From NCBI GenBank assembly GCA_021604665.1, contig BQJK01000001.1:868001-932000 (forward strand): DNA of 64,000 bases, in the 5' to 3' direction. Under the pieces are notes generated by a model, which was not told the origin of the DNA, ran no database searches, and worked only from the letters and a program-made list of their open reading frames with translations. Position numbers and translations under genes: made by a program. The stretch is from Rhodomicrobium sp. Lineage in GTDB: Bacteria > Pseudomonadota > Alphaproteobacteria > Rhizobiales > HXMU1428-3. This document shows, one piece after another, positions 1-64,000 of this stretch (position 1 is its first letter; each line of letters starts with the position of its first letter).

Positions 1-2364
1 TTCGATTACCTTGCCCATAAACGAAACACCAGAAATCTCTTCAATCTCATTCGCCTCACCAGCTGCACCGCCCATAGCCATCTGCTTCTTCAAGTCAGAA
101 ACCTGCTGGCTTAATTGACGGCGCTCAGCCACCAGAGTTTCAAGCCGCTCAGATAATTGCGCTGGCGGCACCTTTAATGTCGCCGCAGCTTCTTGCAATA
201 AACGCTCCTGATCTTTTAAATAACGCCGCGCTTCAGTGCCCGTTAATGCTTCAAGCCGGCGCACACCAGAGGCCACTGCCCCCTCATTTACAATATGCAC
301 CAAGCCAATCTCACCCGTGTTAGAGACATGGGTACCACCGCACAGCTCCATAGAATATGTACGGCCAGCCGTGTCGCCATGAAGGTTCGTCCCCATAGAA
401 ACAACCCGTACCTCATCGCCATATTTTTCGCCGAACAACGCCATAGCCCCGGCTTCAATAGCATCATCAACAGCCATTAACCGTGTTTCAACTGGCGCAT
501 TTTGTAAGATTATCTCATTCGCCATCTGCTCAACCTGCGCAATTTCCTCATCACCCATTGGCTTGTTATGAGAGAAATCAAACCGCAACCGGCCATCATC
601 GACTAATGAGCCCTTCTGCGCGACATGATCGCCAAGTGTCACCCGCAGCGCTTCATGCAAAAGGTGGGTCGCGGAGTGGTTCGAGCGAATGGCACTGCGG
701 CGCTGATGGTCAACTTCAAGGCTAACCGTATCACCAACGGTCAAAGACCCAGACTTAACCTCACCGAGATGAACAAAAATAGAGCCAAGCTTTTTCAGCG
801 TATCGGATACACTGAAACTACCATCATCCCATTTGATCACGCCGGTGTCGCCAACCTGCCCACCAGATTCCGCATAGAAAGGCGTTTGGTTTAAGATGAT
901 CATACCGCTCTCACCAGCGCTAAGACTATTCACCTCAACACCATCTTTCAGCAGCGCGGAAATCTCTCCTTCACCAATCTCGCGGTTATAGCCAAGAAAC
1001 TCACTGGCACCAATTTTATCGGCAAGTCCAAACCAAATGCTGTCATCAGCTGTATCGCCAGAGCCCTTCCAATTACGGCGAGCTTCTTCACGTTGCAGTT
1101 TCATTGCGTCATCAAAGCCATCAGTATTGACCGTAATACCGCGAGCTTTCAGCGCATCTTCGGTCAAATCAAGCGGAAAACCATAAGTGTCATAAAGCTT
1201 GAACGCGACATGACCATCAAGCACATCACCGTCTTTAAGGTCTGAGGATTCTTCATCCAGCAATTTCAAACCGCGATCAAGCGTCTTACGGAAACGAGTT
1301 TCCTCAAGTCGCAATGTCTCACTAATCAGGCTCTCACCTCTAACAAGATCAGGATAAGCCTGGCCCATTTCACGTATCAGTGCCGGCACCAGCTGATGCA
1401 TCAATGGCTCAGTTGCCCCAAGCAATTCAGCATGACGCATCGCCCGCCGCATGATCCGGCGCAGCACATAACCCCGCCCTTCATTTGATGGTAAAACCCC
1501 ATCTGCAATGAGAAAACTCGTCGAGCGCAAATGATCAGCTATGACCCTGTGTGAGGCTTTGCGCGGTCCCATCGCATCAACGCCGAGAATATCAACGGAT
1601 GCAGAAATCAGATTTTTAAAAAGGTCAGTTTCATAATTATCATGGGTGCCCTGCAAAACAGCCGCAATACGCTCCAGCCCCATACCAGTATCGATTGATG
1701 GTTTCGGTAAATCCCTCCTGCCATCTTCTAGCTGCTCATACTGCATGAAAACAAGATTCCAGATCTCAATAAAGCGATCCCCATCTTCATCCGGGCTACC
1801 AGGCGGCCCCCCGGGTATATGATCACCATGATCAAAGAAAATTTCAGAACAAGGACCACAAGGCCCCGTATCACCCATAGACCAGAAGTTATCGCTGGTA
1901 GAAATACGGATGATTTTATCATCAGAAAAACCAGCAACCTTTTTCCAAATATCAACCGCGTCCTCATCCTCAGAATAAACGGTGACCAACAGGCGTTTCG
2001 GGTCGAGAGCAAATTCTTTAGTGATCAGGTCCCAAGCGAATTTAATCGCATCATCTTTGAAATAATCACCGAAAGAAAAGTTACCAAGCATCTCGAAAAA
2101 TGTGTGATGCCTGGCCGTGTAGCCAACATTATCCAGATCATTATGCTTGCCGCCCGCCCTGACGCATTTTTGGCTGGAAGTGGCCCGGTTATAATCCCGC
2201 GTCTCAACGCCGGTGAAAACATTTTTGAACGGCACCATACCCGCATTGGTGAACATCAAGGTCGGGTCATTTGACGGCACCAGTGAACTGGAAGGAACAA
2301 TAGAATGCCCTTCTTTTTCAAAGAATGTCAGAAATGCTTTCCGTATGTCATTTACACCCGTCAT
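1..2364 (-). CDS. alaS: alanyl-tRNA synthetase, C-terminus truncated by window edge
   Basis: Manual minus-strand translation from ATG at 2364: [52 protein letters not shown]..., AlaRS signatures; 788 codons open to position 1. Absent from the ORF track because it runs off the edge. Confidence 0.96.
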
Positions 2365-2509
2365 ATGCACCTTTACCCGATTGATATCTGTTTATATGGC
2401 CTTTTATCAGGGCTTCTTCAATAACTCTAGCCTTTCTCGTCTCATTCCATCATTTTTCAATCTTAGTAAGAAAATGTTGACCCTATATAAAGACTACAAG
2501 CCTATCCGA

Positions 2510-2541
2510 AGAAAAAAACCCGATTGCCGAAACAATCGGGT
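2510..2541 (-). terminator. rho-independent terminator
   Basis: CCCGATTG-ccgaaa-CAATCGGG stem with A-run on the left, i.e. U-tract on the minus strand. Confidence 0.7.
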
Positions 2542-2597
2542 GAAGTTGTCAAACAACAGGAGGAAATTTGATTTCAGATACGGGAAAACCTCTGTAA

Positions 2598-2741
2598 TCA
2601 GCCAGCTATCGAGCTGATCACCACCCCCATGGAAGTGGCCGGTACTGAAATGGAAAGAAAGAAGGAGAGAAACAAAGCTGTGAGAAATGCCATGAGAGAA
2701 AAACACATCATAAATGTTCTGAAGTCTTTCAAAGTGTACAT
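2598..2741 (-). CDS. small hydrophobic (single-TM/signal-like) protein, ~47 aa
   Basis: MYTLKDFRTFMMCFSLMAFLTALFLSFFLSISVPATSMGVVISSIAG; GGGAG about 10 nt upstream of ATG at 2741; minus-strand terminator downstream. ORF track extends it to 70 aa. Confidence 0.4.
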   Translation of the reverse strand: MYTLKDFRTFMMCFSLMAFLTALFLSFFLSISVPATSMGVVISSIAG

Positions 2742-2881
2742 GATCTTAAGGCTCCCTTTAAACTGTGACAAAAGCAACTCATCTACTCCATCTGTCGCGC
2801 TGGCAGCCAAATAGGTTCAAATTCTTATAGAGACCCACTCGATTTACACCCTGATCAGATATTCAGGCTCAAAACTCAGGC

Positions 2882-2908
2882 AAAAAAATACCCGGCCAAA
2901 AGCCGGGC
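2882..2908 (-). terminator. recA terminator
   Basis: CCCGGC-caaaa-GCCGGG stem with A-run on the left (minus U-tract), downstream of the recA stop. Confidence 0.75.
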
Positions 2909-2982
2909 ATTTAAATTCATATCACTGACTATTCGCCCCTAAAGTCTGCTAAGGGGCGCGATCAGTACTGACACATCAAGAT

Positions 2983-4074
2983 TTATTCATCTTCATCAGG
3001 TTCTTCAACAGTTGGCGGCGGCGGTAAATCGCCATCCAGTATCTGCTCAGCAATTAAGCCAGCATTCTGGCGGATAGAAAGTTCAATCCGCTCAGCAATA
3101 TCAGGGTTTTCTGCGAGGAATTTTTTAGCATTCTCCCGGCCCTGGCCAATTTTATTGCCTTCATAAGCATACCAGGCACCGGATTTATCAATCGTCTCAG
3201 CTTTCACACCAAGATCAAGCAATTCACCGGTTTTGGAAATACCTTCACCATACATGATATCAAATTCAACCTGACGGAAAGGCGGGGCCACTTTGTTTTT
3301 AACAACCTTAACCCGTGTTTGGTTACCAACAACCTCATCACTGTTCTTGATCTGGCCAATACGGCGAATATCAAGCCGCACAGAAGAATAGAACTTCAGC
3401 GCATTACCACCAGTTGTTGTCTCAGGTGAGCCAAACATTACACCAATCTTCATGCGGATCTGGTTGATGAAAACAACCATAGTGCGAGATTTAGAGATAG
3501 AGCCCGTCAATTTGCGCAGCGCCTGGCTCATTAGCCGGGCTTGCAAACCAGGCAAGCTATCACCCATCTCTCCCTCAAGCTCAGCCCGCGGCGTCAGCGC
3601 CGCAACACTATCAATCACCAGCACATCAACAGCGCCAGAGCGCACCAGCGTATCAGCAATTTCAAGGGCCTGCTCACCTGTATCAGGCTGTGAGATCAAC
3701 AGATCGTCAATATTCACACCCAACTTGCGGGCATAAACAGGGTCAACCGCATGCTCCGCATCAATGAAGGCACACACGCCACCTGTTTTTTGAGCTTCCG
3801 CCACAGTATGGAGAGCAAGAGTTGTTTTACCAGAGCTTTCAGGCCCATAGATCTCAATGATACGGCCACGCGGCAACCCGCCTATACCCAGCGCAATATC
3901 GAGACCAAGCGACCCGGTAGAAACAGCATCCACATCTACCTTGAACGACTCTGTACCGAGCCGCATGATTGAGCCTTTGCCAAAATTCTTCTCAATCTGC
4001 GAAAGCGCTGATAATAACGCCTTATCCTTATCCATTTCACCCCCTGTGATAACCTGCAAACCCGCGTTAGACAT
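2983..4074 (-). CDS. recA: recombinase RecA
   Basis: 363 aa; [13 protein letters not shown] Walker A, full RecA core. Confidence 0.99.
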
Positions 4075-4193
4075 CTGTAATACCCCTTATTCCATGAGTG
4101 AAGACAATATTCAATTGCTGAATAATGTACCCCATTTGTTCTCTTTTGGCAAGGCGTAGTAGAAGACTGATATTACTACGAATTTCAGATCAC

Positions 4194-4208
4194 GTTCAAT
4201 TTCCGTTC
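4194..4208 (+). promoter_or_regulatory. putative LexA/SOS box (GTTC-N7-GTTC)
   Basis: GTTCaatttccGTTC, 120 bp upstream of the recA start; matches the alphaproteobacterial SOS motif. Confidence 0.75.
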
Positions 4209-4263
4209 TCACGTTTCGAATCAAATCACTTATCTAAAACAACGAGCACCAGCTCGTTTCAAC

Positions 4264-4312
4264 TAAAAAGAATTACCCTCCCGCAGGGGCCATCCCCAAG
4301 GGAGGGTAATTC
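4264..4312 (-). terminator. cckA terminator
   Basis: Perfect 13-bp inverted repeat GAATTACCCTCCC/GGGAGGGTAATTC (4270-4282/4300-4312), minus-strand U-tract (ctttttag). Confidence 0.75.
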
Positions 4313-4397
4313 ATTATTGATACTGATGAAAAGTATACTGAGCCAATGCGGATGCTGCGTGGACATCTGATGCGCAGAAGAACCGAGAGACTTTTCA

Positions 4398-6998
4398 TCA
4401 CCCCTCAAGCGTTTCCTTCACCGTTGCCGCCAGCTGCTTCAAGGAAAACGGCTTTGGCAAAAAGGTAAAGCTCTCACCTTTTTTCAGGTTTTTATCGAAA
4501 GCATCTTCAGCATAACCAGAGATAAAGATCACCTTCACATCAGGCAGACTTTCCCGAAGGTGAGAAAGCATCGTCGGCCCGTCCATTTCAGGCATCATCA
4601 CATCAGAGACAACAAGATCAATCCGCCCTTCATGATTGGCAACAACCTCAAGCGCATCAACACCAGAGCTGGCCTCAAGCACATTATACCCCCGCGTCGT
4701 CAACGCCCGAACAGCAAAGCTACGCACAGCCTCTTCATCCTCAACCAGCAGTAAAGTTTCAGAGCCGGTCATATCCCGGGGGCGCTCTTGCACCACAGCC
4801 TCTTGCACATCGGCCTCAATCTGCGGTTTATCTTCTTCCACATGCCGCGGCAGGTAGATTTTAAAGCTGGTGCCTTCGCCTTCAACACTATCAACGAAGA
4901 TATAACCATCAGTTTGCTTGACGATGCCATAGACCATGGAAAGCCCAAGCCCAGTCCCCTTACCAATGTCTTTGGTTGTGAAGAACGGCTCAAAAATTTT
5001 ATCAATCACAGATTGCGGCATGCCGCAGCCACTATCAGAAATCTCAAGCAACACATATTCACCGGGCTTCAGCCCGCGCTTTTCTTCATCCAATGAGCGA
5101 TGCTCTGCGATATTCTCAGTTCTGAGGGTTAATATGCCGCCATCTGCCATCGCATCCCGCGCATTCACCGCAAGATTAATAATCACCTGGTCAAATTGAT
5201 GGTTATCCGCCTTAACAGACCAGAGATCACGGCCATGAACAACCTTCAGCTCAACCTTCTCACCGAGCAAGCGAGACAGCATGGCGGTTACATCTTGGAT
5301 AACGTTATTCAGAGAGAGCACCTCAGGCCGCAAAGTCTGCTGACGGGAAAAGGCCAACAGATGCCGCACCAGGCTGGCCGCCCGGTTCGCATTCTGCTTG
5401 ATATGCATCATATCTTTAAAGGAAGGGTCGGTTGGTCGGTGGCTACCAATAAGCAAATCACAATAGCCAATGATAGCTGTCAGCACATTATTGAAATCAT
5501 GGGCAATACCGCCAGCAAGTTGACCAACAGCCTGCATTTTCTGACTTTGCGCAAACTGCACCTCAAGCGCCCGTTGTTTAGATGTATCAATGGCATAGAT
5601 AATGCCAACGGCACCATCTTCCGTCATATCCCGTGCTGGGCTGAGATAAAGCTGACCAGAGCGCTCATCCGCAACACCTTCACCATGGCAAAACTTCACA
5701 TCAACCGGCGCAATCACCGCATTGCCATTCGCCGCATTCTCAAGCGCTGTTTTCAGTGCCTCACGGTCATCTTCTTCTATCAGTTCAAACAGGTTATCTT
5801 TCCCAGTATCGCTGCCACTGCCAAGCAAAACCCTGAAAGAGCCATTCGCATTCGAAATACCACCCTCTTCAGAAATCGTAGCAATACCAATTGGCGCAGA
5901 ATGATAGAACTGCTCAAGCCGCATTTCAGTCATCCGTTGCGGCTCAAACAATTGCGGCGCATCATCAGCCAGAAGGGCAACTACACCATAATGAAACGGC
6001 TCAGGCCCGACAGTCCCAGCCATTTCATTTGAGAAATCATCAACTGGCTGGCCATAGAGAATGGCGCTAATAGTCGAGCCATCGGAGCGCACAAGATCAT
6101 AATATTGCACAGAGCGAAGCTGCGAATGCGGCGTGAGAGACTGTGTTAACAGCTGCACACCCTCAGCCGGTAAAATAGAGGTGAGATGCAATGGATCAGC
6201 GGATTGATGCGGCAATTGCATCCAATCAGCGAAAGTCCCATTCATGTAAGTTACATCACCGTCAACATTCAGCGTGAAAAAGCCAACCGGGGCTTGATCA
6301 AAATGACGAACAGCCGTGATGAGGCTTTTATATTCCTGATCGCGAGTTGAGCGCTCTAATGTGATGTCAGCAATCCGCCAAACAACCCCATTTACCTTAT
6401 CAGAGCCATCTTTCAGGGTAATCGGGCGCACAGAAATCCGTAGCCAACGCACTTGCCGCTCAGGTTCAGCGCCATCAACACCGTCAACTACATCCTCAAC
6501 CGGGAATTCATCTTCCCAGGCACGCAGCTGTGTGGCGGCCTGGCAAAGCCTGTAAAGAGGTTCCGCAATTGAGGGATCACCGGAGAAGAAGGTCTCTACA
6601 GTCGGGATAACTTTTTCCCGCTTACGGCGAAGAATATGAAAATAGGCATCATTCGCGTAAATCACCTCACCCTTTTTATTGGTGATCATCATGCCGTCAT
6701 TGAGATTTTCCGCATAGGCTGCGAAAATATTAGCGCTCCGGTTCTCCGTCTGAAGGTCAAGAACCCCAGCCGAATAGGCAAGCACCGCAAAAACGCCAAC
6801 CGTCGCCAGCAACCCAAGTATGCCCATCAGCAGAAAATTAAATTCCTGCAAGAAAAAAGCAGCCATGAGCACCAGAGCCAAAAGCCCAAGGCACAAAATT
6901 GTTCTATATTTTCCCGGCCGCATAAGCATGGCGGATAACCGACCCTCCTGAACCAGATCAGGCTGCTGAGGGTCTACAGGCACATTTACATCACTCAT
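4398..6998 (-). CDS. cckA: hybrid sensor histidine kinase CckA
   Basis: 866 aa: N-terminal TM helices, PAS-like region, HisKA (GGIAHDFNNVLTAIIGYCDLL), HATPase and C-terminal receiver; next to flhB. Confidence 0.93.
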   Translation of the reverse strand: MSDVNVPVDPQQPDLVQEGRLSAMLMRPGKYRTILCLGLLALVLMAAFFLQEFNFLLMGILGLLATVGVFAVLAYSAGVLDLQTENRSANIFAAYAENLNDGMMITNKKGEVIYANDAYFHILRRKREKVIPTVETFFSGDPSIAEPLYRLCQAATQLRAWEDEFPVEDVVDGVDGAEPERQVRWLRISVRPITLKDGSDKVNGVVWRIADITLERSTRDQEYKSLITAVRHFDQAPVGFFTLNVDGDVTYMNGTFADWMQLPHQSADPLHLTSILPAEGVQLLTQSLTPHSQLRSVQYYDLVRSDGSTISAILYGQPVDDFSNEMAGTVGPEPFHYGVVALLADDAPQLFEPQRMTEMRLEQFYHSAPIGIATISEEGGISNANGSFRVLLGSGSDTGKDNLFELIEEDDREALKTALENAANGNAVIAPVDVKFCHGEGVADERSGQLYLSPARDMTEDGAVGIIYAIDTSKQRALEVQFAQSQKMQAVGQLAGGIAHDFNNVLTAIIGYCDLLIGSHRPTDPSFKDMMHIKQNANRAASLVRHLLAFSRQQTLRPEVLSLNNVIQDVTAMLSRLLGEKVELKVVHGRDLWSVKADNHQFDQVIINLAVNARDAMADGGILTLRTENIAEHRSLDEEKRGLKPGEYVLLEISDSGCGMPQSVIDKIFEPFFTTKDIGKGTGLGLSMVYGIVKQTDGYIFVDSVEGEGTSFKIYLPRHVEEDKPQIEADVQEAVVQERPRDMTGSETLLLVEDEEAVRSFAVRALTTRGYNVLEASSGVDALEVVANHEGRIDLVVSDVMMPEMDGPTMLSHLRESLPDVKVIFISGYAEDAFDKNLKKGESFTFLPKPFSLKQLAATVKETLEG

Positions 6999-7209
6999 AG
7001 CCTAAGACGCTATATGATTCGCAGGCGTCAAGTGATTCGCAAAACTCTTAATACACAGCCAAATCTCAGCCTTGAAAAAAGCTTCAATTCGGCTCTAACA
7101 ACAGCCCGTAACCCTTCAATATTCAACAAAACATAACTTGCCGCAAAATCAATCAAGCAAAACAACACCAGAATTGAGCCAGGAAGGCAAAGCCCCCCTA
7201 TCAACGCCG

Positions 7210-8274
7210 CTATCGCCGCACATCCTTACGCATGATAAAGCCAATAACCTCAGCCACAGCTTTATAATGCTCCGGCGGTATTTCATCATCCACCTCAACA
7301 CCCGCATGCAGCGCCCGCGCCAGTGGTGGGTTCTCTACCAACGGTATTTCATTGTCCTTGGCAATTTCACGAATTTTAAGCGCCAGCGCATCCATCCCCT
7401 TCGCCACGCAAATAGGGGCAGGCATACCAGCCTCATATTTTAGCGCCACCGCATAGTGGGTCGGGTTGGTGATAACCACAGAGGCTTCAGGCACAGCCTG
7501 CATCATGCGCTTGCGGCCCCGCTCCATCCTGATCTGGCGAATTTTCGCCTTCACCATCGGGTCACCTTCTTGCTGCTTATATTCGTCCTTCACCTCTTGC
7601 ATGGTCATCTTCAGCTTATTCCACCATTGCTGGCGCTGATAGGCATAATCAACCATAGCAATCACCGTATAAAGCGCCGCCACGGCAGCCAGAATTTTAA
7701 CTGAATAATCCTTCACAAGTGGAAGTAAAGCCGCCGGGTCAAGGGAGACCATAACCTCAAGCCCATCCCGATCAGGCCACATGATGACAATTATCAAAAT
7801 CGTCACCACCAGCAGCTTGGCCAGGCTTTTGGTAAAATTCACCAGAGATGTCATTGAAAAGAGACGCTTCAAACCGGCAAGCGGAGAGATTTTAGAAAGC
7901 TTCGGCGTCATGGTTTCCGTTTGCAGCAAAAACCCATGCTGAACCAGATTGCCCCCCAACGCCGCAACAATAAACACCAGAAACGGCAGCGACACCGCCG
8001 CCAAAACCGCCAACAGCACCTCAGAGAGGATATTTAAACTGCCCCGCCCTTCAAGAGAGAGGTCATGAGCATTAAACAAAAACCCCTGCAAAACATGAGA
8101 CAAGTCAGCCGCCATCCCCCCAGAAAAAATCATCACAACAAGCGTTGCCGCTGTGAGCATGAACCAGCTATTCACCTCCTGGCTCTTAACCACATTCCCC
8201 TTCTCGCGCGCATCGCGCAGCCGTTTCTCGGAGGGGTCCTCGGTTTTCTCTGATTGTTCGGCTTCATCAGCCAT
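7210..8274 (-). CDS. flhB: flagellar type III export protein FlhB
   Basis: 354 aa; EDPSEKRLRDAREKGNV start and NPTH autocleavage motif (VVITNPTHYAVALKYE). Confidence 0.97.
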   Translation of the reverse strand: MADEAEQSEKTEDPSEKRLRDAREKGNVVKSQEVNSWFMLTAATLVVMIFSGGMAADLSHVLQGFLFNAHDLSLEGRGSLNILSEVLLAVLAAVSLPFLVFIVAALGGNLVQHGFLLQTETMTPKLSKISPLAGLKRLFSMTSLVNFTKSLAKLLVVTILIIVIMWPDRDGLEVMVSLDPAALLPLVKDYSVKILAAVAALYTVIAMVDYAYQRQQWWNKLKMTMQEVKDEYKQQEGDPMVKAKIRQIRMERGRKRMMQAVPEASVVITNPTHYAVALKYEAGMPAPICVAKGMDALALKIREIAKDNEIPLVENPPLARALHAGVEVDDEIPPEHYKAVAEVIGFIMRKDVRR

Positions 8275-8296
8275 AGCAACAATCTCCTAATTGCGC

Positions 8297-9061
8297 CTAA
8301 CGCATCATATTGGTAATGGCGGCCTCATAATAAGCAAGATACCAGCTCATCATCGCACCCAAAAGCAATGCAAATAACAAAACACCAATGTAAATATTGG
8401 CCGGCATAGCAATGAAAAACACCTGGATCTGCGGGATTAACCGCGACAGGATGCCAAGACCGAGAAAGAACACCAGACCAAACACAATAAACGGCGTTGA
8501 GAGCTGCACACCGATCTTGAAAGCATTCGCAACCGTCTTCACAGCCGCCTCGCTAAAGGGGCTAACAGATACAGCCTCCATTGGCGGAAACATCATGTAA
8601 CTTTCTGCCATAGCCACCAGAATGACATGATGGAGGTCGAGCACCAAAATCATCACCGTCCCCAGCATCATCAAAAAGCTGGAGAAAACAGAATCTGACC
8701 GCCCACTCATCGGGTCTGCTGTTTGCGCAAATGAGAGACCCGATTGGAAAGAAACAACATTACCAGCCACCTGCAACCCGCTGGAAATCAGCTTAACAAT
8801 GCCGCCAAAAGCAAACCCAATCAGCGCTTCTTTCATACTTAGCGCGACTAGCCCCATAAGCGTTGTGGGTAAAGGCGGCATATATTTTAGCACCGCCGGG
8901 TAAAGGCAAATGGTCAACATGACAGCAAAGGCCAAACGCGAGCGCATAGGTACACTATGCTCACCAATGGCTGGCAACATCATCACCAGCGGCCCCATAC
9001 GTGAAAAAATAAGAAACAGCACAAAGGCTGTCGCAGGGAGATAGTTAAAATTAACAACCAT
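8297..9061 (-). CDS. fliR: flagellar biosynthesis protein FliR
   Basis: 254 aa polytopic membrane protein, FliR family, between flhB and fliQ. Confidence 0.95.
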   Translation of the reverse strand: MVVNFNYLPATAFVLFLIFSRMGPLVMMLPAIGEHSVPMRSRLAFAVMLTICLYPAVLKYMPPLPTTLMGLVALSMKEALIGFAFGGIVKLISSGLQVAGNVVSFQSGLSFAQTADPMSGRSDSVFSSFLMMLGTVMILVLDLHHVILVAMAESYMMFPPMEAVSVSPFSEAAVKTVANAFKIGVQLSTPFIVFGLVFFLGLGILSRLIPQIQVFFIAMPANIYIGVLLFALLLGAMMSWYLAYYEAAITNMMR

Positions 9062-9142
9062 GTTCGCTAATCACTACCTGCTAAAATCAAGACAAGGCCA
9101 AAATTCACCCAGGGAGCAAACAAAGCGCTGCAAGCCACCACA

Positions 9143-9406
9143 TCACCCCCCGGCGATATGGCTCATCACCCGCTCCATAAAGTTACCAAGTACCCCTGCC
9201 ATAAACGGCATAGCCACCATCACGCTAACAAAAATAGCGATGATCTTTGGCACAAACACCAATGTCATTTCCTGAATTTGCGTCAGCGCCTGAAACAGGG
9301 CAATGATCAGGCCAACCAACAAGCCCACAATCATTGGCGGACCAGAAACTTTGAGCAATACGATAATCGCATCCCGCCCAACATCCATCACTTCCGCGCC
9401 CGTCAT
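9143..9406 (-). CDS. fliQ: flagellar biosynthesis protein FliQ
   Basis: 87 aa; GLLVGLIIALFQALTQIQEMTLVFVPKI signature. Confidence 0.97.
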   Translation of the reverse strand: MTGAEVMDVGRDAIIVLLKVSGPPMIVGLLVGLIIALFQALTQIQEMTLVFVPKIIAIFVSVMVAMPFMAGVLGNFMERVMSHIAGG

Positions 9407-9487
9407 GGCCTAAACCTTTAAAAATTAGAATCACCCAAATTATACGCCCCCAAACCACCAGCCCGGATAATTCTTTCCACTTCCCCC

Positions 9488-9509
9488 AAAAAAAGGCGCC
9501 AAAGCGCCT
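9488..9509 (-). terminator. putative terminator of the flgB-flgC-fliE transcript
   Basis: AGGCGC-caaa-GCGCCT stem with A-run on the left. Confidence 0.45.
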
Positions 9510-9685
9510 CAAATAATTCTGCGCGAAGCGCTTAAAAAAAAGAAAAGCTCGCCCGTAGGGCCGCCCCTTCTTCGCTTAAACTTGGTGCGCTTTACCATAT
9601 TGAATCGATGAAAGTACACCAAGGCGCGCCAGCGCCGAGGGACTTTCACCCGATACTTTCTCAATTCCGACCATCGTACTAGAGG

Positions 9686-9752
9686 CGGATGCGTACTGGG
9701 CATCTGGAGCCCCCCAAATGAGCCGGATGCCGTGTGGGCATCTGGAGCCCCG
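9686..9752. repeat. two tandem REP-like palindromic units
   Basis: gCGGATGCgtacTGGGCATCTGGAGCCCC and gCCGGATGCCgtgTGGGCATCTGGAGCCCC; each can fold (GGATGC/GCATCT). Confidence 0.6.
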
Positions 9753-9783
9753 TCAAAGGGCCAATTTAAGAGGGAGCATCCCT

Positions 9784-10104
9784 CTATATTGGCATATTCA
9801 TAATATCGCGGTAGGCAGAAATCACCCGGTCTCTGGTGGTCACCAACGTCTCAACGGCAATCTCAGTCTCAGCAATCGTGGTGACAAGATCAACCAGGCT
9901 GCCCTTACCACTAGCCACATTCACAGCAGCCGTTTCAGCCACTTTCCCCTTCTCAGCAACAGACTCAACAGCCCCCTGCACCAGCTTGGTAAATTCCCCC
10001 GTGTCCTGCAGCGCTCCGGTGGCTTTATCAGGCTTCACAAAGCTATCGCTAACTTTTAAAGCGTTGGCATAAGCATTCGCTGCAAAATTTGCACTAACCG
10101 TCAT
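9784..10104 (-). CDS. fliE: flagellar hook-basal body protein FliE
   Basis: 106 aa; C-terminal ETLVTTRDRVISAYRDIMNMPI. Confidence 0.95.
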   Translation of the reverse strand: MTVSANFAANAYANALKVSDSFVKPDKATGALQDTGEFTKLVQGAVESVAEKGKVAETAAVNVASGKGSLVDLVTTIAETEIAVETLVTTRDRVISAYRDIMNMPI

Positions 10105-10141
10105 TTATCTAGTCCCCCAAAATCTATAATCTGCAACAACA

Positions 10142-10552
10142 TCAGACGCGCAAAATTTCCAGCGTTTTCGCCAACATGCGCCGAGCAGATGTAATCACAT
10201 TCAAATTCGCCTCATAAGAGCGCTGCGCTTCACGCATATCCATCGCTTCAACAAGGCCATTAACATTCGGCGTTTTCACATAACCCTTCTCATCCGCCGC
10301 CGGATGGCCGGGCTCAAATCGCATACCAAAATCAGATTTATCAACCTTAATGCGCCCGGTTTTAACCAGGTCCAGACCTGTTTCCCGGTCTAGCTCATTG
10401 GTAAATGTCGTCAACTTGCGCCGGTAGGGATCGGCATTCTTTTCAGTTGCCGTGCTGTCCGCATTAGCAATATTCTCAGAAATCACCCGCATCCGCTGAG
10501 ATTGCACGCCAAGCCCAGAGGCGGCGATTTTAAGGCTGTTTAAGAGATCCAT
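10142..10552 (-). CDS. flgC: flagellar basal-body rod protein FlgC
   Basis: 136 aa; SENIANADST and ARRMLAKTLEILRV. Confidence 0.97.
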   Translation of the reverse strand: MDLLNSLKIAASGLGVQSQRMRVISENIANADSTATEKNADPYRRKLTTFTNELDRETGLDLVKTGRIKVDKSDFGMRFEPGHPAADEKGYVKTPNVNGLVEAMDMREAQRSYEANLNVITSARRMLAKTLEILRV

Positions 10553-10632
10553 TCTTCAGGTCACTTTCAAATTAGACATTCATTTATGCAGCTGCCCGCT
10601 CTTGCAATATGGACGGCGATTATTGCGTCAAC

Positions 10633-11031
10633 TTAGCTCCGGCCAAGCGCAATTTTAATCAACCCGAGAGAGCGGGAATAAACGGTAGACGCCATCTGAT
10701 AATCAAATTGGTTGTTCGCCACTTTCACCATCTGATCTTCAAGCACCACAGCATTACCGCTAGGGGTAACTTCAAAATCCTTGCCAGTAGAGCGGTCAAA
10801 CCCATCACTGGCAAAATTCACAGCGATGTGCTTGTTATGGGTGGTCAACATAGTTTTCTGTGGCCGGGTCACTTTCGGCAAATGCTGGTCAAAGGTGAGC
10901 TGCGTCAGATCTTTCGGCTTGTAGCCAACCGTATCCGCATTCGCCACATTGCTAGCCAAAACAGATTGCCGCGCCTGATGCCATTTCATCTTTTCCCGGA
11001 TAAAACTCATCAGCGGCATATCATTCAGCAT
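10633..11031 (-). CDS. flgB: flagellar basal-body rod protein FlgB
   Basis: MLNDMPLMSFIREKMKWHQARQSVLASNVANADTVGYKPKDL; start chosen at 11031 because AGGAGG lies 7 nt upstream, rather than 11094 in the ORF track. Confidence 0.93.
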   Translation of the reverse strand: MLNDMPLMSFIREKMKWHQARQSVLASNVANADTVGYKPKDLTQLTFDQHLPKVTRPQKTMLTTHNKHIAVNFASDGFDRSTGKDFEVTPSGNAVVLEDQMVKVANNQFDYQMASTVYSRSLGLIKIALGRS

Positions 11032-11126
11032 AGCGTGCCCTCCTAAATCAAAACCAGTTGCAACCAAATCCCAGAAGTGAGCAAACAGCTGCACCCCTCA
11101 TGAGGCAAATTTTGCCGCCCATAAGG

Positions 11127-11141
11127 TTAACAACTCATTAA
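11127..11141. promoter_or_regulatory. putative CtrA box TTAA-N7-TTAA(G)
   Basis: TTAAcaactcaTTAAG in the divergent flgB/fliO intergenic region. Confidence 0.7.
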
Positions 11142-11308
11142 GATTCTACCATTCCTGGGGATGAAGGCGATTTAGCACGCCGTAATGCAACAGAAATCAG
11201 GTAATTATTGCCGGGTAGGGACAAGCTGATGAAGTCATGACGAGCGATTAGGCAAATATCGTCAATGAAAGATATTTTTCATCAGCAAGGTAAGGGGGAG
11301 GCGCATTC

Positions 11309-11713
11309 ATGATGGAAGATCTGGTTTGGTGGGCAATTTCCCTGCTATTCGTGCTCGCACTGATTCTCGGATTAGCCCTATTGCTGAAAAAATTCTTCAT
11401 GCCTGGCACATCCCGCGGCCCTATATTCCGCAAGGCTGCCCAGCGCCGCCTCGAGGTAATAGAAAGCCTGCCTCTGGATCCCAAAACCAGATTAATGCTG
11501 ATCCGCCGTGATGAGGTTAATCATCTCATCCTTGTGGGCAGCACGGGAGACCAGATCATTGAGACAAATATAACCCCGCCGCCCGCTTCAAAACGGCTCA
11601 GCGCCAGTGATCAGAATTACGATCCAGCCCATGAAAGCAGGGACAGCACTAAATTCTATAAAGATGATATCGCCGCTGACACGTCAGATAGCGGCGGTGA
11701 TGGGGGCGATTGA
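11309..11713 (+). CDS. fliO: FliO-like flagellar biosynthesis protein
   Basis: 134 aa; one TM helix followed by RRLEVIESLPLDPKTRLMLIRRDEVNHLILVG; directly upstream of fliP. Confidence 0.82.
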   Translation: MMEDLVWWAISLLFVLALILGLALLLKKFFMPGTSRGPIFRKAAQRRLEVIESLPLDPKTRLMLIRRDEVNHLILVGSTGDQIIETNITPPPASKRLSASDQNYDPAHESRDSTKFYKDDIAADTSDSGGDGGD

Positions 11714-12532
11714 ATGATGAAACAGCAAAGGCTCAACCGGCCCAAAATCATCACCCGCGAAACAGGTGACATGGCCTGGCTCCTCAAAACCTTAACCGCA
11801 GCCTTGCTGGTGGCGGGCCTTGCCGCCCTCTTTCTCAGCACTATGTTATTAAGCTCAGCCGCCGCCCAGGATATCAGCATTGCCCTCGGTGAAGGCACGG
11901 GCGTAACTGAGCGGGCCTTGCAAATCATCGCGCTTATCACGATTCTCAGCGTCGCCCCCTCTATCCTGATAATGATCACAAGCTTCACCCGTATCGTTGT
12001 TGTGCTCTCACTCCTGCGCACAGCCATCGGGGTCGCTCAGTCACCACCAAATACCGTTATTATCAGCCTGGCGCTGTTCCTCACCGCCTTCGTCATGGCC
12101 CCGGTTTTTGAAAAAGCCTATAGTGAAGGCGTCGCCCCGTTAATCGCCGAAGAGATTGAGCTAAACGAAGCCTTTGGCCGCTCCATCCAACCCTTTCATG
12201 TCTTTATGCGCCAGCATGTCCGCGAGAAAGACCTGGCATTATTCATGGACCTCTCCGGCAAACCACGCCCCGAAACAGCAGAAGAAATCTCACTCCCCAT
12301 TCTCATCCCGGCCTTCATGATCTCTGAATTACGCCGCGCCTTTGAAATTGGCTTCCTGATTTTCGTGCCTTTTGTAGTGATAGACATGGTGGTGGCCAGC
12401 GTGCTGATGTCCATGGGTATGATGATGCTGCCCCCGGTCATGATCTCGCTGCCGTTTAAACTCATTTTCTTTGTACTGGTAGATGGCTGGCACATGATCG
12501 CCGGCAGCCTCGTTAAAAGTTTCGGCGTTTAG
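11714..12532 (+). CDS. fliP: flagellar type III export protein FliP
   Basis: 272 aa; FTRIVVVLSLLRTAIGVAQSPPNTVIISLALFLT, FEIGFLIFVPFVVIDMVVASVLMSMGMMMLPP. Confidence 0.97.
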   Translation: MMKQQRLNRPKIITRETGDMAWLLKTLTAALLVAGLAALFLSTMLLSSAAAQDISIALGEGTGVTERALQIIALITILSVAPSILIMITSFTRIVVVLSLLRTAIGVAQSPPNTVIISLALFLTAFVMAPVFEKAYSEGVAPLIAEEIELNEAFGRSIQPFHVFMRQHVREKDLALFMDLSGKPRPETAEEISLPILIPAFMISELRRAFEIGFLIFVPFVVIDMVVASVLMSMGMMMLPPVMISLPFKLIFFVLVDGWHMIAGSLVKSFGV

Positions 12533-12752
12533 GGCAGTAAAAGCACCTGAAACAAAGCGCCGGCTCAAAACGCTAAGCCCATACACAGGTAACAAAGAAC
12601 AGGCACCAACAGAAGTGCCCTCAAAGTGCCGCCAGCACCCCTTCAGCACAAACCGTAACATTCAGTGACAAGAATGTGATTTTCAAAGGCCGCTTGAGTT
12701 AAATATTATCAAGCCCAATATCTTAAATTTCTTCATTCTAAAGGGCGCAACC

Positions 12753-13193
12753 ATGAATGACACTCACACCAAAAATAGCAATAAGACTGACAACACAGAG
12801 GATTGGCCGCTAGAGCTATCACTCGCCATTGTGCGCCTCAGCACGGCTTTTTTCCTGATGATCTGGGCTCTGGATAAAATCATCGGTACAGGAGCCGCAC
12901 AAAAAACCTTCTCAAAATATTATATGAATGTGGATGAGAGTTTTGTCATCATTCTAATCGGCATCGCCCAGCTCATCCTTATCCTGACCTTCGCTGGCGG
13001 CCTTTTTAAAACCTTCACCTACGGCATTATAATGCTGATGCACACAGGCTCCGTGCTGGCCAGTATCCCAAGATATATGGATCCATTAGCCCGCCCTAAT
13101 ATCCTCTTCTGGGCCGCCATCCCGGTATTAGGCGCCATGATCCTGCTCTTCATCCTCAGAGAACGAGATCGCTTCCTGACCATCGGGCGCTAG
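12753..13193 (+). CDS. DoxX-like small integral membrane protein
   Basis: 146 aa, four predicted TM segments. Confidence 0.6.
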   Translation: MNDTHTKNSNKTDNTEDWPLELSLAIVRLSTAFFLMIWALDKIIGTGAAQKTFSKYYMNVDESFVIILIGIAQLILILTFAGGLFKTFTYGIIMLMHTGSVLASIPRYMDPLARPNILFWAAIPVLGAMILLFILRERDRFLTIGR

Positions 13194-13238
13194 CAAATCC
13201 AGTGAGCGCTAGCTTTACAACAGTTAAGAGATAAAACA

Positions 13239-13265
13239 GGGGCGCTCATTACAAGCGCCCCTTTT
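13239..13265 (+). terminator. rho-independent terminator
   Basis: GGGGCGCT-cattaca-AGCGCCCC-TTTT. Confidence 0.8.
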
Positions 13266-13286
13266 GTCTGTCTATGTTTAAATAGA

Positions 13287-13580
13287 TTACGATCGTATAT
13301 ATCTCCCATCCGCTTTAAAGCAGGAAGGAGAAACTTGGCCGCGTGGAATCTCATGCCGGCGCTTGGCCCGTCGCAGCTTACGGTTACATCTGCGCTTGGC
13401 GCGTCTGCAAGCCCGGTTTCTCTTATTGGCGGTGCCAAGGGTCTCAATCACCCAGCCAGAGCCGTTTGTCGCCCTATACCAACAAGCCTGACCGGCTTGC
13501 GCTGGCGCAACTGCCATAAAGGAAACACCCCAAAGTGAGGCGGCTGTGAGTGTGATAGCTGTTAACGTCTTAAAAGTCAT
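13287..13580 (-). CDS. small secreted Arg/Cys-rich protein
   Basis: Start MTFKTLTAITLTAASLWGVSFMAVAPAQAGQACWYRATNGSG...; signal peptide ending AQA, GGGAG upstream of 13580, basic C-terminus. Confidence 0.6.
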   Translation of the reverse strand: MTFKTLTAITLTAASLWGVSFMAVAPAQAGQACWYRATNGSGWVIETLGTANKRNRACRRAKRRCNRKLRRAKRRHEIPRGQVSPSCFKADGRYIRS

Positions 13581-13655
13581 TGCACTGCTCCCGAATGTTA
13601 AGGACAAAAATCCCTCTTAACCATTCGTCGCCATGCCCCGGCCAGCGGTTCAAAA

Positions 13656-13687
13656 TGAAAAACCCCAGAGCCCTAAGGCCATGGGGT
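13656..13687 (-). terminator. prfB terminator
   Basis: ACCCCA...TGGGGT stem with A-run on the left, downstream of the prfB stop. Confidence 0.6.
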
Positions 13688-13805
13688 CAAATAAAAAACA
13701 TCTCTTATTCGCAGGGCCGCCCCTAAGAGAGCTCCAAGGAAATTAAATTCCAATTTAAACCTGACAATAAGTATTTTCAGAGCGCTAGCCCTGTATAACT
13801 TTTTG

Positions 13806-14937
13806 TCAATCCAGGTCAGAGACCTCTACAGCCCCGCCCCCATGGACGCGCTGCGCAAGTGCCGCTTCCATAAAGCTATCGAGATCGCCATCAAGCACCG
13901 CAGACGGGTTAGAGCTCTCAACCCCAGTACGAAGATCCTTCACCATCTGGTAAGGCTGCAGCACATAAGAGCGGATCTGGTTGCCCCAGCCAATCGCCCC
14001 TTTTTGAGAGGCTTCAGCCTGCGCCTTTTCTTCCCGCTCCTGTAGCTCTTTTTCATAGAGCCTGGCCCGCAGCATCTTCCAGCATTCAGCGCGGTTTTTA
14101 TGTTGTGAGCGCTGCGATTGGCACTGCACCACAATGCCGGTCGGCTGGTGAGTGATGCGCACCGCGCTGTCTGTGGTGTTCACATGCTGGCCGCCAGCCC
14201 CGCTGGCGCGGAACGTATCAACCCGGCAATCACTCTCAGCGATTTCAATATCAATATCATCATCAATCACCGGAAACACCCAGGCAGAAGAAAAGCTGGT
14301 GTGTCGCCGCGCATTGGAATCATAAGGAGAGATGCGCACTAGCCGGTGCACACCAGATTCAGTTTTCAGCCAGCCATAGGCATTCTCACCCTTAACCAGA
14401 ATGGTAGCAGATTTAATCCCCGCCTCATCGCCAGCACTGGTGCCCTGCACCTCAACCTTCATGCCCCGCTTTTCCGCCCAGCGCATATACATACGCAACA
14501 GCATCTCAGCCCAATCCTGGCTTTCAGTGCCGCCGGCGCCCGCATGGATCTCCACATAGCAATCATTGGCATCCACTTCACCAGACAGCAACGTCTCCAC
14601 TTCCCGGCGTGATGCGGTTTTAGCTAAAGCCGCCAAGGCCAACTCAGCCTCTTTAACAACCTCGTCATCCTCTTCCATCTCGCCCATGGCAATTAGCTCA
14701 ATCTGGTCATCAAGCTCCTGCTCCATTTTAGCAAAAGCCGAGATCGCATCATCAAGCCGGGTGCGCTCTTTCATCAAAGCCTGCGCTTTAGACGGGTCAT
14801 TCCACAGGTCAGGGTCCTCGGCTTTGGCGTTTAACTCCTCCAGCCGCGTTTGGGCAGCCTCAGGGTCAAAGATGCCTCCGCAAGAGAGAGAGGGAGAGCT
14901 TGATCTGATCAACAAGAATTTGAGCTTCTGCACGCAT
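13806..14937 (-). CDS. prfB: peptide chain release factor 2, joined by +1 programmed frameshift (14937-14869, 14867-13806)
   Basis: Frame 1: [23 protein letters not shown] then CTT TGA C; skipping T at 14868 gives [25 protein letters not shown]... RF2 body with [15 protein letters not shown]. Confidence 0.95.
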
Positions 14938-15061
14938 TGTTTATTGCCTTTAAGTTTTTGAAAGCGCTTTGAAAGTGATCATAAGCCCGCCAAAATTGGC
15001 AAGCAAAGACGGCGCTGCAAAGAGCGCCGTTCTAATTAATTGTCATATTTGAGTCTAGGGC

Positions 15062-17740
15062 CTAATAGAAACCAGAATCAAGCTGCCTGTCAGTTTCAGG
15101 GGTAAAGATACTTGGGTCATCATAAATAATAGATGACGCATCCGGCGGCCCATTGCCTGGCTTGAAAGCTTCCATAATTGTATTTTTCCCGCCATCTGAG
15201 CGCAGACCGGTTTTAGAATTAATCGGGATCAATTGGATCCCTGCCGGTATACGGAATGGAATGGCCGGTTGGTCAGAGAGAGCTGACATCATAAACTCTT
15301 TCACAATCGGCGCAGCCAACCCGCCGCCAGTGGCTTTACGCCCAAGCGGCCGCGGCACATCATGCCCAACAAATACCCCCACAACCATATCAGGCGAGAA
15401 GCCAACAAACCATGCATCTCTGGCTTCATTGGTGGTGCCGGTTTTGCCAGCAACCGGAATAGGCAAACCTGAGAGCGCCCGCCGCGCGGTGCCTCGTTTC
15501 ACAACACCCTCAAGCATTGACGTCACTTGATAAGCCGTGTGTGGGTCAATCACCTGCTCTCTAAGGTCGGTTAATTCCGGTTCAGTGGCTTTATCAAAAT
15601 TGCGCTGTTCGCAGCCGGTGCATTTCGCCGCATCATGGGACCAAACGGTTTTGCCGTACCGGTCCTGTATGCGATCAATCAACGTGGCTTCAATTTTCTT
15701 ACCGCCATTAGCAAGCATGCCATACGCCGTTGTTAATCTGATCAAGGTTGTCTCACCAGCACCAAGCGACATTGACAAAACCGGCATGAGATTATCGTAA
15801 ATACCAAACCGCCGTGAATATTCAGAAATCAGCGGCATGCCCATATCCTGCGCCAGCCGCACCGTCATCAGGTTCCGGGATTTTTCAATGCCAATACGAA
15901 GGGTTGAAGGGCCATTAAATTTGCCTGAATAGTTCTTCGGCCGCCAGATGCCCTGGCCATTCCCCTGCTTAATCGCCACCGGCGTATCTAAAACAACGCT
16001 GGAAGGGGTATAACCGTTATCAAGCGCGGCAGCATATACAAATGGCTTAAACGCAGAACCAGGCTGCCTCTTGGCTTGGGTCGCCCGGTCAAACTGGCTA
16101 TCATCAAAACTAAAGCCACCAACCAGAGCTTTTACCCGCCCGGTATGCGGGTCCATCGCCACGATCGCCCCTTCAACTTCTGGGATCTGCCGCAAGCGCC
16201 ACTGGCGGCGCGCCGGGTCACCAACGGCATCAGCAACATCTGCTGTGCTGGCAACTTCAGTTTTTATAGGTGAGACATAAACAACATCACCAACCGCCAA
16301 AGCATCAGAGGGCTTCTTCAGCTTTGCCCCAAGTTTCGGGTCACCATGCTTGGTCTCGCCTTTATTTTTACGAGCCCAGCTCATGTTAGCGAGGGTAATT
16401 TCACCAACTTCTCGTTTGGCTTCTATCCGTCCAGAAACATGATTATCTGGTTGCAGGCCAATAACAGCCTTTTTTGCCTCAAGTTTTAAAACAACCGCCA
16501 ACCGCCAGGGGTGCACATCATTAAGCCCCTCAACTTTTGAAAGGGCAACACCCCAATCTTCTTCAGCGCTTAAGTCTATTTGCGCCACCGGCTCGCGCCA
16601 ACCATGGGCTTCATCATAACCAACAAGCCCATTAACAAGAGCGCGCTTGGCTTTGCGTTGCAATTCAGGGTCTAATGTTGTGCGAACAGACAGCCCGCCG
16701 CCATAAAGTTTCTTCTGGCCAAATTTATCAAGCAGCGTCCGCCGAACACCTTCGGCAAAAAACTCACCCGCCAATATGCGTGCACCAAAGGGTCGTGGGT
16801 TCACTTTGAATGGTGCCTTAATAGCAGCGTCCACATCTTCCTTGGAAACAAAGCCATTTTCAGCCATGCGCCGCAAAACCCAGTTGCGCCGAATGATAGC
16901 CCGCTTGCGATGTTTAAAGGGGTGATAATTATTAGGCGCTTTCGGCAAAGAGCCTAAATAAGCCGCCTCAGCTAACGTAATTTCCTCTAGCGATTTACCA
17001 AAATAATTCAGCGCTGCCGCGGCGATACCGTGAGAGCGCAAACCAAAATAGATCTCATTCAGATAAAGTTCGAGGATCTGCTCTTTGGTGAATGCTTTTT
17101 CTATCCGTGTGGCCAACACAGCTTCTTTAATTTTCCGGTCAATATTCCGGTCATTGGTCAAAAGAAAGTTTTTCGCCACCTGCTGCGTTATGGTCGAGGC
17201 ACCAATCATCCGCTTGCCGCTTTTGGAAATCACAATCTTCACATTGGTAAGCATCGCTCTTGCAATACCACCATAATCAAGCCCGTCATGTTCAAAGAAA
17301 TTTTTATCTTCAGCGGAGAGAAACGCGTTGATGATCACATCCGGCACCGCATTAATCGGCACATAGATCCGCCGCTCTTCTGCAAATTCTGCAATTAGAT
17401 TGCCATCATTCGCGTGGATACGCGTCATCACAGGTGGCTCATATTTGGCCAGCACTTCATAATCCGGCAGGTCTTTTGTCACATCCCAGACGTAATAAGC
17501 CACAGCACCAGATACGGCGAAAAAGCCAATGCAACCCGCGGCAAACAAAAAGCCAAACAGCTTCAACCAAAGGCTGCCTTTCTTTTTCTTCTTTTCACGG
17601 CGCGGCTTTTTCGGTGACCCAGCAGGCGGCATCCCTCCAGCACCAACCGGCGGTATCGGGCCAGGCCTGGCACCAGCCGCAGACATAGGTGGTGTTGTTA
17701 TCCGTCCACGATAAGGTTTAGGAGGTGGGGGTTGCACCAT
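15062..17740 (-). CDS. mrcA: penicillin-binding protein 1A (transglycosylase/transpeptidase)
   Basis: 892 aa; GT51 (ITQQVAKNFLLTNDRNIDRKIKEA) and transpeptidase SxxK (GSAFKPF), KTGTT. Confidence 0.96.
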   Translation of the reverse strand: MVQPPPPKPYRGRITTPPMSAAGARPGPIPPVGAGGMPPAGSPKKPRREKKKKKGSLWLKLFGFLFAAGCIGFFAVSGAVAYYVWDVTKDLPDYEVLAKYEPPVMTRIHANDGNLIAEFAEERRIYVPINAVPDVIINAFLSAEDKNFFEHDGLDYGGIARAMLTNVKIVISKSGKRMIGASTITQQVAKNFLLTNDRNIDRKIKEAVLATRIEKAFTKEQILELYLNEIYFGLRSHGIAAAALNYFGKSLEEITLAEAAYLGSLPKAPNNYHPFKHRKRAIIRRNWVLRRMAENGFVSKEDVDAAIKAPFKVNPRPFGARILAGEFFAEGVRRTLLDKFGQKKLYGGGLSVRTTLDPELQRKAKRALVNGLVGYDEAHGWREPVAQIDLSAEEDWGVALSKVEGLNDVHPWRLAVVLKLEAKKAVIGLQPDNHVSGRIEAKREVGEITLANMSWARKNKGETKHGDPKLGAKLKKPSDALAVGDVVYVSPIKTEVASTADVADAVGDPARRQWRLRQIPEVEGAIVAMDPHTGRVKALVGGFSFDDSQFDRATQAKRQPGSAFKPFVYAAALDNGYTPSSVVLDTPVAIKQGNGQGIWRPKNYSGKFNGPSTLRIGIEKSRNLMTVRLAQDMGMPLISEYSRRFGIYDNLMPVLSMSLGAGETTLIRLTTAYGMLANGGKKIEATLIDRIQDRYGKTVWSHDAAKCTGCEQRNFDKATEPELTDLREQVIDPHTAYQVTSMLEGVVKRGTARRALSGLPIPVAGKTGTTNEARDAWFVGFSPDMVVGVFVGHDVPRPLGRKATGGGLAAPIVKEFMMSALSDQPAIPFRIPAGIQLIPINSKTGLRSDGGKNTIMEAFKPGNGPPDASSIIYDDPSIFTPETDRQLDSGFY

Positions 17741-18365
17741 TTATCAAACGCCTCAAAGCTAAAATTCAAAATTCATATAAGTGCTAGAGAGAAACCAGAG
17801 TTCATCTCTAAATCGGTCATGCGCACAATCAGCAAATCATCAACATTGCATGCAGCGATTATAGCCCGGTTCAAATAAAGTCTGGCCCTTAAACACTGCC
17901 TTTTAAAGACATAACCAGTTGTGCACAACCAGCGGCCTCATAATATCAGCCCCCGTATAAAAGTGCTGGCTAAAATTGCAGACCAATAAAGCGATCCAAA
18001 CACAGCAGACTAATCAGATAGGGCAGCCGATATGTAATGCATTAAAGATCGATATATCAATCTCACACCCGGCGCATATAAAATCATGGTTTTACAAGCT
18101 TTAAGCACGGGCGAATACCCACCAATCAGAAGACAAACCGACGCAGTAAACACCCCAAACTTAGAAGCCTTAAATTGATTATAGCTCGTTTGGGGCCATT
18201 CAATGGTTTATTTTCAGCTTTTAAGCGGCAAATTAGTGCTAAACCAACCGCTTCGCAGCTGATTCAGAGGATAGAACCGCAAAAACCTCAAACTTAGGAG
18301 GATATGAGCTAATCACCACGAAAGCGGCACCTCACTAAAATCTGGTGATAACACCTCCAGAAGAC

Positions 18366-19709
18366 CTAATTCAGATCTTTCAAAAAGCGATCAATCGCCT
18401 TGGTCATCTCAATAGCCATGCCATTTTGCCATTTTTTGGACTTCAGAAGCTTCTCATCTTCAGGGTTACTAATATAGCCCAGTTCGATCAACACAGATGG
18501 CACAATAGCCGAGCGTAACACCCTGAAATTCGCAGACCGCATTTTGTTTTGAGTGAATTTGGTCTTGGAGCTCATCCGGTTTACTGCAAAACCAGCAAAT
18601 TTAAGCGATTGGTTCTTGGTTTCACGTTGGGTTAAATCCCAAAGAATGCCGCCAACCTCACTGGAGGTCTCAGGTAAATCAAGCCCCGCCAACACGTCAG
18701 ATTGGTTTTCCTTTTTCGCAAATGCCTGCGCTTCAAGGTCAGACCCCTTCTTGGAAAGGGTATAGATCGTTGCCCCCCTGGTACGGGACGCCAGCCGCTT
18801 GCTAATCGAATCCGCATGGATAGAAACAAACAGCGAAGCGTTATAATCCTCAGCAATCTTCACCCGCTCAGCCAGCGGTACAAAAACATCAACAGTCCGC
18901 GTGAGCTTAACGTCATATTTCCCAAGCTGTTTCATCTTTTTGCGCAGCACCTTGGCAAAGGCCAGCACAACATCCTTCTCTTTAGAACCCTTGGCGCTCG
19001 AAGCCCCAGGATCAAGCCCGCCATGCCCAGGATCTATAACCACCCTCAAGCGGCCTTTATGCTTCTTTTCACGGGTGAGGATTTCAATGGATTTATCAAC
19101 CGAGGCCGGCTGCACGTTATTTTTCTCGCGGCGCTTATTGTAAAGTTCACGGCGGCGGCGCTCAAAATTCTTGCGATCCGTTGGCACAATATCAACAACC
19201 AGCTTTGCCGGCACATTGCCCTTCGGCTTCAATATAAACGACTGCTCCACATGCACAGGACCAATCACATCGATCACAATTCGTGATTTGCCGGGCGCAA
19301 ATAACCCATAGCGAAACGCACTCACCAGCCCTTTGCCAGAGTTGCCAAGCCCTTCTGGCAAGCTAAAATTGACATTCGGCAGATCAATGATCACCCGGTA
19401 AGGATCAGCAAGTGTAAAAATCCGGTAATCGGTTGCTTTTGAAAGGTCCGCGACAAATCTGGTCCGTGCTTTATTACCGCCAAGACGCGCATCTTTGGCA
19501 ACGGTAGAGCCCTTATCTTTTGCGGCAACCGGCGCATTAAAAAATGACGATAGCCCCAGGATAACTGCTAAAGTTGCAACAACACCGCCCCTGAAAATAG
19601 CCCCCTTCAGAACATGACCAACTATCATCGGCAAATCTGAAACTATTGAACGGGAAAGTTTAAAATGTACCAATTTTGCCCTCACCATATTCGTCTGTTC
19701 GTCCCTCAC
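18366..19709 (-). CDS. amiC: N-acetylmuramoyl-L-alanine amidase with AMIN domain
   Basis: 447 aa; amidase_3 motif VVIDPGHGGLDPGASS, SVLIELGYISNPEDE. Confidence 0.92.
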   Translation of the reverse strand: MRDEQTNMVRAKLVHFKLSRSIVSDLPMIVGHVLKGAIFRGGVVATLAVILGLSSFFNAPVAAKDKGSTVAKDARLGGNKARTRFVADLSKATDYRIFTLADPYRVIIDLPNVNFSLPEGLGNSGKGLVSAFRYGLFAPGKSRIVIDVIGPVHVEQSFILKPKGNVPAKLVVDIVPTDRKNFERRRRELYNKRREKNNVQPASVDKSIEILTREKKHKGRLRVVIDPGHGGLDPGASSAKGSKEKDVVLAFAKVLRKKMKQLGKYDVKLTRTVDVFVPLAERVKIAEDYNASLFVSIHADSISKRLASRTRGATIYTLSKKGSDLEAQAFAKKENQSDVLAGLDLPETSSEVGGILWDLTQRETKNQSLKFAGFAVNRMSSKTKFTQNKMRSANFRVLRSAIVPSVLIELGYISNPEDEKLLKSKKWQNGMAIEMTKAIDRFLKDLN

Positions 19710-21479
19710 ACAGCGCAGAAAGCACTTTGGAGAATAATTAAAGCCAACCAGGCGATGCGCCCCTGACTACCCACAATCTTGACCAACGCCAGGCAACTCA
19801 GCGGGGTGTTTCCTGAAAAGCAAAAAACAATGCCCTCAATATGGCCTGTTGCCCTCTATTAGGGCCAAATGCTCAAAATCAACCATGACAAATGACCAGA
19901 TCGCCCAACATACTAATGAATGAGGCGCATGCCCCTGCTAAACGCATTCGCACACCCACCAGCAACCATCAGCACATCAAGAAGCCCCTCTCACTCACTT
20001 ATGCACAGCAAACATGGCAGAGAGGTGGTTAAAATCCGGCTAGCAAATCCCATAATTCAGAAAAACTCTGATCTAGAAAACAGAAGATAACGCTCCCCTT
20101 ATTGCCCCAAACTCCTAATTAGCCATGCCATTCAAAGCAGCCATGCCAAAGGGCGGGACCATTTTAAACAGCAAGGATATAGCTAATTTCGCCCAAAACG
20201 TCAGGTAGCACGCCACCAAATTGCCACCATGAAGTGTAAAAAGCAGACTTTCCCTTTGATAGTCACTAAAAAATTACTTATAACGACTATAGTGGTTATG
20301 CGATTCGACTGATTATCTAAACGTTAAGAGAATCAGTAACTTGCCTAGCCGCATACCGGAACATTTCACGAAAGATACAGCATAAAACTCTGCATTTTAA
20401 CCAAGCAGACATAGAAGCACAGGCCTAAGAAACCTGAACTTATGCGTCTCTTAAACAGCAGACTTGCAGTTATCCAGTGATGCGCCTATCTTGCTGAACA
20501 TGCAGCCACTACAACTCACTATGGTGAGCTGTGAAGCCAGCATCTGATATTTAACAAGATCAGCCCTAAGAATAACCGGACGCGCCAAACATTTTAACCA
20601 GGCTAATCAAGCCACTAGGCCCAGAATGGGCGGTCCAAAATAGAAAGATACACAAAGTTTCAACAGCGAAGGTTAGGTAAATTCCCTAATGCATCTTCAA
20701 GATATATCACCTCTGTCCTGTATAACTTCACAGCCGGAAATCATGATATAGCGCCATTATTGCCTTGAAACCGCAATTGCCTTGTTACCGCAGCGGGTCA
20801 CCCCCAGCCTCACCGCAGATAAATAACCGAATGCCGTTAATTGGCAGGTATTAAAAAGTGAAACCCCTAAAGCAACCAACGCCCTGAGCTGTTGGCCTGC
20901 TAAAGTTACACTGGTCCAAATTATTATCCCCCATGGAAAATCATGGATAGTTAAAGGCCACCCAAATACCCAAAAGAGTTAGCGGCAATTAAATTCAACC
21001 TATCCGCCGGGCTTATTATAGTAAAAGCCCCGCCGTTTAAGACCATAGGAACCACGAACCATAAGGCCAGAAATGGTCATTTAAATATAGTTTGCAGCCA
21101 GAACTGACGCTTTAAAGGAAACCCGGCTATAGAGCCGCCCTTGAAAGCTCCGGGTAGTGAGAAAACTTATCTCCCACCCCGGCAAACCATCATATTTGAG
21201 TTTTACGGCGCATACTTCGCACAAATTATACCAACAAACAGAAAGCCAAACCCGGCAGAATAGACATGACAAACCAGATCGCCAATTCAGATAATTTGAG
21301 GGAGCCTCTCATCACAATGATGCAGAGCAACCGCCATTATGGCCTCTCCTCCTTATCTGGCCGTCTCGTTGCAAGTAGCCCTGCCCCGGCTTTACCAACC
21401 ATCGGAGCGCGCGGTCAAAGGCAGCCTCAGCTTATGAGCCTCCAGCCATTGAGCCCCCCTCCGGCCAGGAATATTCTAT

Positions 21480-24029
21480 ATGTCAAACAAAATGCTTATC
21501 GATGCCTCGCACCCGGAAGAAACCCGGGTCGTGGTGATGCGGGGAGACCGTGTTGAAGAATTTGACTTCGAGTCAGCACTAAGAAAACAACTTCGCGGCA
21601 ATATCTATCTTGCCAAAGTTACAAGAGTTGAGCCATCGCTCCAGGCAGCTTTCGTCGATTACGGCGGCAATCGTCATGGTTTTCTAGCCTTTAACGAAAT
21701 ACATCCTGATTATTATCAGCTCCCCCAGGCAGACCGCCAGGCGCTGCTTGATTTCGAACGCGAAGAAGCCCGCGACGCTGCATTAAAAGAAGCCGCCGCT
21801 GAGCGTGGCAGTGATGATGACACCTCAGATGACACAGATCATGATGAGAGTGACGAAGACGAAAAAGACGAAACAACATCACCAGATGAGCTGAACGCCG
21901 CCGATGATAGCGACGATCAGGACGAAGATGATGATGAGGTTGAATCTGTTGGCACTGAGGATGCTTTAGAAGAGCTACCTGAACGCCAACATTTGCGCCG
22001 CAGAAACTACAAAATCCAGGAAGTAATAAAACGCCGCCAGATCATTCTGGTTCAGGTTGTCAAAGAGGAGCGCGGCAATAAAGGCGCAGCTCTCACAACC
22101 TATTTATCGCTTGCCGGCCGTTACACAGTGTTAATGCCAAATACAGCTCGCGGCGGCGGCATTTCCCGTAAAATCGCCAACCCGTCAGATCGTAAACGTC
22201 TGCGCAAAATTGTTGACGAGCTTGAAGTGCCGGAAGGCATGGGGCTCATCGTGCGCACAGCAGGCGCTTCAAGAACCAAAGCCGAAATCAAACGCGACTT
22301 TGAATATCTTTTGCGTCTCTGGGAAAATGTCCGCGACCTCACCCTACAATCTTCAGCACCTTCTCTTGTTTACGAAGAAGGCAACCTGATCAAACGCTCC
22401 ATTCGCGACCTTTACAGCAAAGAGATCGAAGAAGTGCTGGTCTCTGGCGAAGAAGAATACCGTGAAGCAAAAGATTTTATGCGCATGCTCATGCCGAGCC
22501 ATGCCAAAAATGTGCAGCCCTTCAAAGAGAGCGAACCGCTATTCACGCGCTACAAAATTGAAGCACAGCTGAACGCGATGTATAGCCCCTATGTCACCTT
22601 GCCATCAGGCGGCTACATCGTCATCAATCAAACAGAAGCGCTAGTCTCTGTAGATGTGAACTCAGGACGCTCGACTAAAGAGCATTCAATTGAGGAAACC
22701 GCCCATAACACCAATCTTGAAGCCGCGACAGAAATTGCCCGCCAGCTTCGCCTGCGTGATCTGGCTGGTCTTGTCGTCATCGACTTCATTGATATGGAAG
22801 AACGGCGCAATAACCGCTCGGTTGAGCGCCGCATGAAAGAATGCTTGCGCCATGACCGCGCCCGCATTCAAGTTGGACGCATCAGCCATTTCGGACTAAT
22901 GGAAATGTCGCGCCAACGGTTGCGCACTGGCGTTTTAGAAGGCTCCACAAGCCAATGCCCGCACTGTCAGGGCACCGGCATGATCCGCTCAACAGAATCA
23001 ATGGCGCTGACCATCCTTCGCGCTCTTGAAGACCGGCTGCAAACCCAGCGCCAATCGCTAGACCTCGTCTGCAATACTAACGTTGATGTTGCGCTCTACA
23101 TTCTAAATAACAAACGCAAATATGTTCATGACATTGAGCGCCGCTACAGCGTCAACATCTCTGTTGAAGCAACAGCAGATCTTGAAGGCGTTAGCTACAC
23201 CATCGAGAACAGAAAACGTCATGAAGACGATCAGCACTCTAGCGGTGCCGTCATCCAGATGGATTGGGCACATAAATCAGTAGATAGCGAACCAGCCCCG
23301 CAAGAGGATAGTGACGACAGCAGCAAACCGCGCCGCCGCCGCCGCCGCCGTGGAGGCCAAAATGCCCGCCGCAATCACAATGAGGACCGGGGCGAAGATC
23401 GCAACGATAATCAAAACTCAGATCAAGAGACCGACAACAGCTCATCTAATGACAGCGCTGAAAATAAGGTTGAAAGCACCCATTCAGATGACAACTCGGA
23501 TGATGAGAGCAAATCTCGCCGCCCAAGGCGGCGCGGCAGAAGAGGTGGTCGTCGGCGCAGCAAACGCAATCAGGATGCTGAAACAGCAAATGGTGAAGGC
23601 AACTCAGCGCAAGACGAAAACAACTCGTCTCACAATGACAGCAACAACCAGAACGATAACCAAACAGAAGCTCCAAAAGCTGACGCAGAAGCTGAAAATA
23701 GCGGCGAGAACATAGCCACCAATGACAATCAGCAAGATGAAAGCAACTCTGAACCCCGCGCCAGACGACCACGTGGCCGGCAAAGAAGCAGACGATCTGA
23801 AAGCAAAGAGCCTAAATCAGAACAACACGCTGAAACAGCTTCAGAGCAAAATGTGAAAGATGAAAAGCCTGCGAACATAAAAACAGAACCATCTTCGGAT
23901 GTAAAAGTCGCAGATAAACCATCTGATACTAAAAATGACCCAAGCAGCATAGTGTCATCTGAAGTCGCGAAAGCCCCTGAAAAAGAAGACGCCAACCCAC
24001 GCCGTGGTTGGTGGCAAAAAAGAGGCTAA
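21480..24029 (+). CDS. rne: ribonuclease E
   Basis: 849 aa; MSNKMLIDASHPEETRVVVMRGDRVEEFDFES, catalytic core VVIDFIDMEERRNNRSVERRMKE, CPHCQGTG, acidic/Arg-rich C-terminus. Confidence 0.97.
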   Translation: MSNKMLIDASHPEETRVVVMRGDRVEEFDFESALRKQLRGNIYLAKVTRVEPSLQAAFVDYGGNRHGFLAFNEIHPDYYQLPQADRQALLDFEREEARDAALKEAAAERGSDDDTSDDTDHDESDEDEKDETTSPDELNAADDSDDQDEDDDEVESVGTEDALEELPERQHLRRRNYKIQEVIKRRQIILVQVVKEERGNKGAALTTYLSLAGRYTVLMPNTARGGGISRKIANPSDRKRLRKIVDELEVPEGMGLIVRTAGASRTKAEIKRDFEYLLRLWENVRDLTLQSSAPSLVYEEGNLIKRSIRDLYSKEIEEVLVSGEEEYREAKDFMRMLMPSHAKNVQPFKESEPLFTRYKIEAQLNAMYSPYVTLPSGGYIVINQTEALVSVDVNSGRSTKEHSIEETAHNTNLEAATEIARQLRLRDLAGLVVIDFIDMEERRNNRSVERRMKECLRHDRARIQVGRISHFGLMEMSRQRLRTGVLEGSTSQCPHCQGTGMIRSTESMALTILRALEDRLQTQRQSLDLVCNTNVDVALYILNNKRKYVHDIERRYSVNISVEATADLEGVSYTIENRKRHEDDQHSSGAVIQMDWAHKSVDSEPAPQEDSDDSSKPRRRRRRRGGQNARRNHNEDRGEDRNDNQNSDQETDNSSSNDSAENKVESTHSDDNSDDESKSRRPRRRGRRGGRRRSKRNQDAETANGEGNSAQDENNSSHNDSNNQNDNQTEAPKADAEAENSGENIATNDNQQDESNSEPRARRPRGRQRSRRSESKEPKSEQHAETASEQNVKDEKPANIKTEPSSDVKVADKPSDTKNDPSSIVSSEVAKAPEKEDANPRRGWWQKRG

Positions 24030-24121
24030 GCGCAAAAAGAGACGCAGCAGGGATATTTTTTAAAGCTCTCTGTAGCTGTTTCAAACGAGTGAAAGGTGAG
24101 AGATCACCAAAACAGATAAAG

Positions 24122-24152
24122 AAAAAGCCCGCAGTTTGCTGCGGGCTTTTTT
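24122..24152. terminator. bidirectional terminator (rne / aminotransferase)
   Basis: AAAAAGCCCGCAG-tttg-CTGCGGGCTTTTTT. Confidence 0.92.
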
Positions 24153-24208
24153 GTGAACCGATTAAACCTTCACTCATCGCGTCCTGTACTCATCAAGTCC
24201 TGTTTTCA

Positions 24209-25405
24209 TCAAGTCAATGGCCGTGCCTTCAACCGCCGCACCGCCTCTTCTACCTCATCACAAGAACCAGCATATGAAAAACGCATCATATAATGCCCAT
24301 GCACAGGGTCAAAATCCAACCCCGGACAAGCCGCAATGCCATACTCATCCAACAACCGCCCAGAAAAGGCCAGGCTGTCATCCGTAAACTGGCTCACATC
24401 GGTATAAATATAAAAGGCCCCATCAGCCGGTGCAAACTGACCAAGCCCCGCTTCACTTAAACCCGTCATCAAACAATCCCGGTTGCGCTTATAGTGGGCT
24501 TTAATCTCCTCCAGCTCGTCGACCGCATCAAACGCCGCAATAGCCGCATGTTGAGATAAGGTCGGCGCTGAAATATAGAGATGCTGATTAAGCTTCTCCA
24601 TCACCCGGGTTAAAGCGGGCGGCACCACCATCCACCCAATACGCCACCCCGTCATGGAGTAATATTTAGAAAAGCTGTTCAGCACAATCACATGGTCATT
24701 CGCCGCCCAATTCGTATCCGGCTTGCCAGGGTTAGCCCGGCTGGTACATGCGGCCGTAACCGGCGGGGCACCATAGGTCAGCCCATGATATATCTCATCA
24801 GAAAACAACCAAACATTATGACGCCGCGTCAGCTCAATAATCGCCTGCATTTCATCATTGCCAATCATTGCACCCGTTGGGTTGGCCGGGCTGGCAAAAA
24901 GCAGCGCCTTTACATTGTCTTCAACAATGGCTTTTTGAACAGCGCTATAGTCAGGCACCCAGCCGGTCTCAGGGCCAATAGTTAAAGGCTTAGCCTCCAG
25001 CCCCACAACAGATATTATCTCTCGGTAACAAGGGTAGCCCGGCTGCATAATGGCAACCCGGTCCCCAACATCAAGCGTGGCTAAAAATGAAAGCAAAAAC
25101 CCGGCAGATGAGCCTGTCGTAATGATAATTTGATCCGGGGTAACAGCAGCACCATAAGCCGCCATATAATGGCGGCTAATCCGCTCACGCAGCGGCGCAA
25201 TACCCAACGCTTCTGTATAGCCAATCAAATCACTATCAATAACCGCTTTCGCCCGCTCTCGGACCAATTGCGGCGCCGCGCCGCCCGGTTGCCCAACTTC
25301 CATATGGCAAATATCTTCACCGCGCTGGCTACGCAGCTTTGCTTCCCGCAGCACGTCCATCGCCAGAAACGCCGCAATTTCACTTCGGCTGGAAAGGTCT
25401 ACCAA
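24209..25405 (-). CDS. PLP-dependent aminotransferase, class I/II
   Basis: 398 aa; SPANPTGAMI, SFSKYYSMTGWRIGW Lys motif. Confidence 0.92.
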   Translation of the reverse strand: MVDLSSRSEIAAFLAMDVLREAKLRSQRGEDICHMEVGQPGGAAPQLVRERAKAVIDSDLIGYTEALGIAPLRERISRHYMAAYGAAVTPDQIIITTGSSAGFLLSFLATLDVGDRVAIMQPGYPCYREIISVVGLEAKPLTIGPETGWVPDYSAVQKAIVEDNVKALLFASPANPTGAMIGNDEMQAIIELTRRHNVWLFSDEIYHGLTYGAPPVTAACTSRANPGKPDTNWAANDHVIVLNSFSKYYSMTGWRIGWMVVPPALTRVMEKLNQHLYISAPTLSQHAAIAAFDAVDELEEIKAHYKRNRDCLMTGLSEAGLGQFAPADGAFYIYTDVSQFTDDSLAFSGRLLDEYGIAACPGLDFDPVHGHYMMRFSYAGSCDEVEEAVRRLKARPLT

Positions 25406-25843
25406 AAAACTACCTCTTTAAAAAATCAGTCCGCGAAAAATCAAAGAATCTCAAAATTTAACCGGCCCTCAGGATCCGGCAAATCTCAACAATGAGAAAC
25501 TATTAAGTGATAACAATGAAACAACAAAATGCCCTGGGGATATACACCCCCTGCCTTCATATGGTCATGAAATCAGAAGACAAATAAACTGAGCGCAAAT
25601 CGCTTATCATCCAGTTTCATCCTGGCATGAGTATATATAAGCCGCATCAGCTTTAAGGCCATAAGAAACATCTGATGCAACAGGGGCTAACACTCACCGG
25701 ACCAAAAAGCAAAAGACCAATGTCATTTGGCGAGAATAATGTTTTTTGGGGGTAATAGAGCGCAATTAAAGATTTAGCCTGCAACCAAAAGCCGTTATCA
25801 CGTTAATTTTAAGCGACAAACGCCAGGTAAGCGGTTTATTCAT

Positions 25844-27424
25844 ATGAGCCAGACAATGACGCAAAAGGCAAGAATGACATTAGAGAAAAATGGGCACCAA
25901 TTCAGCCCCATCAGCGCAGATCTAAAAAACATGCCAGCTGACAGAAAAAATAAAAAAACACTCCCGGTTCAGCCCCCCCTTGCAACAAAAGCAAATCCTG
26001 ATGACGAGACAGCAATGCTTAAAAACATTAGATCACGAAATACCAGCTCAGACTTTCTCAAGTCACAATTTATCAAGCGACGGTTAAATAACCTCGCCAT
26101 ATTAATCATGGCCTGTCTGCTGGCCGCCCTGCCCTTTGCTAAAGCCGCGAACGCAGCTGGCCTCATACGCGACGCTGAAGCTGAAAATCTTATCAGAGAT
26201 TATAGCATCCCCATTTTGCAGGCTGCCGGGCTCTCCTCTCAAAATATTTCAATCCACATTATCAACGATAAAAACTTTAATGCCTTCGTTGTTGATGGCC
26301 GCAATATGTTCATCAATATGGGCGCCATCATGCAATCTAAAACCCCCAACCAGCTCATTGGTGTCATGGCGCATGAAGCCGGCCATATTGCTGGCGGTCA
26401 CCTCTCCAGGTTGAGAGCCCACGCCGCCAAAGCTCAAACACTTGACCTGATGCTAAAAATCCTCGGCGGGGCTATGTTGATCGCTGGCGGTGCCGGCGGC
26501 GGCAAAGACCTTGGCAAAGCTGGTCAGGGCATTTTTGCAGGGAGCTCATATCAAACCTATCGCTCCATGAACCAATACCGCCAAACCGAAGAATATGCCG
26601 CTGACCAAGCCGCCTTCGTTTACCTGACCCGCACCAAACAATCAGCCAGAGGCATGATCGAGACATTCGAATATTTCGCCAGCCAGGCAATTGGCTCCCT
26701 GAAATATTCAGACCCCTATGTTCTTAGCCACCCGCTGCCACGAGCACGCATCAACCAGCTACGTGAAAAAGCCGAGCGCAGCCCTTATTTCAATAAAAAA
26801 GACCCACCCGCTCTGCAGCTTCGCCATGATATGGTCCGGGCAAAACTAGTGGCATTTACAAGCCAGGCTGGCTATGTTTACAACCGCTTCCCCAACAGCG
26901 ACCAATCTCGCCCGGCCCGCTATGCCCGCGCTATAGCGACCTTCCGCAGCACGGGCATTAAAGCGTTTTTACCAAAAGTGAACAAACTGCTGGCTGAGGA
27001 CCCGAACAACCCATATCTCCATGAGCTGAAAGGCCAGTTTCTCCTGGAATCAGGCAATGCAAAAGCTGCCATCCCCTCACTGAAAAAATCAGTTAACCTG
27101 GACCCGAGGGCAGCCATCATCCGCATAATGCTGGCACAGGCCATTTCACAGCAGCCCGGCGGCGGCAACCCTGATGTCATCATCAACCACCTGAAAAAGG
27201 CACTGGTTCGTGAAAAACGCTCTGCTATAGGGTACCGCCTATTGGCCAATGCCTATGGCCGTAAACGTATGATAGGTGAAGCAAGCTTAGCCTCTGCCCA
27301 TGCTTATTTCTTTGAGGGTAAATTACAGGATGCAAAAATGCAGGCCAAACGCGCCCAGAACCGCCTGAAGAAAAACAGCCCCAAATGGATACAAGCAAAT
27401 GATATCCTAAGCTTCCGGCGCTAA
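25844..27424 (+). CDS. M48-family metalloprotease with TPR-like C-terminus (BepA-like)
   Basis: HEAGHIAGGH zinc motif, TPR-like tail; start uncertain (an internal Met before the signal sequence is possible). Confidence 0.88.
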   Translation: MSQTMTQKARMTLEKNGHQFSPISADLKNMPADRKNKKTLPVQPPLATKANPDDETAMLKNIRSRNTSSDFLKSQFIKRRLNNLAILIMACLLAALPFAKAANAAGLIRDAEAENLIRDYSIPILQAAGLSSQNISIHIINDKNFNAFVVDGRNMFINMGAIMQSKTPNQLIGVMAHEAGHIAGGHLSRLRAHAAKAQTLDLMLKILGGAMLIAGGAGGGKDLGKAGQGIFAGSSYQTYRSMNQYRQTEEYAADQAAFVYLTRTKQSARGMIETFEYFASQAIGSLKYSDPYVLSHPLPRARINQLREKAERSPYFNKKDPPALQLRHDMVRAKLVAFTSQAGYVYNRFPNSDQSRPARYARAIATFRSTGIKAFLPKVNKLLAEDPNNPYLHELKGQFLLESGNAKAAIPSLKKSVNLDPRAAIIRIMLAQAISQQPGGGNPDVIINHLKKALVREKRSAIGYRLLANAYGRKRMIGEASLASAHAYFFEGKLQDAKMQAKRAQNRLKKNSPKWIQANDILSFRR

Positions 27425-27521
27425 AAATTACTGGTTGCAAGATGAAAAACAGGGAATGAACCAAACCCCCACTCACTGCGACCAAGAAAGAACAATGATC
27501 TTAACATTCGGAGAAAGTTAA

Positions 27522-28295
27522 ATGCCGCATCTGTACCTAACCTCGTCGCTCAAAAATATGAGCAAGCTTATAGCCATTGGCTTAGCCTCGGCCCTTTTAA
27601 TGGTGAGCGCGCCGCTTCAGGCAAAAACCTATGATGCAGAAGAAAAAGCTGCCATCAAAGACGTGGTCAAAGAATATCTGCTTGAAAACCCCGGCATTAT
27701 CCGTGAAGCCCTGGAAGAGCTGGAGCGCCGCACAGCTGAAGAAGAAAGAAACCGCCAGCAAAAGCTAATCTCGGAAAATAAAGATCTGCTTGTTAACCCT
27801 GAATATAGCCATGTCGCAGGCAATAAAGATGGCGATGTTACCGTTATCGAATTCTTCGATTACAACTGCCCATATTGCCGCCAGTCTTTAAAAGACATCG
27901 TAAAACTGATGGAAAATGACAAAAACGTCAAAATCGTCCTGAAAGAATATCCAATCCTCGGCGAAGCCTCAAAAGTTGCCTCTCTCGCAGCTCTCGCATC
28001 TCGTAAACAGGGCAAATATATGGAATATCACACAGCGCTGCTTTCAGCCAAAGGGCGCATCAACAAAAGCTCAATTATCTCAATCGCAAAAAAAGTCGGC
28101 TTGGATATTGATCAGCTAGAGAAAGACATGGTGTCGAAAGAAGTTGAGAATGAACTTCAGAAAAACATTGATGTCGGCATTAAGCTTGGTATTAACGGCA
28201 CCCCAACATTCATCTTCAATGACCGGGTTGTTCCACAGGTTCTCCCCTATGAAGCAATGCAGCAGGTGATAGCAAAACTACGCAAAGCCAGCTAA
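27522..28295 (+). CDS. DsbA-family thioredoxin-fold protein, secreted
   Basis: 257 aa; signal peptide, FFDYNCPYCRQSL CxxC, GTPTFIFNDRV cis-Pro. Confidence 0.92.
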   Translation: MPHLYLTSSLKNMSKLIAIGLASALLMVSAPLQAKTYDAEEKAAIKDVVKEYLLENPGIIREALEELERRTAEEERNRQQKLISENKDLLVNPEYSHVAGNKDGDVTVIEFFDYNCPYCRQSLKDIVKLMENDKNVKIVLKEYPILGEASKVASLAALASRKQGKYMEYHTALLSAKGRINKSSIISIAKKVGLDIDQLEKDMVSKEVENELQKNIDVGIKLGINGTPTFIFNDRVVPQVLPYEAMQQVIAKLRKAS

Positions 28296-28410
28296 ACAAC
28301 CGGCACCGGTGCTAAATAAGCGGTTTATGTCTATAAAGCCTGTTAATTGCACTTTAATTGCCCTAGACGATCAGGCAACTTAACGGCTTGAGCACAAAGA
28401 AATATACGTT

Positions 28411-28437
28411 ATAAAGGGCCCCTTGAGGGCCCTTTAT
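28411..28437 (+). terminator. terminator
   Basis: Perfect ATAAAGGGCCC-cttga-GGGCCCTTTAT. Confidence 0.65.
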
Positions 28438-28528
28438 ATTTAGCCCCTTTAACTATATTTCGAGACGAACCTAAATAGGCCCCGCATCTCTTTTATGCGA
28501 TAATCAGCTCAAACGGCGAGACAAGCAA

Positions 28529-28969
28529 ATGTCTAAACCAATCTACGTCCTCAGCGGACCCAATTTAAACATGCTGGGCACCCGTGAGCCGGAAATTTAT
28601 GGCAACACAACGCTGGAAGATATCCACAATACCCTCCGCGAACGGGCCGCAAAGAGCAATATAGAGCTTGAATGCACCCAGACCAACAATGAGGGTGATC
28701 TGGTCACGCAGATACAGCAGGCTGGCAGTAAAGGGCAGGCGATTATTTTAAACGCCGGTGCCTATACCCACACCTCAATCGCCATAGCTGATGCAATTCG
28801 CGCAATTGACATTCCTGTGATAGAGGTTCATCTCTCAAATATTTACCAAAGAGAAGAATTTCGCCATCACTCCTATATATCTCCGCTTGCAATGGGAGTA
28901 ATATGTGGGTTTGGCGCTAATTCATACCATTTAGCGCTTGAAACTCTTATCTCAGGTGCTCAAAGTTAA
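28529..28969 (+). CDS. aroQ: type II 3-dehydroquinate dehydratase
   Basis: 146 aa; LSGPNLNMLGTREPEIYG. Confidence 0.98.
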   Translation: MSKPIYVLSGPNLNMLGTREPEIYGNTTLEDIHNTLRERAAKSNIELECTQTNNEGDLVTQIQQAGSKGQAIILNAGAYTHTSIAIADAIRAIDIPVIEVHLSNIYQREEFRHHSYISPLAMGVICGFGANSYHLALETLISGAQS

Positions 28970-29035
28970 TCAATAACCCGTCAAACGGTATATAACCCTG
29001 CTTCAATATTAAAACAGGGTACAGTGTTAGGTGTC

Positions 29036-29500
29036 ATGGCAGAGAAGAAAAAATTGAGTCAAAAACAATTAATCCGAGAATTGGCTGAACTCCTTGAAGA
29101 AACAGGCCTCAACGAAATTGAAATAGAGCAGAAGGATTTGCGCATTCGCGTTGCCAAGTCCCCAGCTAATATCATTGCGGCTCCAGCCCCAACTCATATT
29201 AGCGCCCCTGCCGTTGATGCCCATACCCCAGCAGTAGCCCCAGCAGCAAAATCAGCCCAACCGGCAGATGGCGCCTTAACTTCGCCAATGGTCGGCACCG
29301 CATACCGCGCACCAGAGCCAGGCTCAGCGCCATTCGTAGATGTTGGTGCCAAAGTCACCAAAGGCCAAACCCTGCTGATTGTGGAAGCCATGAAAACCAT
29401 GAACCACATTCCCGCCCCAAAATCCGGCACCGTAACTGCAATTATGGTGGAAGATGGCCAGCCTGTTGAATTTGGCGAACCGTTGATGGTTATTGAATAA
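29036..29500 (+). CDS. accB: acetyl-CoA carboxylase biotin carboxyl carrier protein
   Basis: C-terminal VEAMKTMN biotinylation motif; ATG at 29036 preferred to GTG at 29024. Confidence 0.97.
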
Positions 29501-29529
29501 AGCGACCAGAAAAAGCGACAAGGCACTTA

Positions 29530-30870
29530 ATGTTCGACAAAATCCTCATAGCAAATCGGGGCGAGATTGCGCTGCGTATCCAGCGAGCCTGCAAGGAACT
29601 TGGCATATCAACTGTTGCCATCCACTCGACAGCAGATGAAGACGCTATGCATGTTCGCCTGGCAGACGAAAGCGTCTGTATTGGCCCGCCGCAAGCTGCA
29701 AAAAGCTATCTCAACATCCCTGAAATTATGGCCGCCTGTGAAATCACCGGCGCAAATGCCGTCCACCCCGGTTATGGCTTCCTCTCCGAGAATGCCCGCT
29801 TCGCTGAAATCCTGGAAGATCACAACATCACCTTCATCGGCCCTACAGCCGAGCATATCCGCCTTATGGGTGACAAAATCACCGCAAAAGACACGGTGAA
29901 AAAACTGGGCATTCCCGTTGTCCCCGGCTCAGATGGGGCCATTACCTCTCTGAAACAGGCAACAAAGATCGCTAAAGAGATCGGCTACCCCGTGTTGATT
30001 AAAGCGGCTGCAGGCGGCGGCGGGCGCGGTATGAAGGTCGCCCCAACAGAAGCTGACCTCGAAATGGCCATCTCTACCGCCAAAGCAGAATCGAAAGCTG
30101 CCTTCGGTGATGATGCCCTCTACATGGAAAAATATCTCGGCAAACCGCGCCATATTGAGGTGCAGGTTATCGGCGATGGCCAAGGCCATGCGGTCCATCT
30201 TGGTGAACGTGACTGCTCCTTGCAGCGCCGCCACCAAAAAGTCTGGGAAGAAGCCCCCTCCCCTGCGCTAAATGAAGCAGAGCGTGAGAAAATCGGCCAG
30301 ATCGTTGCCAAAGCTGTTGGTGACCTGAACTATCGCGGCGCCGGCACCGTTGAGTTTCTCTATGAAAATGGCGAATTCTACTTCATAGAAATGAACACCC
30401 GCCTCCAGGTAGAGCATCCAGTCACAGAAATGATCACTGGCCTTGACCTGGTGATCGAACAAATCCGTGTCGCAGCAGGGGCCCCATTAAGCTTCACCCA
30501 GGAAGATATCTGCCTGAGAGGCCATGCCATTGAATGCCGCATCAACGCTGAAAACGCCCGCACCTTCATGCCCTCACCCGGCAAAATCAATTATTTCCAC
30601 CCTCCAGGGGGGCTAGGCGTCCGTGTAGATAGCGGCGTGTATCAAGGCTATACAATCCCACCCCATTACGACAGCCTCATCGGCAAGCTCATCGTCCATG
30701 GCAAAAGCCGCAATGAATGTATGATGCGCTTGAAACGGGCATTAGGTGAATTTGTGATTGATGGCATAGATACCACCATCCCCCTATTCTCGGACCTATT
30801 AAACGAGCCGGATATTATCAATGGCGCTTATGATATCCATTGGCTTGAAAAATATCTGGAGAAATATTAG
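29530..30870 (+). CDS. accC: acetyl-CoA carboxylase biotin carboxylase subunit
   Basis: 446 aa; [45 protein letters not shown]. Confidence 0.98.
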
Positions 30871-30972
30871 GGCTAAGAACCGCTGACCGCGACTTGCAAG
30901 CCACTTCGCTTGGTGCGGCAAGACTAAAGCCAGCAAAGTACTATTCAACAAAGTACAATTGAGCAAATTTAA

Positions 30973-31021
30973 AGGGGGAGGGAACGCACACCATATTCGA
31001 GCGTTCCCTCCCCTCTTTTTG
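30973..31021 (+). terminator. accBC terminator
   Basis: Perfect 13-bp stem GGGGAGGGAACGC/GCGTTCCCTCCCC then TCTTTTT. Confidence 0.9.
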
Positions 31022-31114
31022 TTAAATCTCCAACCATCAACATAAGAGGCATCAGGCTAATCTGCCGCGCAAACGCCTTTTTATTTCCTTCAAATCACGA
31101 TAAGATCGTGACTT

Positions 31115-31789
31115 ATGAGATCAACAAACATCAACATCGATATCACCGCTGAAGTGCTTTTAAAGGCCTATTCTTGCGGGATTTTCCCTATGGCGGAAAA
31201 TGCTGAAGATGATGAGTTATTCTGGATAGAACCAAAACATCGCGGCATCATCCCGTTGAATGATGTGCATGTACCAAAACGCCTAGCCCGCACAATCAGG
31301 TCAGGCCGGTTTACCATCAGAATTGATGAGGATTTTGAAGGGGTTATTAATGGCTGCTCGGCCCCCCGCCCCGATAGACCCAGCACCTGGATCAACAACC
31401 GCATTCGCCAGCTATATAGCGAGCTGTTTGAAATGGGCCATTGCCATACAGTTGAAGTTTATAATAAACAGGATGAGCTGGTAGGCGGGCTCTATGGTGT
31501 CGAGCTAAACGCAGCCTTTTTCGGTGAGAGCATGTTTTCATTTGAAAAGGACGCCAGCAAAGTCGCACTGATCTATCTTATAGCTCGCCTAAAATATGCA
31601 GGCTTTAAACTGCTGGATACCCAGTTTGTCACAGATCATCTTGAGAAGTTTGGCGCCATAGAGGTGAATCGCGAGGAGTTTCAGCGCCGCCTGGAACGTA
31701 CCCGCGTGCGTCTGCGCCGGAAATTCTCATCAATGGATTTGGATTTACCAGCAACCGGGCTTTTACAGCTCGTCAACCAAACATCATAA
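31115..31789 (+). CDS. aat: leucyl/phenylalanyl-tRNA--protein transferase
   Basis: 224 aa; GIFPMAE...WIEPKHRGIIPL, GGLYGVELNAAFFGESMFS. Confidence 0.97.
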   Translation: MRSTNINIDITAEVLLKAYSCGIFPMAENAEDDELFWIEPKHRGIIPLNDVHVPKRLARTIRSGRFTIRIDEDFEGVINGCSAPRPDRPSTWINNRIRQLYSELFEMGHCHTVEVYNKQDELVGGLYGVELNAAFFGESMFSFEKDASKVALIYLIARLKYAGFKLLDTQFVTDHLEKFGAIEVNREEFQRRLERTRVRLRRKFSSMDLDLPATGLLQLVNQTS

Positions 31790-32160
31790 ACCGGATGCTC
31801 CACCGCGTGGATGCCCGGATTCTCAGCAAAAATCCAGCCGGTGAAAAGCTCATGCATACTGCCATTTAGCTTACGCTCTTTCACTTCAATGAACGAATTC
31901 GTGCTTGGGGCTTCTGTGGCTGGGCGTGTGTGGCACGCTTTTGGTTTAATGGTCAAGGCGCCAAATTTCTGCTCAGAATCGATTGGTATTTCAAGATGGG
32001 AGATCCGCGCAGTGACCTTATTGAGGGCTGCAAATACAGCTACTTTATTATCAATGACCTCAGCAGAGCTATCCCCGGCAAAACCAGCAGCAACCACCAG
32101 CCCACAACTATAAATGCTGAGCTGTTTTAGTAATTTGGTCATTTTAAAAGTCATACCCAT
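31681..32160 (-). CDS. DUF2155 domain-containing secreted protein
   Basis: Signal peptide, VAVFAALNKVTARISHLEIPI, GWIFAENPGIHAVEHPVYDVWLTSC; 3' end overlaps aat. Confidence 0.88.
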   Translation of the reverse strand: MGMTFKMTKLLKQLSIYSCGLVVAAGFAGDSSAEVIDNKVAVFAALNKVTARISHLEIPIDSEQKFGALTIKPKACHTRPATEAPSTNSFIEVKERKLNGSMHELFTGWIFAENPGIHAVEHPVYDVWLTSCKSPVAGKSKSIDENFRRRRTRVRSRRR

Positions 32161-32316
32161 CCTGTAAAAATCGTATCACTGCTTTGGCAAATGATTGTAA
32201 CAAACAAAATCACCCCAAAACATAGGAAGCGCCGCAGCGAATTCTATGATGCCACAATTTATGAAAAGGGCGGCTAATTTACGGCAACCTAGCCATTCTG
32301 TAGCAAACCACCCCCC

Positions 32317-33084
32317 CTACTCGCAAGTGCAGATGAAGCGCAATCGCACATAATCAGCATACCAGCGCCGCGCACCGCTTAAAGGATCTGTATGGCTAAG
32401 CTGAGGTAATAACAAACTCTCCAGCTTGTCGAGCACCTCATCTCTTATCGGCCCCTCCTCAAATTGTTCCAAAAACGAAGCTCTAAACACTGAAAGCCAC
32501 CCCTTAATTCCTGTTTTGAGGTAAGTCTGCCGCATTTGCAGCTCCGAGACCTGCACCTTGAACCCAGCAGCATTCAGCAGATGGTCAGCTTCTTCACATG
32601 TAAGATACATCTCTGCGGCGGCTTTGGTTTCTTTTGAGCTTTCACGCGCCACAGCACAAATAGCTGTGCGGATCGCCGCAATATTGCCAAAGCCCCCACA
32701 TTCAACAACCAATCGCCCGCCAGGTTTCAGCGCGCGCTTAAATTTCAGTAACAAGCTGGGCCAATCACCAATCCAGTGCAGTACCGCATTTGAAAATATT
32801 GCATCATATTGACCGTTATCATCAAGAGACAGCAAATCCATCTCCCGCACTGTGAGACCGCGCAGCCTGGCCGCTGCCACCATACTGGGCGCAACTTCCA
32901 CCCCCTCCACAACAGCACCGCTCTCAGAAATCTTCTCAGTCAGCGCCCCATCTCCGCAGCCCGCATCAAGAATATGCTCACCGCGCTGTGGGGCAAGCCA
33001 TCCTAAAATTACATCACCATAATCAGAAACAAACCGACCATGGCGGTCATATTCATCAGCATTCCAGTTTTGATTATTCCCCAT
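32317..33084 (-). CDS. class I SAM-dependent methyltransferase
   Basis: ILDAGCGDGALTEKI motif I, FSNAVLHWI. Confidence 0.88.
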   Translation of the reverse strand: MGNNQNWNADEYDRHGRFVSDYGDVILGWLAPQRGEHILDAGCGDGALTEKISESGAVVEGVEVAPSMVAAARLRGLTVREMDLLSLDDNGQYDAIFSNAVLHWIGDWPSLLLKFKRALKPGGRLVVECGGFGNIAAIRTAICAVARESSKETKAAAEMYLTCEEADHLLNAAGFKVQVSELQMRQTYLKTGIKGWLSVFRASFLEQFEEGPIRDEVLDKLESLLLPQLSHTDPLSGARRWYADYVRLRFICTCE

Positions 33085-33119
33085 AAGGGCTCACCCATAT
33101 TATTGTTTCAAACCACCAA

Positions 33120-33152
33120 AATAAAACAGCCCCGCAAACACTGCGAGGCTGG
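33120..33152 (-). terminator. NDUFA12 terminator
   Basis: agcc-ccgca-aacac-tgcg-aggct imperfect stem with A-run on the left. Confidence 0.5.
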
Positions 33153-33188
33153 AAAATTCTTCATCACTGAATAAACATGCTACCGGGC

Positions 33189-33581
33189 TTATTCTGGCCG
33201 CCATGCATCATAATCAGAGGCAACAGCTTTGCCAGCATCCCGCTCTTCAGCATTTGGCCGGTAGCGCAGGGCGGTACCGGTATAATTTGGTTTATGCGGC
33301 GCTTCAAAACCACGAGGCGCATAAACTTCATCACTTGGCGGGGTATCGGTTTTATAATGCATCCAGCCATACCATCCCGGTGGTATTAGTGTCGCCTCAG
33401 CCAGCCGGTCATAAACCACCCAGCGCCGCGGCTTGCCAAGCGGGCCAACACCCTTGGCTTGCTCATAATAGCTATTGCCCAGATCATCTTCGCCAACGAA
33501 ACGACCATTTTTCCATAACGTAAAGCGATGCCCAATAGTTGTGCCGCCCCACCATGTGAATATTTGTGAGAAAAGTCCCAT
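33189..33581 (-). CDS. NADH:ubiquinone oxidoreductase NDUFA12-family subunit
   Basis: 130 aa; G..FVGEDDLGNSYYEQ...RRWVVYD, PPGWYGWMHYKTDTPPSD. Confidence 0.95.
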   Translation of the reverse strand: MGLFSQIFTWWGGTTIGHRFTLWKNGRFVGEDDLGNSYYEQAKGVGPLGKPRRWVVYDRLAEATLIPPGWYGWMHYKTDTPPSDEVYAPRGFEAPHKPNYTGTALRYRPNAEERDAGKAVASDYDAWRPE

Positions 33582-34077
33582 TAACGCCCCATATATAGAG
33601 TGTTCATAAACAGCTGCGCATTCATCTAGTCGTAACTGAATGGCAAATCAGTTTCAGCCAAAGCTGATTTAATATACATAAAGCTGACTTAAGTAACAGC
33701 CACCCCCAAGACCTATTTATATAATAGGCACCATATTCATAGTATCGCAATTCACCAGCTGCTTGTAAATCACCAGAAGCTGCGACGAATCAGACCTAGA
33801 AAACAAGCTTCAGTTAAACCACATCGCCGCCAAAAGGCAACCGGCATTCATCCCGCCACTGCTGCTGTTGCTAAAAAATACCAGTTATAATTTTGTCGCC
33901 TATCTCGATTAAATTAGCTGTGGTTTATTTTTTCCAATAAACCGCCTGAAAACAGCCTTCAGGGCATATTTTTCTGTTGAAGGAGAGAGCCAGGGGCAAA
34001 TTTCTATTTTTTCCCACATCTTTCCCCACACTTTTCCCCTGTTATCCAACGGATATCCCCATTTTGCTCACAAATTA

Positions 34078-34119
34078 TCAATATATTGATGCCAGGATGC
34101 ATGGAGACACAAGTTCTTG
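34078..34119. promoter_or_regulatory. candidate NrdR box pair upstream of nrdJ
   Basis: tCAATATATTGa (34078-34089) matches core CwATATATwG; CAAGTTCTTG at 34110-34119 is a weaker copy with centres 31 bp apart. Confidence 0.4.
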
Positions 34120-34911
34120 ACGTACGTGACCCGAGTCACTTAAGTTGAGTTTCTGACATCGAAAGATGGTCACTCATGATAAAGCGCTGATTTCGGAACA
34201 ATAAATCACGCGATATCGCCAGCATTTACTCTCTGAGGGGGGATGTTGGTCTAGATCAAAGATCTGAGGCCAAAACACCAGGAGATAAAGGCCAGCATAT
34301 GAAAGACATCGCGGCGTCAGGATCAAATAACAGCTATTTGTCAGATCAGTATCATCTGACAGCAGAGCAATAGGTCCATGCGTAATCAGTTCTGATTAGT
34401 ATTTAACAAGAACGAAAAAATCAGGTGTTTCAAGCGGGGGTGGTGAATAACCATAACGGCTGCTTTTTGGTGAAACTCAAAAAGCGGTTTGCCCTTACGG
34501 GAGAGCTTTACGCCAAATTTGGCAATCAGAAACGGCCGATCAGAACAAGAGATTGAACGGAACAACTAAAACAAACAGGTCGAGACTGTCTGAACAAACT
34601 CATTAAATCAGACACTCAAAAAACAAAACGGCCAAAACAGGGATGTGTCAGTAAAAATCACCATCAAAGGGGCAGCCCCCAAACATGGTGGCAAACGTAA
34701 AAGGGACTTTAATTAAAGGATTTGATTTCAGATTTTGCTTTTCTCATTTTGCGTCTTATTTCGCGCTGACAAATCAAAATCAATGACAAACCAAAATTAC
34801 GGTCGCGACGATAAAATGATCACGAAATGCGCTTTTCCACTTGGTAAAATACCCGGTGTGGCCTTTTAGAAAACAACAGCGCATTTCAATATATTTGAGG
34901 GGAACTACTAA

Positions 34912-37900
34912 ATGCGGATCGAACGGCGTTTTACAGAAGAGAATTGCTCGCCATATAAGAAAATAGAATTTCGCACAACATCGAGCGAAATTCGAAATCC
35001 TGATGGCTCAACAGTCTTTGAACTGAAAGACTTTCAGGTTCCAGCTCATTGGTCAGCTGTTGCCAGCGACATCATCGCACAAAAATATTTTCGTAAAGCC
35101 GGCGTTCCCGCAAAATTAAAACGTGTCGAGGAAAATGATGTCCCCTCATGGTTATGGCGCAGTGTGCCTGATGAGAAAGCACTGAAAGCTTTACCAAAAT
35201 CAGAGCGCTACACAGGCGAAACAGGCGCGGCTCAAGTCTTTGACCGTCTTGCAGGCACCTGGACATATTGGGGCTGGAAAGGTGGCTACTTCACAAATGA
35301 AGAAGATGCTCGCGCCTATTTCGATGAAATGCGTTACATGCTGGCCATGCAAATGGCGGCCCCAAACAGCCCGCAATGGTTCAACACCGGCCTTCACTGG
35401 GCATACGGCATCGACGGCCCCGGCCAGGGCCATTTTTATGTCGATTATAAAACCGGCAAACTGACCTCCTCACAATCGGCCTATGAGCACCCGCAACCCC
35501 ATGCCTGTTTCATCCAGTCGGTTAATGATGACCTCGTCAATGAAAATGGCATCATGGATCTCTGGATCAGAGAAGCCCGCCTCTTTAAATATGGCTCCGG
35601 CACTGGCTCCAACTTCTCTGACCTGCGCGGGGAAAATGAATCCCTCTCAGGTGGTGGTAAATCTTCTGGCCTTATGAGCTTCTTGCGCATTGGCGACCGC
35701 GCCGCTGGCGCCATTAAATCTGGCGGCACAACCCGCCGGGCGGCCAAAATGGTTGTCATCGATATTGACCATCCAGATATTGAAAAATTCATCAACTGGA
35801 AAGTGAAAGAAGAGCAGAAAGTTGCAGCCCTCGTCACCGGCTCAAAAATCTGCTCAAAACATCTCAAATCCATCTTTAAAGCCTGCATTAATTGCTCAAG
35901 CGATGATGACAGCTGCTTCGATCCTAAAAAGAACCCAGCTTTAAAACGCGAGATCAAAGCAGCCCGGCAATTATCCGTGCCGGACAACTACATCCAGCGG
36001 GTTATCCAATTTGCCAAACAAGGCTTTAAAGAGCTTGAGTTTGACACCTATGACACGGATTGGGATTCAGAAGCGTATTCAACAGTCTCTGGCCAAAACT
36101 CAAACAACTCCGTCCGCGTCACTGACCAATTCCTGAAAGCTGTTGAAGCTGGCCGCGATTGGGACCTCATCAGCCGCACCACGAAAAAGCCGATCAAATC
36201 ACTCGATGCGGCAAATCTCTGGGATCAGGTCGGCCATGCCGCCTGGAGTTGTGCTGACCCGGGCATCCAGTTCCACACCACCATCAATGATTGGCACACC
36301 TGCCCTAAATCAGGGCCAATCCGCGCCTCGAACCCCTGTTCAGAATATATGTTCCTGGACGACACCGCCTGTAACCTGGCTTCACTGAACCTTATGCAGT
36401 TCTTTAAGGGCAAAGAGGGCGAACAACTATTCCAAATCGATGATTTTGAGCATGCTGTCCGCCTCTGGACCATCACCCTTGAAATCTCGGTCACCATGGC
36501 GCAGTTCCCCTCGAAGGAAATTGCCAAACTATCTTATCGCTACCGCACCCTCGGTCTCGGCTTCGCCAATATCGGCGGTCTGCTCATGGCCTCAGGTTAC
36601 GGCTACGATTCAGAAGAAGGCCGTGCCTTATGCGGGGCCATCTCCGCTCTGATGACCGGCATGTCTTACGCAACCTCAGCAGAAATGGCCAAAGAACTCG
36701 GCACATTTGAAGGCTATGACAATAACGCAAAACACATGTTGCGTGTTATGCGTAACCATCGCCGCGCCGCTTACGGCCATGCCGATGGTTATGAAAAACT
36801 CTCAGTTGCCCCGGTGCCACTCGACCATCATGCCTGCCCGGATAGAAAACTGGTTGATCATGCCTGTAGAGCCTGGGACAAAGCACTTGAAGGTGGCCAG
36901 GAACATGGCTATCGCAATGCGCAATCAACCGTCATAGCCCCAACGGGCACAATTGGCCTTGTTATGGATTGCGACACAACCGGCATTGAGCCAGACTTTG
37001 CGCTCGTTAAGTTCAAAAAGCTGGCCGGTGGTGGCTATTTCAAAATCATCAACCGCATGGTCCCCGTGGCCCTGAAAGGCCTTGGCTATAGCGAAGATGA
37101 ACTGAGAGCCATCGAAAATTATGCCGTTGGTTATGGCACCTTGAAAGATGCACCCCATATCAACCATGAAAGCCTGAAAACAAAAGGCTTCACAGATGAG
37201 ATCCTTGAGACAATCGAGCAGGGTCTGGCAACCACTTTCGATATCAAATTCGCTTTTAATAAATGGACCCTTGGTGAAGACTTCTGCATCAACGCACTGA
37301 AGATTAGTGAAGAGCAGCTCATCGACCCAGAGTTCAGCTTACTCGCCCATCTTGGCTTCACCGCCAGAGAGATTGATGCGGCGAATGAATATTGCTGTGG
37401 CACCATGACACTTGAGGGGGCCCCCCATCTGAAAGATGAGCATCTCTCTATCTTCGATTGCGCCAACCCTTGCGGTCGCAAAGGTAAGCGCTTCCTTTCC
37501 GTCAACAGCCACATCCGCATGATGGCCGCCAGCCAGCCCTTTATCTCTGGTGCCATTTCAAAAACCATCAACATGGCCAATAATGCCACTGTGGAAGATT
37601 GCAAAAACGCCTATATGCTGTCATGGCGGCTGGCGTTGAAAGCCAATGCTCTCTATCGCGATGGCTCAAAACTCTCACAACCATTGAACGCTCAAATATT
37701 GGGTATCGATGAAGAAGAGAGCGAAGCAGACATTGAAGCCATCACAGCCTTGCCGCAAGGTGAGAAAGCAGCAGTTGCAGCTGAGCGCATCATCGAAAAA
37801 GTAATCGAGCGAGCTCGTGAAACGGCCGACCGTGAGAAACTGCCTCATCGCCGCAAAGGCTATACACAAAAAGCCGTCGTTGGCGGCCATAAGGTATATC

Positions 37901-38610
37901 TAAGAACCGGCGAATATGAAGATGGGCGCCTTGGTGAGATCTTCATCGACATGCACAAGGAAGGCGCGGCGTTCCGCTCTCTCATGAACAACTTCGCCAT
38001 CGCAATCTCTCTTGGCCTGCAATATGGCGTGCCGCTGGAAGAATATGTGGAGGCCTTCACCTTCACCCGCTTCGAACCAGCTGGCTTCGTGCAAGGTAAT
38101 GACAGCATCAAAAACGCCACCTCAATTCTCGATTATATCTTCCGGGAACTCGGTGTCAGCTATCTTGCCCGTCATGACCTTGCCCATGTTGACCCAAGTG
38201 AAATTGGCGCTGTTGCCACTTCAATGGGCCGCGGAGAAGATGATGATGGCAAAGACCCAAATGGGCTCCAGGCAGATCGCTTCCTAAGCCGGGGTCTCTT
38301 GCGCGGCAAATTTAACAAAGCCCGCATTGTTGAGAGCAAAGTTAGCAAAGAAGCAAGCCCGGTAGCAGAACTACAGAAAAAGGTCGTCAATTCAAACATG
38401 ACCAGCGGCGAAACTCACCAGGTTTCAGTGCAGCAAGCCTCTTCCTCTGTCACATCAGGCGCCCTTGGTAGCAAGGCAGAGCTGATGGCAGAAGCCAGAG
38501 TAAAAGGTTATGAAGGTGAATCTTGTGGCGATTGCGGTAATTTCACACTTGTGCGCAATGGCACATGCTTGAAATGCGACACATGCGGTTCAACCAGCGG
38601 TTGCTCATAA
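34912..38610 (+). CDS. nrdJ: vitamin B12-dependent (class II) ribonucleotide reductase
   Basis: 1232 aa; [43 protein letters not shown]-terminal [28 protein letters not shown]. Confidence 0.97.
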
Positions 38611-38640
38611 GCCACTGGATTGAATTAACAAATAAAGATA

Positions 38641-38673
38641 CCACCCCCGTCAGCCCAAATCTGCCGGGGGTGG
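38641..38673 (+). terminator. nrdJ terminator-like hairpin
   Basis: CCACCCCCG...CGGGGGTGG 9-bp perfect stem 30 nt after the nrdJ stop. Confidence 0.65.
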
Positions 38674-38793
38674 TTATCCAGTCTTTATCCACATTTTTTT
38701 CAGTTTTTTCAGCCTGTGTGGAACATCAATGGAGAATCTGTGTATGCTTGCAGGGTTGCGTGCAAAATGAACGCTGTTAACGACCAGTGATTA

Positions 38794-39573
38794 TTGCAAC
38801 AATCAGGCAGCACATACGGTACAAATAACTGTATGCGCCCGCTCTTTTTAAAAAACTACGATATTAAGAACCTGAAGCAGCCTGGCAAACAGCCACGCCG
38901 CTCCAGCCAAAAGAACGGCAGGCCCATGGCAATTGATGAGCAATTGCAATCTCTGGTCTATTTCCTCACAGACCATCTCTTCGCTGCGATGGAAGCTGGC
39001 GAGAAGATCAGTGCCGCCTCCTATACACAGAATAACCTAGATCGCGATCTCTCAAGCGCAGAGATAATGCAAGAGCTTGAAGACCAACGCCTGTTTATAA
39101 ATGATCTCTCTACATGGGAAGAAGACCTGGTTACAAAAATCAACCAGGCCCGCCAGTGGAGCCGCTACCTCAAAGATCATGATAGCAGCTTCAAACCGCT
39201 AATTGACCTTTTCAATAGCGCAACCCACCCCCTAACAGATGTTGCCGCTCAGATCAGAGACCATCATGACCGCCATTTTGAAGGGGGTGACCACCCAGAC
39301 TGGTTCATTACCTCAAGAGCCATCACCCAAAAACAATCAGCTGATGGCCGCTTACTGGCGCTGACCACCAGAGATAATTATCTCATCGGCGGGCATCTAC
39401 GCCTGGGTCAACTTCTCGACCTGGCTGAAACATTTCTGGAAACCCTGGAGAGCCGCTTTCCAAATCTCTGGCTACCAGCTGAAGAAGCAATTTCAGAGGC
39501 CAGCATGTCAGATGATGCATTGGCAGAAAACTTAAGTGCTGAAAGTGACTTTCACCGTGAACCACCCCGCTAA
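38794..39573 (+). CDS. hypothetical protein (259 aa)
   Basis: Long ORF in an otherwise empty interval, no recognised domain; true start may be 38833. Confidence 0.6.
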   Translation: MQQSGSTYGTNNCMRPLFLKNYDIKNLKQPGKQPRRSSQKNGRPMAIDEQLQSLVYFLTDHLFAAMEAGEKISAASYTQNNLDRDLSSAEIMQELEDQRLFINDLSTWEEDLVTKINQARQWSRYLKDHDSSFKPLIDLFNSATHPLTDVAAQIRDHHDRHFEGGDHPDWFITSRAITQKQSADGRLLALTTRDNYLIGGHLRLGQLLDLAETFLETLESRFPNLWLPAEEAISEASMSDDALAENLSAESDFHREPPR

Positions 39574-39581
39574 AAGCTGGT

Positions 39582-40388
39582 TCAACTCCCACTCTCCTCA
39601 TCTCTAAATGTTTTCCCCTCTTCCAGAAGCCCGTCTTTCAAACCCACAACAGCCGCATCAAGATCCGCAGCATCAGTGCTGCGCAAAACCACAATGGTCC
39701 CAACACGCCCTTCCTTAAAATAAGGGTAGCTACCAAGGGAGACCGTTTCATAACGGTCCTCAAGCAGCTTTAACCGCGCCGCAACACTACTTTCAGGATG
39801 TTCAACAACAACACTGGCAGACAACATTTTAGCGCCGGTGCGTAGATATTGCGTAGCGTCATCCAGCATCACTTCCATAATCTTCGGCACACCAGCCATC
39901 ACAATCACATTCTCAATCATAAAACCCGGCGCACCTGAAACTGAATTTTTCACAAGCTGCCCCCCAACCGGCACCCGCGCCATCAATCGCCTTGATGGCG
40001 TCAATGCTTTTTCAGGGTAGCGTTGCTTCATCAGCTCCAACGCCTCTGTATTTTCCACCAGCTCAGCCTCAACCGCCTTAGCAACACTAACAGCTGTAAT
40101 GTCATCATGAGTTGGGCCAATACCACCTGTTGTAAAGAGATAATCATATTGTGAGCGCAGCACATTGACCGCCTCAACAATACGGTCCTCCTGATCAGAG
40201 ACAACCCGTACTTCCACAAGCCGAATGCCAATAGCTGTGCAATGCTTAGCCAGATAATTAATATTTTTATCTGCCGTTCGCCCGGAGAGAATCTCATCAC
40301 CAATCACCAGCAGCGCCGCAGTGACCACAGCCATGCTATCCCCAGCTGACAGTTCGTCGCCGGTTGAATTATCATTTCCTTCAGTCAT
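39582..40388 (-). CDS. CinA-like / MoCF-biosynthesis (molybdopterin-binding) domain protein
   Basis: ALLVIGDEILSGRTADKN, FTTGGIGPTHDDIT; start 40388 preferred (GAAAGG upstream) to 40451. Confidence 0.88.
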   Translation of the reverse strand: MTEGNDNSTGDELSAGDSMAVVTAALLVIGDEILSGRTADKNINYLAKHCTAIGIRLVEVRVVSDQEDRIVEAVNVLRSQYDYLFTTGGIGPTHDDITAVSVAKAVEAELVENTEALELMKQRYPEKALTPSRRLMARVPVGGQLVKNSVSGAPGFMIENVIVMAGVPKIMEVMLDDATQYLRTGAKMLSASVVVEHPESSVAARLKLLEDRYETVSLGSYPYFKEGRVGTIVVLRSTDAADLDAAVVGLKDGLLEEGKTFRDEESGS

Positions 40389-40453
40389 TATGACCTTTCT
40401 TAAGCTCAAGACATCAATAGAATTTAACCACATAAGGACCGGTGAAAACACCC

Positions 40454-41185
40454 ATGAAATTTAAAGATGAGCTGATACAAGCCACCTTGATAAAACGCTA
40501 CAAACGCTTCCTGGCCGATGTTGAGCTCTCAGATGGCACAATCACCACCGCCCATTGCGCGAACCCCGGCGCTATGCTTGGGCTTAAGGAGCCGGGCAGC
40601 AAAGTCTGGCTCTCTCCGGCGAATAACCCAAAGCGCAAATTACAATTTTCATGGGAACTGATAGAACTGCCCGCAGGCAAAACCACATGTTGCATTGGCA
40701 TCAATACCAGCCACCCCAATAAACTGGTGGAAGAAGCAATTTTGAACGGCACAATCACCGAGCTAGACGGCTACAAAACACTGAAACGGGAAGTAAAATA
40801 TGGCACCAATAGCCGCATCGACCTGCTGCTCTCAAATGAAAATAAAGACGGCAGCGCCAAAGATATCTGCTATGTCGAGGTAAAAAATGTCCACTTGCTA
40901 AGACAAAACACCCTCGCAGAATTTCCAGATAGTGTCACAGCCCGCGGCACCAAGCATCTCGGTGAGCTGGCAGAAACCGTAAAACAAGGCCACCGTGCAG
41001 TGATGGTTTATGCCATTCAAAGGCCCGATGTAGCCGCCTTCTCCCTGGCAGAAGATATAGATCCCGTCTATGCAGCCGCCTTCCGCACCGCCAAAGCCGC
41101 CGGCGTTGAAGCCATCGCCTATAGCTGTAAACTCACCCCGAAAGAGATCACTATAGATAAAAGCATTCCGATTATTTTTGAATAA
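40454..41185 (+). CDS. sfsA: DNA/RNA nuclease SfsA
   Basis: RYKRFLADVELSDGTITTAHCANPGAMLGL; FPDSVTARGTKHL; ATG 40454 preferred to GTG 40442. Confidence 0.94.
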   Translation: MKFKDELIQATLIKRYKRFLADVELSDGTITTAHCANPGAMLGLKEPGSKVWLSPANNPKRKLQFSWELIELPAGKTTCCIGINTSHPNKLVEEAILNGTITELDGYKTLKREVKYGTNSRIDLLLSNENKDGSAKDICYVEVKNVHLLRQNTLAEFPDSVTARGTKHLGELAETVKQGHRAVMVYAIQRPDVAAFSLAEDIDPVYAAAFRTAKAAGVEAIAYSCKLTPKEITIDKSIPIIFE

Positions 41186-41357
41186 GGCCGCCTGTAAAAA
41201 GGAGCACGACTGGATATAATATAACGGCCAGCATCTAACCAAAAGAGACCTTTAAGAAAGCTTGCCAAAAACACGCTGCACACATAATCTTGCAGTAAAT
41301 TTACTCAGACAGATTAGGCAAAGCCTACAAGCGACGCATAAAGAAGATTTAGTTATT

Positions 41358-42158
41358 ATGAATAGACATAGCCCGGTCATCCCCATCCATAAAGAAGCAG
41401 ATTATGAAGGCATGCGCAAAGCCGGGCGCTTGGCCGCTGAAGCTCTTGATATGCTGGTAGAAGAAGCAGCCCCCGGCGTTACAACCGAAAAGCTGGATGA
41501 CCTCGCCCTGCAATTTGCAATGGATAATGGCGCGGTACCAGCCCCCTTAAATTATCGCGGCTTTCCAAAATCCATCTGCACCTCAATCAATCATGTGGTC
41601 TGTCACGGCATTCCCGGGCCAAAGCCACTGAAAACCGGCAGCATTTTGAATATAGATGTCACCCTCATCGTCGATGGCTGGCATGGAGACACAAGCCGCA
41701 CCATCGCCATTGGTGACATTCCGACCAAAGCCGCCCGCTTGATGGACATAACCTATCTCGCCCTGATGAAGGGAATTGAGGTTGTGCGCCCCGGTGCCAC
41801 AACAGGAGATATCGGCCACGCCATTCAGTCATTTGCAGAAAGTGAGCGCTGCTCTGTTGTGAAAGATTTTTGCGGTCATGGGCTTGGTCGCCAATTCCAC
41901 TCGCCGCCAAATATCCTGCACTATGGGGAGAAAGGCACAGGCATCCCCCTTCAGGAAGGTATGTTCTTCACCATTGAACCTATGCTAAATCTAGGCCGCC
42001 CAGAGGTAAAAGTGCTGGCAGATGGCTGGACCGCCGTCACCAGAGATAAATCGCTCTCAGCTCAATTTGAACATAGCATCGCCGTCACCAAAGACGGGTA
42101 TGAGATCTTCACGAACTCCCCCAGCGGCTGGGAACATCAACTCCGCAAAATAAGCTAA
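41358..42158 (+). CDS. map: type I methionine aminopeptidase
   Basis: [38 protein letters not shown]; start at 41358. Confidence 0.96.
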
Positions 42159-42172
42159 CAACAGGCGGCAGA

Positions 42173-42877
42173 ATGGGTGAATTTAAAGACAGCCAAAAGC
42201 AAATCACCCCACATTATCAGGGGCACCGGGCGCGGCTAAGGCAAAAGTTTCGCAAGAATGGCGCAGACACCTTCCCCGATTATGAGCTTTTGGAAATGCT
42301 ACTCTTTCGCGCCATTCCCCGCCGCGACACGAAACCCATCGCCAAAGAGCTGATTGCAAAATTCGGCAGTTTCGCAGACGTCATCAACGCCCCAGAAGCC
42401 CGGCTAAAAGACATAGACGGCATCGGCGAGGCTGTCATTACCGAGTTAAAAATAGTCAAAGCCTCAGCACTGCGCTTAATGCAGGGAGAGCTGGCCAAAA
42501 AACCAATCATCTCCTCATGGCAAGCCATGTTGAAATATTGCGTTGCCGCTATGGCGCATGAGCAGCGCGAACAATTCCGCATCATTTTTCTCGATAAACG
42601 CAATCAGGTGATAGCAGATGAAGTGCAGGCAGAAGGCACAGTTGATCACACGCCAGTTTATGTGAGAGAAGTTGTCAAACGGTCACTTGAAGTGGGAGCA
42701 ACAGCCATCATCCTGGTTCATAACCACCCTTCAGGCGACCCAACCCCATCACGGGCAGATATTAGCATGACCAAAGAGATTATGGGCGCACTGGAGAAAA
42801 TCAACATCCTTGTTCATGACCATATCATCGTTGGACGCGATGGCCATGCCAGCCTGAAACAACTAAAGCTGATTTAA
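42173..42877 (+). CDS. radC: RadC-family JAB/MPN protein
   Basis: [18 protein letters not shown] metal motif. Confidence 0.95.
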
Positions 42878-42892
42878 AAAATACGGGAGGTG

Positions 42893-43768
42893 TTAAATCT
42901 CCCCCTCAAGACCAAATTTTGCCAGGTCCCGGCGATAGAAAATACCCCCTAACGGCAGCGCCGCTAGATAGAGGCCGCAAATAACCGAGAGCGTTATGTA
43001 GGGGTAAGTGAAGAGAATGGCCGCAAACAAAACACCCGCCACAGTTAGCGGCATGGCATAGACAAACTTAATCCGGTGCCCAAGCAACTTGCCAGAAAAA
43101 CTCGGCAAGGTAGAGACCATCAACCCAGCAATAATCACCATATAAAGCGCGATAAGCGGCGGCACATCCCGAACAACATCAAGCCCCGCCTGATAAAGGT
43201 AAAGCGGCAGCATCACCATAAGCGCCCCAGCCGGAGCCGGGATGCCTTCAAAATATTTTTGCCGCCACTGCGCTTTATTCGGGTCATCAATACTGACATT
43301 AAACCGCGCCAAGCGCAGCGCAGCTGAAATAGAAAAGGCCAAAGCTGCAATCCAGCCAAAGCTCTTCAAATCATTCAAGCCCCAGGTGAAAAGTAGAATA
43401 GCCGGCGCAACACCAAAATTGACAAAATCAGCCAGAGAATCCAGCTCGGCACCAAATTTGGAGGAAGCCTTCAATAGCCGCGCCACACGACCATCAAGCC
43501 CATCTAGCGCGCCAGCCAAAACAATCAACCCAATCGCCAGCTCAAGCCGCCCATCAATCGCCATTCTGATTGAGGTCAACCCAGCACTCAGCCCCATCAG
43601 CGTGATTACATTGGGGATAAGCGCCCGAAGCGGCACCCGCCGGTCACTACGGCGCAATAAAAACCGCTTTCGCCCACGGCCATTGCTTTTGCGCCCCTTA
43701 GCCTTTGGCTTTATAGCAGGCGTCACCTTGGTAGGATCACTTTCTGGCTCGCTCGTCTCGGCACTCAT
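42893..43768 (-). CDS. pssA: CDP-diacylglycerol--serine O-phosphatidyltransferase
   Basis: DGLDGRVARLLKASSKFGAELDSLAD CDP-alcohol phosphotransferase motif; next to psd. Confidence 0.95.
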   Translation of the reverse strand: MSAETSEPESDPTKVTPAIKPKAKGRKSNGRGRKRFLLRRSDRRVPLRALIPNVITLMGLSAGLTSIRMAIDGRLELAIGLIVLAGALDGLDGRVARLLKASSKFGAELDSLADFVNFGVAPAILLFTWGLNDLKSFGWIAALAFSISAALRLARFNVSIDDPNKAQWRQKYFEGIPAPAGALMVMLPLYLYQAGLDVVRDVPPLIALYMVIIAGLMVSTLPSFSGKLLGHRIKFVYAMPLTVAGVLFAAILFTYPYITLSVICGLYLAALPLGGIFYRRDLAKFGLEGEI

Positions 43769-43844
43769 CCATTAAACCCATTCATACATCTAATCAGAAA
43801 ACCAACTTATCGGCCGGTGCTCATTCTATAAAATACAAGGCAAG

Positions 43845-44558
43845 TTATTGTGCCCGCGCTTCTCTAACCTCTTCATCAGAACGCAGATCAGCAAAAACAG
43901 TTTCGCCGCCAATCGCTTTTTGGCCAACAGAAACCAGCGCTGTCTTGCCCTTGGGCAAATAAACATCCACCCGGCTGCCAAAACGGATAAGACCATAGCG
44001 CTCTCCAACGCCAAGCTGTTCGCCCGCCTTCACAAAACAAAGAATACGCCGTGCGATCAATCCTGCAATCTGTACCACACCGATTTTATCACCTTTAGGC
44101 GTTTCTATCACAATGCCATTTCTCTCATTATCTTCACTGGCCTTATCAAGCACAGCATTGAGAAACAGCCCCGGCGTATAAGCAACCTCTTTGACATCAC
44201 CCGCCACAGGGGCGCGTTGTATATGGACATCAAAAATTGAAAGGAAAGTTGAAACCCGCACCAGCGGTTCATCGCCAAGTGCAAGCTCCTTTGGCGGCAT
44301 CACTTCTTCAATCGCAGTAATGCGCCCATCAGCCGGGGCAATAACTAGCCCTTCCCGGGTTTGAGTTACCCGCTCAGGGTCACGAAAGAAATAAACGATC
44401 CATAATGTAATAATCGCTGCAATCCAACCAAGTGGCGCCCAAAGCAGAAACAGTAATAGGGTTGCAATGGCCCCTATCGCCACAAATTTATGGCCATCGC
44501 GATGCACAGGCACCAATACGGTCTCTAAGGTATCAAGAATACTGTTATGTTCAGCCAC
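43845..44558 (-). CDS. psd: phosphatidylserine decarboxylase
   Basis: 237 aa; [31 protein letters not shown]. Confidence 0.95.
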
Positions 44559-44687
44559 GATGGGACCTCTTATCTAATTAAACGCCCTGATTTATAGGGA
44601 TATAACTTATAATGCACAAATCTTATAAAGAACTAAGGGAGCCCCCTCAGCAAAAAGCCATGAACCAGTTAACTCATGTCATATAAC

Positions 44688-46583
44688 TTAAGCAGGCTCC
44701 CGCACATCGTCGCTATCTTTCAAAGAGCGTTGCTGCTGCCACAGCCCGGCATAAACACCATTGCTGGCAACCAGCTCATCATGTGTACCGCGCTCAACAA
44801 TCACCCCAGACTCTAGCACAAGAATTTCATCAGCATGTGTCACTGTAGAAAGCCGGTGAGCAATCACCAATGTTGTGCGCTCACGCGCCACCTGATCAAG
44901 CGCTCCTTGTATCTCTTTTTCGGTATAACTATCAAGCGCGCTTGTTGCTTCATCTAGCATCAATATCGGCGGCGCTTTCAAAATAGTTCTGGCTATAGCA
45001 ACCCGCTGCTTTTCCCCGCCTGAAAGCTTAAGGCCCCGCTCACCAACCATAGTGTTATAGCCCTCAGGTAGATCCCTGATAAAGCCGTCAATCTGTGCCA
45101 TCTTAGCGGCCTCAATAACATCCTCACGTTTCGCATCAGGCCGCCCATAAGCAATGTTATAATAGATGCTTTCATTAAACAGCACCGTATCTTGCGGCAC
45201 CATACCAATCACCGCGCGCAAACTCTTTTGCGTCACCTTGGAGATATCCTGCCCATCAATAAGAATGCGCCCACTTGAGAGATCATAAAACCGAAACAGC
45301 GCCCGCGACAATGTCGATTTACCAGCACCAGATGGCCCAACGATAGCTGTCATTTTACCAGCCGGCACCCGAAAGCTGACATCCTTTAATATTGGCCGCG
45401 CCGGATCATAAGCAAACTTAACACCTTCAAACTTAATTTCACCATCAGTCACAACCAGTGGCTTAGACCCTGGCTCATCTGTCACTTCAGGGTATCGGTC
45501 CAGCAAAGTGAACATATTCTCAAGGTCAACCAACCCCTGACGAATTTCACGGTAAACCATGCCAAGGAAATTTAACGGGATTTGTAATTGAATAAGCAGA
45601 GCATTGACCATGACAAAATCACCTAAAGTCAGTGTTTTATCAACAACCCCAAATGCAGCCATCAGCATGGCAATGGTCAACCCAATGGTGAAAATTGCCG
45701 CCTGCCCAGCATTCAACACCCCTAAAGATGTATAGGTGCGAATGGCCGCCCGCTCATAGCCGCTCATCACCTTGTCATAGCGCTTGGCCTCAAGCTCTTC
45801 ATTACCAAAATACTTGATGGTCTCATAATTCAGAAGGCTATCAACCGCCTTTGAACCAGCCTCATTATCAGACTGGTTCATATCCCGGCGAATACCAATC
45901 CGCCAGTCGCTGGCGATCTTCGTGAAATAAAGATAGACCAGCACAGTGACAGCAAGCACCAGAACATAAGCCCAGCCGAACATATAACCAAAAATGCTGA
46001 AAACCAGCATCAGCTCTAGCATGGTAGGTAAAAAATTGAGCACACCCATTCTGATAATTAGCTCAATCGCCGTGCTTGCCCGCGAGACAACCCGGTTAAG
46101 CTCACCAGTGCGGCGCTCCAGGTGAAAGCGCAGTGATAAAGTGTGCAAATGACGAAAAGTTTCAACCGAAAGGGCACGAACAGCATTTTGCCCAACACTG
46201 ATGAATAACCCATCCCTCAGGGCATTAAAGGCGATCATCATAATCCGCCCCATACCATAGGCAATGATCAACATGATAGGCACCAGACCAAGCACAACAA
46301 TCTCAGACTGGCCATAAAGCGCATCGAGCGCGTTCACAGCTCCTTTATAAGCAAAGGGCACAGAGACAGTGACGATTTTAGCCAAAATCAGTGCAGCAAA
46401 AGCCAGCACAACACGCAGCCTCAAATCAAACCGGCCTTCAGGCCAGGCAAATGGCAGCAGCGATTTTAGGACATAAAAGGGATCAACCTGGTCTGCATCA
46501 ATCTGAGGGTCAGGATCATCGTTGGTTTTTAACCGTCGCATGCACCCTGCCAGACCATCTTTATAAGAGACATAGTTATTCAA
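44688..46583 (-). CDS. Atm1/ABCB7-type ABC exporter
   Basis: 631 aa; six-TM domain plus GPSGAGKSTLSRALFRFYD and LSGGEKQRVAIAR; IKYFGNEELEAKRYD typical of Atm1. Confidence 0.92.
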   Translation of the reverse strand: MNNYVSYKDGLAGCMRRLKTNDDPDPQIDADQVDPFYVLKSLLPFAWPEGRFDLRLRVVLAFAALILAKIVTVSVPFAYKGAVNALDALYGQSEIVVLGLVPIMLIIAYGMGRIMMIAFNALRDGLFISVGQNAVRALSVETFRHLHTLSLRFHLERRTGELNRVVSRASTAIELIIRMGVLNFLPTMLELMLVFSIFGYMFGWAYVLVLAVTVLVYLYFTKIASDWRIGIRRDMNQSDNEAGSKAVDSLLNYETIKYFGNEELEAKRYDKVMSGYERAAIRTYTSLGVLNAGQAAIFTIGLTIAMLMAAFGVVDKTLTLGDFVMVNALLIQLQIPLNFLGMVYREIRQGLVDLENMFTLLDRYPEVTDEPGSKPLVVTDGEIKFEGVKFAYDPARPILKDVSFRVPAGKMTAIVGPSGAGKSTLSRALFRFYDLSSGRILIDGQDISKVTQKSLRAVIGMVPQDTVLFNESIYYNIAYGRPDAKREDVIEAAKMAQIDGFIRDLPEGYNTMVGERGLKLSGGEKQRVAIARTILKAPPILMLDEATSALDSYTEKEIQGALDQVARERTTLVIAHRLSTVTHADEILVLESGVIVERGTHDELVASNGVYAGLWQQQRSLKDSDDVREPA

Positions 46584-46874
46584 AGCTCCAGTTTGGGTGC
46601 GTGAATTCTAGATTAACAGGCTAAAGCCAAACTCATTTGAGACAAGCGAAACTCTAGAGATATATGACTTTGGAGATACATAAAACTAGAGATACATGTC
46701 ACCAGAGATTAGAGGCTCCAAAGAGACAAAAAAATTAGAAGACGGCCATATAAATAAAGGGGCTATTACAAGCCAGGCCCCCACAAAGCCAAACTCCCAT
46801 ATCCCTATATCTGGTTATAGAGCAGCCCAAAATCAAGAGCAACCACAGGCAGGCCCCATTGCCTTGTTCCAGCA

Positions 46875-46905
46875 ATAAAAAACCGCGACTGATAATCAGC
46901 CACGG
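46875..46905 (-). terminator. terminator of LysM protein gene
   Basis: 11-bp stem CCGTGGCTGAT/ATCAGTCGCGG (two G-U pairs) followed by U-run on the minus strand. Confidence 0.75.
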
Positions 46906-47006
46906 CCTAACAGAATAGAGTGATGAGACAAGAGACAATAGGCCAGTGGAAATGCGACCAATGGCGCTGGCTTAAGGATTATAGCGCCCTACTCGGGGCG
47001 GCCTGA

Positions 47007-50000
47007 TTAAGCAGCCTTAACCCGCAATTTAACCTTAGGCTTAATCATAGATGGGTTCTTGGTAAGCCCAGGGTTAAGTTTGATAATATCTTTATAGCGA
47101 CCGCCATTGCCATAAACACGCTGCGCAATTTTCCAGAGATTGTCACCAGCCTGCACAATGTAGAACTCTGTCTCCGCCTCGTCTTTATCACTAGCGGATT
47201 TTTTACTGTCATCAATTTTGGCAACTGATTTTTCAGTTTTCTGCTTTTCATTAGCCTTATCAATGTCGATAGCTGCTTTTTTCTCGTTAACCTTAATGGA
47301 TTGGGGATTAACAGGCTCAGCTTTTTCAGCTAGCTCAGCACCCTCACGCACAATCAGCTTCTGCTTCGGGTAAATAAAGTTTGCGCTTTTGAGCTTGGGA
47401 TTCAGTTTCAAAATATCTTTATATTTCTGGCTGTCTCCCAAAACTTTCTGAGCAATTTTAGACAATGTATCCCCAGGCTTCACCACATATGTGGTAGCCA
47501 ATTCAGGCTCAGCCACAGCGGCGGCCTTATCGGCACCATTTGTCTCACTCTCTGATTTTTTAAGGTCTGCCTGATCATCTAAAGCCGCGCTCTCTTTGGC
47601 GGGGTCTTTATCTAAAACAGCAACCTCAACAGCTTTAGCCTGACTTTCAACTTCGTCTTTTTTTAATCCCTCATCGGCATCTGCTTTCAAAGCAGCCACT
47701 GGCTTTTCTTCTTTTACAGTTTTATCAGGCGAAGCAATTTTATCATCATCAGTTTTATCTGCTGCAGATTTCGAAGCCTTATTTTTCAGGCCAGAAACTT
47801 TTTGTTTTTTGCCTTTACCAGCCCTGGCAACATCATCAGAAATTGACGCAACCACAATATGATCAGCGCTATCCTCATCATTTAAACGATGCTGACCTTT
47901 GATATCTGACACTTTCCGAACTGGCAGTGGCAGATCTTTGGTAACAGCAGTGCCGACATCAGAAATTTTCCCACCAGCATTACTGGCTAATGGAGACATG
48001 CCTTTCGCAGATAAAAGCGGAGAACCTCCACCAGCCTCATCGGCTTTCAACTTATCCCGCATAACGGCTAGCGCTTTATCACCAAGCCCAATACCAACCG
48101 TATCAGCTTTGTAGCCTTTGGGTTTTTTCAAAGCTTTGGTCTGAGCAAACGGCATCGTCTTACGCGCCAGAGTTAGCCCGCCTTTTGACATATGTTCCGC
48201 ATGGACAAGATGCCCGCCCTGCGGCAGATAGAGCGATTTTGTAATCGTCCAGCTGCCTGTTTCATCCGTATCAACATCGCCAAGATAGGTCATATCAATA
48301 TAGATAGAAAGCCGGGACAAAGGCTGAGAACGGCCCTGAATAGACAGCTCTCCCTCGCCTTTTTTGGCGCTGATAAGCTTATAATCAATCTGATCAAGCA
48401 TCAGAGATTTCATGGCAGCAAAGCGCACTTCATCAACCCGGGAAACATCAGGCTTATCTGAAGGTTTCAGGTCTTTATCATCCCCATCAGTAATAAGCGC
48501 CAGTATATTCTTAAGTTTCGTAACCACACCATTCTTAGGTTCTTCCACTTTAACATCACTGGCCGGATCTAAGCCGGCAACTCGCTCACCATTGATTTCA
48601 GGGGCGACACCAATGGGCTGCAATTTAGCTGACACAAATGGCTTGGGCTCACCTTCACCGCTCGTAGTATCCTTCTTTTCATCACCTGAAATAATACTGT
48701 TCTTAATAACCGGCAAACTACCCTCTGGCAGCGCAGCCACTTTTTGCTCTTTACCCTCAGGCCGTTTATCGGCTGTTTCAATAGCGTCCCGTTTTTTATC
48801 CTTGGCAGCAACAGCAGGCTCAACCAAAGCAACATCAGCACCTTTTAATTTGGGTAAATCAGGTTGTGTCGCTTTATCACCAGCTTCACTCACGGCAACA
48901 TCGCTGCTATCAGCCTTGAGCTCGCCAGAGCTTTTATCACCAGACTTTTTACCTGCTGTCACTTCTGATGCAGTTTTCTTATCCAATGTCTGATCTGCTT
49001 TAACGACCTCAGCAGCATCCGTTTCTGCTTCAGCATTCTCTGCTTCAGTGTTGTCAGCTTCATCAACAGACTTCACATCAAGCGCCGCCACAGCAATCTC
49101 ACTATCCGTAACTGTCTCTGGCTTATCACCCCAAACATTACCAGTTGGCACTGACCAGCGTTTCGGTGCAGCAACAGCTTCCTTAACATTACTGCTCAAC
49201 TTACTCACGGTTTTGGCAATACCATCACCAGCTTCAACAGCCACATCCTTCACATGGTCAAAGCTACGCTCAATTTGAGCTACAACACCATATTGCGGAT
49301 CGGCCGCATCAGGGACTTGCCAGATCGGAGCTTTCTTATTTTCTTCAACCTGACCAGTAGAGGCTTCATCTTTAGAAGATAAATCCGCGCCGCCATCAGC
49401 CAAACGAAGGGTCGATTGATCCTTATTATCCGGTGCGCCTTTCTCATTATCCAGAAGCGCAGTTTCAATAACGCCTTGTCTGTCTGCTTCTTTGCTATCA
49501 ATAGCCTCCTCACCGATGAGATCCTTCGGCGCAGCGGCGGCTTCACCTGCCGCTAATTTCTTATCGGCATTCTTAATGCCATCATTGACCAGCCGTTCTT
49601 CATCTTTGCCTAATAGCGCAGGCGCTTTTGTAACAGCTATTTCTGAGGCTTTAGCTCGTTCATTCTCAGCAACCGGCTTTTTCTTGGCAGCAGCGGCAAC
49701 AGCAACTTTACTTGAAGACTTATCTTCACTTGCCACATCTTTTACTGGGGACACCTCTTTTGCCGGGGCCTCCTCTTTAGCCTTGAGAGGTTCAGCTGTC
49801 TTCGCAGGTTTTTCAATAATTTTGGGCGTCGCCGCAATAAGCGTTGCTAATTCGGCATCAACAGCATCCATCAAATCAGAGGACCCTGTTTTCTTAGCCT
49901 TTTTAGTTTTCTTGACGGCAGCAATTTTAGCCGCCTTAACACCAGTTATCTCACTATTCTTCTCTTCTACATTTTCAGTGATAGATGCGGTCACTTCTTC

Positions 50001-51419
50001 CGCGTCCTGCCCCTCATACTTATCAACAGGCACAGCTACACGGTCTTTCGGCAATCGGCTGATGTCTTTTATGATCTCAGGCGCAGACGGCGCCGCAGTC
50101 ACAGCCTCTTGTTTCACATCAGAGAGGCGCACTTCAATCTTATCAATCACCTCAATTTCTTCAGGGCTGGGCGCTACATCATAATAAGCAATCCGGCGGT
50201 TATTCCCATCATGGTCCTCATAGGCAAAGGCCAATTTGTCAGCCCGCCCATGATGAACCAACCGCGTGCCGTCTTTGGTTTTTAAGTTTCCATCCTGGTT
50301 ATATTCAGGTTGAACACCAGTTGGAATTTCCCACTTGCCTTCATTATCCGCCAAGCGCATTTGGTCTATATATACCGGGTCATTGCCATCAGGTACCGAC
50401 CAAATTTTATCACCAACAATGGTGGTCTTCACATCACTCGCTATAGAGCTGATCTTTTTGCCAACAGTCTCAGTGGCGTCAGCAGCCGAACCGCTAACTT
50501 CATCCGCAATGGCGGCAATCTTCTGCGACACTTTCGGGTACATCGGGTCAACACCTGTTGGCACATGCCATGGGCGGTCCCCAACACGAAGGGCGGTGCT
50601 CTCATCATAATCTGGGTCAGCGCCAAAAGGCACAGTCCAGGGGGGTGCGTTTAAAGTCGGTGTTTCTTTAACTGCTCTGACAAGCTTTTGAGCTGTCATC
50701 TCAGCAATCTTGGTTTCTGCAGTGGCTTTGTCAGGTCCAGCTATCGCCTTTAAATCATCAACGGCTTCTTTAAGCTGGATACCATTCTCAGCTTTTACCT
50801 TCGCAGCTGTAATTTTGTCGCCAACATCCTGATCACTATCAGCATCAGTTTCAGCAACAGCAATCTTATCAGAACCGCTCACTGCCTCATCAGAAACAGC
50901 ATCATCTTTAACTGCGCGGCCGTTCTCGGCGGTAATCTCAGCACCATCCACCGCGGCGACATTAGAGCTATCCACTTTGGCATCAAGTGGCTCACTCTCT
51001 TTGCGCAGCGGAAGATTAATCTCAGCCAAGGCAACCTCAACCGAAATTCCATTATCGCCCTTAGCCTCACCAGCACCCTTAACCTCACCAGCATTGGCAA
51101 CAGCAATCGCCGGAATGTCACTAGTCATATCTGCTAGCCCATTCGTCACACCTTCGGTAAGTTTGCTAAATTCTTTCGAAGCCGCAGCAGCTAATTCATC
51201 TGCCCGCTCCAGGGTGGATTTCGCCTCATGATTAGCTACAGGTTTGTACTTAGCTTCATCAGCCCGTGGCTGATCAGCTTGAGCAAGTGCCAAGCTCCGT
51301 CGGTCCTGGTTTGTCTCCCAAAGGGAGTAGACAGTCGCCCCCCATAGAACACAGGCCGCTAAAGCCAGAGAAACCGATACTGTTCGCACGCCGTACATTT
51401 GGTGGCACCTTTCATACAC
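47007..51419 (-). CDS. giant repeat-containing LysM protein (1470 aa)
   Basis: N-terminal TM, several W-x-[VI]-P...P-x-Y motifs, Ig-like segment (GELSIQGRSQPLSRLSIYIDMTYLGDVDTDETGSWTI), two C-terminal LysM domains. Start may be 51398 (MYGVRTV..., AGGTG upstream). Confidence 0.9.
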   Translation of the reverse strand: MYERCHQMYGVRTVSVSLALAACVLWGATVYSLWETNQDRRSLALAQADQPRADEAKYKPVANHEAKSTLERADELAAAASKEFSKLTEGVTNGLADMTSDIPAIAVANAGEVKGAGEAKGDNGISVEVALAEINLPLRKESEPLDAKVDSSNVAAVDGAEITAENGRAVKDDAVSDEAVSGSDKIAVAETDADSDQDVGDKITAAKVKAENGIQLKEAVDDLKAIAGPDKATAETKIAEMTAQKLVRAVKETPTLNAPPWTVPFGADPDYDESTALRVGDRPWHVPTGVDPMYPKVSQKIAAIADEVSGSAADATETVGKKISSIASDVKTTIVGDKIWSVPDGNDPVYIDQMRLADNEGKWEIPTGVQPEYNQDGNLKTKDGTRLVHHGRADKLAFAYEDHDGNNRRIAYYDVAPSPEEIEVIDKIEVRLSDVKQEAVTAAPSAPEIIKDISRLPKDRVAVPVDKYEGQDAEEVTASITENVEEKNSEITGVKAAKIAAVKKTKKAKKTGSSDLMDAVDAELATLIAATPKIIEKPAKTAEPLKAKEEAPAKEVSPVKDVASEDKSSSKVAVAAAAKKKPVAENERAKASEIAVTKAPALLGKDEERLVNDGIKNADKKLAAGEAAAAPKDLIGEEAIDSKEADRQGVIETALLDNEKGAPDNKDQSTLRLADGGADLSSKDEASTGQVEENKKAPIWQVPDAADPQYGVVAQIERSFDHVKDVAVEAGDGIAKTVSKLSSNVKEAVAAPKRWSVPTGNVWGDKPETVTDSEIAVAALDVKSVDEADNTEAENAEAETDAAEVVKADQTLDKKTASEVTAGKKSGDKSSGELKADSSDVAVSEAGDKATQPDLPKLKGADVALVEPAVAAKDKKRDAIETADKRPEGKEQKVAALPEGSLPVIKNSIISGDEKKDTTSGEGEPKPFVSAKLQPIGVAPEINGERVAGLDPASDVKVEEPKNGVVTKLKNILALITDGDDKDLKPSDKPDVSRVDEVRFAAMKSLMLDQIDYKLISAKKGEGELSIQGRSQPLSRLSIYIDMTYLGDVDTDETGSWTITKSLYLPQGGHLVHAEHMSKGGLTLARKTMPFAQTKALKKPKGYKADTVGIGLGDKALAVMRDKLKADEAGGGSPLLSAKGMSPLASNAGGKISDVGTAVTKDLPLPVRKVSDIKGQHRLNDEDSADHIVVASISDDVARAGKGKKQKVSGLKNKASKSAADKTDDDKIASPDKTVKEEKPVAALKADADEGLKKDEVESQAKAVEVAVLDKDPAKESAALDDQADLKKSESETNGADKAAAVAEPELATTYVVKPGDTLSKIAQKVLGDSQKYKDILKLNPKLKSANFIYPKQKLIVREGAELAEKAEPVNPQSIKVNEKKAAIDIDKANEKQKTEKSVAKIDDSKKSASDKDEAETEFYIVQAGDNLWKIAQRVYGNGGRYKDIIKLNPGLTKNPSMIKPKVKLRVKAA

Positions 51420-51788
51420 AAGTAAATGTGGTATATTATCAAATCAACTTGACAAGCGCAATTTGCCGCTATTCTCCCGTACCAATACACGAAATCTCAT
51501 CCAGATTGAGGCAAAACGCTTTCACGGTTTCAAGAGGGTTAACAGACTGTTGCTAAATAAGCACAAAGCCCCTAGCGGAACCAATAGCTACAAACAACCT
51601 AAAAACCGCTCATTTACCCCTCAGAGCGGTTATTTCCATTGCAACTATCCATATAGCAAAGTATATCACCTCTTAGCCCAATCAAGATGACATGACAATT
51701 TGACGCGGCTTCCATCGTGCCTGAAATGCCACAAACCCCAGCTCCCTCCCCCCAAGAGCCATAAGAATAAAGGACCACCCAGAGCATC

Positions 51789-52373
51789 ATGACAGATGGC
51801 ACGACTCACCAGCCCCTTAATGAAAACATTAAGTCCATCTGCGTCTTTTGCGGCTCTGGTAACGGAAAAAACCCGGCATTCATCAGCGCGGCGGCCGCAC
51901 TTGGGGCGTTACTCGCTACTAGAAACATTCATCTTATCTTCGGCGGCGGGGATATGGGGTTAATGGGCGCAGCGGCAAAAGCGGCGCGCGGGGCAGGCGG
52001 TCAGGTCACCGGTATCATCCCTGAGTTTCTGCTCAAATATCAAAACAGCGAATTGATCAAAAGCGAAACCATCATCACACCAGACATGCACAGCCGCAAA
52101 GCCGCGATGTACGCAAAGGCAGATGGCTTCATCGCTCTGCCCGGCGGCATCGGCACACTGGAAGAGCTGGTGGAAACCATGACATGGGAACAGCTTGGCC
52201 AACACACCAAACCAATCATCCTGCTAAATATAGAAAAATTCTGGCAGCCCTTTTTAAAGCTGTTGCATCACATGAATGATGAAGCCTTCATTCGCCCCGG
52301 GTTAGAGGTCAATTTACATGTCATAGATGAAGTGAATGATCTAAAAGCCTTACTGCCAGATCACAGCCTCTAA
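51789..52373 (+). CDS. LOG-family (TIGR00730) protein
   Basis: GGGDMGLMGA, LPGGIGTLEELVE (PGGxGTxxE). Confidence 0.94.
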   Translation: MTDGTTHQPLNENIKSICVFCGSGNGKNPAFISAAAALGALLATRNIHLIFGGGDMGLMGAAAKAARGAGGQVTGIIPEFLLKYQNSELIKSETIITPDMHSRKAAMYAKADGFIALPGGIGTLEELVETMTWEQLGQHTKPIILLNIEKFWQPFLKLLHHMNDEAFIRPGLEVNLHVIDEVNDLKALLPDHSL

Positions 52374-52379
52374 ACGCCG

Positions 52380-53996
52380 CTAAGAAATAGAAGGCGCTTC
52401 AGCACCATCACGCATCAACTTGTAATTGATAGAATCTATCAGCGCTTCAAAACTCGCATCTACAATATTAGTAGAGACCCCAATCGTATACCAGCGCCCG
52501 CCTTTACCATCCCGGCTTTCAATCAGCACCCGCGTCACCGCATCAGTACCGCCAGTTAATATGCGCACCTTATAATCAACCAGCTCAAGATCTTCTATAT
52601 AAGCCTGATAGCGCCCAAGATCTTTGCGCAGCGCCCGGTCAAGCGCATGAACAGGACCATTCCCCTCACCCACATGCGCTATGGTCTCTCCATCAACCGT
52701 CACCTTTGTGGTGGCTTCAGAAACAGTTGTTAACTCACCTGCTGCATTATAGCGGCGCTCAACCATCACCCGAAAACGATCAACCACAAAATAGCGCGGT
52801 ACATCCCCAAGGATCCGGCGCGCCAATAATTCAAATGAGGCATCCGCCCCTTCATAGCTATAACCCAGCGCAGAGCGGCGCTTCACTTCAAACAGCAATT
52901 CATCAACCCGGTCATCATTCGCCGGCAAGTTAATATTGAGCCGTTTCAACTCCGCCAGAATATTCGATTTACCGGCCTGATTAGAGACCAGAAGCTTCCG
53001 CTCATTCCCAACCGCCTCTGGAGCCACATGCTCATAAGTCGCCGGGTCCTTCTGCACTGCGGAAACATGAATGCCGCCTTTATGGGCAAAAGCAGAGCTA
53101 CCCACATAAGGCTGCGAAGGCAAAGGCGCGCGGTTTAAAACCTCATCCAATAACCTTGAGAGATGCGTAATCCCCTGCAAGCGCAGCGGCGTAATGCCGG
53201 TATCAAACGCATCAGCAAAATCTGATTTCAAAAGCAATGTAGGGATGATCGAGGTGAGATTAGCATTGCCGCAGCGCTCCCCCAGACCATTGATAGTGCC
53301 CTGCACTTGCCGCACCCCGGCACGGATAGCCATGAGAGAATTTGCAACAGCATTGCCAGTATCATTATGAGCATGGATCCCAAGCGAAACGCCAGGCACA
53401 ACCTTGGCAGTCTCCGCGACAATTTCAAAAACCTCATGTGGCAATGCCCCACCATTCGTGTCGCACAGCACAACCCAGCGCGCCCCCGCCTCATATGCCG
53501 CCTTAGCACAGGAAAGCGCATAGTCTTTATTGGTGCGAAAGCCATCAAAATAATGCTCACAGTCAATCATCGCCTCTCGTCCAGAGGAGACAACCGCCTC
53601 AACACTTTCACCTATGGTCTGTAGATTTTCTTCATTGGTCACACCAAGGGCAACCCGCACATGGTAATCCCATGTTTTCGCAACAAGACAAATCGCATCA
53701 GCCTCGGCCGCCAGCAAAGCCTGAAAGCCGCCATCATTAGACAGCGAGCGCCCAACCCGCCGCGTCATACCGAAGGCAGTAAGCCGGGCATCCTTAAAGC
53801 TGTGCTTTTCCTGAAAGAATTCACTATCAGTCGGGTTCGCGCCCGGATAACCACCTTCAATATAATCAATACCAAGCTCATCGAGCGCGCCAGCCAGCAA
53901 CAGCTTGTCATCGATAGAGAAATCAACCCCTTGTGTCTGCGCCCCATCACGCAAGGTGGTATCATATAAATAGAGCCGTTCTTTTTCACCGGTCAT
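52380..53996 (-). CDS. cimA: citramalate synthase
   Basis: LYDTTLRDGAQTQGVDFSIDDKLLLAGALDELGIDYIEGGYPGANPTD, LeuA dimer-like C-terminus; start 53996 or 54026. Confidence 0.94.
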   Translation of the reverse strand: MTGEKERLYLYDTTLRDGAQTQGVDFSIDDKLLLAGALDELGIDYIEGGYPGANPTDSEFFQEKHSFKDARLTAFGMTRRVGRSLSNDGGFQALLAAEADAICLVAKTWDYHVRVALGVTNEENLQTIGESVEAVVSSGREAMIDCEHYFDGFRTNKDYALSCAKAAYEAGARWVVLCDTNGGALPHEVFEIVAETAKVVPGVSLGIHAHNDTGNAVANSLMAIRAGVRQVQGTINGLGERCGNANLTSIIPTLLLKSDFADAFDTGITPLRLQGITHLSRLLDEVLNRAPLPSQPYVGSSAFAHKGGIHVSAVQKDPATYEHVAPEAVGNERKLLVSNQAGKSNILAELKRLNINLPANDDRVDELLFEVKRRSALGYSYEGADASFELLARRILGDVPRYFVVDRFRVMVERRYNAAGELTTVSEATTKVTVDGETIAHVGEGNGPVHALDRALRKDLGRYQAYIEDLELVDYKVRILTGGTDAVTRVLIESRDGKGGRWYTIGVSTNIVDASFEALIDSINYKLMRDGAEAPSIS

Positions 53997-54348
53997 ACGG
54001 TCATCACCCACACTTAAATCCCTCAATCGCTCACCTCTATAGCATGAGCTCTACTCAAACTTATCTGCGCTATCCACCTACATGTCTGCGCTATCCATAA
54101 GTCTCACCCTAAAGTTTTGCAACCCTCAGCAGCTACAGAAATAGTCAGAACAGCACGAATTAAGGGCATGTAGAGTAAGCGGCGCTTACTAGACCGGTGC
54201 TAATAGCCCGCTGGCTACCTCACTCTTACTGACATTTTTGCAGAATAATTAAAATGTGCTGATATATTTTAACCGCCTAAAAACAGGTTATCTCTACAAA
54301 GATAATATCACCCCCCGCATAGTTCACTAAAGTTTAGAGTATCAGCCA

Positions 54349-54699
54349 ATGCACAGCCCGTTAAAAATCGTCACCACAGCTCTCGCCATACTCAGCTTCA
54401 TCTATGCAAGCAGCATAACCATAAGCCAGGCTCATGCCGCCTGTACTGACAAAATATCCGGTAAAGAGATAGCCGCCATCCTGCTCGCGCGGGCCGCAAG
54501 CCGCCATTGCATGGGCTTCCCTCTCAGCACAAAGCAATTAGATAGCAAACTTGAAGAAATGAAATGCAATCCACGGGCAAAACGCGCGATTGAAGATATT
54601 GGCTTGCGCTTCACACAGCAGTTTGAAACCATTTTCAAGCGGCCCGGCAATGAAGCCATGTGCACACAAGCAAGCAGCTACAAACTTTCCTCTAAATAG
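54349..54699 (+). CDS. small secreted hypothetical protein
   Basis: 116 aa; signal peptide ending SQAHA-AC, four Cys in mature part. Confidence 0.55.
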   Translation: MHSPLKIVTTALAILSFIYASSITISQAHAACTDKISGKEIAAILLARAASRHCMGFPLSTKQLDSKLEEMKCNPRAKRAIEDIGLRFTQQFETIFKRPGNEAMCTQASSYKLSSK

Positions 54700-54879
54700 C
54701 GCCCCGCTCTGCGCTTAAATACCCCGCTCTACACTTTAATAGAAGACTGGTTCAGCAGTGCCAGATGAAGCGCCGCCATGAATTAAAGATCTAAAGCCAG
54801 GTTTAACCTCACTCATGAGCCTATGGCTCACCCATAAACTTCTAACGCGGCAGAAATCTTCTGGTAGGTCAGCTGCCGC

Positions 54880-56223
54880 TCACCCCTGAACATCCCAGCT
54901 AGTCCCCTCAGGACCATCTTTCAAAACTATGCCTTTTTCCAATAGCTCATCGCGGATCCGGTCCGCCTCGGCCCAGTCTTTATCCTCCCGCGCCTGAAGC
55001 CGCGCGGCAATAGCCGCTTCAATCTCTGCGTCCGAAACCCCAGCCTCAACCCGGGTCAGCTCAGCCCAGTCAGCACCGCTTTTCGTCAATAACCCCAAAA
55101 GGCCAGCCGCCGCTTTTAAATGAGCGGGCTGGCTTTTCAATTGGTGCAGCTCTGCAATCGCTTTCGGCGTATTCAAATCATCCCGCAATGCCGCAAACAC
55201 AGCATCATGCGGTTGGGCATCTTCTGATGGCAAAGCCTCCTCACCAATAGCCTCATACCATGAGGTCAATGTTTTTTGCGCTTCACTTAAGGACTTCACC
55301 GTCCAGTTTATAGGTTGGCGATAATGGGTCATTAGCATCGCCAGTCTGGCTGTCTCTCCGGGCCAATCTTTAAGCACCTCATTGACGGTGATAAAGTTGC
55401 CAAGACTTTTGGACATCTTCTCACCCTCAACCTGCAAATAGCCATTATGCATCCAATAGCGCGCCATCTCATGGCTGCCATGGGCACAGCGGCTTTGAGC
55501 AATCTCATTTTCATGATGCGGAAACACAAGGTCAATGCCGCCGCCATGGATATCAAACACCTCACCAAGATGCGCTTTCGCCATGGCCGAGCATTCAATA
55601 TGCCATCCAGGGCGCCCCCGCCCCAGCGCGCTCTCAAAGCCCTGCTCCCCTTCAGGGGCAGGCTTCCAAAGCACAAAATCCATTGGATCTTTTTTATAAG
55701 GTGCCACTTCAACCCGGGCACCAGCCTGCATCTCCTCAACAGAACGGTTTGAGAGATGTCCATACTCCGCCATTGAGGGCACATCAAAAAGCACATGCCC
55801 CTCAGCTTTATAAGCGTGGCCACGCTCAATCAAAACCTGAATAAGCGCCACCATCTCTTCTATATGCTCGGTCGCTCTAGGTTGCACTGTCGGCGGCAGG
55901 CAGCCAAGCGCCGTTACATCCGCCTGAAACTGTGCATTGGTCGTCTCTGTTAGCGTGCGGATATCAACACCGGCTTCAGCGGCCCGCGCAATGATCTTAT
56001 CATCCACATCCGTAATATTACGAACATAGGTCACATGCGCCGCCCCATAAACCTGGCGCAACAAACGGAATAACACATCAAACACAATCACCGGCCGGGC
56101 ATTGCCAATATGGGCATAATCATAAACCGTCGGCCCGCACACATACATCCGCACTGAAGCCGGGTCCAATGGCTCAAACACATCCTTTTTGCGGCTTAAT
56201 GTATTGTAAAGTGTGATTGTCAT
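54880..56223 (-). CDS. cysS: cysteinyl-tRNA synthetase
   Basis: [32 protein letters not shown]; start at 56223. Confidence 0.98.
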
Positions 56224-56367
56224 TGGAGAAGCCCTCAATTATGGCAGCGATCAGATCGGTATGATTATATAGAAGCTCGCCCGGTTATGCCTGAGCCACT
56301 CAGTTGCCGTCAAGGCAGCATTCTGGCAACTATATAAATCTGGCAACTCTATTAATTAGCTACATGA

Positions 56368-57051
56368 TTAAAGAGACGGGTACTCAACCCCGCGCTTGAT
56401 CCAATAGAGAGACGGCGCAACCGCCTCAACCCTCGGAGCAGCCCCCTTCGGAAATCGCACCCACCCCGGCGCAGAAAGAGCGGCACCATCAACAGATAAC
56501 TCACCAGATATCAGCAATATCTCAGCGCCCTGAAGAAAAGTCTCAGTGTATCCAGCTTTGGCTTCAAGCCGCTCAATGCCCACCAGCTCAGCCCACCCCT
56601 CAGCCTTAAAAAGAACTTTACGCAAAAGTCCTGCACAACCCTCAACAGGCTCAAACTCCAACTTGCTGCTATCCACCGAGATCGCAGGTTCTCCAGCCGC
56701 TTTCATCTGGCAAAGCTTCACAAAAATCTCACAGCCCTGGTCACTATGGGGCTTATGGCGCGAGCCCGGTGGGTTGCGCACATAATAGCCCTCACCATAA
56801 TCACCACTTTCATCAGAAAACACACCAGAGAGCACAAAATACTCCTCTCCGCCGCCATGGCTATGAGCGCTAAATGAATAGCCGGGGTTAAACCTGACAA
56901 TGCTGGTCGCGCGCGCCACCTCACCCCCCACCCGGTCAAGCATCTTCCGCTCAACACCAGCCAGAGGTGAAGGATGCCATGGAGCCGTATCAATATTCAC
57001 CCTAGCGATCTCATCAAAATTATCATTCACCCGTTCAGGCGTCTCAGACAT
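56368..57051 (-). CDS. ChrR-like cupin domain protein
   Basis: 227 aa; FSAHSHGGGEEYFVLSGVFSDESGDYGEGYYVRNPPGSRH. Confidence 0.85.
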   Translation of the reverse strand: MSETPERVNDNFDEIARVNIDTAPWHPSPLAGVERKMLDRVGGEVARATSIVRFNPGYSFSAHSHGGGEEYFVLSGVFSDESGDYGEGYYVRNPPGSRHKPHSDQGCEIFVKLCQMKAAGEPAISVDSSKLEFEPVEGCAGLLRKVLFKAEGWAELVGIERLEAKAGYTETFLQGAEILLISGELSVDGAALSAPGWVRFPKGAAPRVEAVAPSLYWIKRGVEYPSL

Positions 57052-57324
57052 ATGGGGCCCCTATTCTAATTAGTAATTTATTGTATCAGCACCCGGCAAT
57101 TAGCCGCCTCAGCCATGTTTAAATGCCTCAAAACGGCCTGATTAACCCACCAGCCACGTTTTTGACTGACCCGGGCTATAGAATCAGTGCTAACTTTTTA
57201 ATCATAGGTAAGTTTGCGACCTTAATTGGTCCCAAATTATAGCCTATAGTCTGCAAACAGCTATCAGTTTGAAAACAACACCCCCCACCTCTTAAAAAAT
57301 AAAAGAGGACCAGCGCTTCAACAG

Positions 57325-58455
57325 GTGCAAGAGATGATAAATTTCAGCAATATATATAAGAGCTATGGGCAACCAAGCCAAAAGCCTTCATCGCCGCGCC
57401 GCTTTACAAGTCTCAACACATCTCGGCATAGCAGGACCAATATCCAGCTATGTCTAGCCGCAGCTCTATGTCTCATCTTTTCCAGCTTGATGGCACCTCA
57501 CGCCTCAGCACAACAGGAAAACTCCCGCCAACAAGCCTTTTGTTTAAACATGGAAGCTAAGCTCGCCAAGCTCATGCATGGCAATGGCACCGCCAGAATA
57601 GACCGCAGCAAACTGAAAAGTGAAATTCGCAAGATCGAACAGATCTATCACCGCTTAAATAGTGATGCGGAGCGGCGTAATTGCTATTCTTATTTTCTAT
57701 TTTCTAAAGAGCTGCGCCGCACCCCCCGCTGCGTGCGCATTGATCGCAAAATTAGAGAAGCCAAAAACCAGCTTGCCCGCTTAAATGATCAGCTCCACCG
57801 GTCAGCAAATAGCCGCGAATATGATAATGAGCGCAAAAACGAGCTTATCAGAGCCCTTGCCCGCAACCGCTGCGGCGTACAATATGAACGTGAAGCTCGC
57901 CGCCGCAACAGTTTTGAAAACTGGTTTGGCGATGGCTTTTTTGGCGGTACTCCGAGAACCCGCGATTACGGTATTGAAGATCAATTTAAATTCGCAACCC
58001 ACCGCACATTATGCGTCCGCCTGTGTGATGGCTATTATTTCCCTCTTAGTTTCGCAACCACCACCAACCGCTTCATGCAAGATGCCTCCCTCTGCCAATC
58101 TCGCTGCGCAGCCCCAGCAGAACTTTTTACACACCCCAACCCTGGCGGAGAAGCCGAGCAGATGATCTCTATTAAGGGCGAACCCTATGAGAAGCTGAAA
58201 AACGCCTGGCGCTTTAAAAAAGAATTTGTCAAAGGCTGCTCTTGCAAGTCAGCTGAATATGACCCAGAGCTAATAGCTGCAAATGCCGCAAAAACAGACC
58301 AGCCCGCAACGCCGGAAAAAGACAGCAGTGAAGGCGAGAAAAAACCGGACACAGCAGAGGGCGAGGAAATTAAAAAATCCGGGTTAGATAGCCCCGATGC
58401 AACCAAGCAACTAGCAAGTGAAAAGACCACTAAAACCAAAACCCCAGCCAATTAA
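57325..58455 (+). CDS. DUF2865 domain-containing protein
   Basis: HRTLCVRLCDGYYFPLSFATTTNRFMQDASLCQSRC ... NPGGEAEQMISIKGEPY. Confidence 0.88.
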   Translation: MQEMINFSNIYKSYGQPSQKPSSPRRFTSLNTSRHSRTNIQLCLAAALCLIFSSLMAPHASAQQENSRQQAFCLNMEAKLAKLMHGNGTARIDRSKLKSEIRKIEQIYHRLNSDAERRNCYSYFLFSKELRRTPRCVRIDRKIREAKNQLARLNDQLHRSANSREYDNERKNELIRALARNRCGVQYEREARRRNSFENWFGDGFFGGTPRTRDYGIEDQFKFATHRTLCVRLCDGYYFPLSFATTTNRFMQDASLCQSRCAAPAELFTHPNPGGEAEQMISIKGEPYEKLKNAWRFKKEFVKGCSCKSAEYDPELIAANAAKTDQPATPEKDSSEGEKKPDTAEGEEIKKSGLDSPDATKQLASEKTTKTKTPAN

Positions 58456-58639
58456 GACAGTTTAAGTCCAAAAAAAGGCAAGGGAATTCCCACCAAAATA
58501 GCGGCAAGACACTGATAATATTGGGCTTTACAAGTTAACCACAGCCTATCATTAATCTGTGGAAAGCCATATCTGGTCAATCATTTGTCGCAACCCCTAC
58601 CTACCCTGAAGGCTGTTCTTGAGTAAAGGAGGGCCTTAA

Positions 58640-59233
58640 ATGTTTGAAGTTAGTAAACGCCCCATCGGCTTGGATGATCTGGCTGATGTTCGATATTTGC
58701 ATAGCAGCGCATTCCGTATGTGCGGCGCAGCACACCACACAGAGGATGAGATAGATGCCTATCTCTCCCGCATCAATTCCAACGACTATATCCACGAATG
58801 CCTGAATTGCAGCCTCTATGGCTTGTGGCATGGCGACATGTTAATCGGCACCGCAGGTTGGTGCCCGTCTAATGACAATCGCAATACCGCACGGCTACGT
58901 AAAATCTATATCCATAATTTCTATGTTGGCTTGGGCCTCGGCCGCCAACTGGTAAAGGATACAGAAGAGCGTGCCGCTAATGGTGGGTTTGAAGCCTTTA
59001 GCATACGCGCTGGCACTCATGCGGCACCATTCTTCCGTCACCTCGGCTATCAAGTCACCTCATACGGTGCCTTAAACACACCGAAGGGGCCTGATTTACC
59101 TGTCACCTATATGCGCAAAACAGCAATGAGCACGGGTAAAACTCTCGGCCATACATTTAACCTGGCACGTGCAGGCCGCCCCTGGGGTGATCAACATAGA
59201 GATGATTACGGCATAACAACACAGACGCATTAA
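58640..59233 (+). CDS. GNAT-family N-acetyltransferase
   Basis: RKIYIHNFYVGLGLGRQLVKDTEERAANGGFEAFSIRAGTHAAPFFRHLGY. Confidence 0.9.
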   Translation: MFEVSKRPIGLDDLADVRYLHSSAFRMCGAAHHTEDEIDAYLSRINSNDYIHECLNCSLYGLWHGDMLIGTAGWCPSNDNRNTARLRKIYIHNFYVGLGLGRQLVKDTEERAANGGFEAFSIRAGTHAAPFFRHLGYQVTSYGALNTPKGPDLPVTYMRKTAMSTGKTLGHTFNLARAGRPWGDQHRDDYGITTQTH

Positions 59234-59898
59234 TCAGCGTCTGTCACATGGCATCACCAATATGGATCAACTGCGTTGCTGAGCATTTAGCGGCGCGGTT
59301 TATCCATGTTGGTGTATGAAAAATCAATTAGATATCTAATTAGGGGAATTTACGTTCTAACCCAGGACATATAAGTCTTTGTATTAACTGCAAATACCAC
59401 TGATATTGCCTAGCTCACCTCTCCAGCTCGCGCCCCTCAGCCCGTTATAGAAAAACACCCCCCACGCATAATTTACTTAGAATATCCTCATACTTACTTA
59501 ATAAGTACTTGCACAAACGAATTGCACGCAACCAATTAACTTGTTAACCGAAAATAACGCGCATAATGCATGTTATTGCGCATTTTTGCATAATGTAGAT
59601 GATCGTCTTAATCGCAGAAAACCAGATGATACCCCTATAAATTGTATAGACCATCGCCTACCAAACCTGCATCGCGGTACTTTTTTACCTTTTTTGAATA
59701 TTTTTATAAAATTTATTATTCAGCAATATCAGCTGCTTGACAGTAAATTTTAAGATATAGAAATAATACATGGATTAACAAAGATGATTTTTAATAAAAT
59801 AGTTACCTGAATGGTTAGAACATAGTTAACACAGCTTACAAGGCATAAAAAACCACAGTAATGGTCACTACAGATGATATTTAGTAATCTATTGAGGA

Positions 59899-61188
59899 AT
59901 GCGTAAAATGAGCACTTCCATAGGCGCTTATATAGTCGGGTTAGGTTCTCCGTCCAGCACGACTAAACCGGCCAAAGCCACCAATTATGTATACCATTTT
60001 GTATTTTGCCTAATCGCATCAACAACATTCAGTTTAACCAAACCAACCATCGCCTATGCTGGCGACGTTAACTGCTCCCTTGTGATCCTGGGCTGCGAAA
60101 CAGATGGCCAGGATGATATTGTTGATGATTCAATCGACAGCGCTGATATACAAGATGGCACCATCACCTCTGATGATCTGGCAGCGGATGTAATTACAAC
60201 AGATGAGCTCGCAGATAACGCGGTCGATACAGCCGCCATACAGGATGACGCTGTCACAGCCGCCAAACTCAACGCTGACACAGCTGGTGATGGCCTCTCA
60301 CAAGATGGCGCAGGAGCCCTTCAGGTGAATAGCGGTAATGGCATCGAAGTGACCGGAGACGCTGTAGCAGTTGATCTTGGCGACGCTTCCACAGCGGGAA
60401 ATACCAATTCTGGCCTTGAGTTCATAGGCGGCGACCTAACAGTTGATGTCGATGATACCAGCCTTGAAGTTGGTGTTAATGGCCTGCAAATCAAAGCAGA
60501 TGGTGTCACCTCAAGCCACATTGCTGCAAATGCCATCACGGCAAGTGAGCTGGCTGACAATTCAGTCGATACCAACGCCATCATAGATGGCGCCGTCACC
60601 ACAGCAAAACTGGCCGATGGAGCCGTCACCACAGCCAAAATCGCAGATAATGCCGTAACAACAGCCAAAATCGCCGATGACGCTGTGACAACAGCAAAGA
60701 TTGCCGATGACGCCGTGACAACAGACAAAATTGCAGATGATGCCGTCACCTCAGACAAGCTCGCAGATAATGCCGTTGATACAGACGCCATCCAGGACGG
60801 CGCTGTAACCGCTGCCAAACTCGCCCCCGGTATTATCGGCGGCACTTCTATTTCAGATAACAGTATCAACACCCAGCATTTAGTGGATGGGGCAGTCACC
60901 TTCAATAAACTGGGAACAGATGTTCAAAACCGCATCACCTCACTTGAAGATAACGTCAACAGCCTCAAAGGCGGTGTCGCTATGGCAATGGCCACCGCAA
61001 ATGCCCCTGTAATATTAGAAGGGAACAAGCAATTCTCTCTCAGTGTCGGTATCGGTTTTTACGATGATCAGGCAGCAGGTGCTTTTAAAGGTGCCGTGAG
61101 ACTAGGTGACCATTCAGTACTACAAGGCAGCATGGCCTTGGCAGAAGATAATATCGGCGGCGGCATCGGCATTGGTATTGGCTTCTAA
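59899..61188 (+). CDS. YadA-like / trimeric-autotransporter-like repeat protein
   Basis: Signal-like N-terminus, AVTTAKIADD decapeptide repeats, C-terminal ~80 aa resembling a YadA anchor and ending in Phe. Confidence 0.72.
   Translation: MRKMSTSIGAYIVGLGSPSSTTKPAKATNYVYHFVFCLIASTTFSLTKPTIAYAGDVNCSLVILGCETDGQDDIVDDSIDSADIQDGTITSDDLAADVITTDELADNAVDTAAIQDDAVTAAKLNADTAGDGLSQDGAGALQVNSGNGIEVTGDAVAVDLGDASTAGNTNSGLEFIGGDLTVDVDDTSLEVGVNGLQIKADGVTSSHIAANAITASELADNSVDTNAIIDGAVTTAKLADGAVTTAKIADNAVTTAKIADDAVTTAKIADDAVTTDKIADDAVTSDKLADNAVDTDAIQDGAVTAAKLAPGIIGGTSISDNSINTQHLVDGAVTFNKLGTDVQNRITSLEDNVNSLKGGVAMAMATANAPVILEGNKQFSLSVGIGFYDDQAAGAFKGAVRLGDHSVLQGSMALAEDNIGGGIGIGIGF
60590..60825 (+). repeat. ~30-bp in-frame tandem repeats (10 aa period)
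   Basis: Units such as gccgtcaccacagccaaaatcgcagataat / gccgtaacaacagccaaaatcgccgatgac / gctgtgacaacagcaaagattgccgatgac. Confidence 0.85.
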
Positions 61189-61308
61189 CCGCACTGCAGA
61201 GAGCGCCTCATTATAAAACAGAGCCGGAACCAAACGAACAAAACGGCCCCTTAAAACAGATTAGTACCCGCGTTTAATCAAATTAATTTATTATACTAGG
61301 GTGACAAA

Positions 61309-61818
61309 ATGATACGTTCAAAGCTAATTGCATTCATTTGCATTCTTGTATTGACGATTTTCTTAATGCAACCAACCACAAACAGTGCCGCAGACAACCC
61401 TGTGTGGCGCATTGTTTGCCTCTCTGAAAAAAAACCATGCTATGTCGCCGCGAACATAAAAACCGGCTCAGGCTCTGTCGTTTCAATTTTCACCATTAAA
61501 AAGCAAAAAGTGAAATTGAGAACAATAAACCTCGCCTCACTCCAGGTGCCGCTTGGCTATCATATCCCCTCAGGCATCAAAGTGATTTTCAAAAATAGCA
61601 AAATCATTCGGGCTAAATTGATAGAATGTAATAGCAAAGGGTGCAGAGCCATCTTCCCCCTTGAAGCAGAGCATTTAGCTGCCATGCATAAAGGTGATGA
61701 AGTCAAAATTCTGCTAACTGACACCAAGACTCGCAAAAAACTGGTGCTAAAATATTCACTCAAGGGTTTCTCTAAAACCTGGGCAAATTTCGATAAGCCA
61801 AGCCGGCATCAACTTTAA
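61309..61818 (+). CDS. IalB-like (invasion-associated locus B) secreted protein
   Basis: Signal peptide; WRIVCLSEKKPCYVAANI, VPLGYHIPSGIKV, CNSKGCRAIFPLEAEHLAAMHKGDEVKI. Confidence 0.78.
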   Translation: MIRSKLIAFICILVLTIFLMQPTTNSAADNPVWRIVCLSEKKPCYVAANIKTGSGSVVSIFTIKKQKVKLRTINLASLQVPLGYHIPSGIKVIFKNSKIIRAKLIECNSKGCRAIFPLEAEHLAAMHKGDEVKILLTDTKTRKKLVLKYSLKGFSKTWANFDKPSRHQL

Positions 61819-61896
61819 ACTCGCTATAAGTTTAAATTCATTGTCACAATCGAGATTTCCCCGCCCGCTAAATCAAGCACAGCCCTATCATCCAGA

Positions 61897-63234
61897 TTAG
61901 GCGGCTTCACCAGATAAACGCTGCACAACCCGCTCATGCCCTATTAAAGGCAAAAGAGTTTTCAGCTCCGGCCCATGCTGCTCCCCCGTGAGAGCCAATC
62001 TCAACGGTTGGAACAAAGCCTTGCCCTTAGCCCCTGTCGCAGCTTTAACAGCGCCCGTCCATTCCCCCCAGCTATTCTCATTTAAGGGAGCAGGCGGCAG
62101 AGCAGCAAGCGCCGCTTTACAAAAGTCAGCATCCTCAATCACCGGTGCAATCGGTCCTTGAACAATGCGCCACCAATCACTCACATCAGAGAAGGTCTCA
62201 ATATTCGCCTTCACCGTATCCCAGAAACTCTCGCCCCCTTCAATACCCAGCGCTTTAAGCCGCTCTGAAACAAGCGCATAGTCCATATCGTGCAACAGTT
62301 TCGCATTCAGCAATTTAAGCTCATCAACATCAAACCTGGCAGGCGCTCGGCTCAGTTTTTCAAACGCAAATTCATCCGCAATACTATCGATAGTCTTATG
62401 GGGCACAATCGGGTTAGACGAGCCAATCGTCGCCGCGTGGCTCACAACTGCCATCGGCTCTATGCCCTCATCTCTAAAGGATGAGATCGAAAGGCTACCA
62501 AGCCGTTTAGACAGCCCCTCACCATCCTTGCCAACCAGCAAGTTATGATGAGCGAATGAGGGCGGTGTGGCACCAAGCGCTTCAAATATTTGAATTTGCG
62601 CCCCCGTATTTGCCACATGATCCTCCCCCCGAATGACATGAGAGATTTTAAACTCAATATCATCGATCACACTCGGCAAGGTATAAAGATAAGTGCCATC
62701 TTCGCGCACCAAAATAGGGTCAGAAAGCGATGACGCCTCAATAGATTGCTCCCCCCGGACAAGGTCAACCCAGGCCACAGCTCTATCTTCAAGCTTAAAG
62801 CGCCAGTGCGCTTTGCGACCTTCAGCTTCAAGGGCAACAATTTCTTTTTCTGTCAGCTCAAGGGCCGCCCGGTCATATACCGGCGGCAAGCCGCGCCCCA
62901 TCTGCCGCTTGCGTTTGCGCTCAAGTTCTCCAGCCGTTTCATAGCAGGGGTAAAGCCGGCCAGAAGCTTTTAGCTTAGAGACCACAGCATCATATTTATC
63001 AAACCGGTCAGATTGGCGCGCCTCAAAATCCCAGCCCAAACCAAGCCAGGTCAGATCATCCTTAATACCTTGCGCAAATTCTTCTGTTGAGCGCTCCTGG
63101 TCCGTATCATCAATCCGCAACATAAACTGACCGCCCATAGAGCGCGCATACATCCAATTGATGATCGCAGGGCGAAGGTTACCGATATGAATTTTGCCCG
63201 TTGGGCTTGGCGCAAAGCGCGTAATCACTGTCAT
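61897..63234 (-). CDS. gltX: glutamyl-tRNA synthetase
   Basis: [45 protein letters not shown]. Confidence 0.97.
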
Positions 63235-63291
63235 GACACTCTTCTTAAAATTTGTTCTAATGGTCTTAAAATTACAAAAGCCGTTAATGGC

Positions 63292-64000
63292 TCACTGCAT
63301 GTCCCGAAACTTATTGGTAATCGGGTAGCGCCTGTCGCGCCCAAAGTTCCGGGAGGAGATCTTCACACCCGGGGCGGCCTGTCGTCGTTTATATTCCGCC
63401 AGATACAGCAGATGCTCAATCCTGACAATGACCTCTATGTCATGGCCTCGTGCCTCAATTTCTTTCACAGATAATTCTTTTTCAACCAGACATTCTAAAA
63501 TATCATCCAGGATCTCATATGGCGGCAAACTATCCTGATCTGTTTGGTTCTCTCTAAGCTCAGCTGTTGGCGCTTTGGTGATAATGTTTTCAGGGATCAC
63601 CTCACCCGATGGCCCAAGGCACCCCGGCGGAACCATTTTGTTACGAAAACGCGAAAGCGCATATACTTTGGTTTTATAGAGGTCTTTAATCGGGTTGTAG
63701 CCGCCATTCATATCCCCGTAAAGCGTCGCATACCCAACAGAAACCTCAGACTTATTCCCCGTCGTCACCAGCATGTCACCATCCCTGTTCGATAGCGCCA
63801 TTAATAAAACTCCCCGCAAACGAGATTGGATATTCTCTTCCCAAATGCCGCCTTCACCTGAAGGCATTAAGGGCGCAAGGCTTTCTAAAACCCCGGTGAC
63901 CGCCGCTTCAATAGGGACGCTCTGATAAGCAACGCCCAAAGCCTCGGCGCAGGCTGCGGCATCATCAAGGCTATCAGCCGAGGTATAACGGTAAGGTAAC
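63292..64000 (-). CDS. nadE: NAD+ synthase, C-terminal part, truncated by window edge
   Basis: Frame continues past the ORF-track start: LPYRYTSADSLDDAAACAEALGVAYQSVPIEAA...; LVTTGNKSEVSVGYATLYGDMNGGYNPIKDLYKT. Confidence 0.96.
   Translation of the reverse strand, partial: LPYRYTSADSLDDAAACAEALGVAYQSVPIEAAVTGVLESLAPLMPSGEGGIWEENIQSRLRGVLLMALSNRDGDMLVTTGNKSEVSVGYATLYGDMNGGYNPIKDLYKTKVYALSRFRNKMVPPGCLGPSGEVIPENIITKAPTAELRENQTDQDSLPPYEILDDILECLVEKELSVKEIEARGHDIEVIVRIEHLLYLAEYKRRQAAPGVKISSRNFGRDRRYPITNKFRDMQ

Follow-up and report, generated by a model that had tools for sequence, protein, structure and literature searches.

In E. coli the lipoprotein Lpp joins the outer membrane to the cell wall, and the order Hyphomicrobiales is without that link. 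In Hyphomicrobiales the outer membrane and the peptidoglycan are connected covalently through beta-barrel proteins, in a chemistry that involves L,D-transpeptidases and an N-terminal alanyl-aspartyl motif (PMC10787603). Those proteins solve the same problem of holding outer membrane and wall together without Lpp; their covalent chemistry is not part of the case described here. A second system for comparison is HubP/FimV, membrane-anchored proteins which place a LysM domain on the peptidoglycan and have a long stretch of acidic, unstructured sequence that differs in length and repeats from one related species to the next (PMC12918733). The scaffold protein studied here is likewise anchored and has LysM domains and a long acidic unstructured region. 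However, HubP/FimV carry their LysM domain in the periplasm at the N terminus and their acidic region in the cytoplasm, with a TPR/FimV domain at its end, whereas in the scaffold the hydrophobic segment is N-terminal and the LysM domains are C-terminal, and a Pfam scan of it found no FimV/TPR domain. Judged by its sequence, the scaffold is similar to HubP/FimV in style without having the features that define them.

The closest described relative is an Ig-like/LysM protein found across the order Hyphomicrobiales at the LOG-ATM1-psd-pssA locus; the scaffold gene is its orthologue in this genus. LOG, an ATM1-type ABC exporter, psd and pssA are the neighbouring genes in the window (the whole stretch of 64,000 nucleotides analysed) and in the genus, and the families examined outside it show all or some of them. 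Thirteen open frames with Ig-like and/or LysM-like text occupy the corresponding position in other families of the order. The scaffold shares with the order-wide protein an N-terminal anchor, an Ig-like region and C-terminal LysM (here one Ig-like and two LysM domains). The frames of the order-wide orthologues, in contrast, are 369-739 aa long against about 1463 aa and lack the WxVP(T/D)G motif; those that were read have a single LysM domain, C-terminal or nearly so. Taken by itself, the scaffold gene is nothing unusual within this envelope family of the order, and its product is a lineage-specific version of a protein type already known; what is new is a tryptophan motif and its reuse in a second protein.

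The scaffold gene, its start and its domains

The scaffold, a very long cell-envelope protein, is encoded by a minus-strand ORF at 47007-51419. The 1470 aa given in the initial annotation are correct for this ORF, but the protein probably starts at codon 8, the ATG at 51398, because the orthologues of the genus align from that codon and AAAGG lies shortly upstream of it. The gene would then span 47007-51398 (-) and encode a protein of 1463 aa, 155 kDa and pI 5.1. The sole hydrophobic segment is N-terminal, a transmembrane anchor at about residues 12-34 (51318-51386, -) also seen in the genus orthologues, with a probable N-in/C-out orientation deduced from charge. The C terminus carries LysM domain 1 (47349-47489, -) and LysM domain 2 (47019-47162, -), both matching PF01476 (6e-19). 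The Pfam scan of the scaffold returned only LysM-type and Phage_tail_X matches, and the LysM pair are the sole confident domains. The Ig-like (Big_13-type) domain at 48123-48440 (-) is kept in the genus; its match in the scaffold itself was weak and below threshold (Big_13, E 0.05), and it was clear in one orthologue (Big_13 5e-11, Big_6 3.5e-9). The LysM pair proposed initially was thus confirmed directly, and the Ig-like segment by way of the orthologue; the proposed anchor is supported by the sequence. The linkers are long and disordered and, as had been described, rich in acidic residues, Lys and Ala.

Motif copies, their spacing and the helices between them

Six W-x-[VI]-P motifs are present, including the degenerate sixth copy reported before. 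Counted along the 1470-aa ORF, they are motif 1, WTVPFGADPDY, at residue 261 (50607-50639); motif 2, WHVPTGVDPMY, at 284 (50538-50570); motif 3, WSVPDGNDPVY, at 340 (50370-50402); motif 4, WEIPTGVQPEY, at 363 (50301-50333); motif 5, WQVPDAADPQY, at 700 (49290-49322); and motif 6, WSVPTGNVWGD, at 755 (49125-49157), all on the minus strand. All came from the motif search, and motif 5 has in addition an aligned copy in six other species. In most of the other species WEVPTGVTP or WEIPTGVTP stands at the position of motif 6. In 5000 shuffles of the protein, the mean number of motifs was 0.08 and the maximum 2. Over 32 copies, 29 from scaffold orthologues of seven species and three from the lipoprotein described below, the 11-residue consensus was W-x-[VI]-P-[TD]-[GA]-x-x-P-x-Y. 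The search fixed positions 1, 3 and 4 and left 5, 6 and 9 free; position 5 was nevertheless T or D in 30 of 32 copies, position 6 G or A in all 32, position 9 P in 30 and the final position Y in 20. Since the codons for these near-invariant residues at positions 5, 6 and 9 differ among copies, it is the peptide that has been kept, and the copies are not a recent DNA repeat.

The motifs do not lie scattered at random. The first four motifs of the scaffold are spaced 23-56-23 and the last two 55; the corresponding spacing is 23-57-23 in species G007 (where the first copy is degenerate, WVIADANSPEY) and 23-57-24 in G001, and the last two motifs are 55 apart in all motif-bearing species. Amphipathic, hendecad-like helix A (50406-50537, -), with a moment peak at 98 degrees and a helix in a low-confidence model, lies between motifs 2 and 3, and helix B of the same kind (49164-49289, -), assigned from species alignment, periodicity and a model, between motifs 5 and 6. 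These are the 'IAxxVS' segments already noted as helical; each has about 42 residues and a periodicity of 97-100 degrees, close to hendecads. Two W-helix-W arrangements recur, W-23-W-57-W-23-W and W-55-W, with a helix of about 42 residues inside each. Part of the array thus forms an ordered W-helix-W module in place of a set of independent motifs. Structure prediction, which had been proposed as a check, gave with AlphaFold one helix flanked by disordered, unpacked motifs, at low confidence (mean pLDDT 38 and 55). A match of module B to GrpE in the PDB (E 0.008) was taken as a generic helix match.

Such a module could be purely structural, the W motifs acting as caps or hinges of hendecad coiled coils formed within the same chain or with a second scaffold chain, and no outside partner being involved. 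The recurrence of two W-helix-W modules, their constant spacing of 55-57 and the periodicity of the helices agree with this. However, many copies are helix-free (the first three in G001 and that at residue 432 in G007), the three lipoprotein copies lie in acidic linkers without helices of this kind, and the motifs are unpacked in the low-confidence models, so that we consider a structural repeat unlikely. Alternatively, the helices could lie on the surface of the outer or the inner membrane, with the flanking Trp and Tyr residues anchoring them at the interface. The 11-residue type of amphipathic helix with aromatics at both ends would fit, but the hydrophobic moments are modest (0.29-0.50) and the net charge is near zero. 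Moreover, membrane contact requires the aromatics only, whereas T/D5, G6 and P9 vary no more than these do, and the lipoprotein copies again lack the helix; this reading appears quite improbable.

Distribution within the genus and beyond

The source genome (G000, 2.9 Mb) was compared with seven further species of its genus; one of these is a MAG whose deposited name is Methyloligella sp. DHS20C07, and several are Hyphomicrobiales MAGs. Six of the seven have kept the motif, in 2 to 9 copies: nine in G001, six in G007 and two each in G002, G003 (cut by a contig end), G004 and G006. Within the clade G002/G004/G006 both motifs are 100% identical, as compared with 86% for helix B, 88% for the Ig-like region and 51-61% for the linkers. 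In the available part of the G005 orthologue (L042) the Trp motifs were not recognisable, and helix B and the adjoining text were retained. A tree of two neighbouring genes, LOG and citramalate synthase, pairs G005 with the source species (support 0.90), and for this reason loss of the motif is more likely than its primitive absence; the copy itself looks decayed. Apparently, the motif can be dispensed with somewhere, as helix B persists there without it, and this natural loss could show what helix B does alone.

The G001 orthologue (L040 3517-7416, +) appears to have three LysM domains besides its nine motifs. The first of these motif copies lie within near-tandem repeats of 36-54 residues (PKSKPIWVVPDG), which suggest that expansion is ongoing.

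Outside the genus, the W-x-V-P-T/D-G motif was absent from the 13 orthologues, where the nearest W-x-L-P was WTLPKAAI in one Ig-like region. Absence from orthologues, named initially as an argument against the motif, was found in these 13 from other families and, within the genus, in the available part of G005 alone. No motif cluster was found in non-genus genomes (398 of the order and 386 of the class searched). The full pattern including the final Tyr occurred five times in the source genome, six times in G001 and five times in G007, where four of the matches fall within the gene, against at most one match per genome outside the genus, save one genome with two matches on separate contigs; this outside rate resembles that of a reversed-pattern control. 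Lone matches elsewhere (WRVPAGKGP and others) are isolated, in line with that control. A whole-protein scan of named genomes gave zero matches, probably due to patterns drawn from poorly conserved stretches. The module B scan succeeded: a profile search of the order matched seven genus genomes and one of 391 others, a weak match in G301 (L109) that on inspection lay in GC-rich unrelated frames and was judged to be chance.

In agreement with the initial reading, the motif is uncatalogued: over the motif region neither Pfam nor NCBIfam gave a match above cut-off, and a literature text search for the motif yielded nothing relevant. Below cut-off were DUF2793 (0.028, lipoprotein residues 159-185), which we take to be a phage-associated family, and DUF7811 (0.15, module B). 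A reading of 'VPTG' as a sortase signal was ruled out by its wrong length and internal position.

This restricted distribution could also be explained if low-complexity sequence in a fast-evolving linker had expanded in this lineage under weak selection or none, as the motif is absent outside the genus, varies from 2 to 9 copies, is not recognisable in G005 and looks tandem in G001. Against this, the motif is compositionally complex, its sequence is held while codons and linkers diverge, its spacing is kept and it recurs in an unrelated lipoprotein, all of which makes an origin of this kind improbable.

An acidic lipoprotein with the same motif and a possible docking role

A genome-wide pattern search located three more copies clustered at G000:C1 101316-101549. 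They belong to an acidic frame of about 217 aa (L056 7317-7970, -; G000:C1 about 101316-101969) with a signal peptide, a lipobox ISGC (LLIAMSAGISGC) and then a long acidic linker. Its motifs are WEVPTGNDPIG, WMVPTGADPIS and a C-terminal WSVPTGADPQY, the frame terminating exactly at the final Tyr of the motif, which suggests that this residue marks the motif boundary. The location is probably the outer membrane; under the E. coli Lol rule, Leu at +2 would favour it. No orthologue of the lipoprotein was found in the genus (the search match spans residues 2-215, the query being slightly off at the first residues), and a weak match in G005 (L092) was attributed to chance, being DUF2793-type by eye (YIVATGATGAW).

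The lipoprotein is otherwise unrelated to the scaffold and carries the same motif, in the same proteome and in a disordered context. Low complexity explains this reuse less well than a linear motif for which the two proteins have one envelope partner in common, and two unrelated envelope proteins with a common complex motif are the strongest evidence for what would be a common recogniser. Common descent of the motif segment by shuffling might also account for the resemblance. The earlier proposal of a short linear docking motif has become clearly more likely through the lipoprotein; it now has to be narrowed, as the motif is confined to the genus and partly belongs to a W-helix-W module.

Because the genus conserves the motif, the orthologues examined outside it lack it and the lipoprotein reuses it, docking to an envelope partner is its probable role. 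The inner membrane would hold the scaffold N terminus, a largely disordered stretch of about 1000 residues would span the periplasm, and the Ig-like and two LysM domains would keep the C terminus on the peptidoglycan. One envelope partner would recognise W-x-[VI]-P-[TD]-G-x-x-P-x-Y, and relatives of the genus would be without this partner or use it differently. The copies would be displayed multivalently, some of them flanking an amphipathic helix on both sides, and this helix may in turn associate with other helices. With the tag on the acidic lipoprotein, the partner would also engage a lipid-anchored protein and could tie it, probably from the outer membrane, to the peptidoglycan-bound scaffold. 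For this proposal as a whole, from anchored scaffold to lipoprotein link, we consider the chances to be even. The lack of a recognisable motif in the available part of G005, the finding of the lipoprotein in the source species only and the low confidence of the structure models weigh against it. A further step, a genus-specific periplasmic 'address tag' system in which one receptor reads the tag on scaffold and outer-membrane lipoprotein to form a non-covalent trans-envelope bridge, its strength evolving via motif number, is speculative and we regard it as doubtful.

Linear motifs are well studied in the eukaryotic cytoplasm, and to our knowledge few are known for bacterial envelopes. The TolB-binding epitope of colicin E9 offers an analogy for how the motif might act, as a short disordered segment bound by a soluble periplasmic protein in competition with the lipoprotein Pal (PMC12927319); the likeness would be one of mode of action rather than of sequence. 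A motif that a single genus has acquired on a conserved envelope gene, with changing copy number and a lipoprotein bearing it too, would be a compact case of the evolution of wiring.

Elsewhere in the window, 59899-61188 (+) encodes a secreted protein in which 'AVTTAKIADDAVTTDKIADNAV' repeats follow one another head-to-tail and the C-terminal segment is glycine-rich; it is reminiscent of the stalks of trimeric autotransporters or tail fibres.
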